Notes under the pieces: model-generated
What the model was told of the DNA's origin: nothing
What the model saw: only the letters and a program-made list of their open reading frames with translations
The model's database searches: none
NCBI GenBank assembly: GCA_947492955.1
Contig: CANLOV010000001.1
Coordinates: forward strand, 372,001 to 436,000
Direction of reading: 5' to 3'
From: an uncultured Cellulophaga sp.
Lineage (GTDB): Bacteria; Bacteroidota; Bacteroidia; Flavobacteriales; Flavobacteriaceae
Length of the DNA: 64,000 bases
Translations under genes and position numbers: made by a program
In this document: in pieces, positions 1 to 64,000 of the stretch
How the letters are laid out: each line of letters opens with the position of its first letter
How positions within the stretch are numbered: the stretch's first letter is position 1

Positions 1-2
1 AT

Positions 3-140
3 TTAATTAAAATGAGAGTTTCTTCTCTACATGGAAATATAGAGGGGAAAAACTTTGATAAAGAAATTTTAGAAGAAATAATGAGCTATCAGCAATTAAA
101 TACCTTATTAAAAAAGAAATTAAATAGAGTACTTTCTTAA
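3..140 (+). CDS. C-terminal fragment of a CDS truncated by the window edge
   Basis: Open frame from window start (…LIKMRVSSLHGNIEGKNFDKEILEEIMSYQQLNTLLKKKLNRVLS*), stop TAA at 138-140, followed immediately by a terminator hairpin. Confidence 0.55.
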   Translation, partial: LIKMRVSSLHGNIEGKNFDKEILEEIMSYQQLNTLLKKKLNRVLS

Positions 141-177
141 AACAAAAAAACCTAGCACTGCTAGGTTTTTTTGTTTT
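141..177. terminator. Bidirectional Rho-independent terminator
   Basis: AACAAAAAAACCTAGCActGCTAGGTTTTTTTGTT perfect inverted repeat between convergent genes. Confidence 0.85.
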
Positions 178-193
178 ACTTTTAAAAAGAATC

Positions 194-823
194 TTAATAT
201 AATTCTAAAGCTTTAGCTTGTTGTAATAAATCTACAAGATTATCTACATTAAGCTTTTTCATTAATCTAGCCTTATAAGTACTAACAGTCTTTTCGTTTA
301 GGTTTAATCCTAAGGCTACGTCTTTGTTACGTTTACCGCTTGCTAATAACTTAAGAACTTCTACTTCTCTAGAAGAAAGTTTTCTAAAGAATCTTCTAGG
401 TTTTTGAGTTCCTTCGTCAAAGGCTAAACGCTGAGCAAGCTCATTGGTAATAAACATATTACCTTCGCTTACCTTTTTAACAGCAGTAATGATATAATCA
501 ATATCTGCAACTTTAGATAAATATCCGTAAGCACCAGCTCTAATAGTACTTAATGCGTAAACATCTTCCGATTGTCCACTGTAAATTAGTACTTTTACAT
601 CAGGATATTCTGTCTTTATTTTTCTTAATGCGGCTATACCATTAATTTCAGGTATATCCATTTCCATCATAACAACATCAGGAGTATCACTTTCTAATCT
701 GTTAAATAATTCGGTAGTATTTGATACATCATCAATTACTTTAAAATCATTAGACGTGCTTAAAGCGTGCTTTATCCCTAGTCTTACTATTGGATGATTG
801 TCTGCAATTAAAACTTTAATCAT
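194..823 (-). CDS. LuxR/NarL-family response regulator
   Basis: REC domain (IKVLIADNHPIVRLGIKHAL; phospho-acceptor region VVMMEMDIP) plus C-terminal LuxR HTH (LSSREVEVLKLLASGKRNKDVALGLNLNEKTVSTYKARLMKKL). Confidence 0.92.
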   Translation of the reverse strand: MIKVLIADNHPIVRLGIKHALSTSNDFKVIDDVSNTTELFNRLESDTPDVVMMEMDIPEINGIAALRKIKTEYPDVKVLIYSGQSEDVYALSTIRAGAYGYLSKVADIDYIITAVKKVSEGNMFITNELAQRLAFDEGTQKPRRFFRKLSSREVEVLKLLASGKRNKDVALGLNLNEKTVSTYKARLMKKLNVDNLVDLLQQAKALELY

Positions 824-997
824 TGTGTGGGTTGTTTTTCTAGTATTTAACTTGAGTTACTTTGTCGTCTAAAAAGACTGACACGCAATGTAGGGTTAAA
901 TAATCTAATTTCTTACTTCAAATGTGATTTATTTTATTTAAAAAACGAAATTTTTCGTATTTTATTCGATTTAATTACCTGATTCCTAGTTTATCGG

Positions 998-1786
998 TCA
1001 TTTTAGTGACTCTGGAATCTCACAAACTGGTATCGGAACCATTTTATGCTTGTTAGAAGAATTAAACCTGTCAAAGATAATAAAAACTTCTTTTTCTCTA
1101 CCACTAAAATCTTCAGAAACTTTCCCTAGGTCTTTCTGAGCCATTGCCCACTCTAGCTCTGGGTAAGATGCTCCTATTTGATCTTCATCTGTTCTGTCGT
1201 CTCCCCACAAACCATCTGTAGGAGGTGCCTTTATTATTTCGTTATTTATTCCTAATTCATTTGAAATTTTGTAAACCTCTGTCTTTAATAAATCTGCTAT
1301 AGGGCTTAAATCTACACCGCCATCACCATATTTTGTATAGAAACCTACACCAAAATCTTCTACTTTATTACCTGTTCCGGCAACTAAGTAACCTTCTAAA
1401 GCAGCAAAATAATATAAAGAGGTCATTCTTAATCTTGCGCGCGTATTGGCTAAAGACATAAATCTGTCTGCTTCATTATCTACTTTTGGCAAAGCATCAA
1501 CAAGGCTGTCGAAAACTGGAGTAAGATTTACGAGTTGTCTTTTTACGTTCGGAAAATTATCTTGTAACCATTGTATATGGTTGGCTGCTCTGGTTACTTG
1601 GTTTTCTGCTTGGTGTATAGGCATTTCTAGACATAATAGTTCTAGTCCTGTTTTAGCACATAATGTAGAAGTTACCGCTGAATCTATTCCGCCAGAAATA
1701 CCGATTACAAATCCTTTTATATTTGCTTTTGTTGCATAATCTTTTAGCCAATTAACAATATGGTCAATTACTTTTTCTGTTTGCAT
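998..1786 (-). CDS. nadE: NAD+ synthase (NH3-dependent type)
   Basis: SGGIDSA PP-loop motif, GTGNKVED and KYGDGGVDLSPIADLLKTEVY motifs. Confidence 0.93.
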   Translation of the reverse strand: MQTEKVIDHIVNWLKDYATKANIKGFVIGISGGIDSAVTSTLCAKTGLELLCLEMPIHQAENQVTRAANHIQWLQDNFPNVKRQLVNLTPVFDSLVDALPKVDNEADRFMSLANTRARLRMTSLYYFAALEGYLVAGTGNKVEDFGVGFYTKYGDGGVDLSPIADLLKTEVYKISNELGINNEIIKAPPTDGLWGDDRTDEDQIGASYPELEWAMAQKDLGKVSEDFSGREKEVFIIFDRFNSSNKHKMVPIPVCEIPESLK

Positions 1787-1852
1787 AGGAGTCTTTTATT
1801 TAGTTGAAAACAATTAACTTTGCCTGTAAAAATAAAGCCTACAAGCTAAAAA

Positions 1853-2842
1853 ATGAAGAATAAAAGAAATTACTTTTTTAATAAAATATTGATTATACCA
1901 CTTTTACTGGTCTTAATTGTATTGTCTGGATGCGAATTGAGTAAAAAAGAAGGGGTTGATGTTTCTGATATTAAGTTAGACATAAAGGTTTTACGTTTTG
2001 ATCAAGAATTTGCAAATGTTAAGCCAACAGGGATACCACAATTAAAAAAGAAGTTTCCTTATATGTTTCCAAAGCAATATGCAGATAGTGTTTGGGAATC
2101 TAAATTGAAAGATACACTACAAGCAGAATTATTTAAAGAAGTAGATAATTCTTTTTTAAATTTTACCCAAGAGACTAAGGATTTAGAATTGTTTTATAAG
2201 CATGTTAAATATTATTTCCCTAAAGAAAAAGAGCCTAATGTAGTAACGGTTACGTCTTATGTAGATTATAAAAATAGGGTAATATTAACAGATACGATAT
2301 TGTTGTTGGCTTTAGATAATTATTTAGGAGCTAATCATAAGTTTTATGCAGGCATTCAGAACTATATAGCCAAAACATTAGATAAGCAATATATTGTTAG
2401 TGATGTAGCTAGTGCTTTTGTTAAAAAGAAAATTGCAGCACCTGTAGAAAGAACATTTTTAGCTAAACTTATATATTATGGTAAAGAATTGTATTTAAAG
2501 GATAAGTTGATACCTTTTAATACAGACGCTCAAAAAATAAAATTTACTCAGCAAGAGCTAGATTGGGCAAATGCAAATGAAGAGCAAATTTGGCGCTATT
2601 TTGTAGAAAGGCAGTTACTGTATAGTACCGATGCTAAATTGGCGGCTAGGTTTTTAGAGGATGCTCCGTTTAGTAAGTTTCAGTTAGAGTTGGATAATGA
2701 ATCGCCAGGAAAAGTAGGTAGGTATATAGGTTGGCAAATTGTAAAGGCGTACATGGAAAAAAATAAGGTATCGTTACAACAGTTGTTAAGTATACCTGCA
2801 GAAGAAATTTTTAAGAAATCAAATTATAAACCAAGAAGATAA
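1853..2842 (+). CDS. gldB: Gliding motility lipoprotein GldB
   Basis: Lipobox LSGC; GldB-like sequence; directly followed by gldC-like ORF. Confidence 0.85.
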   Translation: MKNKRNYFFNKILIIPLLLVLIVLSGCELSKKEGVDVSDIKLDIKVLRFDQEFANVKPTGIPQLKKKFPYMFPKQYADSVWESKLKDTLQAELFKEVDNSFLNFTQETKDLELFYKHVKYYFPKEKEPNVVTVTSYVDYKNRVILTDTILLLALDNYLGANHKFYAGIQNYIAKTLDKQYIVSDVASAFVKKKIAAPVERTFLAKLIYYGKELYLKDKLIPFNTDAQKIKFTQQELDWANANEEQIWRYFVERQLLYSTDAKLAARFLEDAPFSKFQLELDNESPGKVGRYIGWQIVKAYMEKNKVSLQQLLSIPAEEIFKKSNYKPRR

Positions 2843-3178
2843 ATGTCAGAACTTCATACATCAGAAATTACATTAAAAGTAGGCTTAGACGAAAATAGGG
2901 TGCCAGAGAATTTAACATGGTCTGCAGAAGATGGTGGTATTGTAAATGAGGAAGCTAAAGCAATGTTATTGTCTGTTTGGGATAGTAAAAATAAAGAGTC
3001 GTTAAAGATAGATTTATGGACAAAAGATATGCCGGTAGATGAAATGAAAATTTTCTTTCATCAGACTTTAGTTTCTTTATCTGATACCTTTATGAAAGCA
3101 ACACAAGATGAGAAAATGACGGCGACAATGAAGGATTTTTGTGAGTATTTTGCTGAAAAATTAGAGTTGAAAAAATAA
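2843..3178 (+). CDS. gldC: Gliding motility protein GldC
   Basis: MSELHTSEITLKVGLDENRVPENLTWSAEDGG… characteristic GldC; adjacent to gldB. Confidence 0.87.
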   Translation: MSELHTSEITLKVGLDENRVPENLTWSAEDGGIVNEEAKAMLLSVWDSKNKESLKIDLWTKDMPVDEMKIFFHQTLVSLSDTFMKATQDEKMTATMKDFCEYFAEKLELKK

Positions 3179-3239
3179 TTTTTTAGCCAATTGTCTTCTT
3201 TTGAGTAAGTTGTATTAGTTTGTGTAGACTAATTTTAAC

Positions 3240-3641
3240 ATGAAAAAGGAGCTAAGAAGTAAGTTAGTATTTGTGTATAATGCTAATTCTGGAAAAAGGA
3301 ATGCGCTTATAGATAGTGCGCATAAAATATTAAGTCCTAGTACCTATAGTTGTAGTTTATGCGATATTACATACGGGGTGTTTGTAGAGAATAAAATTTG
3401 GAAAAATTTTAGAGAAAGTACTTCACTGCAAATGGAATTTTTGCACAAAGATGAGTTTGTAAAATCTTATGATTTAAGATTGAGATATGAAATAACTTAT
3501 CCTATTGTTTTGGAGCTTGTTGGGGGTAAATTGGAAGTTTTTATAAAAACAAAAGAATTAAACAATTTAGATAATTCGGAAGATTTAATACGCTTAATAA
3601 AGCAAAAAAAGAGTATTAATGTTTTTTCTATAGTGTTATGA
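3240..3641 (+). CDS. Conserved hypothetical protein
   Basis: 133 aa ORF, MKKELRSKLVFVYNANSGKRNALIDSAHKILSPSTYSCSLCDITYG. Confidence 0.6.
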   Translation: MKKELRSKLVFVYNANSGKRNALIDSAHKILSPSTYSCSLCDITYGVFVENKIWKNFRESTSLQMEFLHKDEFVKSYDLRLRYEITYPIVLELVGGKLEVFIKTKELNNLDNSEDLIRLIKQKKSINVFSIVL

Positions 3642-4250
3642 GTTTTGTTTGTAAAACTCAGTATTAATAGCATCAATATAATTTAAAACATCTTCTCGCC
3701 CTATAGATTTAGAAGAGGATGTAATAAAGTAATTTGGCGCTTCTTCCCAAATGCCATCTAAAAGTATTTTTATGTAATTATTTACATGGGTATCAATAGA
3801 CTTGGGGCGCAATTTATCTGCTTTTGTAAAAATAATACAGAAAGGAATGGCATTTTCTCCCATCCACTCCATAAATTCTAAATCAACTTTTTGCGGTTCG
3901 TGTCTAATATCAATTAAAACAAAAGCACAAACTAGTTGTTGTCTTTCAATAAAATAATCGGTGATATATTTTTGGAACGTTTTCTTTTCTTTTTTAGAAA
4001 CTCTAGCATAACCGTAGCCAGGTAAATCTACAAGAAACCAATTATCGTTTATTTTAAAATGATTAATTAGTTGTGTTTTTCCTGGTCTTCCAGAAGTTTT
4101 GGCTAAACTTTTTTTCTGAGTAAGCATATTAATTAAAGAAGACTTGCCAACATTAGAACGGCCAATAAAAGCGTATTCTGGTATTGGGTCTTTTGGGCAA
4201 TGCGTTACCTTAGAATTGCTAATTACAAATTCCGAAGATTTAATTTTCAT
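3636..4250 (-). CDS. engB: Ribosome biogenesis GTP-binding protein YsxC/EngB
   Basis: GRSNVGKSSLINML Walker A, SGRPGKTQLINHF, DLPGYGYA, TKADK motifs. Confidence 0.94.
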   Translation of the reverse strand: MKIKSSEFVISNSKVTHCPKDPIPEYAFIGRSNVGKSSLINMLTQKKSLAKTSGRPGKTQLINHFKINDNWFLVDLPGYGYARVSKKEKKTFQKYITDYFIERQQLVCAFVLIDIRHEPQKVDLEFMEWMGENAIPFCIIFTKADKLRPKSIDTHVNNYIKILLDGIWEEAPNYFITSSSKSIGREDVLNYIDAINTEFYKQNS

Positions 4251-4261
4251 GGAATTTCTTT

Positions 4262-5026
4262 TTAGAAACTACGTTTTTTTAGCCAATCGTGTAAAATAGT
4301 ATTAAACTCATCTGGATGTTCCATCATTGGGGCATGCCCACATTTTTTTATCCAGTATAGGTCAGAATCTGGTAATAAAGTATGAAATTCTTCTGCAACA
4401 TTAGGTGGGGTTACAGTGTCGTCTTCTCCCCAAATAATACACGTAGGAGTATCCATGTATGGTAAATCTTTAGCCATGTTGTGTCTAATGGCACTTTTTG
4501 CACAAGCTAATGTTTTTACCAATTTCATACGGTTGTTTAAAGTTTCAAAAACTTCATCAACTATCTCTGGAGTAGCAACTTCAGGGTCGTAAAAAACATC
4601 CTGAGCTTTCTTTTTTATAAACTCATAATCGCCACGCTTTGGGTAGCCGTCTCCCATAGCGCTTTCGTATAAGCCAGAACTTCCTGTAATAACAAGTCCT
4701 TTAACTAATTCGGGATGTAATTTAGTATGTAATAAGGCAATATGACCTCCTAAGGAGTTTCCTAAAAGAATTACATTTTTTAGTCCTTTAAATTTAATAA
4801 AGCCTTCAACAAACTTTACAAAACTCTTTATGTTGGTTTTAAGTAAAGGCATGTCATATATGGGTAATTCTGGAACTATAACTTTGTAGCCAGCTTCGGG
4901 AAAGTAATTTCTAACACCTTGGAAATTGCTTAACCCACCCATGAGACCATGAAGTATAATGATAGGGGTGCCTTCTCCTATCTCTATATAACTGTATTTT
5001 CCTTCTTTAATAATCTGTTCTTCCAT
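4262..5026 (-). CDS. Alpha/beta hydrolase
   Basis: HGLMGG oxyanion region, GNSLGG nucleophile elbow, C-terminal CGHAPMMEHPDEF. Confidence 0.88.
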   Translation of the reverse strand: MEEQIIKEGKYSYIEIGEGTPIIILHGLMGGLSNFQGVRNYFPEAGYKVIVPELPIYDMPLLKTNIKSFVKFVEGFIKFKGLKNVILLGNSLGGHIALLHTKLHPELVKGLVITGSSGLYESAMGDGYPKRGDYEFIKKKAQDVFYDPEVATPEIVDEVFETLNNRMKLVKTLACAKSAIRHNMAKDLPYMDTPTCIIWGEDDTVTPPNVAEEFHTLLPDSDLYWIKKCGHAPMMEHPDEFNTILHDWLKKRSF

Positions 5027-5221
5027 TCAAGGATTTCTTCGGGTCATCTGAATCGCAAATATAGACATTTCCAAATAATAGCAAGGCATTTGAAAGAAAG
5101 TGTTTCATTAATTTTAAGTCTCTGAAATTAAGGTAATTAATAAAAATCTCCCACTTTTTAAAGTCTGTTGTTCAGTGCAGTGCAATAATATTTATCCAAT
5201 AAACAATAAATTTATTAACAA

Positions 5222-5248
5222 AGTGGTAGTTAGTGGTAAAAAGTGGTA
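5222..5248 (+). promoter_or_regulatory. Putative MraZ operator: three AGTGGTA repeats at 10-bp period
   Basis: AGTGGTA at 5222-5228, 5232-5238, 5242-5248, upstream of mraZ. Confidence 0.65.
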
Positions 5249-5258
5249 ATAATTTCTA

Positions 5259-5266
5259 TATATTTG
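5259..5266 (+). promoter_or_regulatory. Bacteroidetes -7 promoter element (TATATTTG = TAnnTTTG) for the dcw operon
   Basis: Matches TAnnTTTG consensus ~30 bp upstream of the mraZ start, just downstream of the AGTGGTA repeats. Confidence 0.5.
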
Positions 5267-5295
5267 AGTTATAATAAAAAAAACTATTGTTTTAA

Positions 5296-5760
5296 GTGAT
5301 CAATTTCATAGGAACATACGAGTGTAAATCAGATGTTAAGGGGCGGGTAATGATACCTGTTGCGCTTAAGAATCAGATGGTTCCGGTAATGAACGATGGT
5401 TTTGTTTTAAAGCGTTCTGTGTTTCAGCCGTGTTTGGAGTTGTATCCAATGGCAGAATGGAATCTTTTAATGGAAAAGATGAATAAAAAGAATCGTTTTA
5501 AGAAAAAGAATAATGATTTTATAAGAAGATTTTCTGCCGGAGTTAAAATTGTAGAGGTAGATGCTGCGGGAAGACTTTTAATTCCTAAAAATTTAATTTC
5601 TATAGCAGGGATTACAAAAGAAGTAGTGTTGAGTTCTGCAATAAATATTGTGGAAATCTGGGATAAAGATAATTACGAGAAAGTGATAGAAGAAACGGCT
5701 GAAGATTTTGCAGATTTAGCAGAAGAAGTGATGGGAGGTGATGAAGATGAGTTATCATAA
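5296..5760 (+). CDS. mraZ: Transcriptional regulator MraZ (GTG start)
   Basis: MINFIGTYECKSDVKGRVMIP and VDAAGRLLIPKNL AbrB-like repeats; first gene of dcw cluster. Confidence 0.93.
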   Translation: MINFIGTYECKSDVKGRVMIPVALKNQMVPVMNDGFVLKRSVFQPCLELYPMAEWNLLMEKMNKKNRFKKKNNDFIRRFSAGVKIVEVDAAGRLLIPKNLISIAGITKEVVLSSAINIVEIWDKDNYEKVIEETAEDFADLAEEVMGGDEDELS

Positions 5761-6643
5761 TCCGGTTTTGTTAAATGCATCGGTAGATGGTTTAGCAATA
5801 AAAGAAAATGGAGTGTATGTAGATGTAACCTTTGGTGGTGGCGGACATTCAAAAGAAATTCTAAGCAGATTGGGTCCAGAGGGTAAGTTGTTTGCTTTTG
5901 ATCAGGATGAAGATGCGATGGAGAATGTTTTAGATGATGATAGGTTTCAGTTAATAAGTGAGAATTTTAGGTATATAACTCAGTTCTTAAAATTTTATGG
6001 TGTTCGTAAGGTTGATGGAATTTTGGGAGATTTTGGAGTTTCTTCACATCAGTTTGATGTTGCAGAAAGAGGTTTCTCTACTCGTTTTGATGCTGATTTA
6101 GATATGAGAATGAGTCAGAAGAATACAGTTTCTGCCTATGATGTGGTGAATTCGTATGATTATGATGATTTGCGTAATGTATTGTTTCAATACGGGGATT
6201 TAAGAAATGCAAATGCTATGGCTAAAGTAATTGTAGCAAGCAGAGAAGAATCGCCAATAAAAACAACAGAGCAATTAAAGCAAGTGTTACATCAGTTTTT
6301 ACCAGGATTTAAAGCACATAAAATATTAGCTCAAATATATCAGGCAATACGTATAGAGGTAAATCAGGAAATAGAAGTGATTAAAGAATTTCTTGTGCAG
6401 ACAGAAAATTTAATTAATCCGGGAGGAAGATTAAGTCTTATTAGTTACCACTCTTTAGAAGATAGATTGGTAAAAAGATATATAAGAGCAGGTCAGTTTC
6501 AGGGAGAGCCAGAAAAAGATTTGTACGGAAATATAGATGTGCCTTTCAAAAAGGTAGGCGGTTTAATAGTTCCATCTAAGGATGAGATAAAAGAGAATAA
6601 TAGAGCTCGTAGTGCTAAGTTAAGAATAGCAGAAAAGTTATGA
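5738..6643 (+). CDS. rsmH: 16S rRNA m4C1402 methyltransferase RsmH (MraW)
   Basis: YHNPVLL…VDVTFGGGGHSKEIL, GVSSHQFD, SYHSLEDRLVK motifs. Confidence 0.95.
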   Translation: MMKMSYHNPVLLNASVDGLAIKENGVYVDVTFGGGGHSKEILSRLGPEGKLFAFDQDEDAMENVLDDDRFQLISENFRYITQFLKFYGVRKVDGILGDFGVSSHQFDVAERGFSTRFDADLDMRMSQKNTVSAYDVVNSYDYDDLRNVLFQYGDLRNANAMAKVIVASREESPIKTTEQLKQVLHQFLPGFKAHKILAQIYQAIRIEVNQEIEVIKEFLVQTENLINPGGRLSLISYHSLEDRLVKRYIRAGQFQGEPEKDLYGNIDVPFKKVGGLIVPSKDEIKENNRARSAKLRIAEKL

Positions 6644-6963
6644 TGAGAAAAGGAATATTAGATATTCTAAAAGGTAAGTTTTTGGTGAGTGGTGATGCTC
6701 CTAAAAACTGGTTGTTCATCATTTTTGTTTCTTTTTTAGCAACTATAATGATAGGGAGTTCACATAGCGCCGATGGTAAGGTGCATAAAATAGCAGCTTT
6801 AAATGAAGAGGTAAGAGAGTTAAGGAGTGAGTTTGTAGATGTGCGTTCAGATGTGCAGCGCTTAAAATTAGAGTCTACAATATTAGAAACCATGGAGCTA
6901 AGAGGTTTGTTTCCTTCGGAAACACCACCACAAAAGATAAAAGTAAAAACACTAAAAAAGTAA
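6640..6963 (+). CDS. ftsL: FtsL-like division protein
   Basis: Small single-TM protein with coiled coil between rsmH and ftsI. Confidence 0.75.
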   Translation: MMRKGILDILKGKFLVSGDAPKNWLFIIFVSFLATIMIGSSHSADGKVHKIAALNEEVRELRSEFVDVRSDVQRLKLESTILETMELRGLFPSETPPQKIKVKTLKK

Positions 6964-8969
6964 TGGCGGTAACAGAAAAGAACATATTAACTAGGCTCTA
7001 TGTAGTTGCTGGTTGTCTTTTTGTTTTTGCTGTTGCAGTAATGGTGAAACTGGTAAGCATTCAGATGGTAGATGGCGATAAGTATAAAAAACTTGCTATG
7101 GACCGTACCGAAAAGATGTTTACTATAGCACCTAATCGTGGAAACTTATATTCAGACGATGGTAGTTTGTTGGCAACTTCGGTCTCTAGGTATACCATCC
7201 GTTTTGATGCGGTTACGGTAAAGGATAAAGTTTTTCAGGAAAATATAAAGCCATTATCAGATTCTTTGGCTAAAATGTTTGGTAAATCGTCATCACATTA
7301 CCAACGATTGTTTAGAAAAGCAAAGAATAATAAGAACAGGTATAAGTTAATAGCGCGTAACCTAGATTATTCAGATTACATAAAAATAAAAAGCTTTCCA
7401 TTGTTTGTAAAAGGACCAAATCGTGGAGGCTTAATAGTAGAGCAGAAAACAGTTAGGGAGCATCCTTTAGGGAAAATAGCCGAGCGTAGTGTTGGTTATG
7501 AGCGTGTAGATGAAAAGGGACATTATACAAGAGTAGGTTTAGAAGGTGCTTTTGGACAGTATTTAAGAGGAACAGAAGGAAAGCGTTTAAAACAAAAAAT
7601 AGCAAAAGGGCAATGGAAACCTATTGGTTTAGATAATATAGTAGAACCAAAAGACGGTTATGATGTTGTTTCTACAATAGATATAAATATACAAGATATA
7701 GCGCACCATGCATTGTTAGGTCAGTTAGAAAAATATAAGGCAGACCATGGTTGTGTTATTGTAATGGAAACTAAAACAGGAGAAGTAAAAGCTATTTCTA
7801 ATTTAGGAATTACAAGTTCAGGAAAATATTACGAGCGCTTAAATTATGCTATAGGAGAATCGCACGAACCAGGTTCTACCTTTAAATTAATGTCTATGGT
7901 AGCGGCATTAGAAGATAAGGTAATAGACACGAGTACGGTATTTGATACAGGAAATGGACGTTGGAAAATTTACGATAGAACTGTGCGAGACTCTAAATGG
8001 GGTGGTTATGGGAAAGTAAGTGCAGCAAGAGCATTTGAAATTTCTTCGAATACAGCATTTGCAAAAATGATTCATGAGAATTACAAAGATAATCCAGAGA
8101 AATTTGTAGACCGCTTAAAAGCAATGCACCTTCATGAGGAATTAGGTATGCCTATAAAAGGAGAAGGGAAGCCAGTAATAAGAAACCCTGGAGATAAAGG
8201 TTGGTCTGGTATTTCGTTAGCGTGGATGTCTCATGGATATGAAGTTTCGCTAACCCCTTTACAGACCTTAACCTTTTATAATGCCATAGCTAATGGGGGG
8301 GGAATGGTAAAGCCAAGATTAATTAAAGAGGTAAAGGAGTGGAATAAAACTATTTTAAAGTTTGATAAAGAGGTAATTAGCGAATCGGTTTGTTCTAAAG
8401 AAACAATAGGGAAGGTACGTCAGATTTTAAAAGATATTGTGGTTAAAAAACATGGTACAGGTCATGGTTTATATTCTTCTAATTTTTCTATGGCGGGTAA
8501 AACAGGAACTTGCCAAAAAAACTATATAGATAAAACAAGCGATAAGTTTGGCTATATATCTTCTTTTTCGGGTTATTTCCCTGCGGATAATCCTAAGTAT
8601 TCTTGTATTGTAGTTATACACGAGCCAGATAAAAGTGTGGGGTATTATGGAGCAGATGTAGCGGGACCAGTATTTAAATCTGTTGCGCAAAAAATATATA
8701 CAACATCACCATTAACAGATGAGATAGATGTATTGGATAATGAAGATGAAAATTTAAATAAAAATTTTCAAAAATATTATGTGCAGTCACAAGAAAGAGG
8801 TAGTAAAGTGCCAAATGTAAAGGGAATGAGTGGGATGGATGCTATTTCTTTATTAGAGAATTTAGGATTACAAGTAGAGGTTAAAGGAAATGGTAAGGTA
8901 AAGAGTCAGTCAGTACCACAAGGGGCAGATATACTAAAAACACAAAAAATAGTTTTAGAGCTTTCATGA
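6963..8969 (+). CDS. ftsI: Penicillin-binding protein 3 / FtsI-type transpeptidase with C-terminal PASTA domain
   Basis: EPGSTFKL (SxxK), SSN, KTGTC (KTG) motifs; C-terminal VPNVKGMSGMDAISLLENLGLQVEV PASTA. Confidence 0.93.
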   Translation: MAVTEKNILTRLYVVAGCLFVFAVAVMVKLVSIQMVDGDKYKKLAMDRTEKMFTIAPNRGNLYSDDGSLLATSVSRYTIRFDAVTVKDKVFQENIKPLSDSLAKMFGKSSSHYQRLFRKAKNNKNRYKLIARNLDYSDYIKIKSFPLFVKGPNRGGLIVEQKTVREHPLGKIAERSVGYERVDEKGHYTRVGLEGAFGQYLRGTEGKRLKQKIAKGQWKPIGLDNIVEPKDGYDVVSTIDINIQDIAHHALLGQLEKYKADHGCVIVMETKTGEVKAISNLGITSSGKYYERLNYAIGESHEPGSTFKLMSMVAALEDKVIDTSTVFDTGNGRWKIYDRTVRDSKWGGYGKVSAARAFEISSNTAFAKMIHENYKDNPEKFVDRLKAMHLHEELGMPIKGEGKPVIRNPGDKGWSGISLAWMSHGYEVSLTPLQTLTFYNAIANGGGMVKPRLIKEVKEWNKTILKFDKEVISESVCSKETIGKVRQILKDIVVKKHGTGHGLYSSNFSMAGKTGTCQKNYIDKTSDKFGYISSFSGYFPADNPKYSCIVVIHEPDKSVGYYGADVAGPVFKSVAQKIYTTSPLTDEIDVLDNEDENLNKNFQKYYVQSQERGSKVPNVKGMSGMDAISLLENLGLQVEVKGNGKVKSQSVPQGADILKTQKIVLELS

Positions 8970-10429
8970 AATTATTAAAAGACATATTATTTGGAGTTGG
9001 AATTTCTGCGGTAAGCGGAAGTACTGATATTATGATAAACTCTATTTGTTTCGATTCTAGAAAAATAGGGTTGGATGATGTTTTTGTAGCCATAAAAGGA
9101 ACTTTGGTAGATGGGCACGAGTATATAAAAAAGGGAATAGCCTTAGGAGCAAAAGCAATTATATGCGAAGAATTACCTAAAGATATTGTAAATGGAATTA
9201 CTTATGTTGTTGTAGATAATGGTAATAAGGCCTTAGCTATAATGGCTTCTAATTTTTATGAAAATGCCTCTAAAAATTTAAAATTAGTAGGTGTAACGGG
9301 CACTAATGGTAAAACAACAATCAGTAGTTTGTTGTATCAGTTGTTTAAAAATGCAGGCTATAAAGTTGGATTAATATCTACTATAAAAATAGTTGTAGAT
9401 GGGCAAGAATATGCAACAAGCCATACAACACCAGATGCCTTAACTATTAATAAGTATTTAGGTTTAATGAATAATGCTGGTGTGGAGTATTGCTTTATGG
9501 AGGTAAGTTCTCACGGTATTCATCAAAAAAGAACAGAAGGTTTAGTATTTGCTGGAGCTATATTTACAAACTTATCTCATGATCATTTAGATTATCATAA
9601 AACATTTGCAGAATATAGAGATACTAAAAAGTTATTGTTTGATCAGTTGCCAAAAACGGCATTTGCAATAACAAATAGCGATGATAAAAATGGTGCAGTA
9701 ATGCTTCAGAATACAAAGGCAAAGAAATACACCTATGCCTTAAAAAGTTATGCAGATTATAGAGCACAAGTTTTAGAAAACCAGTTCGATGGGCAATTAC
9801 TAAAGATTAATGATAATGAGTTGTGGTCTAAGCTTATAGGAGGTTTTAATGCGTATAATTTATTAGCGATATATGCAACGGCAGATTTACTAGGTTTAGA
9901 AAACTTAGAGATTTTGCAATTATTAAGTCAGTTAGAAAATGTTGATGGTAGATTTCAGTATTATATTTCAAAAGAAAAAATAACGGCAATAGTTGATTAT
10001 GCCCATACACCGGATGCGTTAAAAAATGTACTTGATACAATCAACACATTGAGAACTGGAAATGAAAACGTCATCACCGTTGTGGGGTGTGGTGGCGATA
10101 GAGATAGTTCAAAGCGCCCGGTTATGGGTAATATCGCATCGGCATTAAGTAATAAAGTCATTTTTACATCAGATAATCCTCGAACAGAATCTCCTAATGC
10201 TATAATTAAGCAGATGGAAGAAGGAGTAGAGCCGCAAAATTTCAGAAAAATTTTATCAATAGACGATAGGGAGCAAGCGATAAAAACAGCATGTCAATTA
10301 GCGCTTGCCAATGATATTGTTTTAATAGCAGGAAAAGGGCACGAAACGTATCAGGAAACAAACGGAGAACGCATACATTTTGATGATTTTAAAATGGTAA
10401 AAGAAGTATTAACAAGTTTAAATAAATAA
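8966..10429 (+). CDS. murE: UDP-N-acetylmuramoyl-L-alanyl-D-glutamate ligase MurE
   Basis: [28 protein letters not shown] motif (DNPR, typical of DAP-adding MurE). Confidence 0.94.
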
Positions 10430-10449
10430 CAGTAAGAATAAAGGTTTTT

Positions 10450-11670
10450 ATGTTATACTATCTATTTGATTTTTTAGAAAAAAAATACCAGCTTCCAGGG
10501 GCAGGCTTGTTTAATTTTATAACGTTTCGTGCGGCATTAGCAATAATATTGTCTTTAATTATTGCAACAGTTTATGGTAAAAAAATTATTGTTTTTCTCC
10601 GTAAAAAACAGATTGGAGAAACGGTTCGTGATTTAGGTTTAGAAGGACAAAACCAAAAAGCAGGAACACCAACAATGGGTGGTTTAATAATTATCCTAGC
10701 TACACTAATACCAGTATTATTATTTGCTAAAATAGAGAACATATATATTCTATTGCTTATGGTAACTACCGTTTGGATGGGGATTATTGGCTTTGTAGAT
10801 GATTATATAAAAATATTTAAAAAAGATAAAGAAGGCTTAAAAGGGAGGTTTAAAATAATGGGTCAGGTTGTCCTTGGTTTAATTGTGGGAGCTACTCTTT
10901 ATTTTCATCCAGAGGTAACCATGAAAGAGCAAGTAGATGAGGTTGTAACGAGTCAGTTAATATTAGACGGAAATGTAGGAGAAGAAATAAAATCTACTAG
11001 AACTACTGTGCCCTTACTAAAACACAACGAATTAGATTATGCAGATTTTATTGCATGGACTGGTGAAGGTATGGAGAAGTATGCGTGGTTAATATTTATT
11101 CCGTTGGTTATAATAGTAGTTACAGCAGTGTCTAACGGAGCAAATTTAACAGATGGTATAGATGGTTTAGCAGCAGGTACATCGGCAGTAATTGTATTTG
11201 CTTTGGGAGTTCTTACTTGGGTATCTGGTAATATTATTTTCTCTAATTACCTAGATATAATGTTTATTCCTAGAGCAGGTGAGTTGGTAGTTTTTATAGC
11301 GGCATTTTTAGGAGCATTAATAGGGTTCTTATGGTATAATGCTTACCCTGCGCAAGTGTTTATGGGAGATACAGGAAGTTTAACCATAGGCGGTATTATA
11401 GCCGTAATTGCAATTATTATAAGAAAAGAATTAATGATACCAGTATTATGTGGAATTTTCTTTGCAGAGAACCTTTCTGTAATGCTGCAAGTAGGATATT
11501 TTAAGTACACCAAGAAAAAATTAGGAGAAGGAAAACGTATTTTCTTAATGGCTCCATTACATCACCATTATCAGAAAAAAGGATACCATGAAAGTAAAAT
11601 CGTAATAAGGTTTTTAATTGTTGGAATATTATTGGCAATTATAACCATAGTAACACTTAAGTTACGATAG
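10450..11670 (+). CDS. mraY: Phospho-N-acetylmuramoyl-pentapeptide transferase
   Basis: Multi-[37 protein letters not shown] motifs. Confidence 0.95.
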
Positions 11671-11671
11671 T

Positions 11672-13006
11672 ATGAAAAGGTTAGTGGTTTTAGGAGGCGG
11701 AGAAAGTGGCGTAGGTACCGCAATTTTAGGGAAGCAAAAAGGCTATGATGTTTTTGTTTCTGATAAAGGGAAAATAAAAGAAAAGTATAAACAAGTTCTT
11801 AAACATTTTGAAGTTGATTGGGAAGAAGAGCAGCATACAGAAGCTAAAATTTTAAATGCTGATGTGGTAATGAAAAGCCCAGGGATACCAGATACAGTTC
11901 CTTTAGTGCTTAAGTTAACTAAAGACAGTATTCCAGTGATTTCGGAAATAGAATTTGCATCACAATATACAGATGCAACTATTTTAGGAATTACAGGGAG
12001 TAATGGTAAAACAACAACAACGATGTTATTGCATCACCTTTTAAAAGACGGAGGTTGCAATGTAGGAATGGCGGGTAATATAGGAGATAGTTATGCTAAA
12101 ATGGTAGCAGCGCAAAACTATGATTTTTATGTGTTAGAGATTAGTAGTTTTCAGTTAGATGGTATCGTAGATTTTAAACCGCACATTGCCATTTTAACCA
12201 ATATTACACCAGATCATTTAGATCGATATAATTATAAGTTTGAAAACTATATAGCATCAAAATTTAGAATAGTTAAAAACCAAACTAAAGAAGATTACCT
12301 TATTTATGATGCAGATGATGAGGTAATAACAAATTGGATAAAAAACAACCCAATACAATCGCAATTAATACCTTTTTCTATAGAGAAAGAATTAGAAGAA
12401 GGAGCATATATTAAAGAAGATAAGATAATAATAAAGACACAAAATACAACTATGGAGATGATGAAAGATACACTAGCACTAGAGGGTAATCACAATCTAA
12501 AAAATACGATGGCGGCATCAACAGCAGCTAAGTTAATTCAGATTAGAAAAGCAACAATTCGTAATAGTGTTCAGAATTTTCAAGGGGCACCGCATCGTTT
12601 AGAAAAAGTGCTTAAGATCCATCATGTAGAATATATAAACGATTCTAAGGCTACGAATGTAAATGCAACGTATTATGCTTTAGAGAGTATGAAAACGCCA
12701 ACGGTATGGATAGTTGGAGGTGTAGATAAAGGTAATAACTATAAGGATTTAATGCCTTTAGTAAGAGAAAAAGTAAAGGCTATTATTTGTTTAGGAGAAG
12801 ATAATTCTAAAATAGTTGACGCTTTTGGTAATGTTGCAGATTTAATGGTAGAAACATACTCTATGAGTGAGGCCGTTAAAATAGCATACAAAGTAGCAGA
12901 GCGTGGAGATACTGTTTTGTTATCACCAGCATGCGCTAGTTTTGACCTTTTTAAAAATTATGAGGATAGAGGAGACCAATTTAAAAATGCAGTAAAAAAC
13001 TTGTAA
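11672..13006 (+). CDS. murD: UDP-N-acetylmuramoylalanine-D-glutamate ligase
   Basis: GITGSNGKTTTTMLLHHLL, NDSKATNVNAT, LLSPACASFDLFKNYEDRGD motifs. Confidence 0.95.
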   Translation: MKRLVVLGGGESGVGTAILGKQKGYDVFVSDKGKIKEKYKQVLKHFEVDWEEEQHTEAKILNADVVMKSPGIPDTVPLVLKLTKDSIPVISEIEFASQYTDATILGITGSNGKTTTTMLLHHLLKDGGCNVGMAGNIGDSYAKMVAAQNYDFYVLEISSFQLDGIVDFKPHIAILTNITPDHLDRYNYKFENYIASKFRIVKNQTKEDYLIYDADDEVITNWIKNNPIQSQLIPFSIEKELEEGAYIKEDKIIIKTQNTTMEMMKDTLALEGNHNLKNTMAASTAAKLIQIRKATIRNSVQNFQGAPHRLEKVLKIHHVEYINDSKATNVNATYYALESMKTPTVWIVGGVDKGNNYKDLMPLVREKVKAIICLGEDNSKIVDAFGNVADLMVETYSMSEAVKIAYKVAERGDTVLLSPACASFDLFKNYEDRGDQFKNAVKNL

Positions 13007-13008
13007 GA

Positions 13009-14214
13009 GTGACTCAGTTTTTCGAAAATATTAAAGGAGATAAAGCTATTTGGGGTGTTGTGGCCCTATTGGCCTTGTTTTCTTTTTTGCCAGTATATAG
13101 CGCCAGTAGTAATTTGGTGTATGTAGTTGGTAATGGAACAACTATTGGGCATCTGGTAAAGCATGCTTTATTATTGTTTTTAGGTTTCGGAATTATTTAT
13201 GGGGTACATAAAATTCCCACTCACTTTTTTAAAGGCTTATCTATTATAGCAATGCCAGTAGTATTGCTATTATTGGTGTATACATTAGCGCAAGGAACTA
13301 CTATAGGAGGGGCAAATGCAAGTCGTTGGATACGCTTGCCGTTAGTAGGTTTTACATTTCAAACCTCCAATTTAGCATCTGTGGTGTTAATGATTTATGT
13401 GGCAAGATATTTGAGTAAAATTAAAGATGAGGTTATAACTTTTAAACAAAGTATTTTGCCTTTATGGTTGCCTGTGTTTTTAGTTTTGGTGCTTATACTG
13501 CCAGCTAACTTTTCTACCGCAGCTATTATCTTTTTTATGGTATTAGTGTTGTGCTTTGTGGGTGGTTATCCTATAAAATATTTATTGGGGATTGTAGGGG
13601 CAGGAATGTTATTTTTAACACTCTTTATTTTAACTGCAAAAGCATTTCCAGATGTGTTTCCTAACCGTGTAGATACATGGGTAAGTAGAATAGAAAGTTT
13701 TACTAATGGAGAAGATTCGGAGTCCGATTATCAAATAGAAAAAGCAAAAATAGCCATAGCAACAGGAGGTATTGTAGGTAATGGGGCAGGAAAAAGTGTA
13801 ATGAAAAATTTTTTACCGCAAAGCTCATCCGATTTTATATATGCTATTATTATTGAGGAGTACGGATTGGTAGGTGGCTTTATTTTAATGTTTTTTTATT
13901 TATTACTCTTATTTAGAATTGTGGTAATAGCTAACGGAGGAGAAACAATTTTTGGAAAATTATTGGTGTTGGGAGTAGGTTTGCCTATTGTTTTCCAGGC
14001 ATTCATAAATATGGCAGTTGCAGTAGAGTTATTTCCTGTAACCGGGCAAACATTGCCATTAATAAGTAGTGGAGGAACATCTACTTGGATGACGTGTATG
14101 GCTATTGGAGTAGTATTAAGTGCTAGTAATAAAAATAATAGGGCACCATTAGAAGATGATATTGTAGAAGAAGATGAAACAAACCCTTTAGAAGTATTAA
14201 GTGGACAATTATAA
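13009..14214 (+). CDS. ftsW: Cell division protein FtsW (SEDS), GTG start
   Basis: SEDS topology; [17 protein letters not shown] motif. Confidence 0.93.
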
Positions 14215-15295
14215 ATTTATATTATCTGGTGGAGGTACTGGCGGACATATTTATCCGGCAGTTGCTATAGCTAATGAATTAAAAAAACGCTTTCCAAAAG
14301 CTGAAATTTTATTTGTTGGGGCAAAAGACCGCATGGAAATGGAAAAGGTGCCGCAAGCAGGATATAAAATAGAAGGACTTTGGATAAGTGGCTTACAGCG
14401 AAAGCTTACATTAAAAAATTTAATGTTTCCATTTAAATTAATAAGTAGTTTGATAAAAGCACGAGGCATAGTAGCAAAATTTAAACCAGATGTTGTAATA
14501 GGCACTGGCGGATTTGCTAGTGGACCACTTTTAAAAATTGCATCGCAAAAAAATATTCCTTGTGTTTTGCAAGAGCAAAACTCTTATGCTGGCATTACCA
14601 ATAAATTACTAGCAAATAAAGTAAAGAAAATATGTGTTGCTTATGATGGTATGGAGCAGTTTTTTCCTGCCGATAAAATTATAAAAACAGGAAACCCCGT
14701 TCGTGGAGATTTAATTAGAAGTGCCACAAATAAAGAAGGGGCTTATCAATTTTTTGAATTAAAGTCCGATAAGTCAGTACTGTTAATTTTAGGAGGAAGT
14801 TTAGGGGCTAAGAGAATTAATGAGTTGGTAGAAAGGCATCTTCCTTTTTTTATAGCTAATCGTATTCAGGTAGTATGGCAGTGTGGTAAATTATATTACG
14901 AGACCTATAAAAAATACAATTCGGAAACGGTAAAAGTATATGATTTCTTAAATAGGATGGACTATGCTTATAGTGTAGCAGATATTATTATTTCTAGAGC
15001 AGGAGCAGGTTCTGTATCGGAGTTATGTATTGTAGGGAAACCAGTATTATTTATTCCGTCGCCTAATGTAGCAGAAGACCATCAAACTAAAAATGCAAAA
15101 GCATTGGAACAAGAAAATGCAGCAGTTTTAATTAAGGAAAAAGATATAGCAGAAACTTTTGAAACTGTTTTTTTAGAGGTATTTAAATCAAAAGAAAAAC
15201 AAGAAGAATTATCAGTTAATATAAAAAAGTTAGCAATGCCAAATGCAACAAAAGATATTGCTGATGAGATTGAAAAATTATTAGAAAGTAAATGA
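14201..15295 (+). CDS. murG: UDP-GlcNAc:lipid II transferase MurG
   Basis: [52 protein letters not shown]. Confidence 0.95.
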
Positions 15296-16644
15296 ATTTA
15301 AAAGAAATACATAACGTTTATTTTGTTGGTATAGGAGGCATAGGAATGTCTGCTTTGGCTCGTTATTTTAAATTTATTGATAAAGAAGTAGCTGGTTATG
15401 ATAAAACAGAAACACCTTTAACCAAAGAGTTAAGTGGTTCTGGAATTCATATTCATTACAGAGATGATGTAAAATTAATTACCAAAAATTATTTAAATAA
15501 GGCTACTACCTTAGTAGTGTATACGCCGGCTATACCCAAAGAGCATACGGAACTTAATTATTTTTTAGATAATGGTTTTACGGTAAAAAAACGCTCTGAG
15601 GTTTTAGGTATAGTAACGCAAGATACCTTTTGTTTTGCTGTAGCAGGAACGCACGGAAAAACAACAACTTCTAGTATTTTGGCGCATTTGTTAAAAGAAT
15701 CTGGAACTCCAATAACGGCCTTTTTAGGAGGTATATCGGAAGATTTTAATAGTAATTTTTTATTAGAAGGAACAGCTTATTCTGTGGTAGAAGCAGATGA
15801 GTTTGATCGCTCTTTTTTACAGCTTTCACCAGATGTAGCTTGTGTAACATCTATGGATGCAGATCATTTAGATATTTATGGTACAAGTGATGAAATAAAA
15901 AAATCGTTTAAAGAATTTGCAAGCAAAGTAAAACCAAACGGAAAACTGTTTGTTAGAAATGGTTTGCCGTTAAATGGTATTACTTATGGTATAGAAGATA
16001 ATTCGGATTATTGTATTCGAAATTTAAAGATAGAACATGGTGCCTACATTTTTGATTTGGAAACCCCAAAAAAAGTTTTTAAAGGGGTAACGTTTAACAA
16101 GCCAGGTAAACATAATTTGTTAAACGGGCTAGTAGCTTTTGCAATGGCAATGCAAATTGGTTCCCCTTCCGATAGCATTGCCGAAGCTCTAGGTACTTTT
16201 AAAGGTGTGCAACGTCGTTTTACGTACAGAATAAAAGAAAATAATTTTGTTTTTATAGATGATTATGCACATCATCCAACAGAAATAAATGCAGTTTATA
16301 ACGCAATAGAAGAGATGCATCCTAATAAAAAGGTGTTAGCTGTTTTTCAGCCACATTTATTTTCTAGAACAAAAGATTTTATAGAAGATTTTGCAACAAG
16401 TTTATCACAGTTTGATGCTGTTTTGTTGTTAGATATATATCCTGCCAGAGAAAAACCAATAGAAGGAGTTACTTCTGAGTGGTTGTTAAGTAAAATAAAG
16501 AATACGAATAAAAAAGTTATAGAAAAATCAAGCTTAATAAAAGAAATTAAAGAAATAAACCCTGAGGTTTTGGTTACAATGGGGGCAGGAGATATAGGTT
16601 TAGAAGTATTAAAAATAGAAAAAGAGTTTGCTTATGAAATTTAA
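15292..16644 (+). CDS. murC: UDP-N-acetylmuramate-L-alanine ligase
   Basis: [40 protein letters not shown] motifs. Confidence 0.95.
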
Positions 16645-17353
16645 TTGGAACTACATAAAAATGGTAGTGCTGTTACTTTTGGTAATAGGTCTTTATTCTT
16701 TTTCTAACTATAGAAGCGAGAAAAAAGAAGTAAAAGAACATCATGTTCAATTTGTTGGTAATCAGGGGCTTTACGTAACGCAGGAAACGGTTAATAAATT
16801 GTTAATACAAAATTACGGCAAGGTTAAAAACATAGCCAAAGAAAAATTAGATTTGAATAACATAGAAAAGGTAATTGCATCCAACGCTATGGTAAAAAGT
16901 TCCCAAGTTTATCTTACTGTAAATGGACAACTTACGTCAAAAATTGAACAGCGTAAACCAATAGCGAGAGTTGAAGGCAAGGAAAGATTTTATCTAGATG
17001 ATGATGGAGAAAGAATGCCTTTATCTAAAAATCACTCAGCTAGAGTTCCAATTATTACAGGAAATATAACGGGGGAAAGTTTAGAAGATATCTATGTTAT
17101 TTTAAAATATATTAACAACGATAGTTTTTTAAGAAAAAATGTTATCGGAATACATATAAAAGAAAATAATAAGTATCAATTAAAATTCCGAATGGATGAT
17201 TTTGTAGTACATCTAGGAGGGGTAAACGATTTAGAAAAAAAGTTCACAAATTTTAGGGCTTTTTATACCAAAGCAACAAAAGATAATACTTTGGATGACT
17301 ATAATAGCGTAAGCTTAGAATATAATAATCAGGTAGTGTGCACCAAAATATAA
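16628..17353 (+). CDS. ftsQ: Cell division protein FtsQ
   Basis: Single N-terminal TM, POTRA-like region, position between murC and ftsA. Confidence 0.85.
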   Translation: MLMKFNWNYIKMVVLLLLVIGLYSFSNYRSEKKEVKEHHVQFVGNQGLYVTQETVNKLLIQNYGKVKNIAKEKLDLNNIEKVIASNAMVKSSQVYLTVNGQLTSKIEQRKPIARVEGKERFYLDDDGERMPLSKNHSARVPIITGNITGESLEDIYVILKYINNDSFLRKNVIGIHIKENNKYQLKFRMDDFVVHLGGVNDLEKKFTNFRAFYTKATKDNTLDDYNSVSLEYNNQVVCTKI

Positions 17354-17356
17354 ATT

Positions 17357-18691
17357 ATGGAACAAGCTAATTATTCAGTTGGGTTAGACATAGGAACCAC
17401 TAAGATTGTAGCCATTATTGGTAAGGAAAACGAATATGGTAAAATAGAGGTTTTAGGAATAGGCAGATCTAAAAGTTTAGGAGTGCACCGTGGTGTGGTT
17501 AATAATATTACCCAAACCATAAAATCTATACAACAAGCTATAGAAGAAGCAGAATCTAATTGCGGATTAAAAATAGGGTCTGTAGTAGTAGGTATTGCAG
17601 GGCAACACATTAGAAGCTTACAGCATAGCGATTATATTACTAGAGCTAATTCAGAAGAAGTAATTAATGATGATGATTTAGATAAGCTGTGCAACCAAGT
17701 ATATAAACTTGTGATGTTGCCAGGCGAAGAAATTATTCATGTATTACCACAAGAATATAAGGTAGATGGGCAGGCAGAAATAAAACAACCTATTGGAATG
17801 TATGGCGGAAGATTAGAAGCTAATTTCCATGTAGTAGTAGGGCAAGTATCATCTATTAAGAATATAGGAAGATGTATTAAAAGTGCTGGTTTAGATTTAG
17901 CCAGTATAACCTTAGAACCTTTAGCTTCTGCAAATGCAGTATTAAGTCAGGAAGAAAAAGAAGCAGGAGTAGCCTTAATAGATATAGGTGGTGGTACTAC
18001 CGATTTAGCTATTTTTAAAGATGGTATCATAAGGCATACAGCTGTAATTCCTTTTGGAGGAAATATTATTACCGAAGATATAAAGGAAGGTTGCTCTATT
18101 ATAGAAAAGCAAGCTGAATTATTAAAAATAAAGTTTGGTTCGGCGTGGCCAGGAGAAAATAAGGATAACGAAATAGTGTCTATTCCAGGCTTAAGAGGAA
18201 GAGAACCTAAAGAAATTACCTTGAAAAATCTTTCTAAGGTAATTCATGCCAGAGTAGTAGAAATTATAGAGCAAGTGTACGTAGAAATAAAAAATTACGG
18301 ACACGATGATCAAAAGAAAAAACTAATAGCAGGTATTGTTTTAACAGGAGGTGGAAGTCAGTTAAAACACTTAAAACAGTTAGTAGAATATATTACAGGA
18401 ATGGATACCAGAATAGGATATCCTAATGAGCACTTAGCAGGAGATTCAGATGAAGAGATAGCAAGCCCTTTATATGCTACAGCAGTAGGATTATTAATGA
18501 ATGCTATAGAAACTAGTGCAAAAAATAAAGCAATAGAAAGCGAAGAAGAAATAGTAGCAGAAGAGAGTAATGCTGTTTCTGATACTAATGAAGCAGATAC
18601 AGTAGTACAACAACCCGTAAGAAAAGAGCGAAAATCCATTCTTGACAAATGGTCAGAGAAATTGAAAGATTTTTTAGATAATGCAGAATAA
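17357..18691 (+). CDS. ftsA: Cell division protein FtsA
   Basis: GLDIGTTKIVAIIG; GVALIDIGGGTTDLAIF; GIVLTGGGSQLK. Confidence 0.95.
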   Translation: MEQANYSVGLDIGTTKIVAIIGKENEYGKIEVLGIGRSKSLGVHRGVVNNITQTIKSIQQAIEEAESNCGLKIGSVVVGIAGQHIRSLQHSDYITRANSEEVINDDDLDKLCNQVYKLVMLPGEEIIHVLPQEYKVDGQAEIKQPIGMYGGRLEANFHVVVGQVSSIKNIGRCIKSAGLDLASITLEPLASANAVLSQEEKEAGVALIDIGGGTTDLAIFKDGIIRHTAVIPFGGNIITEDIKEGCSIIEKQAELLKIKFGSAWPGENKDNEIVSIPGLRGREPKEITLKNLSKVIHARVVEIIEQVYVEIKNYGHDDQKKKLIAGIVLTGGGSQLKHLKQLVEYITGMDTRIGYPNEHLAGDSDEEIASPLYATAVGLLMNAIETSAKNKAIESEEEIVAEESNAVSDTNEADTVVQQPVRKERKSILDKWSEKLKDFLDNAE

Positions 18692-18733
18692 CGCATAAAA
18701 ATATATATAGTAGAACCAGATAATACGTATTGT

Positions 18734-20689
18734 ATGAGTAAGAACACCGAATTTGAAAGTATTTCGTTTGATTTGCCCAAAAATCAAAGCAATGTCATAA
18801 AAGTCATTGGTGTAGGTGGTGGTGGTAGTAATGCCATAAATCACATGTTCCAAGCAGGGATTAAAGGAGTAGATTTTGTTATTTGTAATACAGATGCACA
18901 AGCGCTTCAAAATAGTTCAGTTCCTAATAAAATTCAATTAGGAGTTTCTTTAACAGAAGGATTAGGTGCTGGTGCCAATCCTGAAGTAGGAGAGCAAGCA
19001 GCTATAGAAAGTACAGAGGATATTAAGAGTATGTTAGGTACTAATACCAAAATGGTATTTATTACTGCTGGTATGGGTGGTGGTACAGGAACTGGTGCGG
19101 CTCCTGTTATTGCTAAGCAAGCCAAAGAAATGGATATTCTTACTGTTGGGATTGTTACTATTCCGTTTTTGTTCGAAGGCAAAATGCGTGGAGAACAAGC
19201 ACATGCCGGAATGGAAAAATTAAGAAAGAATGTAGATTCTTTAATTGTAATTAATAACAACAAACTTAGAGAAGTATACGGTAACCTTGGTTTTAAAGCA
19301 GGTTTCTCTAAAGCAGATGAAGTATTAGCAACAGCAGCAAAAGGTATTGCAGAGGTAATTACACATCACTATACACAAAATATAGATTTACGTGATGCTA
19401 AAACAGTACTATCTAATAGTGGTACAGCTATTATGGGTTCTGCATCTGCATCTGGTTCTGCAAGAGCGCACGAAGCTATTATGAAAGCTTTAGATTCTCC
19501 ATTATTAAACGATAATAAAATTACTGGAGCTAAAAATGTATTGTTACTTATTGTGTCTGGTTCACAAGAAATAACAATAGATGAAATAGGCGAAATTAAT
19601 GATCATATACAAGCAGAAGCAGGTCATGGAGCTAATATTATTATGGGTGTTGGCGAAGATGAAAACTTAGGAGAAGCAATAGCTGTTACTGTTATTGCTA
19701 CGGGTTTTGATGTTGATCAGCAAGATGAAATTGTAAATACCGAATCTAAAAAAATAATACATACTTTAGAGGAAAACCAAAAAGCAGAGCAAATTTTGGT
19801 ATCTCCTCCAGTAAAAAATATAATACACACATTAGAAGAGGAAGAAGAGGTAGTCCCTGCTCCAAAACAAACCCCAGAGATTATAAAACATACTTTAATT
19901 GAAGAGGAAACAGAAAAACCAACAAATATAATTCCTACTACAAATAAGATTAAAGATTTTAATGTAATATATGAGGAAGTACTTGCTACGGAAGCAATAG
20001 ATGAAGACGATTTTATTATTATAAATACAAATGATAAAATTAAAGATATTGAAGTAGTAGATCCTGTTGTTGTTAGTGATAAAAAAGTAGATGAAGATCA
20101 ATTTACTTTAAGCTTTGATATGCCTTTGTTTGAAATGGAGAATGAAGCAGAGAAAGAAAATGTAGTTACTTTTGATTTAGAAGAGAATATTAATGATATT
20201 GAAGTAAAAGATCATATAGAAGTTACACCTACTTTAGAATATAGCAAGGAAGAAGAAACAACAAGATATAGTTTAGATGACTATATGGATTTAGAAACCA
20301 AACTTACCGGAGCTAAATCGCAAACAGAAGAAGTTAAGCCTAAGGTAGCTGAAGAGGAAATAGTTTTTGAAAAGAAAACGGTTGAAAAAGAAATCGTAGA
20401 GGAAGTAGAAACTAAGAAGCTAGATCCTATGGATAGCCCTATAGAAGAGTTGTTAAAGGAAAGAGCAGACGAACGAAGAAAAAAGCTAAAAGATTTTAAC
20501 TATAAGTTTCAGAATAACGTAAATAGTATAGACGAAATAGAAAAAGAACCTGCATATAAAAGGCAGGGTATTGCTCTAAAAGAAAATACGAGAGACAATA
20601 AAATATCTAAAACATCTATTAGTGAAGATAGTAATGATGATATTCAATTACGTTCTAATAATTCTTTTTTACATGATAATGTAGATTAA
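18734..20689 (+). CDS. ftsZ: Cell division protein FtsZ with long acidic C-terminal extension
   Basis: GVGGGGSNAINHM, GGGTGTGAAPVIA (tubulin signature); about 300-aa acidic linker/tail. Confidence 0.96.
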   Translation: MSKNTEFESISFDLPKNQSNVIKVIGVGGGGSNAINHMFQAGIKGVDFVICNTDAQALQNSSVPNKIQLGVSLTEGLGAGANPEVGEQAAIESTEDIKSMLGTNTKMVFITAGMGGGTGTGAAPVIAKQAKEMDILTVGIVTIPFLFEGKMRGEQAHAGMEKLRKNVDSLIVINNNKLREVYGNLGFKAGFSKADEVLATAAKGIAEVITHHYTQNIDLRDAKTVLSNSGTAIMGSASASGSARAHEAIMKALDSPLLNDNKITGAKNVLLLIVSGSQEITIDEIGEINDHIQAEAGHGANIIMGVGEDENLGEAIAVTVIATGFDVDQQDEIVNTESKKIIHTLEENQKAEQILVSPPVKNIIHTLEEEEEVVPAPKQTPEIIKHTLIEEETEKPTNIIPTTNKIKDFNVIYEEVLATEAIDEDDFIIINTNDKIKDIEVVDPVVVSDKKVDEDQFTLSFDMPLFEMENEAEKENVVTFDLEENINDIEVKDHIEVTPTLEYSKEEETTRYSLDDYMDLETKLTGAKSQTEEVKPKVAEEEIVFEKKTVEKEIVEEVETKKLDPMDSPIEELLKERADERRKKLKDFNYKFQNNVNSIDEIEKEPAYKRQGIALKENTRDNKISKTSISEDSNDDIQLRSNNSFLHDNVD

Positions 20690-20713
20690 TTAATAATCCT
20701 AGAATAACTTTTA

Positions 20714-20752
20714 GGCCCGAAAACAGCTAACGTTTTCGGGTTTATTTTTTAT
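20714..20752 (+). terminator. Rho-independent terminator after ftsZ
   Basis: CCCGAAAACagctaaCGTTTTCGGG followed by a T-rich run. Confidence 0.8.
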
Positions 20753-20778
20753 ATTCGTTTTCGCTAAATAATAAAGAT

Positions 20779-21228
20779 ATGAGTTTACAGAAACAAGTAA
20801 TGGAACAAATGAAGGCAGCAATGAAAGCTAAAGATAAAGTAGCTTTAGAAGCATTGCGTGCTATAAAATCAGCAATATTATTAGCGCAAACAGAAAGCGG
20901 TTCTAATGAAGAATTGTCAGAGGATGCAGAAATTAGCTTAGTACAAAAACTAGTTAAGCAAAGAAAGGATAGCGCTACTATATATACAGAACAAGGTAGA
21001 GCCGATTTAGCAGCCCCAGAATTAGCACAAGTAGCAATTATAGAACAATTTTTACCAGAGCAACTTACAGAAGAAGAAATAGAGAAAGTAGTATTACAAA
21101 CTATAGAAGCTACAGGAGCTGCTGGTATGAAAGATATGGGTAAGGTTATGGGTATAGTTTCTAAAGAATTGGCTGGGCAAGCAGATGGTAAAACCATTTC
21201 TAGTATTGTAAAGGCAAAACTTTCGTAA
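20779..21228 (+). CDS. yqeY: GatB/YqeY domain protein
   Basis: MKAAMKAKDKVALEALRAIKSAI; IIEQFLPEQLTEEEI; GAAGMKDMGKVMG motifs. Confidence 0.9.
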   Translation: MSLQKQVMEQMKAAMKAKDKVALEALRAIKSAILLAQTESGSNEELSEDAEISLVQKLVKQRKDSATIYTEQGRADLAAPELAQVAIIEQFLPEQLTEEEIEKVVLQTIEATGAAGMKDMGKVMGIVSKELAGQADGKTISSIVKAKLS

Positions 21229-21334
21229 GCTAGTCTATAATATAGAGCTATTAGTAAGTAAGACTAAGGCCTTTAGGTAATTTTACATAGATTACATTAA
21301 TACGTACTATATTTCTAATAGCTAACATAATAAT

Positions 21335-21408
21335 GGCTGCGTAGTTCAACTGGATAGAATATCAGATTTCGGCTCTGAGGGTTGGGGGTTCGAATCCCTT
21401 CGCGGTCA
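21335..21408 (+). tRNA. tRNA-Arg (anticodon TCG)
   Basis: Cloverleaf by eye: acceptor GGCTGCG/CGCGGTC, anticodon stem TCAGA/TCTGA with loop TTTCGGC, TTCGAAT T-loop; CCA not encoded. Confidence 0.85.
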
Positions 21409-21415
21409 CAAAATT

Positions 21416-21462
21416 TAAAAATCGCAATAAGCTAAATATAAGCTTATTGCGATTTTTTTTTG
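21416..21462 (+). terminator. Terminator hairpin downstream of tRNA-Arg
   Basis: AAATCGCAATAAGCT…AAGCTTATTGCGATTTTTTTTT. Confidence 0.85.
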
Positions 21463-21630
21463 TTTTAAAAACTATGGGCGACATAGCGTTTAATTTTATA
21501 ATTAAAGCTTAGAAAAGAATAAAGCCTCTTATTTATTCAGTTCCCAACAGCTAAATATGGTTTCACAACAAAAAGGATGTACAGTATTTAATTTGTAGTA
21601 TTATTACTACAAATTAAGATTATTGTCAAT

Positions 21631-22218
21631 GTGAAATCAATTAAATACATCATCCTAATAGTATTCTTAATAAATGGGATTAGTTCTTTTAGTCAAGATG
21701 ACAATCCGTGGGTTTTGGGTGTTGGTTTTAATACAGTAGATAATTCTGGTACTCGTTTTAAGCAATTATTAAATATTACAGACAATTGGAATCTTTCAAG
21801 GTTATTAAAATTTTCAGCAGAGAAAAGGTTTTTGTTCGATTATGGAATAGAGCTGTCTACAACACTTAACAAATTTAATAGTGGTAAAATGATTAACAGC
21901 GAGTTTAATATACAAGAAGTAAATTATTTATCAGTAGATATAATGGCTAAAAATTATGTGTCTAATTATTTTACAAACCCACAGCATTCTACTTATACAG
22001 GATATATAGTTGGAGGATTGGGGAACAATTTTTTTGATGGCGTATTAAACCAAACATTAAATGCAGGTTTTGGAATAAATATTAGAATAAAATATGATTT
22101 AAGAATAAATCTACAAACGCTAGGAAAGTTTTCAATAGACGATAATAGCCCAGGAGATTCTAGTCATTTACAACACTCAATATCAATAATAAAATGGATA
22201 AAGAAAGCACAAAAGTAG
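21631..22218 (+). CDS. Secreted/outer-membrane beta-barrel-like protein at head of glycan locus
   Basis: Signal peptide MKSIKYIILIVFLINGISSFSQ; porin-like alternating sequence; GTG start. Confidence 0.6.
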   Translation: MKSIKYIILIVFLINGISSFSQDDNPWVLGVGFNTVDNSGTRFKQLLNITDNWNLSRLLKFSAEKRFLFDYGIELSTTLNKFNSGKMINSEFNIQEVNYLSVDIMAKNYVSNYFTNPQHSTYTGYIVGGLGNNFFDGVLNQTLNAGFGINIRIKYDLRINLQTLGKFSIDDNSPGDSSHLQHSISIIKWIKKAQK

Positions 22219-22799
22219 AAACCTTATCAAAGCACTATTTTTCTCATGAAACCGCTGTGATAGATAATAGTTGTTCTATAGGAGAAGGAAGTAAGATTTG
22301 GCATTTTTCACATATAATGTCTGGGGCTAAAATGGGTAAAAAATGCAATGTAGGGCAGAATGTTGTTATTTCTCCAGAGGTAGAATTAGGCAATAATGTA
22401 AAAGTTCAGAATAATGTATCTATATACACAGGAGTTACCTGCGAAGACGATGTGTTTTTGGGACCTTCTTGTGTTTTTACTAATGTTATTAATCCCAGAA
22501 GTGCTATTAACCGTAGAGGAGAATATTCTAAAACGCATTTAGGCAAAGGGGTAACTATTGGCGCAAATGCAACAATAGTATGCGGACACGATATAGGAGC
22601 TTATGCTTTTATAGGTGCTGGCGCTGTAATAACAAAAACAATAAAGCCATATGCATTGGTAGTAGGAAATCCGGCAAAACAAATTGGCTGGATGAGTGAG
22701 TATGGATGTAGATTAAATTTTGATAATACAAATATAGCGGTATGTAAAGAGAGTTTAGAGCGCTATGAATTAAAGAATAATGCAGTTATAAAATTATAA
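22194..22799 (+). CDS. Left-handed beta-helix (hexapeptide) N-acetyltransferase, WbpD/WlbB-like
   Basis: Hexapeptide repeats; GKGVTIGANATIVCGHDIGAYAFIGAGAVITK. Confidence 0.85.
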   Translation: MDKESTKVETLSKHYFSHETAVIDNSCSIGEGSKIWHFSHIMSGAKMGKKCNVGQNVVISPEVELGNNVKVQNNVSIYTGVTCEDDVFLGPSCVFTNVINPRSAINRRGEYSKTHLGKGVTIGANATIVCGHDIGAYAFIGAGAVITKTIKPYALVVGNPAKQIGWMSEYGCRLNFDNTNIAVCKESLERYELKNNAVIKL

Positions 22800-22803
22800 G
22801 GTT

Positions 22804-23775
22804 ATGGAGAATAAAAATTTTGCAATCATTGGAGTAGGTGGTTATATAGCCCCAAGGCATATACAAGCAATTAAAGCTACAAATAATACATTATTGGCGG
22901 CTTTAGATAAATCTGATAGTGTTGGGATTATGGATAGTTATTTTCCTAATGCTCATTTTTTTACAGAATTTGAACGTTTTGATCGCCATGTAGAAAAATT
23001 AAAAAGGAGAAAAAATATACAGTTAGATTATGTGAGTATATGTACTCCCAATTATTTACACGATGCGCATATAAGAATGGCATTACGGAGAGGAACTCAT
23101 GCTATTTGTGAAAAACCTTTGGTTATAAATCCATGGAATATAGACCCTTTAGTAGATATAGAAAAAGAATCTAACACTAAAGTCAATACTATTTTACAAT
23201 TGCGATTACACGATAGTATTATCGCATTAAAGAAGAAAATAGATGAGGGTCCAAAAGATAAAATTTATGATGTAGACTTAACGTATTTAACCTCTAGAGG
23301 AAATTGGTACCATACTTCATGGAAAGGAGACATTTCTAAATCTGGCGGTATTGCTACAAATATAGGAGTGCACTTTTATGATATGTTATCATGGATTTTT
23401 GGAGAAGTTACAGCAAATAAAGTGCATTTATTAAATAGGGATAGTGCTTCAGGGTATTTAGAATTTAAAAGAGCTAGAGTTAGGTGGTTTTTATCTATTG
23501 ATTATAATAATATACCAGATGATATTAAAATCCAAGGAAAGAGAACCTATAGGTCTATAAAAGTAGATGGACAAGAAATAGAATTTAGTAGTGGTTTTAC
23601 AGAATTGCATAATAAAAGTTATCAGGAAATTTTAAAAGGAAATGGATTTGGATTATTAGAATCTAAGCAATCTATAGAAATAGTTCATGATATACGTAAT
23701 GCAAAAATCTCCAGATTACAGGGAGATTACCACCCATTAGTAAAACCAGAAAGTGTAATGCAACATGTTTCATAA
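22804..23775 (+). CDS. Gfo/Idh/MocA-family oxidoreductase, WbpB/WlbA-like
   Basis: N-terminal NAIIGVGGYIAPRH-type Rossmann; CTPNYLHDAHI, CEKPLV; next to hexapeptide acetyltransferase. Confidence 0.87.
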   Translation: MENKNFAIIGVGGYIAPRHIQAIKATNNTLLAALDKSDSVGIMDSYFPNAHFFTEFERFDRHVEKLKRRKNIQLDYVSICTPNYLHDAHIRMALRRGTHAICEKPLVINPWNIDPLVDIEKESNTKVNTILQLRLHDSIIALKKKIDEGPKDKIYDVDLTYLTSRGNWYHTSWKGDISKSGGIATNIGVHFYDMLSWIFGEVTANKVHLLNRDSASGYLEFKRARVRWFLSIDYNNIPDDIKIQGKRTYRSIKVDGQEIEFSSGFTELHNKSYQEILKGNGFGLLESKQSIEIVHDIRNAKISRLQGDYHPLVKPESVMQHVS

Positions 23776-23794
23776 ATAAACAGAAAAAATAAAG

Positions 23795-25237
23795 GTGGGG
23801 ACATTAGCAACTAAAGCAAAAACAGGATTGGTGTGGAGTAGCGTAGATAAATTTACAACGCTAGTTATACAATTTGTGCTGGGTATTGTTTTAGCGCGTA
23901 TACTCTTGCCAGAAGATTATGGGCTTATAGGTATGATAACCATTTTTATGGCCATATCGCAAGCACTAATAGATAGTGGTTTTGTTGCCGCTTTGGTGCA
24001 AAAAAAAGAGGTTACTAATAGAGATTATTCAACTGTTTTTTACTTTAATATCTTAACAGGGATAGCATTATACACCATACTTTTTTTTTCTGCTGATGTA
24101 ATAGCAAAATTTTATGAAGAGCCACAGTTAATAGCTTTAATAAGAGTAATAGGTTTAAATATAATTATTATAGCCACCTCCTTAATTCATAGGGCAATTT
24201 TAACGACTAAGATTGATTTAAAAACACAAGCAATATCAAATGTTACTTCTGCATTAATAGCAGGCATATTAGGAATATATTTAGCCTTAAAAGGACATGG
24301 TGTATGGGCATTAGTATATCAATACTTAGCAAGAAATATATTAATGACACTTATGTTTTGGTTTTTAAATCGTTGGAAACCATTATTAGTTTTTGATAAA
24401 AAATCGTTTAAAGGGCTTTTTAATTTTGGTTCTAAATTAATGTTGTCAGATCTATTAAGAGTATTCTTTAATAATATTTACCTCATAATTATTGGTAAAA
24501 TATATAAGGCAGAAGAGCTTGGTTTTTTTACAAGGGCAACACTATTTAAGCAAGTTCCAGGAACTTTATTAACTACAATATTGCAAAGTGTTACTTTTCC
24601 AATATTGGTTAAGGTAATAGAAGAGGATGTTAAAGTAAAAAAGTTATTAGTAAGGAGTGTTCGTCTTACTGGTTTTTTGCTATTTCCTATCGTAATTTCA
24701 TTAGTGTTTTTTGCCAAGCCATTGATATTGGTTTTATTAACAGAAAAATGGCTACCAACAGTTTTATTACTTCAAATTTTATCAGTAGAAATTATTTTTT
24801 TTCCACTGAAACACATCAATTTAAATTTTTTAAGTGCAAAAGGAAGGTCAGACCTTTTTTTAAAGTTAGAGCTAATTAAACATGTATTAACCATACTAGC
24901 TATACTGCTCACTTTTAAGTTTGGTTTATTAGCAATGACAATAGGTTACGTAGTAGTTTCTATCATAGGTTTTTTTGTAAATACATACTATAGTCACCAG
25001 TATATTAATTATTCGGCAATACATCAATTAAAAGATTTATTACCCTATGCGTTTACCAGCCTGTTTCTAGGGTATATAAGTTATATAATAGCCAGTTTTT
25101 TATCAAATAATATACTGCAATTAATAGTAGGGGTAATAGTGTATGGGCTATTGTATATAGCCTTATCACACATACTTAAGTTTAAAGAATATATAGAAAT
25201 AAAAGAATTTGTTTTAGAAAAAATAAAGCGTATATAA
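23795..25237 (+). CDS. Oligosaccharide flippase family protein (Wzx/MOP)
   Basis: About 12 TM segments, LARILLPEDYGLIGMI motif; GTG start. Confidence 0.88.
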   Translation: MGTLATKAKTGLVWSSVDKFTTLVIQFVLGIVLARILLPEDYGLIGMITIFMAISQALIDSGFVAALVQKKEVTNRDYSTVFYFNILTGIALYTILFFSADVIAKFYEEPQLIALIRVIGLNIIIIATSLIHRAILTTKIDLKTQAISNVTSALIAGILGIYLALKGHGVWALVYQYLARNILMTLMFWFLNRWKPLLVFDKKSFKGLFNFGSKLMLSDLLRVFFNNIYLIIIGKIYKAEELGFFTRATLFKQVPGTLLTTILQSVTFPILVKVIEEDVKVKKLLVRSVRLTGFLLFPIVISLVFFAKPLILVLLTEKWLPTVLLLQILSVEIIFFPLKHINLNFLSAKGRSDLFLKLELIKHVLTILAILLTFKFGLLAMTIGYVVVSIIGFFVNTYYSHQYINYSAIHQLKDLLPYAFTSLFLGYISYIIASFLSNNILQLIVGVIVYGLLYIALSHILKFKEYIEIKEFVLEKIKRI

Positions 25238-25238
25238 A

Positions 25239-26648
25239 ATGTATTGGAATAAAAAACATATAGAAGTTGCTTTGTTTTTCGCTATTGGCGTATTGTTTTG
25301 TCATATATTATTTTTTCCAGAATACATAATGCCACTGCCTATATTATTAGGAGGTTTAGCTGTAATAATATTATTTTTTGCAGGGGTGTATTACTATACA
25401 AATTCTTGGAGTACATACAAAAGTTTTAAAACAAGATTGTTGTTACATAGTCTATTTTATAGGTTAGTATCAATAGCGGTTTTGTATGAATTAACAGCTT
25501 TGTATGATCCAGTACATTTACCTTTTGAGATAGCAGCTTTAGATTCATGGAACTATCATTATTCGGGAGTAATAGTTGCAGATGCTATTAGAGAAGGAAA
25601 AGATATTTTTTATGAATTATCTCATTTTTGGAAAAGTGAATCTGATTATGGCTTTTCTACATGCATAGGTTTTATGTATTCTATTTTTGGAAAGCATGTG
25701 GTAGTGGTAAAAATATTTAATGCTATTGTAGGTAGTTTTACGGTGCTAAGAATATATCAGATTACCCAAATTGCTTATGAAGAAAAGCAGGCACGTATAG
25801 CAGGTATACTAACCATGTTAATGCCTCCTTTATTATGGTTTAGCGGACTCTTTCTTAAAGAAACATTATTAATCTTTTTAATTGCTAATATCTGTTATTT
25901 TACTTTAAAAATTATAGAAACAGAAAAGTTTAGAATACCTAATACTATTCTTATTCTATTGTTTTTAGGGGCTATTTTTTATTTTAGAACAGTATTAGTT
26001 CCTATTGTATTTGGTTGCGTTTTATTGCAAATTGTTTTTAATAAAACTAAAAATAGAAATTATCGCCTCTTTGCTGGTTTTATAACAATTGTTTTAGTTC
26101 TGGGGAGCTTATTTATAACCTACGAGCTATCTATGGATAAGCATATAGAGGATGCTATAGAATCTAGTTCTGATCAATTTGGGACAGAATTAGATAAAGC
26201 ATCAAAAGATAGAGGCATTAACTATACAGCAGCATTAATTTCACCTTTACTAATAGCCGGAGCCATTATAACTCCTTTTCCTTCCTTACTAAATTTTGAA
26301 GAAAGACAGTTGGGTATTTATGCTCATTTCCAAAATGAAATAGTACGGAATGTAATGTACTTTTTTGTGTTCATAGGCTTGTTTCGCTTTATAAAGCAAC
26401 GTAAATCTGGAGCTATTTTCGTAGGCAGTTTCGCTGTTTTATATATAATGGTATTGGCAGTGTCTGGCATATCTTTTCAAGATAGATTCCAATTACTGGC
26501 GCTTCCTTTTTTAATCATATTTATGGCAGATGGTATCGTTGCTAAATATCCTAAAAAAGAAAAGCATTGGGTAGGCTATTTATCGTTCATCTTTTTTGCC
26601 ATATTATTCTGGAATGTTTTTAAACTCTCTAATAGGGGACTTATATAA
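25239..26648 (+). CDS. Multi-pass membrane protein, glycosyltransferase/Wzy-like
   Basis: Hydrophobic, at least 10 predicted TM, inside glycan operon. Confidence 0.6.
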   Translation: MYWNKKHIEVALFFAIGVLFCHILFFPEYIMPLPILLGGLAVIILFFAGVYYYTNSWSTYKSFKTRLLLHSLFYRLVSIAVLYELTALYDPVHLPFEIAALDSWNYHYSGVIVADAIREGKDIFYELSHFWKSESDYGFSTCIGFMYSIFGKHVVVVKIFNAIVGSFTVLRIYQITQIAYEEKQARIAGILTMLMPPLLWFSGLFLKETLLIFLIANICYFTLKIIETEKFRIPNTILILLFLGAIFYFRTVLVPIVFGCVLLQIVFNKTKNRNYRLFAGFITIVLVLGSLFITYELSMDKHIEDAIESSSDQFGTELDKASKDRGINYTAALISPLLIAGAIITPFPSLLNFEERQLGIYAHFQNEIVRNVMYFFVFIGLFRFIKQRKSGAIFVGSFAVLYIMVLAVSGISFQDRFQLLALPFLIIFMADGIVAKYPKKEKHWVGYLSFIFFAILFWNVFKLSNRGLI

Positions 26649-26654
26649 ATTGTA

Positions 26655-28421
26655 ATGAAAGACTTTGTTATTATAAATACAGAAGTATATCCGCCTAATC
26701 CTTTAAATAAGATATTAGTGCTAAATGCCAAATGGAGTATAATTATTTACGGTAGTTATAGAGATTATAGTTCAGAACAAGCTAGGGTTATTGTCATAGG
26801 AGATTATATAGGTTCCAAAGACGAAATTTTAAATACACCGGATCATGATATTCCTAAATTAAAAGGTATTTTTTATGCTATTGTATTTAAAGGAGAAAAC
26901 ATTAGAGTTTACAATAGCTCTTTTAGTATGTTACCCATTTATTATACAGAAGATAAACAAATGATAGCCTCTTCTGTAGGTTTAATAGAAGAAAATAGTA
27001 ATAAAGAATTCTCATTAGATAAAAAGTTTATTCTAGAAAATTTATTGTTTAATTATGGTTTTTTTAATAGAACAAAATATAAAGAAATAAAGCTTGTACC
27101 TAGTAATAATTATGTAAGCTTACATAGAGATACGGTTTTAATAGTAAAACATTTTACCATTGCAGATTTATTTGTAAAGAGCCCAGTAGGAGGTAAGAAA
27201 GCAGTAAATGAACTTAGTAATTTATTTGTAAAAACTACAGAACATTATTTTCCTAATACAAATTTTAATATAGCTTTTACGAGTGGTTTTGATGGACGCA
27301 CTTTAGTAAGTTGCGCCATGCATCATCAAAAAAAGTTCAATACATTTTCTTTTGGTAGGCCAGAGAATGATGATGTTGCAATACCTAAGAATAATGCAGA
27401 CGAATTAAATGTTCCCTATCAATATTTTAATTTAGGAACTGAAGCATATATTAAAGCATCTTATTTAGAGAATGCTACAGAATTTACAGCATCTGGCTAT
27501 TTAGGGAATGGGTTTTTATATGCGCATTTTCCTTACAGTGTAAAAAAATTACAACAAGAAAATTCTAATTATTTAATATCGGGAGCTTGTGGTAGTGAGC
27601 TATTTAGGGCATTGCATACAACAGGAGCAGTTACCTCTGCAGCCTTAGCTCATGTTTTTAGTACAGAAGATGAACAAGAATTAAGAGAGAAATTAAGAAC
27701 ATCAAAAACATTAGATGTTCTTAAAATAAATGATTTTTTAATAGAGTTAGAAGAGCTAATTTCTGAAATAGTTGAATATAAAAAACAGTTACCTAAAACG
27801 CTTACATTAAATCAGCAATTTTATGTTTTTGTGTTCGAAGAAATTTTTAGAAAGTTTTTTGGTCAATGGGTAGTTGCACAACAACAATATACAAATGTAC
27901 GGACTCCATTTTTAGACTTCAATTTTGTAAAAGCATTATTGCAAACTAAGTACGCAGGTGCAAATAATAACTTTTTTACAGACAATCCTATAAAGAGGAT
28001 GAAAGGACAATATATCTATGCAGATATCATAAAAAAAACAAATAGCATTATTTATCATCAAATAACAGGGAAAGGCTATGCACCAAGAGATGTAAGGAAT
28101 AGTTTATATAGAGCTAATATCATTCTGCCTTTTATTAAAAAGAAGTTTAGGCGTAAAGTAACCAAGACCTACTTAGATAATTTAGGAATTATATCTGGAG
28201 TAAAAGAAAATAAAGAAGTATTAAAAGAGATTGTGAATAACAGTACTCTTTTTAAGAAAAAGAAGCTGCTTACAATGTTAGATAATCTTTCTGGATATAC
28301 GCCAGAAAAAGAACGAGATACATTATTAATGTCGCTATCTATTATTTACAACCATAAGAAAAAAGAAAGAAAAGAAGTATCAGAAAACAAATTAAAACAG
28401 GTGTGTTACACTAATAATTAA
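26655..28421 (+). CDS. Asparagine-synthetase-like protein of glycan locus (degenerate motifs)
   Basis: AsnB-like layout; PP-loop region NIAFTSGFDGRTLVSC; N-terminus lacks the Cys2 nucleophile. Confidence 0.65.
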   Translation: MKDFVIINTEVYPPNPLNKILVLNAKWSIIIYGSYRDYSSEQARVIVIGDYIGSKDEILNTPDHDIPKLKGIFYAIVFKGENIRVYNSSFSMLPIYYTEDKQMIASSVGLIEENSNKEFSLDKKFILENLLFNYGFFNRTKYKEIKLVPSNNYVSLHRDTVLIVKHFTIADLFVKSPVGGKKAVNELSNLFVKTTEHYFPNTNFNIAFTSGFDGRTLVSCAMHHQKKFNTFSFGRPENDDVAIPKNNADELNVPYQYFNLGTEAYIKASYLENATEFTASGYLGNGFLYAHFPYSVKKLQQENSNYLISGACGSELFRALHTTGAVTSAALAHVFSTEDEQELREKLRTSKTLDVLKINDFLIELEELISEIVEYKKQLPKTLTLNQQFYVFVFEEIFRKFFGQWVVAQQQYTNVRTPFLDFNFVKALLQTKYAGANNNFFTDNPIKRMKGQYIYADIIKKTNSIIYHQITGKGYAPRDVRNSLYRANIILPFIKKKFRRKVTKTYLDNLGIISGVKENKEVLKEIVNNSTLFKKKKLLTMLDNLSGYTPEKERDTLLMSLSIIYNHKKKERKEVSENKLKQVCYTNN

Positions 28422-28426
28422 ATCTT

Positions 28427-29341
28427 ATGGAAATACTGTTTGTAAGTAGCGGAAATTGTAAAAACGGAATATCGCCAATTATTCAGAGTCAAGGTAAGTC
28501 TTTAAAAGAATTGGGGCATAGTGTTTCTTTTTTTACCATTAAAGGAAAAGGAATTAAAGGTTATTTAAGTCATGTATTTGTTTTAAAAAAATACCTTAAA
28601 AAAAGTTCTTATGATGTTGTGCATGCGCATTATTCTTTAAGTGCAATGACGGCTTCTTTGGCAGGCGCTAAACCGTTGGTAGTATCTCTTATGGGGAGTG
28701 ATGTAAAAGCATCTCCAATAGTAGCATCAATAATTAAAATCTTTAAAAATATATTTTGGAAAAAGGTAATTGTAAAGTCGTTAGATATGAAAACTTCTTC
28801 AAAAATTAACGATGCTAAAGTATTACCTAATGGAGTAGATTTTAAAAAATTTAAGCCTATAGATAGAAAAAAAGCTTTGGAAGTAACAGGTTGGAATCCC
28901 AATAAAAAACATGTGCTATTTGCTGCAAACCCCAAAAGGAGAGAGAAAAATTACCCATTAGCAAAGAATGCATTTGATAAACTAAAAGACGATTCTGTAG
29001 AACTACATGCATTGGTAGATATACCCAACGAATTAATGCCTTATTACTTTAATGCTTCAGATGTTATTTTATTAACGAGCCTTTGGGAAGGTTCTCCAAA
29101 TGTAATAAAAGAGGCAATGGCTTGTAACAGTAAAATTGTAGCCGTAGATGTAGGAGATATTAAAAAAGTAATTAAGGATACTAGCGGGTGTTTTGTAACC
29201 GATTTTAATGTAGCTGTTTTTTCTAAAAAGCTAAAGCAAGCATTGGCATTAGAAAATAAAACAAACGGAAGAGAAAAAATAGCGCATTTAGATGCTAGTG
29301 TAATAGCAACAGCCCTTACAAACATATATAAAACAGTGTAA
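28427..29341 (+). CDS. Glycosyltransferase family 4
   Basis: VVHAHYSLSAMTASLAG; VILLTSLWEGSPNVIKEAMACNSKIVAVDVG. Confidence 0.88.
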   Translation: MEILFVSSGNCKNGISPIIQSQGKSLKELGHSVSFFTIKGKGIKGYLSHVFVLKKYLKKSSYDVVHAHYSLSAMTASLAGAKPLVVSLMGSDVKASPIVASIIKIFKNIFWKKVIVKSLDMKTSSKINDAKVLPNGVDFKKFKPIDRKKALEVTGWNPNKKHVLFAANPKRREKNYPLAKNAFDKLKDDSVELHALVDIPNELMPYYFNASDVILLTSLWEGSPNVIKEAMACNSKIVAVDVGDIKKVIKDTSGCFVTDFNVAVFSKKLKQALALENKTNGREKIAHLDASVIATALTNIYKTV

Positions 29342-29342
29342 A

Positions 29343-30347
29343 ATGGTAAAAGAGTATATAATACATAGTAATGTAGAAAAGATATCAGAAAAGCAATGGG
29401 CTAGCTTATTAGAGGCAGATACTTGTAATTTTTTTCAAACCCCTGAAGCTATTATTTTTTTTACTTCTGTAGGGATAGAGACTTTCTCATTTGTTGTAGA
29501 AAATAACGAAACTATTATAGGTGTACTTACAGGAATTATTCAGAAAGAAAAAGGAATAAAATCTAAGTTTACTAGTAGGGCAATAATTTATGGAGGACCT
29601 GTTTTTTCTAAGGATATAGATGATGATGAGCTTGTAGAATTAATGAGCTTACTTATAAAAAAACTAAAACAAAAAGTTATTTATATAGAAATTAGAAACC
29701 TTAATGATTATAGTGCTTATAAAGAAATATTTAAGCAAGTAGGTTTTAATTATAGTGCGCATTTAAATTTTTATGTAGACTGTACGGATGAGCAGTTGAT
29801 GCGAAAAAGAATGAGTAGTAGTAAACTAAGACAAGTTAAAAAAAGTATAAAAGAAGGCGCTACTATTATTGAAGCCGAAAATGCACAGCAAGTAGCAGCA
29901 TTTTACGAAATTTTACACGATTTATATAAGACAAAAGTAAAAACACCTTTGCCAGATTTTAATTTTTTTGCAACACTATGGAAACAGCAATCGGTTAAGT
30001 TTTTATTAATAGCATATAAAGAAGAAATTATAGGAGGAATAGTAGCTCCTATACTAGCCAATAAAGTAATATACGAATGGTTTGTTTGTGGTAAAGATGG
30101 TCTTTATAAAAATATATATCCAAGTATATTGGCTACTTGGGCTGCAATGGATTATGCGGTAAAAAATAATATACCCCGATTCGATTTTATGGGAGCAGGC
30201 AAACCAGAACAAGATTATGGCGTACGAGAGTTTAAATCAAAATTTGGAGGAGAGTTAGTAGAACATGGGCGGTTTAATTATGTAGCCAAGCCACTCCTTT
30301 ATGGTATGGGAAAAACAGCGGTAAAAATTTTAAAAAAGCACGGATGA
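29343..30347 (+). CDS. FemAB/GNAT-fold peptidoglycan-bridge-like aminoacyltransferase
   Basis: MSSSKLRQVKKSIKEGATI; ATWAAMDYAVKNNIPRFDFMGAGKPEQDYGVREFKSKFGG. Confidence 0.8.
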   Translation: MVKEYIIHSNVEKISEKQWASLLEADTCNFFQTPEAIIFFTSVGIETFSFVVENNETIIGVLTGIIQKEKGIKSKFTSRAIIYGGPVFSKDIDDDELVELMSLLIKKLKQKVIYIEIRNLNDYSAYKEIFKQVGFNYSAHLNFYVDCTDEQLMRKRMSSSKLRQVKKSIKEGATIIEAENAQQVAAFYEILHDLYKTKVKTPLPDFNFFATLWKQQSVKFLLIAYKEEIIGGIVAPILANKVIYEWFVCGKDGLYKNIYPSILATWAAMDYAVKNNIPRFDFMGAGKPEQDYGVREFKSKFGGELVEHGRFNYVAKPLLYGMGKTAVKILKKHG

Positions 30348-31411
30348 AAATATTGATAGATATAGGGCATCCTGGCCATGTACATTTGTTTAAAAACTTT
30401 GCAAAAGAAATGATGAACGAAGGACACAAGTTCTTATTTACATGCAGACAGAAGGAGTTCGAAATAGAATTGTTAAAAGCAGAAGGCTTTAATTATGTGT
30501 CCTTTGGTAAAAAATACAATACCACTTTTGGAAAGTTATTTGGCTTGCTAAAGTTCGATTTTATGGAGTTTATACAGGGTTTAAAATTTAAACCAGATTT
30601 GTTTATGAGTCATGGCTCTCCGTATGCAGCACATGCAGCTGCCGTATTAAGAAAACCGCATGTTTCTTTAGAAGATTCTGGGAACTGGGAGCAAATGAAA
30701 ATTTATTTGCCTTTTACAAATTGTGTACTTACGCCCGATGTTTTGTTCGAAGATTTAGGGAGCAAGCAAATTAGATATGCCTCTTACCACGAACTAGCAT
30801 ATTTACATCCCAACTATTTTACAGCAAAAGGGAATCATGCATCTATTTTAAATTTAAAAGAAGGAGAAAAGTATGTAATACTCCGATTTGTATCGTGGAA
30901 TGCTTCGCACGATAAAGGACACAGTGGTTTTTCAGAAAAAGAAAAAAGTAAAATCATAGATTATTTAGCAGCAAAATATAGCGTGTTTATAACCGCAGAA
31001 GGCTATTTGCCAGAAAAGTACCAAAAATACAAAATACGAATAGCTCCAGAGCAAATGCACGAAGTGCTTGCAGGAGCCGAATTTTTTATCGGAGAAGGTG
31101 CAACAATGGCTGCCGAAGCAGGAGTTTTAGGTACGCCTGCCATATATGTAAACTCTATTCGTAGGGCTTATAATGAAGATCAAGAAAAATATGGTTTAGT
31201 ATTTAATTATCAGACAGAAGTAGGTGTTTTTGATAAAATAAAAGAGCTAGAAAATATTCCTAATTTAAAAGAGAACTTTAAAGAAAGAAGACAAAAACTA
31301 TTAGCAGATAAAATAGATATTACGGCCTATATGGTATGGTTTGTAGAGAATTACCCGGAAAGTGAAAAAACAATAAGGAAAAGACCCGAACTACAATACA
31401 ATTTTAGATAA
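30344..31411 (+). CDS. DUF354-type glycosyltransferase-like protein
   Basis: MKILIDIGHPGHVHLFKNFAKEM; EGATMAAEAGVLGTPAIYVNS. Confidence 0.8.
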   Translation: MKILIDIGHPGHVHLFKNFAKEMMNEGHKFLFTCRQKEFEIELLKAEGFNYVSFGKKYNTTFGKLFGLLKFDFMEFIQGLKFKPDLFMSHGSPYAAHAAAVLRKPHVSLEDSGNWEQMKIYLPFTNCVLTPDVLFEDLGSKQIRYASYHELAYLHPNYFTAKGNHASILNLKEGEKYVILRFVSWNASHDKGHSGFSEKEKSKIIDYLAAKYSVFITAEGYLPEKYQKYKIRIAPEQMHEVLAGAEFFIGEGATMAAEAGVLGTPAIYVNSIRRAYNEDQEKYGLVFNYQTEVGVFDKIKELENIPNLKENFKERRQKLLADKIDITAYMVWFVENYPESEKTIRKRPELQYNFR

Positions 31412-32193
31412 TGGATTTTACAGTAAAAAAATATAAGGAATTATTAAAAGCATTAATAGCTAAAGAATACAATTTTCAGACTTTTGAAGCGTATATTCAA
31501 ACCCCAAAAGAGAAAAGTATTGTACTTCGGCACGATGTAGATTTATTGCCTTATAATTCGCTCGATTTTGCAAAAATACAGGCAAACTTAGGAATAAAAG
31601 GCACCTATTATTTTAGGGCTGTTCCTGAAAGTTGGGATGAAAAAGTGATTAAGAAAATAGCAAAAATGGGTCATGAAATAGGGTACCATTATGAGTGCTT
31701 AACAACTTGTAAAGGTAATTTGGAACTAGGGATTAAAGATTTTGAAAAGAACCTTAAAGCCTTAAGAAAATTAGCACCGGTAGCTACTATTTGTATGCAT
31801 GGCAGTCCCATGTCTAAATACGATTCTAAAGATTTGTGGAAAACCTACGATTATGTAGATTATAAAATAATAGCAGAGCCTTATTTTGATGTAGATTATA
31901 ACAAAGTATATTATATAACAGATACTGGCAGAAAATGGGACGGACATGCTACGAGTGTGCGAGACAAGGTATCTACCAATTTTAAAAATACCTACCATAC
32001 TACAGATGATATAATTAAGGCAATACAAACTGATGCATATCCTAGTGTAGCAATGTTTACCTTTCATCCACAGCGTTGGAACGATAATATGTTGTTATGG
32101 AGTAAAGAATTGGTATTACAAAATACTAAGAATGTAATTAAGGAGTACTTTTTTGTAAAAAAACCAATGATAGAAAAGCCGAATTATGTTTAA
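31411..32193 (+). CDS. Polysaccharide-deacetylase-like protein
   Basis: LRHDVDLLPYNS; GHEIGYHYE; FTFHPQRW motifs. Confidence 0.75.
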   Translation: MDFTVKKYKELLKALIAKEYNFQTFEAYIQTPKEKSIVLRHDVDLLPYNSLDFAKIQANLGIKGTYYFRAVPESWDEKVIKKIAKMGHEIGYHYECLTTCKGNLELGIKDFEKNLKALRKLAPVATICMHGSPMSKYDSKDLWKTYDYVDYKIIAEPYFDVDYNKVYYITDTGRKWDGHATSVRDKVSTNFKNTYHTTDDIIKAIQTDAYPSVAMFTFHPQRWNDNMLLWSKELVLQNTKNVIKEYFFVKKPMIEKPNYV

Positions 32194-32238
32194 ATAAAAG
32201 AATTTTTAAAGGAATGTAAAACGTGTTCGCTAGTATAG

Positions 32239-32859
32239 TTATTCTTGAAAATATAGTATTTCAGTTTCGTATGTTAAAATTGTTCCAGAATTTAATTTAG
32301 CTTCAACCTCAAAAATTGTTTTGTTGGGTATGTTTACAGGGTTAATTAAGACAAAGTCTAAAAAGTTTATTGCTCTACCATCGGCAACATAAGAATCTAT
32401 AATTGAATTGATTGAGATAAACTCATTATCATAGTTTTGAAAGTCAAAATTATTGGTTACATCAATTTTTTCATTAGTTGAAGTATCAATACTATAAATT
32501 GTTACTTCACTAATTTGATTAGGGTAGTTTTGTACATATCCATCTTCACAAAAACAGTCAATGGAAGCATTTGCTGTTGCAAATCCAAAATCGGAGAACC
32601 TATTTAAAATACTATGCATAGCAATTTGGTTAGATTCTATATCAAAATTAAGAATGAAACTAAAATTATCTTTATCTACAATGTCGTTTTCATTAATTAT
32701 AATTCTTTCGCCTTCGGTTGCCGATATGGCTCTGTAAAAGGGTTCAATAGATACAGCAGTATAAAAATTTTCAAAAGTTTTATTTTCACATTTACAACAA
32801 GAAAAGAATAGTTGTAACGAAAACATTACCGTTAGTACTGTAAAAACTTTTGTCTTCAT
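32239..32859 (-). CDS. Hypothetical lipoprotein
   Basis: Signal peptide with Cys-rich lipobox (LQLFFSCCKCENK). Confidence 0.65.
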   Translation of the reverse strand: MKTKVFTVLTVMFSLQLFFSCCKCENKTFENFYTAVSIEPFYRAISATEGERIIINENDIVDKDNFSFILNFDIESNQIAMHSILNRFSDFGFATANASIDCFCEDGYVQNYPNQISEVTIYSIDTSTNEKIDVTNNFDFQNYDNEFISINSIIDSYVADGRAINFLDFVLINPVNIPNKTIFEVEAKLNSGTILTYETEILYFQE

Positions 32860-33011
32860 ATTATTAATTTTTTTATTCTCCGTTATAGTCGATTTTTTTT
32901 ACAATAATTTCATAATTCATTGTATTCATCAGTTTTGGTAAACATTATTGAAAATAAATATACTAAAAAGGCTAAACCTTCAAGAATTAGTAATTACTTT
33001 TTTAAATGTTG

Positions 33012-33050
33012 AATAATGCAGCGCTATAGTTATTTCGCGAATTGTAACTA
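33012..33050. repeat. Possible remnant of the GCAGCGCTATG array repeat class (outlier at left edge)
   Basis: AATGCAGCGCTATAGTTATTTCGCGAATT resembles the AACGCAGCGCTATGTGGAGTCCGCGAATT arm seen at 36863, 40545, 47157, 48368. Confidence 0.5.
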
Positions 33051-33088
33051 CTATTTTTCTAATAAATAGAAGTTACTATAAATATAAA

Positions 33089-33122
33089 TAACGACTTCGG
33101 AAAAAATTCCGAAATCGTTATT
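33089..33122. terminator. Terminator-like hairpin
   Basis: AACGACTTCGGAAaaaaTTCCGAAATCGTT. Confidence 0.65.
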
Positions 33123-33135
33123 ATTTTATGTTTTG

Positions 33136-33672
33136 TTATTTTTCACATTCAATTTTTAAAAGCTCCATTCCTCTGGCATTCATTTTTGCCATATCTTTTT
33201 TTGCTCCAAAGAGCCACATAAAAAATGCATCAACTAACCCAGATTCAAGATTAAAATCTTGTGTTACTTTTACGATGTTTCCTGTTTTAGAGAATGAATA
33301 TTCAAAAGTAGGATTTGCTTTAAATGGTTTCTGAATACTACATTGCATTTTTATATATTCTAAAGGTTTAATTGTTTTTATTTCTTGATATCCTAAGTCT
33401 TTGCCTTTATTTCCGTTCCAATGAAATTGTGCACCTACTTGCCCATCATCTCCTTTAACTTCCGTTTTTTGTGTTGGGTCAGCTTCATAAAATGGCGACC
33501 ATTTTGGAAAGTTTTTTAAATATAAAACCTTATCGAATGTAGTTTTAATATCGGCATTAATATTTACCGTTTTTTTAATGTTAATATGTTGTAATTTATT
33601 GGCATTGTAAAATCCGATTCCTAAAAAAAGAATTAATGCTGCTGCGATTATTGTTAGTATCATTTTTTTCAT
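33136..33672 (-). CDS. SRPBCC (polyketide cyclase/START-like) family protein
   Basis: VNINADIKTTFDKVLYLKNFPKWSPFYEADP; short N-terminal TM. Confidence 0.75.
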   Translation of the reverse strand: MKKMILTIIAAALILFLGIGFYNANKLQHINIKKTVNINADIKTTFDKVLYLKNFPKWSPFYEADPTQKTEVKGDDGQVGAQFHWNGNKGKDLGYQEIKTIKPLEYIKMQCSIQKPFKANPTFEYSFSKTGNIVKVTQDFNLESGLVDAFFMWLFGAKKDMAKMNARGMELLKIECEK

Positions 33673-33686
33673 CTTTTAAATTTATA

Positions 33687-34040
33687 TTAGTTTTCCATTG
33701 GAATAATATTTCGAACTTCTACAGATCCTCCCATTTTTAAAATAGGACTGTCTTTTGCCATTGTTACTGCTTCATCTAAAGAATTAGCTTTAACAATCAT
33801 ATTTCCACTAATTGTTTTGCTCTCCAAAATTAAAATACCATCAGATACATTTAAATCTGCAGAGATTTGTTTTCCATTAAAGCCTAATTGATGTGTGCTT
33901 TCTAATTTTTCTTTAATAGCAATATTTCCAATAAAACTGCCCCAATCTTCTTTCATTTGTTTTATTTCTTGTGGTGTAGGTTGGTATTCTGGATTAGGGC
34001 TATATCTAAATACCATCATAAATGTTTGTTCTGTTTTCAT
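33687..34040 (-). CDS. YciI/YCII-related domain protein
   Basis: MKTEQTFMMVFRYSPNPEYQPTPQEIKQM…DEAVTMAKDSPILKMGGSVEVRNI. Confidence 0.75.
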   Translation of the reverse strand: MKTEQTFMMVFRYSPNPEYQPTPQEIKQMKEDWGSFIGNIAIKEKLESTHQLGFNGKQISADLNVSDGILILESKTISGNMIVKANSLDEAVTMAKDSPILKMGGSVEVRNIIPMEN

Positions 34041-34126
34041 CTGTTTTTATTTTTAAGTGTTAAACAATACTCCAAAAGTAGAGGAGTAAAAACAGAAAAA
34101 ACTTTGCCTATGACAAGAAATGAAAA

Positions 34127-34822
34127 CTAGTCCATTTTTTTTGAAGATAACTTGCGGTATACTAATAAATGAAGAAAAATAATAGTTGGTGGAGCAAAGG
34201 CAGGAATAAAGCAAAAAGGAAACTCTGCTAAAATCTCTACACCCTGAATGTTATTATCGATACTTATTTTGGTAAAGATAATAGCCATAGCAGATGTAAT
34301 TAAAATATCTACGAGTCCAAAAGTATTCCATACGTAAGTTAAACGTCTTGCATACATTCTTTTATTTTTAATAGCTTTTACTACAAAAACACTTAATATG
34401 GCAGTTAATATATCTCCAATACCTGCAAAAAGAGCAAATAAAGGCGGTAATAAATTATAAAGAAAGAGAATAATAAAAGTACTACCAATAAGCCTAAAGA
34501 TGTGAATTTTAACTAAATCCTCTAATTTTAGAGTGGTATTTGCCTTTTTACATACTTGTGTACTATAAATTAAGGTTACAAATAGTGCTAAAGGAAGTGT
34601 AGTGGTTAAAACAATTTTTGGAGGTAACATAATAGTATCAAAAAAACCATTAATACTTGCAAAGGCTACTAAGCTTAGGTAAGGAATATAAAAACCAATA
34701 ACTTTCCAAAATCCGTTTTTAACTTGTCCATTTTTTGCTAAATAAGCTACCATAGTAACAGGTATTGAGAATGCTAATAAAAAAAGGATAGAGAAAATAA
34801 TAGGTACTTGTTGTGAAAACAT
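34127..34822 (-). CDS. Multi-pass membrane protein
   Basis: About 7 hydrophobic segments; next to Crp-family regulator. Confidence 0.6.
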   Translation of the reverse strand: MFSQQVPIIFSILFLLAFSIPVTMVAYLAKNGQVKNGFWKVIGFYIPYLSLVAFASINGFFDTIMLPPKIVLTTTLPLALFVTLIYSTQVCKKANTTLKLEDLVKIHIFRLIGSTFIILFLYNLLPPLFALFAGIGDILTAILSVFVVKAIKNKRMYARRLTYVWNTFGLVDILITSAMAIIFTKISIDNNIQGVEILAEFPFCFIPAFAPPTIIFLHLLVYRKLSSKKMD

Positions 34823-34829
34823 AGTGGTA

Positions 34830-35405
34830 TTATAAAGAGATTTCTTTTCTAATTCTACTTAAAGATGTATCCGTAATGCCTAAATAGGTTGCAATGTGCT
34901 TTAGAGGTACATTTTGAATTATTGAAGGCTTTTCGTTTAACAAGTTTAAATATCTGTCTTTTGCTTGGTCTGCAATTACAGATATAGAGTGGTTCTTTAG
35001 TTCAAAATAATTGTTCACCAGTCTTGTTCTGCCTACTTCTCTAAAAGCTTCAATTTTAAATAATTTCATAAAGTTGCTAAAGCTAATTTTCCAACATTTT
35101 CCTTTTGTTAATGCTTGTATAGACTCTTTACAAGGCTTTTTTAAAAAATAAGAATGCCAGTCTATTACAATATCCTTTTCAGAAAAGAATTTTGTTGTAA
35201 TATCGTTCCCCTCGGTATCAATAGTAAAAGACCTTAAAAATCCTGTTTCTAAAAAGTAGTAGTAATTAGCTACTTTACCTTTTTCAATAATAAATTCGTT
35301 TTTTTTAAAATCCACTTCTTCAAATTGCATTAATATAGATTCTAATTCTTCTGAATTAAAATTTTCTGGTTTAAAAATGCTTTTTAAAAAATGCGAATGA
35401 TTCAT
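34830..35405 (-). CDS. Crp/Fnr-family regulator
   Basis: cNMP-binding fold (KNEFIIEKGKVANYYYFLETGFLRSF) and C-terminal HTH (IATYLGITDTSLSRIRKE). Confidence 0.85.
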   Translation of the reverse strand: MNHSHFLKSIFKPENFNSEELESILMQFEEVDFKKNEFIIEKGKVANYYYFLETGFLRSFTIDTEGNDITTKFFSEKDIVIDWHSYFLKKPCKESIQALTKGKCWKISFSNFMKLFKIEAFREVGRTRLVNNYFELKNHSISVIADQAKDRYLNLLNEKPSIIQNVPLKHIATYLGITDTSLSRIRKEISL

Positions 35406-35435
35406 TGTTGTTTAAGGTTAGGGCAAATGATTATC

Positions 35436-35554
35436 TAATGGTTTTGTGTATGGTTTAGTACATAATTTAGCAAATAAAAACCGAATAGAAAATCCGCGAG
35501 GATTTTCGTAAGTAGGCTCGTACTAAGCAATGAATTATACACGTTGTTCTAAGC
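35436..35554. repeat. attC-like palindromic element E1 (CCGCGAGG class)
   Basis: Arms GTGTATggTTTAGTAC…GTACTAAgc…ATACAC, apex hairpin AAAATCCGCGAGGATTTT, GTTGTT at the gene-proximal end; 77/78-bp match to a block at 53750-53865. Confidence 0.75.
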
Positions 35555-36205
35555 AGTTTTTATTCTTTTTAAATTATTCATCTGTTGTTCAAAACCTTGA
35601 AATTTATGATTTAAGTCTTGAGCATATTTTCCAGAAGCCCATTCTTTATATAAGTCCAAATAATTTTCTATTTCGTTAGTTTCGTTTATTTGGTCAGTCC
35701 ATTTTAAAGCCAACATTGCTCCACTTTGGTCATAATACAAGTCTTTTCTTGTCAAATAGTATTCAAGATATTTTTTGAGATATTCAATTCCGTTTTGAGT
35801 ATTAAATTTCGCTAAAGCTAAACAGTATCCATTTCCTGCGTAACAAACTTGACTTTTTAAAAGATGAATTCCAATAATATCCTCAACAGTTTTATATTCC
35901 ATTATTGAAGCAAAATACGCTCCAACAATTCTAGTTCTCCAATTAAAATCTCCAAGTAAATTTTTAACAACTTCTATATTCAATTCCGCTCTTATTAGCT
36001 CAAAGTTCCGAATGAATTCATCTGCATTATTTATTCCGAACATATAAAATGGAACACACCACTTTTTTATAAATTCAGGTTCAATTTTATTTTCGTTCGT
36101 ATAATGTTCTAATTCAGCAAATGGACTTGCGTGTCGGATTGTTACACTAGCAGAATGTAATTCAATTTGTTTCTTTGTTTTCTCGTCCATTGTTGATTTG
36201 TTCAA
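35549..36205 (-). CDS. Hypothetical protein (stop codon inside E1)
   Basis: 218 aa ORF; likely start at TTG 36205 or ATG 36190. Confidence 0.65.
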   Translation of the reverse strand: MNKSTMDEKTKKQIELHSASVTIRHASPFAELEHYTNENKIEPEFIKKWCVPFYMFGINNADEFIRNFELIRAELNIEVVKNLLGDFNWRTRIVGAYFASIMEYKTVEDIIGIHLLKSQVCYAGNGYCLALAKFNTQNGIEYLKKYLEYYLTRKDLYYDQSGAMLALKWTDQINETNEIENYLDLYKEWASGKYAQDLNHKFQGFEQQMNNLKRIKTA

Positions 36206-36390
36206 ATTGCTTAGTGCGGAGGCAAGGAAACTTTTCGTTTCCGTCTGCGCACGAAGCTAAAGCTTATTGTTTAGTTTTATTTTTTCTTTTCCAAAGCTAA
36301 ATTCGTAAGATTTAACGATATTATAAATCTACATAAACCTTTCGGTTTTGCCCTAAAGCCCGCATTACGTTCAGGTTTTGTTGTCATTAG
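36203..36390. repeat. attC-like palindromic element E2 (GTGCGGAGGCAAGGAAAC class)
   Basis: Shares CTTAGTGCGGAGGCAAGGAAACTTTTCGTTTCCGTCTGCGCACGAAGCTAAAGCTTATTGTTT with E6, and the ACCTTTCGGTTTTGCCCTAAAGC…TTGTTGTCATTAG tail class. Confidence 0.75.
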
Positions 36391-36853
36391 TTTTTTCTGC
36401 TTCATCATAGAAATCCCCCGATTCCCATTTTCTTTTTCCAAGATATTTTCCGCAATAATTATAGCGTTCAATATATTCGTTTTCTGGTTTTTTATTATAC
36501 CTGAAAACCCATATTTCTCCATCAACCAGTTTTATTCTCCTAAAGCGAATGTCTTTAGAAGAATCAAGTGATTGTATAAATGCAGATTTTCGTTCGAATA
36601 TAATTTCTCCGCTAGAATCCAATACTTTGTCTATTAAAATGACCTTTTTATGTCCCAAGTCCCAGAACAAAAACTTACGCTTTTTCTGAATCTGTTCCGT
36701 TTTTAGAGTAACATTTTCGATTCCACAACTCTCTTTTTTAATTGTTTTTTCCGCTTTCGATTTGGAATACATTAGCCCGTTCGTCCAAGTTGTGAACGAG
36801 AATAGAAGAACAAATAAAACTGTAAAAATTGATTTAATTTCTATTGAGTTAAA
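36371..36853 (-). CDS. Hypothetical secreted protein; C-terminus encoded inside E2
   Basis: ORF track 36371..36772; the frame extends upstream as a signal-peptide-like KSIFTVLFVLLFSFTTWTNGLMYSKS without a canonical start (ATA/ATT region). Confidence 0.5.
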   Translation of the reverse strand, partial: FNSIEIKSIFTVLFVLLFSFTTWTNGLMYSKSKAEKTIKKESCGIENVTLKTEQIQKKRKFLFWDLGHKKVILIDKVLDSSGEIIFERKSAFIQSLDSSKDIRFRRIKLVDGEIWVFRYNKKPENEYIERYNYCGKYLGKRKWESGDFYDEAEKTNDNKT

Positions 36854-36860
36854 ATTAATG

Positions 36861-36951
36861 ACAACGCAGCGCTATGTGGAGTCCGCGAATTTTTATGGAA
36901 ATATAGGAAAAACTTTTTCGTTTTTTTACCTCAGTTCTTTGTTGTGATTAG
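36861..36951. repeat. attC-like element E3 (AACGCAGCGC class, shortened)
   Basis: ACAACGCAGCGCTATGTGGAGTCCGCGAATTTTTATGGAAATATAGGAAAAACTTTTTCG…CTTTGTTGTGATTAG. Confidence 0.72.
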
Positions 36952-37486
36952 TTTTTTCTTCTTTAAGAAACCACGATTTTTCATTCAGTTCGTTTAGACT
37001 CCTAGCTGGATTTCCATTTATTTCGGTCATTTTTTTACAGATTTGCTTGAAATCAGCATTTTCAATGAGAGCCATATCAGTTATAAAGTCAGTTTCTCCA
37101 AATCCACCAGCTCCAATAAGTATTTTATTTGATGATTTAAAGATATTACTTAATTCGGTGATTATTTTATATAGCTCTTTTGATATATTTTTCTCGGTTA
37201 AGTATAAACTTGAAAATCTTTCGACACATCCAATACAAACTACATTTTTGTAGATATTAATGTCAAAACTATCACCCTCTCCAGTAATATATTCAGGGCT
37301 ATCTTTTTCAGCTTCTATTTTACTAATCCACCAATTTCCTTTTACGTTTTTGGTGAATGTTCGGTTCTTCTCCAGATGAAGATATTCAGGTTTCAGCTTT
37401 TCGAAAACACCATTAAGTTTTTCCCTGATTTCCTCAACTGAGTAATCTTTTTCTTTTGGAATTATACAGTCAATATGTGTTCCCAT
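36926..37486 (-). CDS. Hypothetical protein, C-terminus read into E3
   Basis: 186 aa ORF, ends …EEKTNHNKELR* within the repeat. Confidence 0.65.
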   Translation of the reverse strand: MGTHIDCIIPKEKDYSVEEIREKLNGVFEKLKPEYLHLEKNRTFTKNVKGNWWISKIEAEKDSPEYITGEGDSFDINIYKNVVCIGCVERFSSLYLTEKNISKELYKIITELSNIFKSSNKILIGAGGFGETDFITDMALIENADFKQICKKMTEINGNPARSLNELNEKSWFLKEEKTNHNKELR

Positions 37487-37504
37487 TTAGCTTATTTAAT
37501 TAAC

Positions 37505-37705
37505 CACAACGTTAAATATAGGGCATTTAGGGCAGATAATAAACGATTATTTTCGGTTAAGCACTAAGCCAAACTTTTGCATTTTGATTTATCTTTTTTA
37601 TCATAAAGCCAAATCAAAAGATTTGGCGACACAGCAAACAAATACAGACTTTCCGAACTGACATAAACCGCCCTATTTGCTATATATAATGTGGCTGTTA
37701 CACAA
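37505..37705. repeat. attC-like element E4
   Basis: CCACAACGTTAAATATAGGGCATTTAGGGC…GCCCTATTTGCTATATATAATGTGGCTGTTACAC inverted arms; internal GCCAAAT…ATTTGGC hairpin; no gene until 37859. Confidence 0.65.
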
Positions 37706-37858
37706 CTTCATTTTTTGACTTAATCAGATTAATCCTATGTGTTTTAAAAATAATAAATGCTGAAAAATCAGAAACTTACTAGTTCTATGAAAACTAAAAA
37801 CGCATGGTTCTCTAAAAATGTTGGCTTGTGCAACGGTTACTAATGTTGTACACAGTTT

Positions 37859-38350
37859 TTAACAATTAGAGTATTCTCGAACCGAAAGAATTTCTTTACC
37901 AGTCCAGTCTTTTATTTTGGTTAGAATATTTTTTTCAAAATAGTCAATTCTTTCTGTCCACTCTTTATAATTCCAGCCACTTTTTGGGTCTTTGTTTACG
38001 TTTATATATCCATAAAAAAGATTCTCTGAATTATTTTTAAACTTTCCAGACAAGTTAATTATTCCACCTCCTTTCGCAGGTTTTTCATATATCAAATTGA
38101 ATCCTTCTAAAAATTCAATATCAATCAGTTTTATTTTGAGTTCATTATTTCTATTGATAACGATTCCGATATTATTGTTTGTATTGTCTTGAAAAATAAT
38201 CTGATGCTTATTGGAACTTTCAAGCACTAATTCGTCAACGTTTTTTTGTGACATCTCTGATTGCTTTTGAAAAGAATCCAAATTAAGAAGTCCATCTTCC
38301 TTGAATAAGAAGAATTCTCCTAAGTCTCTATTAAATTCGATTATTTCCAT
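37859..38350 (-). CDS. Hypothetical protein
   Basis: 163 aa ORF MEIIEFNRDLGEFFLFKEDGLLNLDSF…. Confidence 0.6.
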   Translation of the reverse strand: MEIIEFNRDLGEFFLFKEDGLLNLDSFQKQSEMSQKNVDELVLESSNKHQIIFQDNTNNNIGIVINRNNELKIKLIDIEFLEGFNLIYEKPAKGGGIINLSGKFKNNSENLFYGYINVNKDPKSGWNYKEWTERIDYFEKNILTKIKDWTGKEILSVREYSNC

Positions 38351-38364
38351 TTACTCTATTGTGT

Positions 38365-38502
38365 ACAACTTGTTTATATGTGTAATTGTATTCCACTTAT
38401 GAGCCCATTACGGTTCGGCTAAGCATAGTGCGGAGGTAAGGAAACTTTTCGTTTCCGTCTGCGAACGAATCTAAAGCTTATTGTTTAGGTTTTGTTAGCA
38501 AG
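38365..38502. repeat. attC-like element E5 (mosaic)
   Basis: Left part ACAACTTGTTTATATGTGTAA…CCACTTATGAGCCCATTACG as in E14/E20, joined to GGTTCGGCTAAGC…GTGCGGAGGTAAGGAAAC…CTAAAGCTTATTGTTTAGGTTTTGTTAGC as in E6. Confidence 0.75.
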
Positions 38503-38507
38503 CGTTT

Positions 38508-39731
38508 TTATCCGAACATTTTATCCCAAAGATTTTTTTTCTTTTTGTCCTTTGAACGTTCTATTACAATTCTTGTAACGTCAGCTACTCTATCTTTAAT
38601 TTCTAGAATCCATTCGTTATGCCCTTCAATATCAGATGAATTCTCTTCTTGATATTTTGATATTTCAGATAGTTCACTCTCAAGTAATCTAAGTTGCTCT
38701 TGCAAATTATTTTGTGTGTAATTTTTAAAATATTTTATTTGCTCAAAATCCTTTTTTTCAACCAGTTCATCAAGAATATCACTTGTATACCTATTCCAAT
38801 CGTTAAGATAATCGTGCTTTATTAATACATAACTAGCATATGCAATACATAGTCTTTTAAAATTTGGTTTTTCTATATGAGTTAGTACGAAATTTGAATT
38901 CGAAGCAACCTTAAATTTTTTAAAATATTCGGTTTCTGCTATTTCATACGATTGAAATGAAGAAATATTTGAAGATTTGTTTTCATCTACTTCTATTATG
39001 AAGAAGGGATTTTTATTTGGACTTATACCAAGCCAATCTTTTCTGATTTTCACGTGGTTTTTTATAAAAACTTCATTCAACTTACTATGGACATTATATT
39101 TATCATCAATCTTTATGAGTTCCTTTTGTTCACTTAACGTTAAATTTCCGTTGTTAGAAAGTAAAAGATGAAATTTTTGAAAATCAGGATGCTCTTGACC
39201 TTCTTTGATTTTAAGGTTATATAAAATATCTATGATTTCTACCATAGAAGCCCATTTATGGCTTTTAACTGTTCTAACCTGAATCTCTATTATTTTATGT
39301 TTATTTATAGGGCTTTCAATGTAAATGTGATAGCCTCTATAACCATCTTCCTTGTTTTCGGCTAAATAATCGTTAACGCCAGTTACCACAAAATTACTTT
39401 TCAAATTTGTAATTACTTTTATCAATGAATCCTCGCTGTAAAGTAGAATTCTACAGCCAGCAATGTCACCCATATTACCCAAAGACATAGTTGGTTGTCT
39501 TTTTATTTTAGATAATATTGACTCTATTCGCTTAATTCTAAATGAAGTGATGCTATCTTTTCTTGCATTTTTCGCTATATCAGATATTTTTTCAAAGACA
39601 GCAGAAATGTCCTCTTTAAAAGATGTTCGATATTCTTGTAAATTTTCTAATAATTCTAAGGAAGGCTTTTCACCCAGTTTAATTTTACCTCTAAGTGCTT
39701 TTCCTAATTTATTTACTTGTGATTTCGTCAT
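38508..39731 (-). CDS. RelA/SpoT-domain protein ((p)ppGpp-synthetase-like, possible small alarmone synthetase or toxin)
   Basis: SFRIKRIESILSKIKRQ…MGDIAGCRILLYSEDS…EDGYRGYHIYIESPINKHKIIEIQVRTVKSHKWASMVEI. Confidence 0.82.
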   Translation of the reverse strand: MTKSQVNKLGKALRGKIKLGEKPSLELLENLQEYRTSFKEDISAVFEKISDIAKNARKDSITSFRIKRIESILSKIKRQPTMSLGNMGDIAGCRILLYSEDSLIKVITNLKSNFVVTGVNDYLAENKEDGYRGYHIYIESPINKHKIIEIQVRTVKSHKWASMVEIIDILYNLKIKEGQEHPDFQKFHLLLSNNGNLTLSEQKELIKIDDKYNVHSKLNEVFIKNHVKIRKDWLGISPNKNPFFIIEVDENKSSNISSFQSYEIAETEYFKKFKVASNSNFVLTHIEKPNFKRLCIAYASYVLIKHDYLNDWNRYTSDILDELVEKKDFEQIKYFKNYTQNNLQEQLRLLESELSEISKYQEENSSDIEGHNEWILEIKDRVADVTRIVIERSKDKKKKNLWDKMFG

Positions 39732-39749
39732 TTTTTGTCAAATGCAGGG

Positions 39750-39945
39750 TAACGGTTCGGCTAAGCTTAGTGCGGAGGCAAGGAAACTTTTCGTTTCCGT
39801 CTGCGCACGAAGCTAAAGCTTATTGTTTTGCTTTTTCTTTTTTACTCTAAAGCTAAATTCATAAGATTTAGCGACTTCATAAATATACATAGACTTTTCG
39901 ATTTAGCTCAAAACCCCGTATTACGTTTAAGCATTGATGTAAGCA
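39750..39945. repeat. attC-like element E6 (GTGCGGAGGCAAGGAAAC class)
   Basis: TAACGGTTCGGCTAAGCTTAGTGCGGAGGC…CGTCTGCGCACGAAGCTAAAGCTT; GCTAAAT…ATTTAGC hairpin; tail …ATTACGTTTAAGCATTGATGTAAGCAG. Confidence 0.75.
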
Positions 39946-39946
39946 G

Positions 39947-40534
39947 TTATTTTTCACGAACATCAATTTCCATTTCAGTTTTAGCCTCCTGAATTTTACT
40001 TTTAATTATCAATTCAATTCCATCAAGTGATTTATCACGTTCTTCAGTTATTGCCTTATAGACAGATGAGTACGGAAATCCGTTAATCTTGTATTCTTTG
40101 TGAATAACGGTTAAATCAGTACCATACTCGTCACTTAACTCTTTCCATTCACAGTCCAAATTGTCCACAATATTTTGTCCAAAAGCACTACCAATAAGAG
40201 CAACAACTAACTCTTCAGATTCTTTCTTCGGAGATTGGTCCATCTTCCATGCGTTTAGAATTAAATCCAGATTTTTTGATTCCAAAATATCTTCATTGAC
40301 ATTCGAATATTTTTTTGCAAATATTTTTGCTTTTTCAATGTCCTTTTCGATTTGTTGAAGTTGTTCATCCGTTAAATCTTTCAAGGAAGTATTGCTAGAA
40401 AGTCCGCCTTCTGATTCCGTAGTTTCAATTTCTTGGCCGTCCACGACTACAGTTTTTTCTTCAACCTTTTGTTTGCAGCTTGTGCCAATAATTGTCAGAG
40501 CTAGAATGATATAAATACTAAAAGTTTTTTTCAT
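39947..40534 (-). CDS. Hypothetical lipoprotein
   Basis: Lipobox TIIGTSCKQK. Confidence 0.65.
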   Translation of the reverse strand: MKKTFSIYIILALTIIGTSCKQKVEEKTVVVDGQEIETTESEGGLSSNTSLKDLTDEQLQQIEKDIEKAKIFAKKYSNVNEDILESKNLDLILNAWKMDQSPKKESEELVVALIGSAFGQNIVDNLDCEWKELSDEYGTDLTVIHKEYKINGFPYSSVYKAITEERDKSLDGIELIIKSKIQEAKTEMEIDVREK

Positions 40535-40544
40535 AATTGCAGGT

Positions 40545-40768
40545 AACGCAGCGCTATGTGGAGTCCGCGAATTTTTATGGAAATATAGGAAAAAACTTTT
40601 TTGTTTTTTTTATGTATTGGGAATAAAAATTGGCGACCAGATTACATATAACGACATGTAGCCTATTGGGTAGACGTAGGAGAATGCAATTCATCGGTCT
40701 AGTGTATGATTTCGTTGCGTGTTTAAGCACTAAAGTTAGCAAAGAATTATACACGTTCTTGTGTTTAG
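40545..40768. repeat. attC-like element E7 (mosaic of AACGCAGCGC, GCAATTCATCG and TTATACAC modules)
   Basis: GGTAACGCAGCGCTATGTGGAGTCC…GACCAGATTACATATAACGACATGTAGCCTATTGGG…AATGCAATTCATCGGTCTAGTGTATG…AATTATACACGTTCTTG. Confidence 0.72.
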
Positions 40769-40908
40769 TACTTTTTACTCCTAATTTGATTTCTCTTTTG
40801 TTTGATTGTTTCTCTCCTTGTTTTTGAAGTTGAAAAACTCAAAATTTTTGACAATTGTTCTAAAAAGTTCCTTGAAACTCTTGATGGTCTATATTCGGAT
40901 TTCATATG

Positions 40909-41496
40909 CTATTGTTCCAATTGATTTATTAATTCCTTAATTCCAGATATTCTTGGGTTTATTTCTTTTTTCACTCTTTTTTTATTTAAGAAATATCCAT
41001 AAACACCTATCCCGATTGTAGCCACATTAATAAGAATAATCAAATATATTGGAACTTTTCCCCAAACGCTGATAGTGAATAATAAAATTATTGGATAAAC
41101 TGGTAATATTCCCCAATAGAAATATGATTTAAGGAATTTCTTTTGTGCTTGAATATATTCCCTGTTTTTTTTGAGATAATTGAGGTAATTTTTTTCTAAG
41201 TCACTTGGCTTAAATTTCTTAATGCTCCGATATTTGATTATTAAATAAATTGCACAAATCATTATTAATCCTATCGCTGTTTTAGTCAGAGCGAAAGGAA
41301 TCTTGAATAATAAAAGAAGGCATACTAAAATTCCAAATACAGCTAAAATCGTTTCTGAAAGTTCAATATAATTCCACCATTTGTCTAAACGCTTTAAACT
41401 TGATTGCAATTCTATCATTAATTTTGATTTCTCAAATTTTACACGCTCTTGATTGCTGGACGATTGCCAGATTTTAATTAATTCATCTTCTATCAT
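40909..41496 (-). CDS. Membrane protein coupled to ECF sigma factor (possible anti-sigma)
   Basis: Two hydrophobic segments plus a C-terminal pair; ATGA overlap with the upstream sigma-factor gene. Confidence 0.6.
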   Translation of the reverse strand: MIEDELIKIWQSSSNQERVKFEKSKLMIELQSSLKRLDKWWNYIELSETILAVFGILVCLLLLFKIPFALTKTAIGLIMICAIYLIIKYRSIKKFKPSDLEKNYLNYLKKNREYIQAQKKFLKSYFYWGILPVYPIILLFTISVWGKVPIYLIILINVATIGIGVYGYFLNKKRVKKEINPRISGIKELINQLEQ

Positions 41497-41996
41497 GATG
41501 TTTCATTTATGCAGTTAAATAATTTTGATTTAATCCGCTTGATTTTTACGGCTACGTGATTTTCAGATAACCCAAGTATTTCTGAAATTTCTCGGTATGC
41601 CAATCCCTCCAAGTATAAAGCAACTATTGCCTTGTCTCCATCATTTAATTTTTTAACACACTTCCTTAAAGCGATTAGTTTTTCATTATTATTTTCAATT
41701 TCTATTTCAGAACCTATATTACAAATAGTTATACTATCTAATCTTATAAATCGGTTTTGGTTTTTTGTATATTTTGATTTGAAACGAAGGCAAACATTTA
41801 ATGCTATCCTAAACATCCAAGTATCAATAGATGAACTGCCTTTAAATGAACTCATCGACTTCCAGATTTGAACTAAAACCTCTTGAAATAGGTCTTTTGA
41901 GTCTTCATTATTATCAGAATATATTGAACAAAGCCTATATAATTTATCTTGGTTTTCTTCAAGTTTGGATAGAAATAGGCTTTTTTGTTTTTCCAT
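41493..41996 (-). CDS. ECF-type RNA polymerase sigma factor
   Basis: NNEDSKDLFQEVLVQIWKSMSSFKGSSSIDTWMFRIALN (region 2), GDKAIVALYLEGLAYREISEILGLSENHVAVKIKRIKSKL (region 4). Confidence 0.92.
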   Translation of the reverse strand: MEKQKSLFLSKLEENQDKLYRLCSIYSDNNEDSKDLFQEVLVQIWKSMSSFKGSSSIDTWMFRIALNVCLRFKSKYTKNQNRFIRLDSITICNIGSEIEIENNNEKLIALRKCVKKLNDGDKAIVALYLEGLAYREISEILGLSENHVAVKIKRIKSKLFNCINETS

Positions 41997-42108
41997 TTTT
42001 AATACTCCCCTTTATTACTTTAGTTACTATAGTTTGAGAAATATGACAATTTAGAGAACATTTTATTAAAAAAAATATGGGGTTTTAAGGATGGGTCAGT
42101 ATTAATGG

Positions 42109-42288
42109 CAACGCAGCGCAATGGGTAGCCTGTAAATTTTATGGAAATATAGGAAAAAACTTTTTCGTTTTTTTTATGTGTTGGGAATAAAAATTGGCGA
42201 CCAGATTACATATAGCGACACTATAAATATACACAGACCTTTCGGTTTAGCCTAAACCCCTAATTACGTTTAGGTTTTGTTGTACAAA
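42109..42288. repeat. attC-like element E8 (mosaic)
   Basis: GGCAACGCAGCGCAATG…CCAGATTACATATAGCGAC joined to ACTATAAATATACACAGACCTTTCGGTTTAGCC…ACGTTTAGGTTTTGTTGTACAAAG. Confidence 0.75.
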
Positions 42289-42291
42289 GTT

Positions 42292-42879
42292 TTATGCTAC
42301 TCCGTTTATTCTCAAATTGTAATATTCTTCTTTAGTCAAATTTACTTTTAAATTAAAGTAACAACTTCCTCCATCTGCAACCACAATTGGTTCTTTTCTC
42401 CAATCAAAATTCTCATTCTGTTTGCAAAAGAAATTAATCCAAATTTCCTTTTCTCCTAATTCATTAATAACAGTTACGTACTGTCTTCTATATCTTTTTA
42501 AATCTAGCTCGAAACCAGTCTTTTCTATGCCTTTTCGTTCTAGATGAGAATTGACGACTTCAACAAAATTCTTTCTTTCTAAATTATTTTTTTTAATGGC
42601 CTTTTGAATTAATAAATTTACTTTATCCAATTCTACTACGTTTAGTTCAGATGGCTTAGCGTTTTCAAAAATCCACCACCATTCGGTAGTGTAAGTTAAG
42701 AATGTATAACCACTTTCTGATGTATTTAAATCGGATTGCTCGGTATTAATTCCAGCTTCGATTTCAGTATTCATAACTGGCTTTTCTCCCATCACAGTTC
42801 CAATAAAAATTGTAACTCCAATCAAAACTAAACCTGCAAATAGTGCAAGGGTAAATAATATGTTTTTACTTTTTTTCAA
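42292..42879 (-). CDS. Hypothetical membrane-anchored protein
   Basis: N-terminal TM; 195 aa. Confidence 0.62.
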   Translation of the reverse strand: MKKSKNILFTLALFAGLVLIGVTIFIGTVMGEKPVMNTEIEAGINTEQSDLNTSESGYTFLTYTTEWWWIFENAKPSELNVVELDKVNLLIQKAIKKNNLERKNFVEVVNSHLERKGIEKTGFELDLKRYRRQYVTVINELGEKEIWINFFCKQNENFDWRKEPIVVADGGSCYFNLKVNLTKEEYYNLRINGVA

Positions 42880-42895
42880 ATTTTGTACAATGGTC

Positions 42896-43018
42896 TTGTA
42901 TAAAGTTAGTTTGGAATTGGAAGTGTTAATTATTAGACTAACGTGATTTTTGATTAAAAGTAAAGAACTTTAAGTTTAGAACAAAGCTCAAATTAACGTT
43001 ATGCGTTGTTGTGCACAG
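42896..43018. repeat. attC-like element E9
   Basis: ACAATGGTCTTGTATAAAGTTAGTTTG…CAAATTAACGTTATGCGTTGTTGTGCACAG inverted arms. Confidence 0.65.
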
Positions 43019-43020
43019 TT

Positions 43021-44064
43021 TTATCTATTCAAATTAATAAACTTAATAGCTTCAATAATGTTTTGATCTTCTAGCAGGTTTTCAAAATTGTCTTTTTGCT
43101 TTATATATATGTCTGGTTTTAAGTTTTCAGAATAATTTCCATACATGTCTGCTAAATACCCCGTAGTTAATGGAGCTTTGACTTTAAAAGGCAGTTGAAA
43201 TAAACTATTACCTGTAAGAAATCCGTAGCTGGGTTCTCCTATTATTATAACATTTTCTCTTCCCTTAAACCCTAAGACAACACATTCTCCAGAACTGGCT
43301 GTAAAATTCCCAATTATAAGTGCTACAGGGATTTTAGTGTCAGGTTTTTTGCTAATTGTTTTTACTTTAGTTTCTATTTTTTCTCCAGAATAAAATTTCC
43401 CGTTTTTTAGTTTGTGAATTGTATTAATTTCTTTGTTAACATCTAATAGATTATACACTACTTTATTTCCTAGTAAATGGTATAGGGCATTAATCATAGG
43501 ATAAGCATTTCCTCCAATATTAAATCTTAAATCTATTATCCAGCCTTTTAAATCATTGTTTTTGTCAAGCATTACAATTTTATCATACATCTCTTGCGTT
43601 TTTGAATTAAGTTCATCTTCAGATAAATCTAATAAAAGCATTCCTGGTATTACAATATAGCCATATACATCATCTAACTTGGAAACCCCAAATGTTGGTT
43701 TCGATTGATATTTTTTTACAAATTGAGGGCTAAAATCTTTAAAATAAAGCTGTTTTTGGGGAGTTGCAGGATAGTATCCCGTTTCAGAAAAAAGCATGCA
43801 ATGTTCGCATCCAATAGAATCAAAAACATCTCGACTTTCTTTAAGAGATTTTTCAAATGTAGAATGTGTTAATGCATTCTTTTCAAAACGAGTTTTTATT
43901 TTTTTCCAAAATACTCTGTCTTTAAAGAGATATTTTTTTTCTAAATTATAAAATAGACTATCCGAAAAAATTTGAATACTATCTTTCACTGTTCGTTTTT
44001 GACTGTGTCCTTTTATAGAAATAACTAATGTGATAATAGTAATAATAATTGAAATTGATTTCAT
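43021..44064 (-). CDS. S41-family (C-terminal processing protease-like) secreted peptidase
   Basis: Signal peptide; GWIIDLRFNIGGNAYPMI; NFTASSGECVVLGFKGRENVIIIGEPSYGFLTGN. Confidence 0.82.
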   Translation of the reverse strand: MKSISIIITIITLVISIKGHSQKRTVKDSIQIFSDSLFYNLEKKYLFKDRVFWKKIKTRFEKNALTHSTFEKSLKESRDVFDSIGCEHCMLFSETGYYPATPQKQLYFKDFSPQFVKKYQSKPTFGVSKLDDVYGYIVIPGMLLLDLSEDELNSKTQEMYDKIVMLDKNNDLKGWIIDLRFNIGGNAYPMINALYHLLGNKVVYNLLDVNKEINTIHKLKNGKFYSGEKIETKVKTISKKPDTKIPVALIIGNFTASSGECVVLGFKGRENVIIIGEPSYGFLTGNSLFQLPFKVKAPLTTGYLADMYGNYSENLKPDIYIKQKDNFENLLEDQNIIEAIKFINLNR

Positions 44065-44163
44065 CTTCTTATATTTTTATTTGGTACAATGCTAAGAAGT
44101 TTTATTGCTAATTAGCTTGAATTCAATTGTGAAGACTTCCCAAAAGAAGAATTTTGGACATAT

Positions 44164-45270
44164 TTATTGCTTTTTTTTCTTTTTGTACTGAGAAGGAGTT
44201 AATCCTGTTTGTTTTTTAAAAATTAAATTAAACGAAGATTTAGAGTTAAACCCTGCTTCGCGAGAAATAGCCTCAAGAGTGTAATGCTTAAATTCAAAAT
44301 TATCTAGTAAAGTTTTTACTTTTTCTACCTTGTATGTATTAATATACTCTGAAAAATTAGTTTTATATACTTCATTAATGTATCCTGAAAGTTCTTTACT
44401 AGATATTTCTAATAATGATGCTAGCTTAGAAAGAGATAGGTTAGGGTTTTTAAATTGTTCTTCTACTTTCATTATTTGAACTATTTTTTTTTCTAGATCA
44501 TAATACTTTTCATTCTGTTGGGTATCTAATGAGTATTTAAAGAAAAGGATATTGGGTTTTGTATATCCGATATAACCAATCCAGTAGATTAAAGCTGTAT
44601 TTGTTAAAAAAGTAAAGTAAAATGCATTAATATTAAGTTTATCAGATAAAAATGTAATACCCGTTAATACTAGGCTTAGTAAAACATAACTAATAAATAC
44701 CCAACTAAATAAAGTTAACCACCTTATATTTTTATTTTCTTTAGAACTAAGCTTGTAATTTGTTTTTATCCTATTTAAAAAATTAATAGTTAATAGGCCT
44801 AATATTAAGCTAAAAGTAAAGCGAACAAACTCATTTATGGTATAAAACCCAGAGGCTTCTACTTCCCTAATAATTCTAGAATCTCCTTCCTTAATTCTAA
44901 TAAAATACCAGTACGATTGTAATAAGCCATAAATAATTGTAGGAATAAATAGATAATTTTCTTTCTTATAATATGGTGTTTTTTCTTTTTGTGTTATTTG
45001 ACTCTTTACGTAAAAATAGAATCCTGTAGCTATTAAATAATCATAAGGGTAAGGAAAGCTTAATGGAATCTTACCAATGTGATAAATTTTCATAAACATT
45101 AAACCGTATGAAAAATTTATATATGCTAGTGAAAAAAGAAATAATATAAAAAACAGATAAGCTAGAGGGTTTCCTTTTTTCTTATTATACAAAAAGAAGC
45201 AGAGCATAAAACCTTGAAAAGCTCCAAAAAGAATAATTGTATTTTGAAAGTTATAATAACTAGTTGTCAA
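44164..45270 (-). CDS. AraC-family regulator with N-terminal multi-TM domain
   Basis: Multi-TM N-terminus; C-terminal double HTH, YTLEAISREAGFNSKSSFNLIFKKQTGLTPSQYKKKK. Confidence 0.9.
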   Translation of the reverse strand: MTTSYYNFQNTIILFGAFQGFMLCFFLYNKKKGNPLAYLFFILFLFSLAYINFSYGLMFMKIYHIGKIPLSFPYPYDYLIATGFYFYVKSQITQKEKTPYYKKENYLFIPTIIYGLLQSYWYFIRIKEGDSRIIREVEASGFYTINEFVRFTFSLILGLLTINFLNRIKTNYKLSSKENKNIRWLTLFSWVFISYVLLSLVLTGITFLSDKLNINAFYFTFLTNTALIYWIGYIGYTKPNILFFKYSLDTQQNEKYYDLEKKIVQIMKVEEQFKNPNLSLSKLASLLEISSKELSGYINEVYKTNFSEYINTYKVEKVKTLLDNFEFKHYTLEAISREAGFNSKSSFNLIFKKQTGLTPSQYKKKKKQ

Positions 45271-45340
45271 ATTAAATAGGTTTTAAATTTATTGTGCTAA
45301 TTTAATGAATAGACCTAGCTTTATTGGAATTGTACCTAAC

Positions 45341-45650
45341 ACAACGCTATATATTATCTGCGAATTCTTATGGAAATATAGGGAAAAACTTTTTTGCTTT
45401 TTTATTGTGAATAAAAAATAGCAACTTGTTGTGATGTATTATTTTTCTATGTTAAGCATAGTATGGAGTAAGAGGTCTATTAAACTACGGCCATATGTAA
45501 TCTGACATAGTGCTGCGATGAATTGCATTTTGTTTTTATCTTTTCTGTTTCAAAACCCAAATCAAAAGATTTGGCGGTGTTTGCAAACACGCCCAAGCCT
45601 TTAAATATAACACTTTATGCCCTATTTGCTATAGCCATTGTTACCACACG
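45341..45650. repeat. attC-like compound element E10
   Basis: CTAACACAACGCTATATATT…GGAAATATAGGGAAAAAC…GGCCATATGTAATCTGACATAGTGCTGCGATGAATTGCATTTTG…CAAATCAAAAGATTTGGCG…GCCATTGTTACCACACG. Confidence 0.7.
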
Positions 45651-47146
45651 TAATTTTCGTTTATCTCTTTCTCCAATTGCATTATTTGAGAAGGGTAACT
45701 GGCTTCGCCATTGACAATCTTTCCATTTTCGTCCACCAATAGATATCTGGGATAAGCGAATCGTCCATTATTACCGAATTCGTTGATTATATCTTCCAGT
45801 AATTTTTCATTGGTTACTATATGATAACCTTCCAAATCATAGGATTTTATCATTTCATGCCAAATTTTCTCTTTGCTGTTTTTGCCCTCACAGATGTACA
45901 ACAATGCCATGTTCTTGGCTTTTAATAATCGCCCCAAACTTTTTTTATGCTCAAATTCTTTTTTGCAGGGGGCACACCAAGTCGCCCAAATGTCCACAAA
46001 AACTTTCTTTCCGTTGAACTTTGAAATTAAGTCTTTGAAAGTGTCGATTTCCCCGTAGTTCTTGACAAATTGAATTTTTTCGTTTGTCTTCGCCTTTTTC
46101 AAATTTTTATGAAAAGTAACGATAGGCTTTATAGAAGTCTCTAAATGTTCATTGTAGGGACTTTGTGGATATTCCTTACTGAAGTTTTCATAAGTTTCAA
46201 TTATTTTTTTGGAATTGTCATTTGTCTGCCAACTTTCATAATAAATGTAGGAAGCCAAATAATACTCAAGTTCCTCTCCGGCAAGATACTTTTTGGCTTC
46301 ATCGATATTGTATTGGTAAATATCCCCTGTTTCATATTTTTTTTTCAATGCCTCGGCATCGAAGCCTTCCGATGAAAGTTGCGCAAACCTTATAAAATTA
46401 CTTACCAAGGCATAGAACCATGGAGAACGATCATTATCATTTCCGATGATATTTGAAACTTTGAGTTTTTTGTTCCAGAATTTTTTTAAACTATCTATTT
46501 TCAATGATTCTTTTTCATTGAGATATTTTTGCAAAAGCATACTGGCAACACCCGCTTCAAGAGCAGAATAATAGACTTTTCTATCTAAAACTGCCAGTTC
46601 ATGAAAATCTTTGGAAATCTCCTTTTTTTTCAATAATTCATCGAATTTGGAAATCTCAATTTCCCTTAAAGAATTTATTTTGGAAGATATTTCTTCGGGG
46701 ATTGAATCATTGTGAAATTCATTCAATCCTATCATAAAAAATTCGGGTGCGGGCAGGGTATTGTAAAAATTTTGGCCGTTTCCGTTAGGTGAATCTATAT
46801 AAAATGATTTTTGTCCTTTATCGAGTTCAATGTCAATACCATAAGTTTGTCCAGGTTCGGTCAACAGAATGCCGCCTATTTTTCCTGGGACATATAAGGT
46901 TGTGAATGATGGTTTATCCGTGTCGATTTTTATTTGAAACTTACCGATTGAGTCAGTGATTGTGGATTTTTTATCTCCATAAAACCATTTTCCATCAATC
47001 GGAACCGTGTATTCGATTTTTTCAGGACTGGCAAGGTCTACTATTTGTCCGTTTATTGTTATTTCTTTCTCTACTTTTTTAGAACAACTAATAAAACCAA
47101 GTATTAGGATGATCGGGATAATATTTCTGGCTCTCATTTTTGTCAT
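45641..47146 (-). CDS. TlpA-like thioredoxin-fold lipoprotein
   Basis: Lipobox ILGFISCSKK; KVFVDIWATWCAPCKKEFEH redox motif. Confidence 0.85.
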   Translation of the reverse strand: MTKMRARNIIPIILILGFISCSKKVEKEITINGQIVDLASPEKIEYTVPIDGKWFYGDKKSTITDSIGKFQIKIDTDKPSFTTLYVPGKIGGILLTEPGQTYGIDIELDKGQKSFYIDSPNGNGQNFYNTLPAPEFFMIGLNEFHNDSIPEEISSKINSLREIEISKFDELLKKKEISKDFHELAVLDRKVYYSALEAGVASMLLQKYLNEKESLKIDSLKKFWNKKLKVSNIIGNDNDRSPWFYALVSNFIRFAQLSSEGFDAEALKKKYETGDIYQYNIDEAKKYLAGEELEYYLASYIYYESWQTNDNSKKIIETYENFSKEYPQSPYNEHLETSIKPIVTFHKNLKKAKTNEKIQFVKNYGEIDTFKDLISKFNGKKVFVDIWATWCAPCKKEFEHKKSLGRLLKAKNMALLYICEGKNSKEKIWHEMIKSYDLEGYHIVTNEKLLEDIINEFGNNGRFAYPRYLLVDENGKIVNGEASYPSQIMQLEKEINENYVW

Positions 47147-47155
47147 TATGTGTGG

Positions 47156-47483
47156 TAACGCAGCGCTATGTGGAGTCCGCGAATTTTTATAGTAATATAA
47201 GAAAAAAAATTTTTTGTTTTTTTGTTGTATTGGGAATAATAATTGGCGACCAGATTACATATAGCGCTGCGATGAATTGCATTTTCCCAATGGGCGAGAA
47301 TCGAGAGGAACGAGATGTAGCCTATTGGGTCGACGTAGGAGAATGCAATTCATCGTTGTTGTATAAGATTAGTTGCGTGATTTAAGAGCTAAAGTTAGCA
47401 AATAAATCACAGATAGAAAGTCCGCGAGGACTTTCGTAAATAGGTTAGAACTAGCAATTAATTTTATACTGTGTTGCCAGTAG
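47156..47483. repeat. attC-like compound element E11 (three palindromic modules)
   Basis: GGTAACGCAGCGC…ATATAGCGCTGCG; CGATGAATTGC…GCAATTCATCG (47270-47355); AAGTCCGCGAGGACTTT hairpin; tail TACTGTGTTGCCAG. Confidence 0.75.
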
Positions 47484-47486
47484 TTT

Positions 47487-48263
47487 TTATTCAAATTCAA
47501 TAATTTCTTTTCCTTCAGTTCTGATTTGAAACAACTTTCGTAATTTAAAGTTTTCTGAATTTTCAATATAGAATCTTAAATTCTCAAAATTTATAGTAGT
47601 TTTTCCATTTTGTTCATTAATCAAAGTTTTTGCGTATTGTTTTCTTTTCTCTAGAAATCCACTTTCTTTTTTGTCGATAAACCATAGAGTTCTTAATTCG
47701 TCTTTATCTATTGCAATTGAAAAGTCTCTAAATGTTAATTCTTTTGAGTTTTGATTTATATTGCTCAAATCAAATAATTCTCCAGAAGAGAAAATAACAT
47801 TTGTATTTTTATTAGAAATCCAGTCTTTTAAATGAATTCCTTGTTGGAAATTGATTTGGTCATTTAGATGCAAATGAACAAGTTCTTGATATTTGAACTT
47901 GTTTTTGAGAAAGTACAAGTCGATGAATTTTTTTTTGCCATTATCGTATAATTCATATTTTAATTTCCCTTTTTGATTAATTGTTTTTTCAAATCCACAA
48001 TTTCTATTTCCGTAGTTTATATTCAAATAAATTTTAGCTTTCTTGAATTTTACGATTTCTGCTTTTTTAAAATCTTTTGATGTATTTAAACTACCAATAA
48101 TCTTATTATTATCAGAATTTTTTAAAACAATGTTTAAATTTCCATATTTGGTTTTGTCATCCTTTTTTTCTAGGTTAATATAGATATCAACAGGAACGAG
48201 TTTCCTTGAACATCCAAAAATCAGACATAAACAAAATAGAAGATTTATTTTTCTTAAAGTCAT
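47487..48263 (-). CDS. Hypothetical lipoprotein
   Basis: Lipobox LCLIFGCSRK; 258 aa. Confidence 0.65.
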   Translation of the reverse strand: MTLRKINLLFCLCLIFGCSRKLVPVDIYINLEKKDDKTKYGNLNIVLKNSDNNKIIGSLNTSKDFKKAEIVKFKKAKIYLNINYGNRNCGFEKTINQKGKLKYELYDNGKKKFIDLYFLKNKFKYQELVHLHLNDQINFQQGIHLKDWISNKNTNVIFSSGELFDLSNINQNSKELTFRDFSIAIDKDELRTLWFIDKKESGFLEKRKQYAKTLINEQNGKTTINFENLRFYIENSENFKLRKLFQIRTEGKEIIEFE

Positions 48264-48365
48264 TTTTTATAATTTAAGCCTAATATAATTCAGATGATTT
48301 ATTTATGAAAGTTAGAATGAGTGTAAGCTAGTTTTCATTGAGTTAACGAGTTTCTCAAATTACTG

Positions 48366-48782
48366 GCAACGCAGCGCTATGTGGAGTCCGCGAATTTTTA
48401 TGGAAATATAGGAAAAAACTTTTTTGTTTTTTTCATGTATTAGGAATAAAAATTGGCGACCAGATTACATATAGGGACATGATGTGTTGCGTTATTTTCT
48501 TCCGTTAAGGATCGTGTTTGGCAAGAGTTCTCTTATTCTATGGCCATATGTAATCTGACATAGCGCTGCGATGAATTGCATTTTCCCAATGGGCGAGAAT
48601 CGAGAGGAACGAGATGTAGCCTATTGGGTCGACGTAGGAGAATGCAATTCATCGGTTTGTATATGATTTCGTAGCGGGATTTCAGAAAAATTTCGAACTA
48701 TAGAAATCAAGCTTTATTAAAAGTAACAGTTTTCCATTTAGTAGGAGAACAGCTATGAATTATAGGCCTTGTTGTAAAACGT
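48366..48782. repeat. attC-like compound element E12 (largest, nested palindromes)
   Basis: GGCAACGCAGCGC…TAGCGCTGCG; CAGATTACATAT (48461-48472)/ATATGTAATCTG (48546-48557); CGATGAATTGC…GCAATTCATCG (48569-48654); GGTTTGTATATG…AATTATAGGCCTTGTTGTAAAACG. Confidence 0.75.
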
Positions 48783-48785
48783 TTT

Positions 48786-49286
48786 TTAATTATTAAAAAC
48801 TTTGGATATCTTTTTCAACTCTTCTGAATTAAGAGATGAAGTTTCCTTTAATTTGGATAAGAAAGTTTCAACATGTTTTTCTTTTGATGGGTTTCCAATG
48901 TTTCTACCTTTTAAATTAAATGAATCAGTTAGAAGATTCCCATCAGGGTCAAATATTAACCAAAAAGGTATTCCAGCTCTTTTACCTTTGTATTTTTCCA
49001 AGATTTCAATAGCTCCAGGGTTTTCCAGATGCTTATTGAATTTATATTCTTTTATAATAAGTTCTCTTATCACATAACTTCGTTCAAATAATTCTGAAAC
49101 CGATTCATTTTGCATCCGTTCTGTCATAATGTGGCAGGGTTTACACCATGAAGCCGAAAACTTAATAAAGATGTTTTTACTTTCTTTTTTTCCTTCTTCG
49201 AACGCATTATTAAGCACAGTTACAGCACTTTCCTGTGCATAAGATTCACACGTAATTAATAGAATTAAGATTAGAAATTTACGCAT
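48786..49286 (-). CDS. Secreted thioredoxin-fold protein
   Basis: Signal peptide MRKFLILILLITCESYAQ; FIKFSASWCKPCHIM. The longer ORF in the track (to 49340) starts inside repeat E13. Confidence 0.82.
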   Translation of the reverse strand: MRKFLILILLITCESYAQESAVTVLNNAFEEGKKESKNIFIKFSASWCKPCHIMTERMQNESVSELFERSYVIRELIIKEYKFNKHLENPGAIEILEKYKGKRAGIPFWLIFDPDGNLLTDSFNLKGRNIGNPSKEKHVETFLSKLKETSSLNSEELKKISKVFNN

Positions 49287-49299
49287 TTGAAATGTTTTT

Positions 49300-49500
49300 A
49301 CAACGGTCTTGTGTATGAAACGTAGCGTGCAAAAAGACACTAACTTTTCGGATTAACACAGAGCCGAATTTTTATATTTTGTTTTTAAGTTCTCTCTTTT
49401 AAAAGCCAAATTAAAAATTTGGCGGACATTATAAAAATACACAAACCTTTCGGTTAAGCCCTAAAGTCCGCATTACGTTTAGGTGTTGTTGTAATCTTTT
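49300..49500. repeat. attC-like element E13 (GTATGAAACGTAGCGTG class)
   Basis: ACAACGGTCTTGTGTATGAAACGTAGCGTG…GCCAAATTAAAAATTTGGCGGAC…CATTACGTTTAGGTGTTGTTGTAATC; close match to E19. Confidence 0.78.
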
Positions 49501-50052
49501 TTATTCGGTTAGGTCTAGTACACGTACTAAATAATAGTTTTCGTTTGGATACAGAACTTCCATCGTTTGATTTATTTCCTCCATAAAATTCAGGGAATTA
49601 ATTAGTCCACCTTCCGATGAGTATTTCAATTCCGTTCGTCCATCCGATAATACAATTCTACCGTTAGATTTATCTCTTTTTATTTTGTCTTTGTTTTTGT
49701 TTAGAAAATTTTCAAAGTTCCATGTCGAATCCTTAACAAAAATTTTTCTTTCGTAAATTTTTTTCCATTCGCTATCTGTATTGTAATAATCTTTAAGTTT
49801 AGACACAATTTTTAATGAATCCTTTTCCTTCGTAATTACAAGTTTTTCATAACCTTCATAATCACAAATTGACCGGTCGAGCCAAATTCTTAGAGTGTCC
49901 GTTTCGGCCATTTTCATTTTGAAGTCTGCATAGTCTTTTTGTAAGTCGAAAAAAGGTAATACTTGAACCTTATCCTCTTTAAGAGAATTATTCTTGTCCT
50001 TACAGCTTGTAAGAAACATTGAAATTAGTAATATGTAAATTTTTGCTCTCAA
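49501..50052 (-). CDS. Hypothetical lipoprotein
   Basis: Lipobox MFLTSCKDK. Confidence 0.65.
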   Translation of the reverse strand: MRAKIYILLISMFLTSCKDKNNSLKEDKVQVLPFFDLQKDYADFKMKMAETDTLRIWLDRSICDYEGYEKLVITKEKDSLKIVSKLKDYYNTDSEWKKIYERKIFVKDSTWNFENFLNKNKDKIKRDKSNGRIVLSDGRTELKYSSEGGLINSLNFMEEINQTMEVLYPNENYYLVRVLDLTE

Positions 50053-50060
50053 ATTGCTTA

Positions 50061-50245
50061 CAACTTGTTTATATGTGTAACTTTATTCCACTTATAAGCC
50101 CATTACGTATGGCTATGAGGAAGTTTAGTGTTTTGTCTACACTATAAAAATACACAAGATTTTATTTTAAATCCTATAAATTTGGTAATTAGGGTATATT
50201 GCTTTTATGAGATAGCAATGTTTATAGTAGTAATTTAATTTACTC
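50061..50245. repeat. Intergenic element E14 (CCACTTATAAGCCC class)
   Basis: ACAACTTGTTTATATGTGTAACTTTATTCCACTTATAAGCCCATTACGTATGGCTATGaGGAAGTTTAgTGTTTT shared with E20; similarity resumes at AGCAATGTTTATAGTAGTAATTTAATTTA up to the stop codon. Confidence 0.75.
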
Positions 50246-50710
50246 TTTTATATGGGCTTTTTGTATTAATTCACTCTTTATATTTATAACTTCCATTTTT
50301 TTAGCTAAACAGAATTTAACGTCTGCTCCATAATTTTTTAAGTCTGAATGTAATATTTCTTGGTCATTCCTTAATTTCCATATCATATATATTATTCCAC
50401 TTTTTTCAAATCTGTAACCAATAAAATCGTCCGTAAAAGTTGATCCACTAATTAAATATTCAAATCGATTTGAGTAATTTTCAAAGTATTTAAATAACTC
50501 CGATTTGGTTAATTTTTTAAATTCAAATTCAATGGTTTTTGCATTAATTAATTCATCGATTATGGAAATCAAATATCCTTGGAAATATATAAAATCTTGG
50601 TTTGTTCCATAAAACTCATTTTGAATCCAGAGTTTTCCGTAACCCATTTTTGAGTTAGCTTTAGATTGAGTGAATTCAATCGCAAAAGATTTTTTATTTC
50701 CGATTATCAT
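50240..50710 (-). CDS. Hypothetical protein
   Basis: 156 aa ORF MIIGNKKSFAIEFTQSKANSKMGYGKLWIQNEFYG. Confidence 0.6.
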   Translation of the reverse strand: MIIGNKKSFAIEFTQSKANSKMGYGKLWIQNEFYGTNQDFIYFQGYLISIIDELINAKTIEFEFKKLTKSELFKYFENYSNRFEYLISGSTFTDDFIGYRFEKSGIIYMIWKLRNDQEILHSDLKNYGADVKFCLAKKMEVINIKSELIQKAHIKE

Positions 50711-50726
50711 TTTTGTTGATTGTGCC

Positions 50727-50857
50727 TGACGGTTTTGTGTATGAGCAGTAGCGGATTAAATCAACTACTTTTCGGAATACAATATACTCTAATTAATTCA
50801 AGAATGTTTAAGATTAAAATCTAAACCGCTATTGCTTATACACTTTGCTGCCATTAG
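50727..50857. repeat. attC-like element E15
   Basis: GACGGTTTTGTGTATGAGCAGTAGCGG…CCGCTATTGCTTATACACTTTGCTGCCATTAG: 18-bp arms with 2 mismatches. Confidence 0.75.
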
Positions 50858-51588
50858 TTTTTTCCGTAATACTGTTCTACTTTTTTAACTGCTCTAATAC
50901 ACATAAAAGCTGGGAATTCATTAAGCTCATTATAATGTTTCTTATCTAATTTTTCGAATTCTTGTGTAGGCTTTGGTTCTACCAATTTATCAATATAGAA
51001 TCCGTTTTCTGTTAAAGGTGCAATACAATCATTAAGAGATCGTCTATAACTGTTAATTTCAACAGGCTTACCAAAACCTGTCCAAACACATTTTACAGCT
51101 TCTGTTTTGAAGTACTCAGTCGATTCATAATAATTATACTCAAAAAAGGGGTGTTCGATTGAGATGATTAATAGTCCATTAGTTTTGAGGACTCTATGAA
51201 ATTCTCTAATAGTTGAATTCCAATCTTCTAAATAGTGCAAAGCCAATGCGCAAAGTACATAATCAAAAGATTCATCTTTTATCATTGTCAAAGGTTTGCT
51301 TAAATCGTGAACAAAGAATCTTCCTTGATTTACATTTCTTTGCTTAGCAAATTTTATCATTTCTGCACTTAAGTCAAATCCAGTTACTTGTGAACCTTTT
51401 GAAAGTAAGATTTCTGCATATTTTCCTGGCCCACAAGCAGCATCGAGAATCGATTTGTTTTTTATGTCTTTAAATAAATTTAACGTATTAGGTCTATCAT
51501 AGTAAGCATTATGTGGCTTGTGGTCAATTAATCTATTATAATCTTCTGCTAATTCATTATATGCGTTCTTTATTTTTTCTTTTTTCAT
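50854..51588 (-). CDS. Class I SAM-dependent methyltransferase
   Basis: KSILDAACGPGKYAEILLSKGSQVTGFDLSAEMIKFAKQ. Confidence 0.9.
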   Translation of the reverse strand: MKKEKIKNAYNELAEDYNRLIDHKPHNAYYDRPNTLNLFKDIKNKSILDAACGPGKYAEILLSKGSQVTGFDLSAEMIKFAKQRNVNQGRFFVHDLSKPLTMIKDESFDYVLCALALHYLEDWNSTIREFHRVLKTNGLLIISIEHPFFEYNYYESTEYFKTEAVKCVWTGFGKPVEINSYRRSLNDCIAPLTENGFYIDKLVEPKPTQEFEKLDKKHYNELNEFPAFMCIRAVKKVEQYYGKN

Positions 51589-51593
51589 TGATA

Positions 51594-52256
51594 CTACTTA
51601 TTTGATTTGATTAATGATATTCCTGTACATAAAATCCAACCTGCAATGCTAAAAACAAAGATTCTGAAACCTATAAGACTTGCAAATACAAAATTTGTAG
51701 TTGCACCTATAATTGCAAAAAATAAAAGTACAATTCCAAAGTAACCAATCCATTTAGGAAGTCTTTTTGAAACGATAGTAATTATAGAATATATAGTTAT
51801 TGCAGAACAAAATGATACGATGAAAACATAATCTAAAGCTTTGTTAACAGCAAATCCATAATTCACAATAGGTTTTATTACGGCAATATTTTGGTCAATA
51901 TTTTCAGAATATTTACCAAGAAAATTGGGTAGGGCTAAACCATTAAATAGAGCTGCCAGCATTGCCGCAAAAAGACCAAATGAAATTATGATAAAAGCTA
52001 AAGTTGATAATTTCCATTTGTCTGAAAGTTTATGTGTTAAACCATAAAAACCAAAAAGGATGAATGGTAAACAAAAAATGGCTAGTGCGTGTGTAATTTG
52101 CAACGATTCTGATATTTGAATAATATGTTTAATGTTGCCTCCTAACGGATGTAATGTCATAGTGGTAATAGCCAAAAATGAGCCTATTGTTAGTGAAATC
52201 CCTGTGCTTTTGTAAAAATTAGTTTCCATTGTTTTGAAATTTGATTTAAAAGTCAA
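51594..52256 (-). CDS. Multi-pass membrane protein
   Basis: About 6 hydrophobic segments. Confidence 0.65.
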   Translation of the reverse strand: MTFKSNFKTMETNFYKSTGISLTIGSFLAITTMTLHPLGGNIKHIIQISESLQITHALAIFCLPFILFGFYGLTHKLSDKWKLSTLAFIIISFGLFAAMLAALFNGLALPNFLGKYSENIDQNIAVIKPIVNYGFAVNKALDYVFIVSFCSAITIYSIITIVSKRLPKWIGYFGIVLLFFAIIGATTNFVFASLIGFRIFVFSIAGWILCTGISLIKSNK

Positions 52257-52312
52257 ATATCAAAGGAATATGAAGAATTATCACTTGATTAAAATCAAGA
52301 AATAAATTAAGT

Positions 52313-52891
52313 TTAAGAAAGTCTTTTTCTAACTCTGCTTAATGTTTCTGGTGTAATTTTGAGGTAAGATGCAATTATTGTTTGAGGAAATTTCTGAAGA
52401 AGATTTGGTTTGTTTTTAAGGATATATAAATACTTTTCGTCTGGGGTGTTATTATTATCGAAAAAATTGATTCTTGAAGTTGATTCTTCCAAAATTTTTC
52501 CCATTTGTAGAAATGATTGTGATTGAGCAATCAATCGATGAATCGCATCTATTGAAATTTCATAGAAAGAGCTGTCTTCAAATGCTTGTATTGAATATTC
52601 AGATGGTTTTCTTGAAGTAAAGCTTTTGTGATTTATTACCCAATCATTAGTAATACTCAAGTCAATAATATTTTTAGAAAGTTCTGAATCAATACCGTAT
52701 TGATAAAAACTACCAGAAACAACAAAACACAATGATGAACAGGTTTTGCCTTCTTTCAATAAAATTTCGCCCTTTTTCAACTTTCTGAATTGAAGTTCTT
52801 TCTTTAGAAGTAGTGAATCTTTTTCGGAAAATTCTCCAGCCTTTTTAAGTAGTTCCAAAATTGATTCATTCATAAGTTCAAAGTTAAGCAA
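52313..52891 (-). CDS. Crp/Fnr-family regulator
   Basis: KKGEILLKEGKTCSSLCFVVSGSFYQY; IIASYLKITPETLSRVRKRLS. Confidence 0.85.
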   Translation of the reverse strand: MLNFELMNESILELLKKAGEFSEKDSLLLKKELQFRKLKKGEILLKEGKTCSSLCFVVSGSFYQYGIDSELSKNIIDLSITNDWVINHKSFTSRKPSEYSIQAFEDSSFYEISIDAIHRLIAQSQSFLQMGKILEESTSRINFFDNNNTPDEKYLYILKNKPNLLQKFPQTIIASYLKITPETLSRVRKRLS

Positions 52892-52913
52892 AATGTTTCT
52901 TCAAAATTAATGC

Positions 52914-53110
52914 CAACGGTTGGGCTAAGCGTAGTACGGTTTTAGAGAAACAATTCCCTTTGCGCCACAACCCGAAGCTAAAGCTTTTGGCTTAGTTTTA
53001 TTTTTCCTTGTCCAAAGCTAAATTCATAAGATTTAGCGACATTATAAATCTACATAAACCTTTCGGTTTTGCCCTAAAGCACTCATTAAGTTCAGGTTTT
53101 GTACTACGCA
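52914..53110. repeat. attC-like element E16 (GGCTAAGC class, variant apex)
   Basis: GCCAACGGTTGGGCTAAGCGTAGTACGG…CCGAAGCTAAAGCTT; GCTAAATTCATAAGATTTAGCGAC; tail ACCTTTCGGTTTTGCCCTAAAGCACTCATTAAGTTCAGGTTTTGTACTACG. Confidence 0.76.
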
Positions 53111-53114
53111 GTTT

Positions 53115-53717
53115 TTATTCGAAAAGTACTTTCTTTTGTATTTTATCAGTTGGCATAATTTTATTGTCAAATTCACTAAATATGATTTCAGGAATAGAAT
53201 AATTATCAATGTCCATTTTAGTGTAGCCTACATATCCATACATCCAGTCTTTATTTGCAAATAAATGTGGTTCATAGCTCTTAAATTTAAAGATTGAAAA
53301 AGAAATTGAGTTATCTAAATCCATTGTTTCAAAAAAATTGATTTCATCGGGTATTGAGTCATATTCATCATTCATATTTAACCAGTTAGCAAGGTAACTT
53401 TCATTAGCTTTTTCTCTTGTCAAAAATTCATTGGGGAACAAGTCCAACTTATTATACTTCTTTAGTACTTCAAATACAAGAATTCTATTCTCCAGATTCT
53501 TTGAATGCTTTAATATTTCATTTCTATTAAGAGTCTTATCGTTTTTTAGTTTGGAGTAAATCCTTCTGATTTTGTCAAACTTTAATTCTTCTGGAGATAG
53601 TTTAGCTATTCTGAACCTGTTGTAGAAGAATCTAATTATCAGGAATTTTACAGAAACGACAACGATAATTCCGATTACTAATTGGATAAGCTCCATTTTA
53701 CTTCCAGAGTCCAGCAT
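53115..53717 (-). CDS. Hypothetical protein with N-terminal TM
   Basis: 200 aa ORF, ELIQLVIGIIVVVSVKFLIIRFFY. Confidence 0.62.
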   Translation of the reverse strand: MLDSGSKMELIQLVIGIIVVVSVKFLIIRFFYNRFRIAKLSPEELKFDKIRRIYSKLKNDKTLNRNEILKHSKNLENRILVFEVLKKYNKLDLFPNEFLTREKANESYLANWLNMNDEYDSIPDEINFFETMDLDNSISFSIFKFKSYEPHLFANKDWMYGYVGYTKMDIDNYSIPEIIFSEFDNKIMPTDKIQKKVLFE

Positions 53718-53748
53718 ACTTATATTTGAAGGGTGATTTTAAATTGCA

Positions 53749-53866
53749 TACGGTTTTGTATATGGTTTGTTTCGTGGTTTAGTACATAATATAGCAAATA
53801 AAAACCGAATAGAAAATCCGCGAGGATTTTCGTAAGTAGGCTCGTACTAAGCAAAATATTATACTG
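53749..53866. repeat. attC-like element E17 (CCGCGAGG class)
   Basis: TACGGTTTTGTATATGG…GTTTAGTACATAATATAGCAAATAAAAACCGAATAGAAAATCCGCGAGGATTTTCGTAAGTAGGCTCGTACTAAGCAA; one mismatch in 78 bp to E1. Confidence 0.78.
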
Positions 53867-53973
53867 ATTTGAGCGATAAGAATATTGAAACTTTCCTATA
53901 CTAAATAGTATAAGAATGAAAGAAATTGACTCTAAAATTATATTTTTTATTTTCAGTTTTTTCAACATTAAAC

Positions 53974-54167
53974 ACAACGTTCAGTATAAGAAACGTAGGG
54001 CAGATGATAAGCACTATCGTTTCGGTTTATTACTTAGCTAAATATAAATATTTTGCTTTTATATTTTATTTAAATGTCAAATTTTATATTTAGCGTGCTT
54101 AGTTAATATACACAGAACTTTCAGTTTAGCATAAACACCTTATGTTTTTTATAAATTGTTGTCATTT
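53974..54167. repeat. attC-like element E18
   Basis: ACAACGTTCAGTATAAGAAACGTAGGGC…TTATGTTTTTTATAAATTGTTGTCATTT. Confidence 0.68.
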
Positions 54168-54173
54168 CGTTTT

Positions 54174-55067
54174 TTATCTATTTGATTGAGCGATACTTTT
54201 CCATTTTTCACCATCAAATAAAGAAATATCAGATGCGCCTATTGACCAAAGACCGCTGGGGCCAGTGAAAAGATGCATACTAGAACGAAATTCTTTATCA
54301 AGTGCTTTGAAAAGCGTTAAGTTATCGTCTTTTAACTGATATATCCCTGAATTAGTTGAAAAATATATAGCATCACCATAACTGCATACAGACCATATAT
54401 CGTCCGTAAATTTGTCATTTTTTATTAATTCCCAAGTGTCTCCTCTTCCTTTAATTATTGTTCCAAGCTGACCACCAATATAAACAGTGCTGTCGTTTAC
54501 ATCTCCGTCATTCAAAATACGATTGGTCGGACTTATTACCTTGTGCCATTCCCCGTTTTTATTTGTCCAGATAACCCCTCTCCAACCAAAAGCATAGAGT
54601 TCTTGCTGATTAAAACCTGTTATGTTTTCAAAACATTTAGGTTCTTTCACACCAATAGTACTTTTCATTTCATCATTACTAATTTCACTCCACTCAAGTC
54701 CAGAAAATTTAAATAAAAATCGGTTTGTTCCTCCAGCATACATCACGTTATCAATTGACTTAGAGAATCGAAATTTCGTTTTTGTCTGTTTTTCTTTATA
54801 AATATGGATATTGGAATGGCCATCTTTTTTTATGTCCAATACTTTTCCCATTGGACTAATTGAAAAAAGACCTGTTCCGTCAGTATTACTAGAAACTGCA
54901 GAAGGAGGCCAAGGAAGATGTCCGGGTTGTGACCATATCCCTTCTGGCGTGCGAAATAGAATTAAAGTATGAGGTGTTGTAGAAAATTCACTATTCTCAA
55001 CAGCAAAAATAAGTGTGTTGTCTTTTAGTTCCACACCTTTCACAAAGTTATATTTATCTAAATTCAT
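54174..55067 (-). CDS. Hypothetical protein, beta-propeller-like
   Basis: Repeated W/G-rich blades (GLEWSEIS, GEWHKV, GDTWELI, GEKWKSI). Confidence 0.6.
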   Translation of the reverse strand: MNLDKYNFVKGVELKDNTLIFAVENSEFSTTPHTLILFRTPEGIWSQPGHLPWPPSAVSSNTDGTGLFSISPMGKVLDIKKDGHSNIHIYKEKQTKTKFRFSKSIDNVMYAGGTNRFLFKFSGLEWSEISNDEMKSTIGVKEPKCFENITGFNQQELYAFGWRGVIWTNKNGEWHKVISPTNRILNDGDVNDSTVYIGGQLGTIIKGRGDTWELIKNDKFTDDIWSVCSYGDAIYFSTNSGIYQLKDDNLTLFKALDKEFRSSMHLFTGPSGLWSIGASDISLFDGEKWKSIAQSNR

Positions 55068-55096
55068 AATATTTTAAGCACAGTTGATAATGAATG

Positions 55097-55292
55097 ACAA
55101 CGGTTTGTGTATGAAACGTAGCGTGTAAAAAGACACTAAAGTTTCGGATTAAACACAAAGCCGAATTTTTATATTTTGTTTTTAACTTATCAATCTTAAA
55201 AGCCAAATTAAAAATTTGGCGGACTTCATAAATATACAGAAACCTTTCGGTTTAGCCTTTATTAGCTATGTTTTATACACCGTGTTATGTGC
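55097..55292. repeat. attC-like element E19 (GTATGAAACGTAGCGTG class)
   Basis: ACAACGGTTTGTGTATGAAACGTAGC…GCTATGTTTTATACACCGTGTTATGTG; GCCAAATTAAAAATTTGGCGGAC. Confidence 0.8.
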
Positions 55293-55297
55293 TGGCT

Positions 55298-55951
55298 TTA
55301 TTTCGTACGTTTAAATTCAGGTGTGCAAAAACTTCCAATAGCTCCACTTCCATAATTAAGCACAACATTTTCTTTATAAAACATTTGAGAGCAGTCATCT
55401 GAGTGTTTTTCCTGTAATTCTAAATTCAAATTTTCATCAAATATTAAATAACTAAAAACTCCCATTCCTTTAAATCCGTATTCTATTTCTGTTGGATTCC
55501 GGTTTGAGATTCCCATACAGTTAACATTGTCCAATTTATTATATAATTCAATGAATGTTTTATTTGTCCAGTTTAACTTTTCTTTAACCTCTATAAACGA
55601 ATTTGTAATTCCGTGATATTTTTTATCATAATCACTTCGCGGATTTTCAGGTTCATAATCGTCAATATCTAAATCCCATTGTTGAAAAAGTAATTCACGT
55701 TTCTCTGAATTTTCTATTGGTTGGTAAACAAATAAATCAATATTGTCGGATGAGTTATATCTTATTCGGATGAGATAATCCTTTGGAACTATTTTATTGT
55801 AGTAATCCTTTAGCTCAAGAATTTCAGTTTTGTTTTCGTCATAATTTTTTGTCAATCCTTGTTTGCTTTTCATTCCACAACTTGCAATGAAAATTGATAT
55901 AATTAAAAAGACTGTATTTTGTAGTTTCATCGATGTTTCTTCAGCTTGCAC
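55298..55951 (-). CDS. Hypothetical lipoprotein
   Basis: Lipobox FIASCGMKSK; true start probably internal Met. Confidence 0.65.
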   Translation of the reverse strand: MQAEETSMKLQNTVFLIISIFIASCGMKSKQGLTKNYDENKTEILELKDYYNKIVPKDYLIRIRYNSSDNIDLFVYQPIENSEKRELLFQQWDLDIDDYEPENPRSDYDKKYHGITNSFIEVKEKLNWTNKTFIELYNKLDNVNCMGISNRNPTEIEYGFKGMGVFSYLIFDENLNLELQEKHSDDCSQMFYKENVVLNYGSGAIGSFCTPEFKRTK

Positions 55952-55952
55952 A

Positions 55953-56170
55953 TAACTTGTTTATATGTGTAACTTTATTCCACTTATAAGCCCATTACGT
56001 ATGGCTATGTGGAAGTTTAATGTTTTGATATGCTGTATAAAAATACACAAGATTTTTATTTTAAATCCTATAAATGTAATAATTAAAACTTTTATTAGTA
56101 ATAATTATTTTACATTATGTCTCTTACATATTTTAAAAGGAAAGCAATGTTTTTAGTAGTACTTTAATTT
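55953..56170. repeat. Intergenic element E20, right edge of array
   Basis: TAACTTGTTTATATGTGTAACTTTATTCCACTTATAAGCCCATTACGTATGGCTATG as E14; ends AGCAATGTTTTTAGTAGTACTTTAATTTA at the CapK-like stop codon. Confidence 0.75.
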
Positions 56171-57525
56171 ATTTCACTCTTTAAATACTTAAATTTTCCG
56201 GTATGCTCGTTAGGGATAAAATCTACAAAAGTGATATTTACAATTTTAAAAAATTTATATATTTCGGTTTTAAAGCTCTCTAGTAATTTATAAGGTATTT
56301 TATTCTTTGTTTCAAACTTAAAATCTATAGCTCCGGTTTCGTATTGGTATATTTGAAAACGGCTTATAATATCGGTAGTAATACCAACTTCCATTAATAA
56401 ACTGGTAAAGAATACCCCATGAACTTTAGCGCCATTTTTAAGGGTAATGGTATCTATAGTTCTACCATCTATATTTCCCATTAAAGGGGAGTTAAGTCCG
56501 CAGGTACATTTTTCGCTCAGCAAGGTTGTCATATCTCCATTTTCATACCTAATAAACGGCATTACGTAATTATCTAGTGAGGTTGCTATTAAGCGTCCTT
56601 TTTCATTATATACATCGGCGTTGTTTTCATTTAAAGATTCTACATACACATGTTCTTCATTTATATGTAAGCCTTTATGCTCTTTACATTCGTAAGATAT
56701 AGCAGATACTTCGCCACAGCCATATTGATCGTAGATAGGTACATTAAAAACTTCTTCTACAAGCTTTCTGTACATAGGTAATAATGTTTCCGAGGTACTA
56801 GATAAGGCTTTTAAATTAGGGTTAATGGGTAACTTGTTTTTTTGTATGTATTTAGCAATAAGTATAATGGCAGATAAATACCCTTTTATAAGTGCTGGGT
56901 TAAAATCCATTATCTCCTGGTAAATACGAGGCAGATTATCATCGCTTATATTAAAAGAGTTTATAGTCTTGTTATTCTGTATCCAATCTATAGTTTTAAT
57001 AATAGCTTTTGTTTTAAAGGGCATTTTTGTAACTGTTCTGGCACCCCATAAGGATACTACACGGTCTTCTTTTTCTAAACCTATCCAGTTATACCACCGA
57101 TAGTAAGATGCCCAGGTAACAGAACGGTTATTAGGGTCGTTGTATACCACTAATGGTATTCCTGTGGTACCACCAGTTTTTCCTTTTTTTATATGCTTGT
57201 AGTTATGTAGGTTTTTAGAAACTAGCTTATCTTGGTTTAGTCTAGCCATTTCTTTAGTTAAAATCGGAATCTTTTTTATGTCTTCTAATGTTTCTATATC
57301 ATTAGGTGTAATACCATTTTTATTAAAGAGCTCTGTGTAATAAGGTACATTTTCATAGGCATAGTTTACCAAGCGTTTTAATTTAGATAAACGATAATTT
57401 TGCATTTGTGATGCACTCCAATGTTGACTTTCTTTTAATTGTTTTATAGTATTTACAATAGTTGTTTTTCTGCCGTAATCCTGAATAGGAAACCCTAAAT
57501 GTTTTGCTATTAATTTTCTAACCAT
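56164..57525 (-). CDS. CapK/PaaK-like adenylate-forming protein (polysaccharide biosynthesis)
   Basis: KKGKTGGTTGIPLVVYNDP; YDQYGCGEVSAISYECKEHKGLHINEEHV. Confidence 0.87.
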   Translation of the reverse strand: MVRKLIAKHLGFPIQDYGRKTTIVNTIKQLKESQHWSASQMQNYRLSKLKRLVNYAYENVPYYTELFNKNGITPNDIETLEDIKKIPILTKEMARLNQDKLVSKNLHNYKHIKKGKTGGTTGIPLVVYNDPNNRSVTWASYYRWYNWIGLEKEDRVVSLWGARTVTKMPFKTKAIIKTIDWIQNNKTINSFNISDDNLPRIYQEIMDFNPALIKGYLSAIILIAKYIQKNKLPINPNLKALSSTSETLLPMYRKLVEEVFNVPIYDQYGCGEVSAISYECKEHKGLHINEEHVYVESLNENNADVYNEKGRLIATSLDNYVMPFIRYENGDMTTLLSEKCTCGLNSPLMGNIDGRTIDTITLKNGAKVHGVFFTSLLMEVGITTDIISRFQIYQYETGAIDFKFETKNKIPYKLLESFKTEIYKFFKIVNITFVDFIPNEHTGKFKYLKSEIN

Positions 57526-57535
57526 TTTATTTTTT

Positions 57536-59878
57536 TTAATTGATGCTGAAAAATGATTTTTTCTTTTTTATACCATACCCGTATCCATAACCATATCCGT
57601 ACCCGTAACCATATGTTTTTTTATAGTTTACATCGTTTACTAATAGTCCCATAGTATTAAAACGCTTTTCTAGATGTAGATTTTTAGGAATATCTAACAT
57701 TCTTTTATCCGAATAATTAAAGCGAACAACAAAGGCGCATATATCGGCATAGGAACTTAGTAATAAGGTATCTGCTACTAAACTTACTGGTGGCGTATCT
57801 ATAATAATATAATCGTAATCTTTTTTTAGTTGTTTAAAAAGCTCTACTACTCTAGTACTTTTTAATAATTCGGCAGGGTTAGGCGGAGTGGTACCAGATG
57901 CTATAACATCTAAATTATCTAATCCTTGAACCTTAGTGATAATGTTTTTTATTTTTAAATCTTCATCGGTAATATAATTGGTAAGTCCTATTTCCGATTT
58001 TAACCCCATATGCGTTTTAATCATAGGAGACCTTAAATCCATTTCTAATAAAGCTACTTTTTTTTCGGAACGCGCAAGTGTTATAGCTAAATTACTAGCT
58101 ACAAAAGATTTACCTTCTCCTTTTCTGGTAGAGGTAATTAAAATAGTTTTGTTTTTTGTTTCCTTGTTAGATAAAAGAAAATTTAAGTTTATATCTAATA
58201 ACCTAAATGATTCTGCAACATCTGACTGGTCTTCTGCTAAATCTTGAATTTTATTGGGTTGCGATGCACTTGGGATATCTCCTAAAAAGGGTAATGGTAG
58301 TGATCGTCTTAAATTCTTTAGGTCGTGCACTTTTGTATCTAAGGTATCTTTAGCTAAAATAATTAGTACAGGAATTAATAAACCAGCAAGAAAAGCAGAG
58401 ATATAAGTTTTATTTTTTTTAGGGTTAACTGGTGTCATAGATGTAAAAGGTTTTTCTATAACTTTAGCATTGGTAGCACTTGCGGCTAAGGATATGGCAG
58501 CTTCCTCACTTTTTTCTAATAAATAAAGAAAGAGGGTTTCTTTAATTTGTTGCTGTCTTTGTATATCTCTTAATTTACGTTCTTTACCTGGTAAACTGCC
58601 AATTTCGGAATTAATAGTAGCCCCTCTTTTGTTGTAACCTGTGTGCTGAGATTTTAAAGATTTTTGGAGGTTAAAAAGACTCTGCATTAGATTGCTTTCT
58701 TGGTCTTTTATATTTGTATTTAAGGCTATTAATATAGGGTTTTTGTCTCCCGAGCTTTTTAATACGTTATTTTTTTCTACAACAGCTTCGTTATATTTTA
58801 TAATTAAATCTGAAATATTTCTGTTCTCAAAATCTAGTGTGGCTGGTAGTAGTTCTCCTTTTTTGTTTTTTAAATGATTAATAATAAGGCTTACCAATTC
58901 TTGTTGTATGGCATTGTTAAGTATTATAGTTTCGTTTTCAGATTCGTTTTTTAAAAAAATAGTAGCTTCAGTAGGTAAATCGGTAAGCTTATTTTCTATT
59001 TTAAAAGTTTGTAAATTTCCTTCTAAGTTTGCTAATTCAGTATTTATAATATCTAACCTTTCCTGAATAAAATTGGCTGTATTTTCTATGATTTCATTTT
59101 TGTCGTTTACAATATTTTCATTGTATTCATCAATAATACTTGTTAAAATTGTTTTAGCTCTATCTTTAGATTTTGTTTCCATAGAAAGATATACTACAGT
59201 TGTTTCTGGATCGTTTATCCCTATTTTTATGGTAGATTTATATTCTTCTACCGTATTGGCTAGTGACGTTAATGTTACATAAATTTGAAGTCCGTAATAT
59301 TCTGGATTTAGAAGCGCATTTGTATTTAAAGTAAAGTTGCCAAAATCGCTAGAAAGAGGTTTGCCAACAAATCCTTTTTTAATAAATTTTCCTTCTAAGT
59401 CTAATAAATTATAGGTCGATGCAGATGTAATAGCAACTATAAATTCGCTATTTTTTTTGTAAACATCAGAATCGTTAAAAATAATGTTGATAGGATTTTT
59501 TTCTACCAACTCTACCATCATTTTAGAATATTTTGTTTTGGTATGGTATTTTATATTAAGATTTAATTTTTTTACTACATTTTCCATTATAGGTCTAGAC
59601 CTAATAATTTCAATTTCATTTTCTACCTCTTTATTTCCATTTTTAAAAATAGATAAGTCTTCCAGAGCAGAAAGTTCAGATAAAACGCCTTCGTTTTCTA
59701 CTTTTACCAAGATACTTGCCGAAACTTTATATGTCTTTTGAGTGTACCTTAAGTATAAAAAAGCAATAACAAAGCTTGCACCAAAGACAACAAGAAAGAG
59801 TTTCCAATGGTAAACGTACTTTTCTAGTAAGTCTTTGATAATCGAATGTTCCTGATTATCTTGGTCTTCGTACTTCAT
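57536..59878 (-). CDS. Wzc-like chain-length determinant / BY-kinase with (YG)n tail
   Basis: Wzz N-terminus; TSTRKGEGKSFVASNLAITLA Walker A; tail KKTYGYGYGYGYGYGYGIKKKK. Confidence 0.92.
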   Translation of the reverse strand: MKYEDQDNQEHSIIKDLLEKYVYHWKLFLVVFGASFVIAFLYLRYTQKTYKVSASILVKVENEGVLSELSALEDLSIFKNGNKEVENEIEIIRSRPIMENVVKKLNLNIKYHTKTKYSKMMVELVEKNPINIIFNDSDVYKKNSEFIVAITSASTYNLLDLEGKFIKKGFVGKPLSSDFGNFTLNTNALLNPEYYGLQIYVTLTSLANTVEEYKSTIKIGINDPETTVVYLSMETKSKDRAKTILTSIIDEYNENIVNDKNEIIENTANFIQERLDIINTELANLEGNLQTFKIENKLTDLPTEATIFLKNESENETIILNNAIQQELVSLIINHLKNKKGELLPATLDFENRNISDLIIKYNEAVVEKNNVLKSSGDKNPILIALNTNIKDQESNLMQSLFNLQKSLKSQHTGYNKRGATINSEIGSLPGKERKLRDIQRQQQIKETLFLYLLEKSEEAAISLAASATNAKVIEKPFTSMTPVNPKKNKTYISAFLAGLLIPVLIILAKDTLDTKVHDLKNLRRSLPLPFLGDIPSASQPNKIQDLAEDQSDVAESFRLLDINLNFLLSNKETKNKTILITSTRKGEGKSFVASNLAITLARSEKKVALLEMDLRSPMIKTHMGLKSEIGLTNYITDEDLKIKNIITKVQGLDNLDVIASGTTPPNPAELLKSTRVVELFKQLKKDYDYIIIDTPPVSLVADTLLLSSYADICAFVVRFNYSDKRMLDIPKNLHLEKRFNTMGLLVNDVNYKKTYGYGYGYGYGYGYGIKKKKSFFSIN

Positions 59879-59984
59879 TTGTTATTATTCCTAGATGTGT
59901 AAGAATTTATTTTATTACTAAATAATGGAGCCATATAAATTATTATAGGGCCCCACTGAAGTATGCATAATTAGATTTGATACT

Positions 59985-61121
59985 TTATGCGCTTCGTTTG
60001 CCTTTCCAAACAATATTTTCTACAATCTTCATAAAATATTTAATATCTGTTAAAAAAGGCTCTTTTTCATAAGCCATAAGATATTTCATCTCCGAAGCTG
60101 TTATTTCATTTAACGTTTTTGGCATGTCTGCATAAAATGGGGGAAGTAATCCAGGCTTAAAAAGTGTTCTTTTACTTTGTAAGTTATCTGGGTATAAATT
60201 AAAGTAATGCTGACTTAAAGGTCTTACGCCTATGAGTTTCATCTCTCCTTTTACGAGATTTATTAGCATAGGTATTTCATCTATCCAATATTTTCTAAAT
60301 AGCTTTCCTAGTTTAGAAATTCTAAAATCGTTTTTAATTTTACCACCTTCTTTTAAGTTGTTCTTATTAAAAACATATTGCTGTAAATATTCTGCATAGG
60401 GATGCATGGTTCTTACCTTAGCTACTTTTATAATTTTTCCGTTTTTGCCAACCCTTTTAAGGTAAATTAAAGGGCCATAAGTAGCTTCTGTATCGTATGC
60501 TGGGTCTTTTACTTTTTTAGCAACAAAATAGAGTATACCGTTTATTATTTTATCGTCTAGTATTTCAAAACCAGAAGAATATAATCGGCCTAATATTTCG
60601 GCTCTAGTAAGTACTCTTCCGTAACCTTTTGTTTTTCTGTAATAAAAAGCCTTTGTAAATTTTATTTTAGGAAGTACTCTATGGAATGCAAAATCTGCCA
60701 CATAGTAAATTAATTTAAAAGGTTTAGGAACTTTTTTTAGAATACGTTCTTTCCTTACATCATGTGTTTCAACATTATTAATAAACAAGCCATTCACTTC
60801 CAGTTTTTTATTTACCTCTTCGAAAAAACGGTTGATTTTTCTATAATCATTTATCCGCCTAAGGTTTATAATAGCACTGTTGTTTTTTGATATTTTAAGA
60901 ACAATATCCTGACTGCTTCTTGTATTTAATAATGCTACTTTTTCTAATTGATGCGATGTTATGTGATTAGAAATATACTCATGAGCCGTATTATTTACTT
61001 TTTTAATTAATAATTGATCTAACTCATTGGTGTTTAAGGTTTTCTTTTGGAGGGTGTTTTGAACTACGGTTAATTTTGGTCTTACATTACTATTGGTTGG
61101 AGTAATAGTTGATTTCTGCAT
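59985..61121 (-). CDS. Bacterial sugar transferase (initiating glycosyl-phosphate transferase)
   Basis: KVRTMHPYAEYLQQ; FRISKLGKLFRKYWIDEIPMLINLVKGEMKLIGVRPLSQHYFNLYP. Confidence 0.88.
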   Translation of the reverse strand: MQKSTITPTNSNVRPKLTVVQNTLQKKTLNTNELDQLLIKKVNNTAHEYISNHITSHQLEKVALLNTRSSQDIVLKISKNNSAIINLRRINDYRKINRFFEEVNKKLEVNGLFINNVETHDVRKERILKKVPKPFKLIYYVADFAFHRVLPKIKFTKAFYYRKTKGYGRVLTRAEILGRLYSSGFEILDDKIINGILYFVAKKVKDPAYDTEATYGPLIYLKRVGKNGKIIKVAKVRTMHPYAEYLQQYVFNKNNLKEGGKIKNDFRISKLGKLFRKYWIDEIPMLINLVKGEMKLIGVRPLSQHYFNLYPDNLQSKRTLFKPGLLPPFYADMPKTLNEITASEMKYLMAYEKEPFLTDIKYFMKIVENIVWKGKRSA

Positions 61122-61200
61122 GACAATGGGATTTGGGTTAACATATTTGTTTGTGTTAAATTGTAATAAGTGTTTGTGTTACCTATTTTTTGTTTGCACT

Positions 61201-61230
61201 CAAATATAAATAAGAAAAATCCTACAAATT
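61201..61230 (-). promoter_or_regulatory. Putative Bacteroidetes promoter for the sugar transferase-wzc-capK operon
   Basis: Minus-strand TATATTTG (+ strand CAAATATA at 61201) with upstream TTG (+ CAA at 61225). Confidence 0.4.
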
Positions 61231-61554
61231 GTTTAATGTTGTCAAATGCTTAAATATGTGTATGAACCTTGTTAATATGAAGGTCATAAAAAATTGAACA
61301 TTATAGTGTGTAATGTAAAATATTTAATTTGTAAATTATTTTAAGTATTAATTTTACTGGTGTAATAAGGGTTTTTATACTATTTTAAGGTATAAATGTG
61401 TTAGCAAAAAAATATTATTATTATTTAACGAAAGAGTAAGGTTTTATTTTTTTTGCGAATTTTTTAAAATTAAACAAAATAGAAATCAATAGTAGATATA
61501 TAATTTTATTGTAAGAAAAATATTAGTGATATGGTTATGTGGTAAATTTTATGT

Positions 61555-63252
61555 CTATTGCTGTTTAGATTCGTATACCAAGCTATAAATGGCGTCTGCT
61601 TCTACTTTTATGAGTTTGTAATTTCCGTTGCCTATAGATGCTAATTCTTTTAATACTTTTTTTCCTTCTTCTTTTTTAGATAGGTAATGAAATGTAGATA
61701 ATGCAATTCCAGATTTGGTGGCTTTAGATATTTCATTCTTAATAGTATTGTTAACCCAAAAACCACCATCAGATGCAATAATAATTTTATTGTTTTTATT
61801 TTTACTATAATTTTTAAGGCATGTTCTGTACGCCATTTTTAACCCAGCATTAGCATCTGTATTTCCGTTAGATTTAAGTGTGTTAATCCTTTCTTTTAAG
61901 ACTTCTTTATTATAATTTGTACTAGTTTCTAATATCTTTTTAGGTATACCAGAATAACTAATGATAGTAAGCTGGTCATTAGGGCGTAAAATATCTATTA
62001 AATGTGTAATAGATTTTTTTAGTTTTTCTTCGTTATTATTTAAGCGCATAGAAGCAGAAATATCTAAAAGCAATACCAAGTTATTATCTAAAGCTCCTTG
62101 TAAAGAACTAATATCTTCTTTATTAAAATCAATAGTTTTTATGCCAGTATCTGCAACATCCTTAACGCTAGTTTTTAATTTAGTTTCTTGCCTTAAATAC
62201 ATCATGTTTTTAGGTAAAAAAACCTTAAAGGGCTGTAATTCTTGTATTAAAAGTAATACAGGTGTTTTGGCTCTAATGGCATAAGAATTATAATTTCCAA
62301 TGGTGTTTTTAGTATTATCATTAAATGTATTTATTTTATTTAACCAACAATAATAAGAACCATAACTTTCTAATTTTTCACTATCGCAAGGAGCTAACTC
62401 GTTATTTAGGTAGCTGTTAATAAGCTTAATAGTTTCTTTTGCTTGTAATTCTATATTATCTCTTTCTAGTATTTGTTTACTATCGTTTATAGCGTAATTA
62501 CCAAAATTGGCTAATGTTTTGTATTGTGTACTTGTATTCTTGGTGTCCGATATTCTTTTAAAATGAGCTAGTAATGTGGGTAAATTTTCTTTTTTTTCAC
62601 TACGGAATTCTTGAATCATTTTCTTATATATAAAAGCAATGTGTTTACTTCTTTCTAAGGTTTCGGGAAGCTCTTCGTCTCCAAAGAGTTGTAATACCAC
62701 ATTGAACATTAGATCATTTTCATGTGTTAATTTTTCAATGCTTTTTTCTATAGATAAAATTAATTTATAAGGGTCTTTAAAAGTATCGTCTTTGTAAAAT
62801 TCATTAGTATTGTTCGTTAGTATTGTAAAATTCTCTATACTATTTAAGAGTTCTTTAAAGTGTTTTTGATATTTGTTTATGGCATGCTCTAGAATTTGTG
62901 CACTTTGTTGATCTAATTGTGCTCTACTTGTTTTTAAAGAGCTATAATAATTTTTAAGATTAGGGGCTTGCCATTTTAAGGCTTCTGGGATTTCATTGTT
63001 TTCTATTTTAAACGGAATGTGTTGTTGTATACTAAGGGAGTTATTTTCGTTATTGTAATATGTATTTATTCTATTATTGTAATCTTCTAGCGAAACTTTA
63101 AGGACACTAATATAATCGGCACAATAGTTTAAGTAAGAAATGTGTTTATTAATGCATGCTCTGCTTTCAGTAGTTTTTTCTTTAGGCTGCCCTAAAAGGC
63201 TTGTTGTGCTTATAATACAAAGTATAAGAATTTGATTAACAGAACGAAACAT
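61555..63252 (-). CDS. VWA-domain protein with signal peptide
   Basis: LVLLLDISASMRLNNNEEKLKKSITHLIDIL MIDAS motif (DxSxS); likely start MFRSVNQILILCII. Confidence 0.83.
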   Translation of the reverse strand: MFRSVNQILILCIISTTSLLGQPKEKTTESRACINKHISYLNYCADYISVLKVSLEDYNNRINTYYNNENNSLSIQQHIPFKIENNEIPEALKWQAPNLKNYYSSLKTSRAQLDQQSAQILEHAINKYQKHFKELLNSIENFTILTNNTNEFYKDDTFKDPYKLILSIEKSIEKLTHENDLMFNVVLQLFGDEELPETLERSKHIAFIYKKMIQEFRSEKKENLPTLLAHFKRISDTKNTSTQYKTLANFGNYAINDSKQILERDNIELQAKETIKLINSYLNNELAPCDSEKLESYGSYYCWLNKINTFNDNTKNTIGNYNSYAIRAKTPVLLLIQELQPFKVFLPKNMMYLRQETKLKTSVKDVADTGIKTIDFNKEDISSLQGALDNNLVLLLDISASMRLNNNEEKLKKSITHLIDILRPNDQLTIISYSGIPKKILETSTNYNKEVLKERINTLKSNGNTDANAGLKMAYRTCLKNYSKNKNNKIIIASDGGFWVNNTIKNEISKATKSGIALSTFHYLSKKEEGKKVLKELASIGNGNYKLIKVEADAIYSLVYESKQQ

Positions 63253-63356
63253 AATTAATTTTTTACATAAATGTAGGAAAAATATTTCATTTTGTTTCAA
63301 AAGTATTTTGATTTTTAAAAGTGTTATTTTTATTTAAAATAAAAACCAGATTTAAA

Positions 63357-64000
63357 ATGATTCGTTTTTTTATAGGCTCTATATTTTTACTTTTTCTTTC
63401 ATGTAAAATGAAAAATGAAAGTAGAAATGTTTCAGAAAAAGCGAGTATTGATAAAATTAAGGCAACCTCTATTTTAAACGATTCTGTAGAAAATAAACAG
63501 GTAATAAAAAAAGAAGTAATAGTTACCGTAAATAATGCATCTGACTACAGTGAAAATTTTATAAGTGGTTTAAAGGAGTTGCATAGCTATAGTGAGTTTA
63601 AGTTGATAACTAATTATATGGTTATTAATAAACAGGATACAGTTTATTTTCCGGCATATCCTAAAATAAACAAAAAAGTAGTTTTAACGGCTGTAAAAGA
63701 AGGCCTAGCTATAGCATTAACAGTTCAAAGAATTAATCAAACATCAATTAAGTATAAATTAGAAATGGTGGAATTTGGCAAGGCTAATTTTAAGAGTGAA
63801 GGAATTGCAGAAATATCACCAGCTTTCTTTTTAGAATCAAAAACAGCTGCAAATGCTTTAACAGGAAACTTGTATGTTTTCAATTCATTTCTAGACAATA
63901 ATAAAGACTGTAATACAGAAATTACATTAGGAAAAGAAACTAATGTAAATTATTTGTTAGCCAGAATAATAAAAAATTGTAATGGAAAAATAAAAGACAT
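63357..64000 (+). CDS. Hypothetical lipoprotein, truncated by window end
   Basis: MIRFFIGSIFLLFLSCKMKNESRNVSEK… lipobox, open to window end. Confidence 0.65.
   Translation, partial: MIRFFIGSIFLLFLSCKMKNESRNVSEKASIDKIKATSILNDSVENKQVIKKEVIVTVNNASDYSENFISGLKELHSYSEFKLITNYMVINKQDTVYFPAYPKINKKVVLTAVKEGLAIALTVQRINQTSIKYKLEMVEFGKANFKSEGIAEISPAFFLESKTAANALTGNLYVFNSFLDNNKDCNTEITLGKETNVNYLLARIIKNCNGKIKD

Follow-up and report, generated by a model that had tools for sequence, protein, structure and literature searches.

A probable deletion-fused attC-like site in an integron-like gene-cassette array of a flavobacterium

In the fused gene cassettes of class 1 integrons, such as blaGES-1/aacA4, the first attC site has been partly lost while both reading frames have been kept, and the first gene is expected to move only with the next one (PMC4670013). 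Gene cassettes without an ORF are known from oral Treponema (PMC6557892). Within Bacteroidetes proper, IntegronFinder 2.0 recorded one complete integron, that of Salinibacter ruber (PMC9024848). No description of the flavobacterial system reported here was found in the open-licence literature. The locus also invites comparison with sedentary chromosomal integrons and with CALINs, which are clusters of attC sites without a nearby integrase. We analysed a 64,000-nucleotide stretch of the genome of an uncultured Cellulophaga sp., referred to below as the window, centring on a repeat (E8, window positions 42109–42289) that an earlier note had described as a hybrid of two repeat classes.

The gene-cassette array and its gene-less element

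Between ∼35.4 and 56.2 kb of the window almost every gene is on the minus strand, and most neighbouring genes are separated by a repeat. Genes in this region are each followed by an attC-like site and are mostly codirectional; judged from sequence, this is a minus-strand gene-cassette array whose repeats are attC-like recombination sites. The start of a cassette (G↓TTRNNN...AATT, the arrow marking the cassette boundary) is complementary to a box located just past the gene at the other end of the same cassette. For the 45 cassettes lying behind an end of element B (see below), the start matched its own R'' box at a mean of 11.29 of 13 positions, a value reached in none of 20,000 permutations of the starts (permuted mean, 9.71). 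One cassette is found at the ends of three contigs (C11, C18 and C24), behind an attI-like site and behind two different attC ends; the three contig ends have 75–77 bases in common, with identity beginning exactly at G↓TT. On contig C10 a second attI-like copy is followed by another cassette from the same G↓TT point. The crossover is thus placed at G↓TT by a cassette present in both attI and attC contexts, and these contexts, together with the start rule, read as footprints of site-specific cassette insertion.

The first repeat class, A, is widely distributed in the genus and the family, and no match to it was found in phages. An Rfam search of the window returned a tRNA only. The array resembles sedentary chromosomal integrons and CALINs in its codirectional cassettes, imperfect-palindrome sites, G↓TT crossover and complementarity between cassette start and R'' box, as well as in the attI-like site beside a tyrosine recombinase and the several arrays per genome. 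It departs from them in that the recombinase has no IntI-specific insertion and scores below the integron-integrase cut-off, and in that the array of the window is located apart from it. Counts given for the whole genome combine fetched stretches with whole-genome searches. One of the cassette genes (window positions 38508–39731) encodes a RelA/SpoT domain (Pfam PF04607) and might specify an alarmone synthetase or a toxin.

The second repeat, element B, is a 283-bp cassette with 25 full copies in this genome (mean pairwise identity 95%). None of its frames is open over more than about 45 codons, and it contains no plausible ORF. All 24 full copies tested follow an attC-like R' end and precede the next cassette; the two bases in front of them are CG in 23 copies and AG in the remaining one, and TT follows in every case. 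We considered and rejected the possibility that B is a MITE or a REP-like dispersed repeat, because the full copies have fixed boundaries, an attC end on one side and a cassette start on the other. The 'element types' of the earlier note turn out to be attC sites and an ORF-less cassette, which are routinely adjacent here. Like the ORF-less cassettes of oral Treponema (PMC6557892), B has cassette boundaries, a strong attC of its own and no plausible ORF; unlike them, it is one sequence repeated at least 25 times through the genome. The fold is strong (z about −8 to −9, bottom strand). Many copies are truncated at the 5' side at varied points (172 to 252) and keep the R' end, and one of the internally deleted variants of the window (40547–40694) recurs on contig C1 (102561–102708). 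None of 17 congeners contained a full copy of B, one of them having a weak match of 39 bases, and plasmids gave no match. TTG-N17-23-TAnnTTTG is a promoter consensus; scanning B for it gave no match, leaving a promoter function unsupported.

Features of the array and of the E8 locus in the window
Feature	Position	Strand	Basis
B tail (B 220–283) joined to another gene cassette at its end	36865–36927	minus	
Class A attC, both halves (A parent type)	39738–39952	minus	
B with internal deletion (about B 46–171)	40547–40694	minus	
ECF sigma-factor gene with a partner ORF; located downstream of E8	40909–41996	minus	
G↓TT boundary, start of next cassette (TTGCCATTAATA...)	42111–42112	minus	
B positions 182–283, the 3' tail of this ORF-less cassette	42112–42212	minus	
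Patch in the E8 B tail, 10–11 clustered mismatches vs 97% identity alongside	42117–42134	minus	
8-base tract TGTCGCTA common to both parents, site of join	42213–42220	minus	
Class A attC 5' arm; L''-like stretch drifted, AATTAGGGG vs AATGCGGAC in intact copies	42221–42278	minus	
R''-like box CTTTGTACAAC of upstream cassette, kept in E8	42279–42289	minus	
ORF (195 aa) without a Pfam match; belongs to the cassette that has E8 as its attC	42292–42879	minus	
Cassette start A↓TTGTACAAAAT, complementary to own R'' box (42279–42289)	42880–42891	minus	sequence reading
Old diverged B copy, 73% identity	45342–45531	minus	
B with 89-bp deletion between two CGCTAT repeats	47159–47353	minus	
Intact full-length B cassette, 283 bp, ORF-less	48370–48652	minus	
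Class A attC, both halves	52920–53115	minus	

Structure and origin of the hybrid repeat E8

E8 consists of the 5' arm of a class A site and the last ∼109 bases of B, so that alignment bears out its description as a hybrid. Read on the minus (coding) strand, positions 42289 to 42213 are 86–91% identical to the 5' arms of the best-matching class A attC copies, and positions 42220 to 42112 align to positions 174–283 of B; the first 85 bases of this tail differ from the B consensus by two substitutions and one 1-base gap. The sites at ∼39866 and ∼53031, used for comparison in the earlier note, are class A copies with both halves. The two parts join within an 8-base tract that both parents have in common, TGTCGCTA (TAGCGACA on the plus strand). 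This is the position at which the note had placed the switch, with the common tract one base longer than the TAGCGAC it had given; in a number of A copies from congeners it extends to 9 bases. Past TGTCGCTA other A-type copies run on into GTCGCTAAATCTTATGGATTTAGC, and B copies enter it from ACATCAT. If all possible A × B junctions are considered, no more than ∼0.05% of them lie in a common tract of 8 bases or more (a share computed post hoc), and the position of the join is therefore unlikely to be due to chance.

Searches with full-length E8 resulted in matches in 26 of 59 related genomes, the matches listed covering the A half only. A match spanning both halves was found in none of the 59 relatives and is present in this genome only, which largely refutes the reading that E8 is the ancestral full-length form from which A and B were derived; conservation of such a form across species, which the earlier note had named as the finding that would refute its proposal, was not seen. 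Little favours this reading apart from the single tract of 8–9 bases that A and B have in common at this point, whereas class A has a wide distribution in the genus and family, B and the A/B junction were found in this genome alone, and E8 itself shows no pairing of its arms. We regard it as extremely improbable. An assembly artefact joining two repeats would be conceivable in a draft in which B copies break many contigs, but E8 is in the interior of a contig of 672 kb and each of its halves has differences of its own, making this explanation very improbable as well.

The most satisfactory account, which we consider probable, is that E8 is an attC site fused by a deletion, the gene-cassette array around it being integron-like. 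The ancestral order we infer is the cassette with the 42292–42879 gene and a full class A attC of ∼195 bp, followed by the 283-bp B and then by the next cassette. Slippage during replication, or a repair event at a hairpin, would have removed about 300 bp (∼296 bp) between two TGTCGCTA tracts, one halfway along the A site and the other consisting of the same 8 bases at positions 174–181 of B, and would have joined the A 5' arm to the B tail. Since attC followed by B is the usual order in this genome, one local deletion would explain E8. The window contains two more deletion products, and in all three, E8 included, B resumes at ∼172–182. When an attC hairpin is too stable, slippage and SbcCD are among the fates described for it (PMC8946536); slippage or SbcCD cleavage of stable attC hairpins may plausibly have caused the E8 deletion.

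Several observations count against this model. An intact A–B pair with the exact GTCGCTA subtype of A was not present in the stretches examined, and one deletion leaves the clustered mismatch patch of the B tail unaccounted for; no source of the patch was found among the loci examined. The patch might instead hint at a second exchange, under the alternative that E8 arose when an A site recombined with a B element located elsewhere in the genome, or when the template switched from one to the other. Both classes have many copies and the tract at the join is common to both. However, with B normally placed behind an attC, a local deletion is the simpler explanation, and the upstream gene, cassette start and R'' box fit one undisturbed cassette; such a distant exchange appears unlikely. 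Of the earlier proposal of recombination or template switching between element types, the recombination-type junction in microhomology thus stands, whereas an exchange between distant elements is not needed, a local deletion being sufficient. The recurrent resumption of B near 172–182 in several junctions might, on the other hand, mark a site preferred by the recombinase of the array, which would then have made E8 at a secondary site. Yet the normal crossover is at G↓TT at the R' end, not at TGTCGCTA, and the breakpoints of other truncated B copies are scattered from 194 to 252. We think this quite improbable. A further point against the single-deletion model is that for the cassette start of the downstream ECF sigma-factor unit no R'' partner was found, which points to more than one rearrangement at this locus.

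Arm pairing and consequences for the upstream gene

For four intact A copies and for B, none of 300 shuffles paired as well as the bottom-strand arms. The bottom-strand arms of these A copies pair more strongly than those of the top strand; the arms of B pair strongly on both strands, the whole-site fold being more stable on the bottom one. An imperfect palindrome with a more stable bottom strand is a property of the intact sites that is missing from E8 and from some old copies. The arms of E8 do not pair (P = 0.84), and E8 was therefore rejected as a foldable attC. With arm pairing lost it is probably not a working attC, and on this structural reading we take it to be probably a dead, non-recombinogenic site. 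Arm pairing is likewise missing from two further class A copies of the window, which also counts against the model; the loss is not unique to E8, and decay of sites is not unusual in this array.

In consequence of the site loss the 42292–42879 gene would move, or stay, only with the following unit. As far as can be read from sequence, it is comparable to the leading gene of a fused cassette (PMC4670013), with part of its attC lost and the frames kept. The 3' half of the A site is missing and the ORFs on both sides are retained, the downstream unit being itself atypical. In contrast to the class 1 fusions, the tail of an ORF-less cassette here takes the place of the lost half, and the attC sites of the array are ∼200 bp long. 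Taken alone, E8 is a small scar and a modest finding, and most of the interest lies in the array and its unusual recombinase; it nevertheless illustrates a route by which cassettes in such arrays may fuse into fixed units.

The candidate recombinase and the wider system

A gene for a tyrosine recombinase of 359 aa (contig C11, 105757–107041) is divergent from an attI-like site and the first cassette at the contig end, an arrangement also seen in classical integrons. Judging by position, a gene of the C11 type is likely to encode the recombinase of the array, although the array of the window is not adjacent to it. The best solved relative of the protein is Vibrio cholerae IntI4. The IntI-specific insertion (the additional domain around patch III) is absent, profile positions 179–240 being unmatched. 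The spacing of the two boxes is 58–59 residues in all 24 recombinases measured, the C11 protein included, and about 101 in IntI4, which has about 43 more residues between them than the C11 protein.

A small integron-like unit is present on the mobilizable plasmid pSMS7 of Arenibacter algicola, where positions 57556–59206 comprise a similar recombinase gene, annotated as an integron integrase, an attI-like core and one cassette that ends in a class A site and obeys the start/end rule. The cut-off of TIGR02249 (265 bits) was reached neither by the C11 protein (199.9 bits) nor by that of pSMS7 (205.5 bits), and a search of the relatives with this profile gave no match anywhere, an outcome without weight since matches are scored in pieces. 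With NF040815 (recomb_XerA_Arch) the pSMS7 recombinase passes and the C11 protein falls just under the cut-off; this family is named 'site-specific tyrosine recombinase/integron integrase', and here a candidate lies beside attI-like and attC-like sites. In six of the seven congeners assembled as single contigs the best recombinase match is within 15 kb of a class A site (0 of 20,000 random placements), the seven matches including two partial genes and one with a stop codon. The second attI-like region (contig C10, 121294–121429) is 86% identical to the first and has a different cassette next to it; no recombinase gene was matched beside it.

The additional domain of IntI is thought to define integrons, and the system bears on whether it is truly needed for cassette recombination. 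Integron-like capture in Flavobacteriaceae may go undetected because the recombinases are without the domain used for recognition. It seems to us about evenly balanced whether the family harbours an integron-like system that is widespread but has largely gone unrecognised, its attC sites being ∼200 bp long and its recombinase XerA-like and devoid of the IntI additional domain, and whether in this genome a gene-less 283-bp cassette has multiplied through the arrays, with deletions of it, E8 included, locking neighbouring cassettes together. In the present genome contigs C2, C10, C17, C20, C21, C22, C29 and C30 end within B copies, and the arrays are therefore larger than the draft assembly shows.
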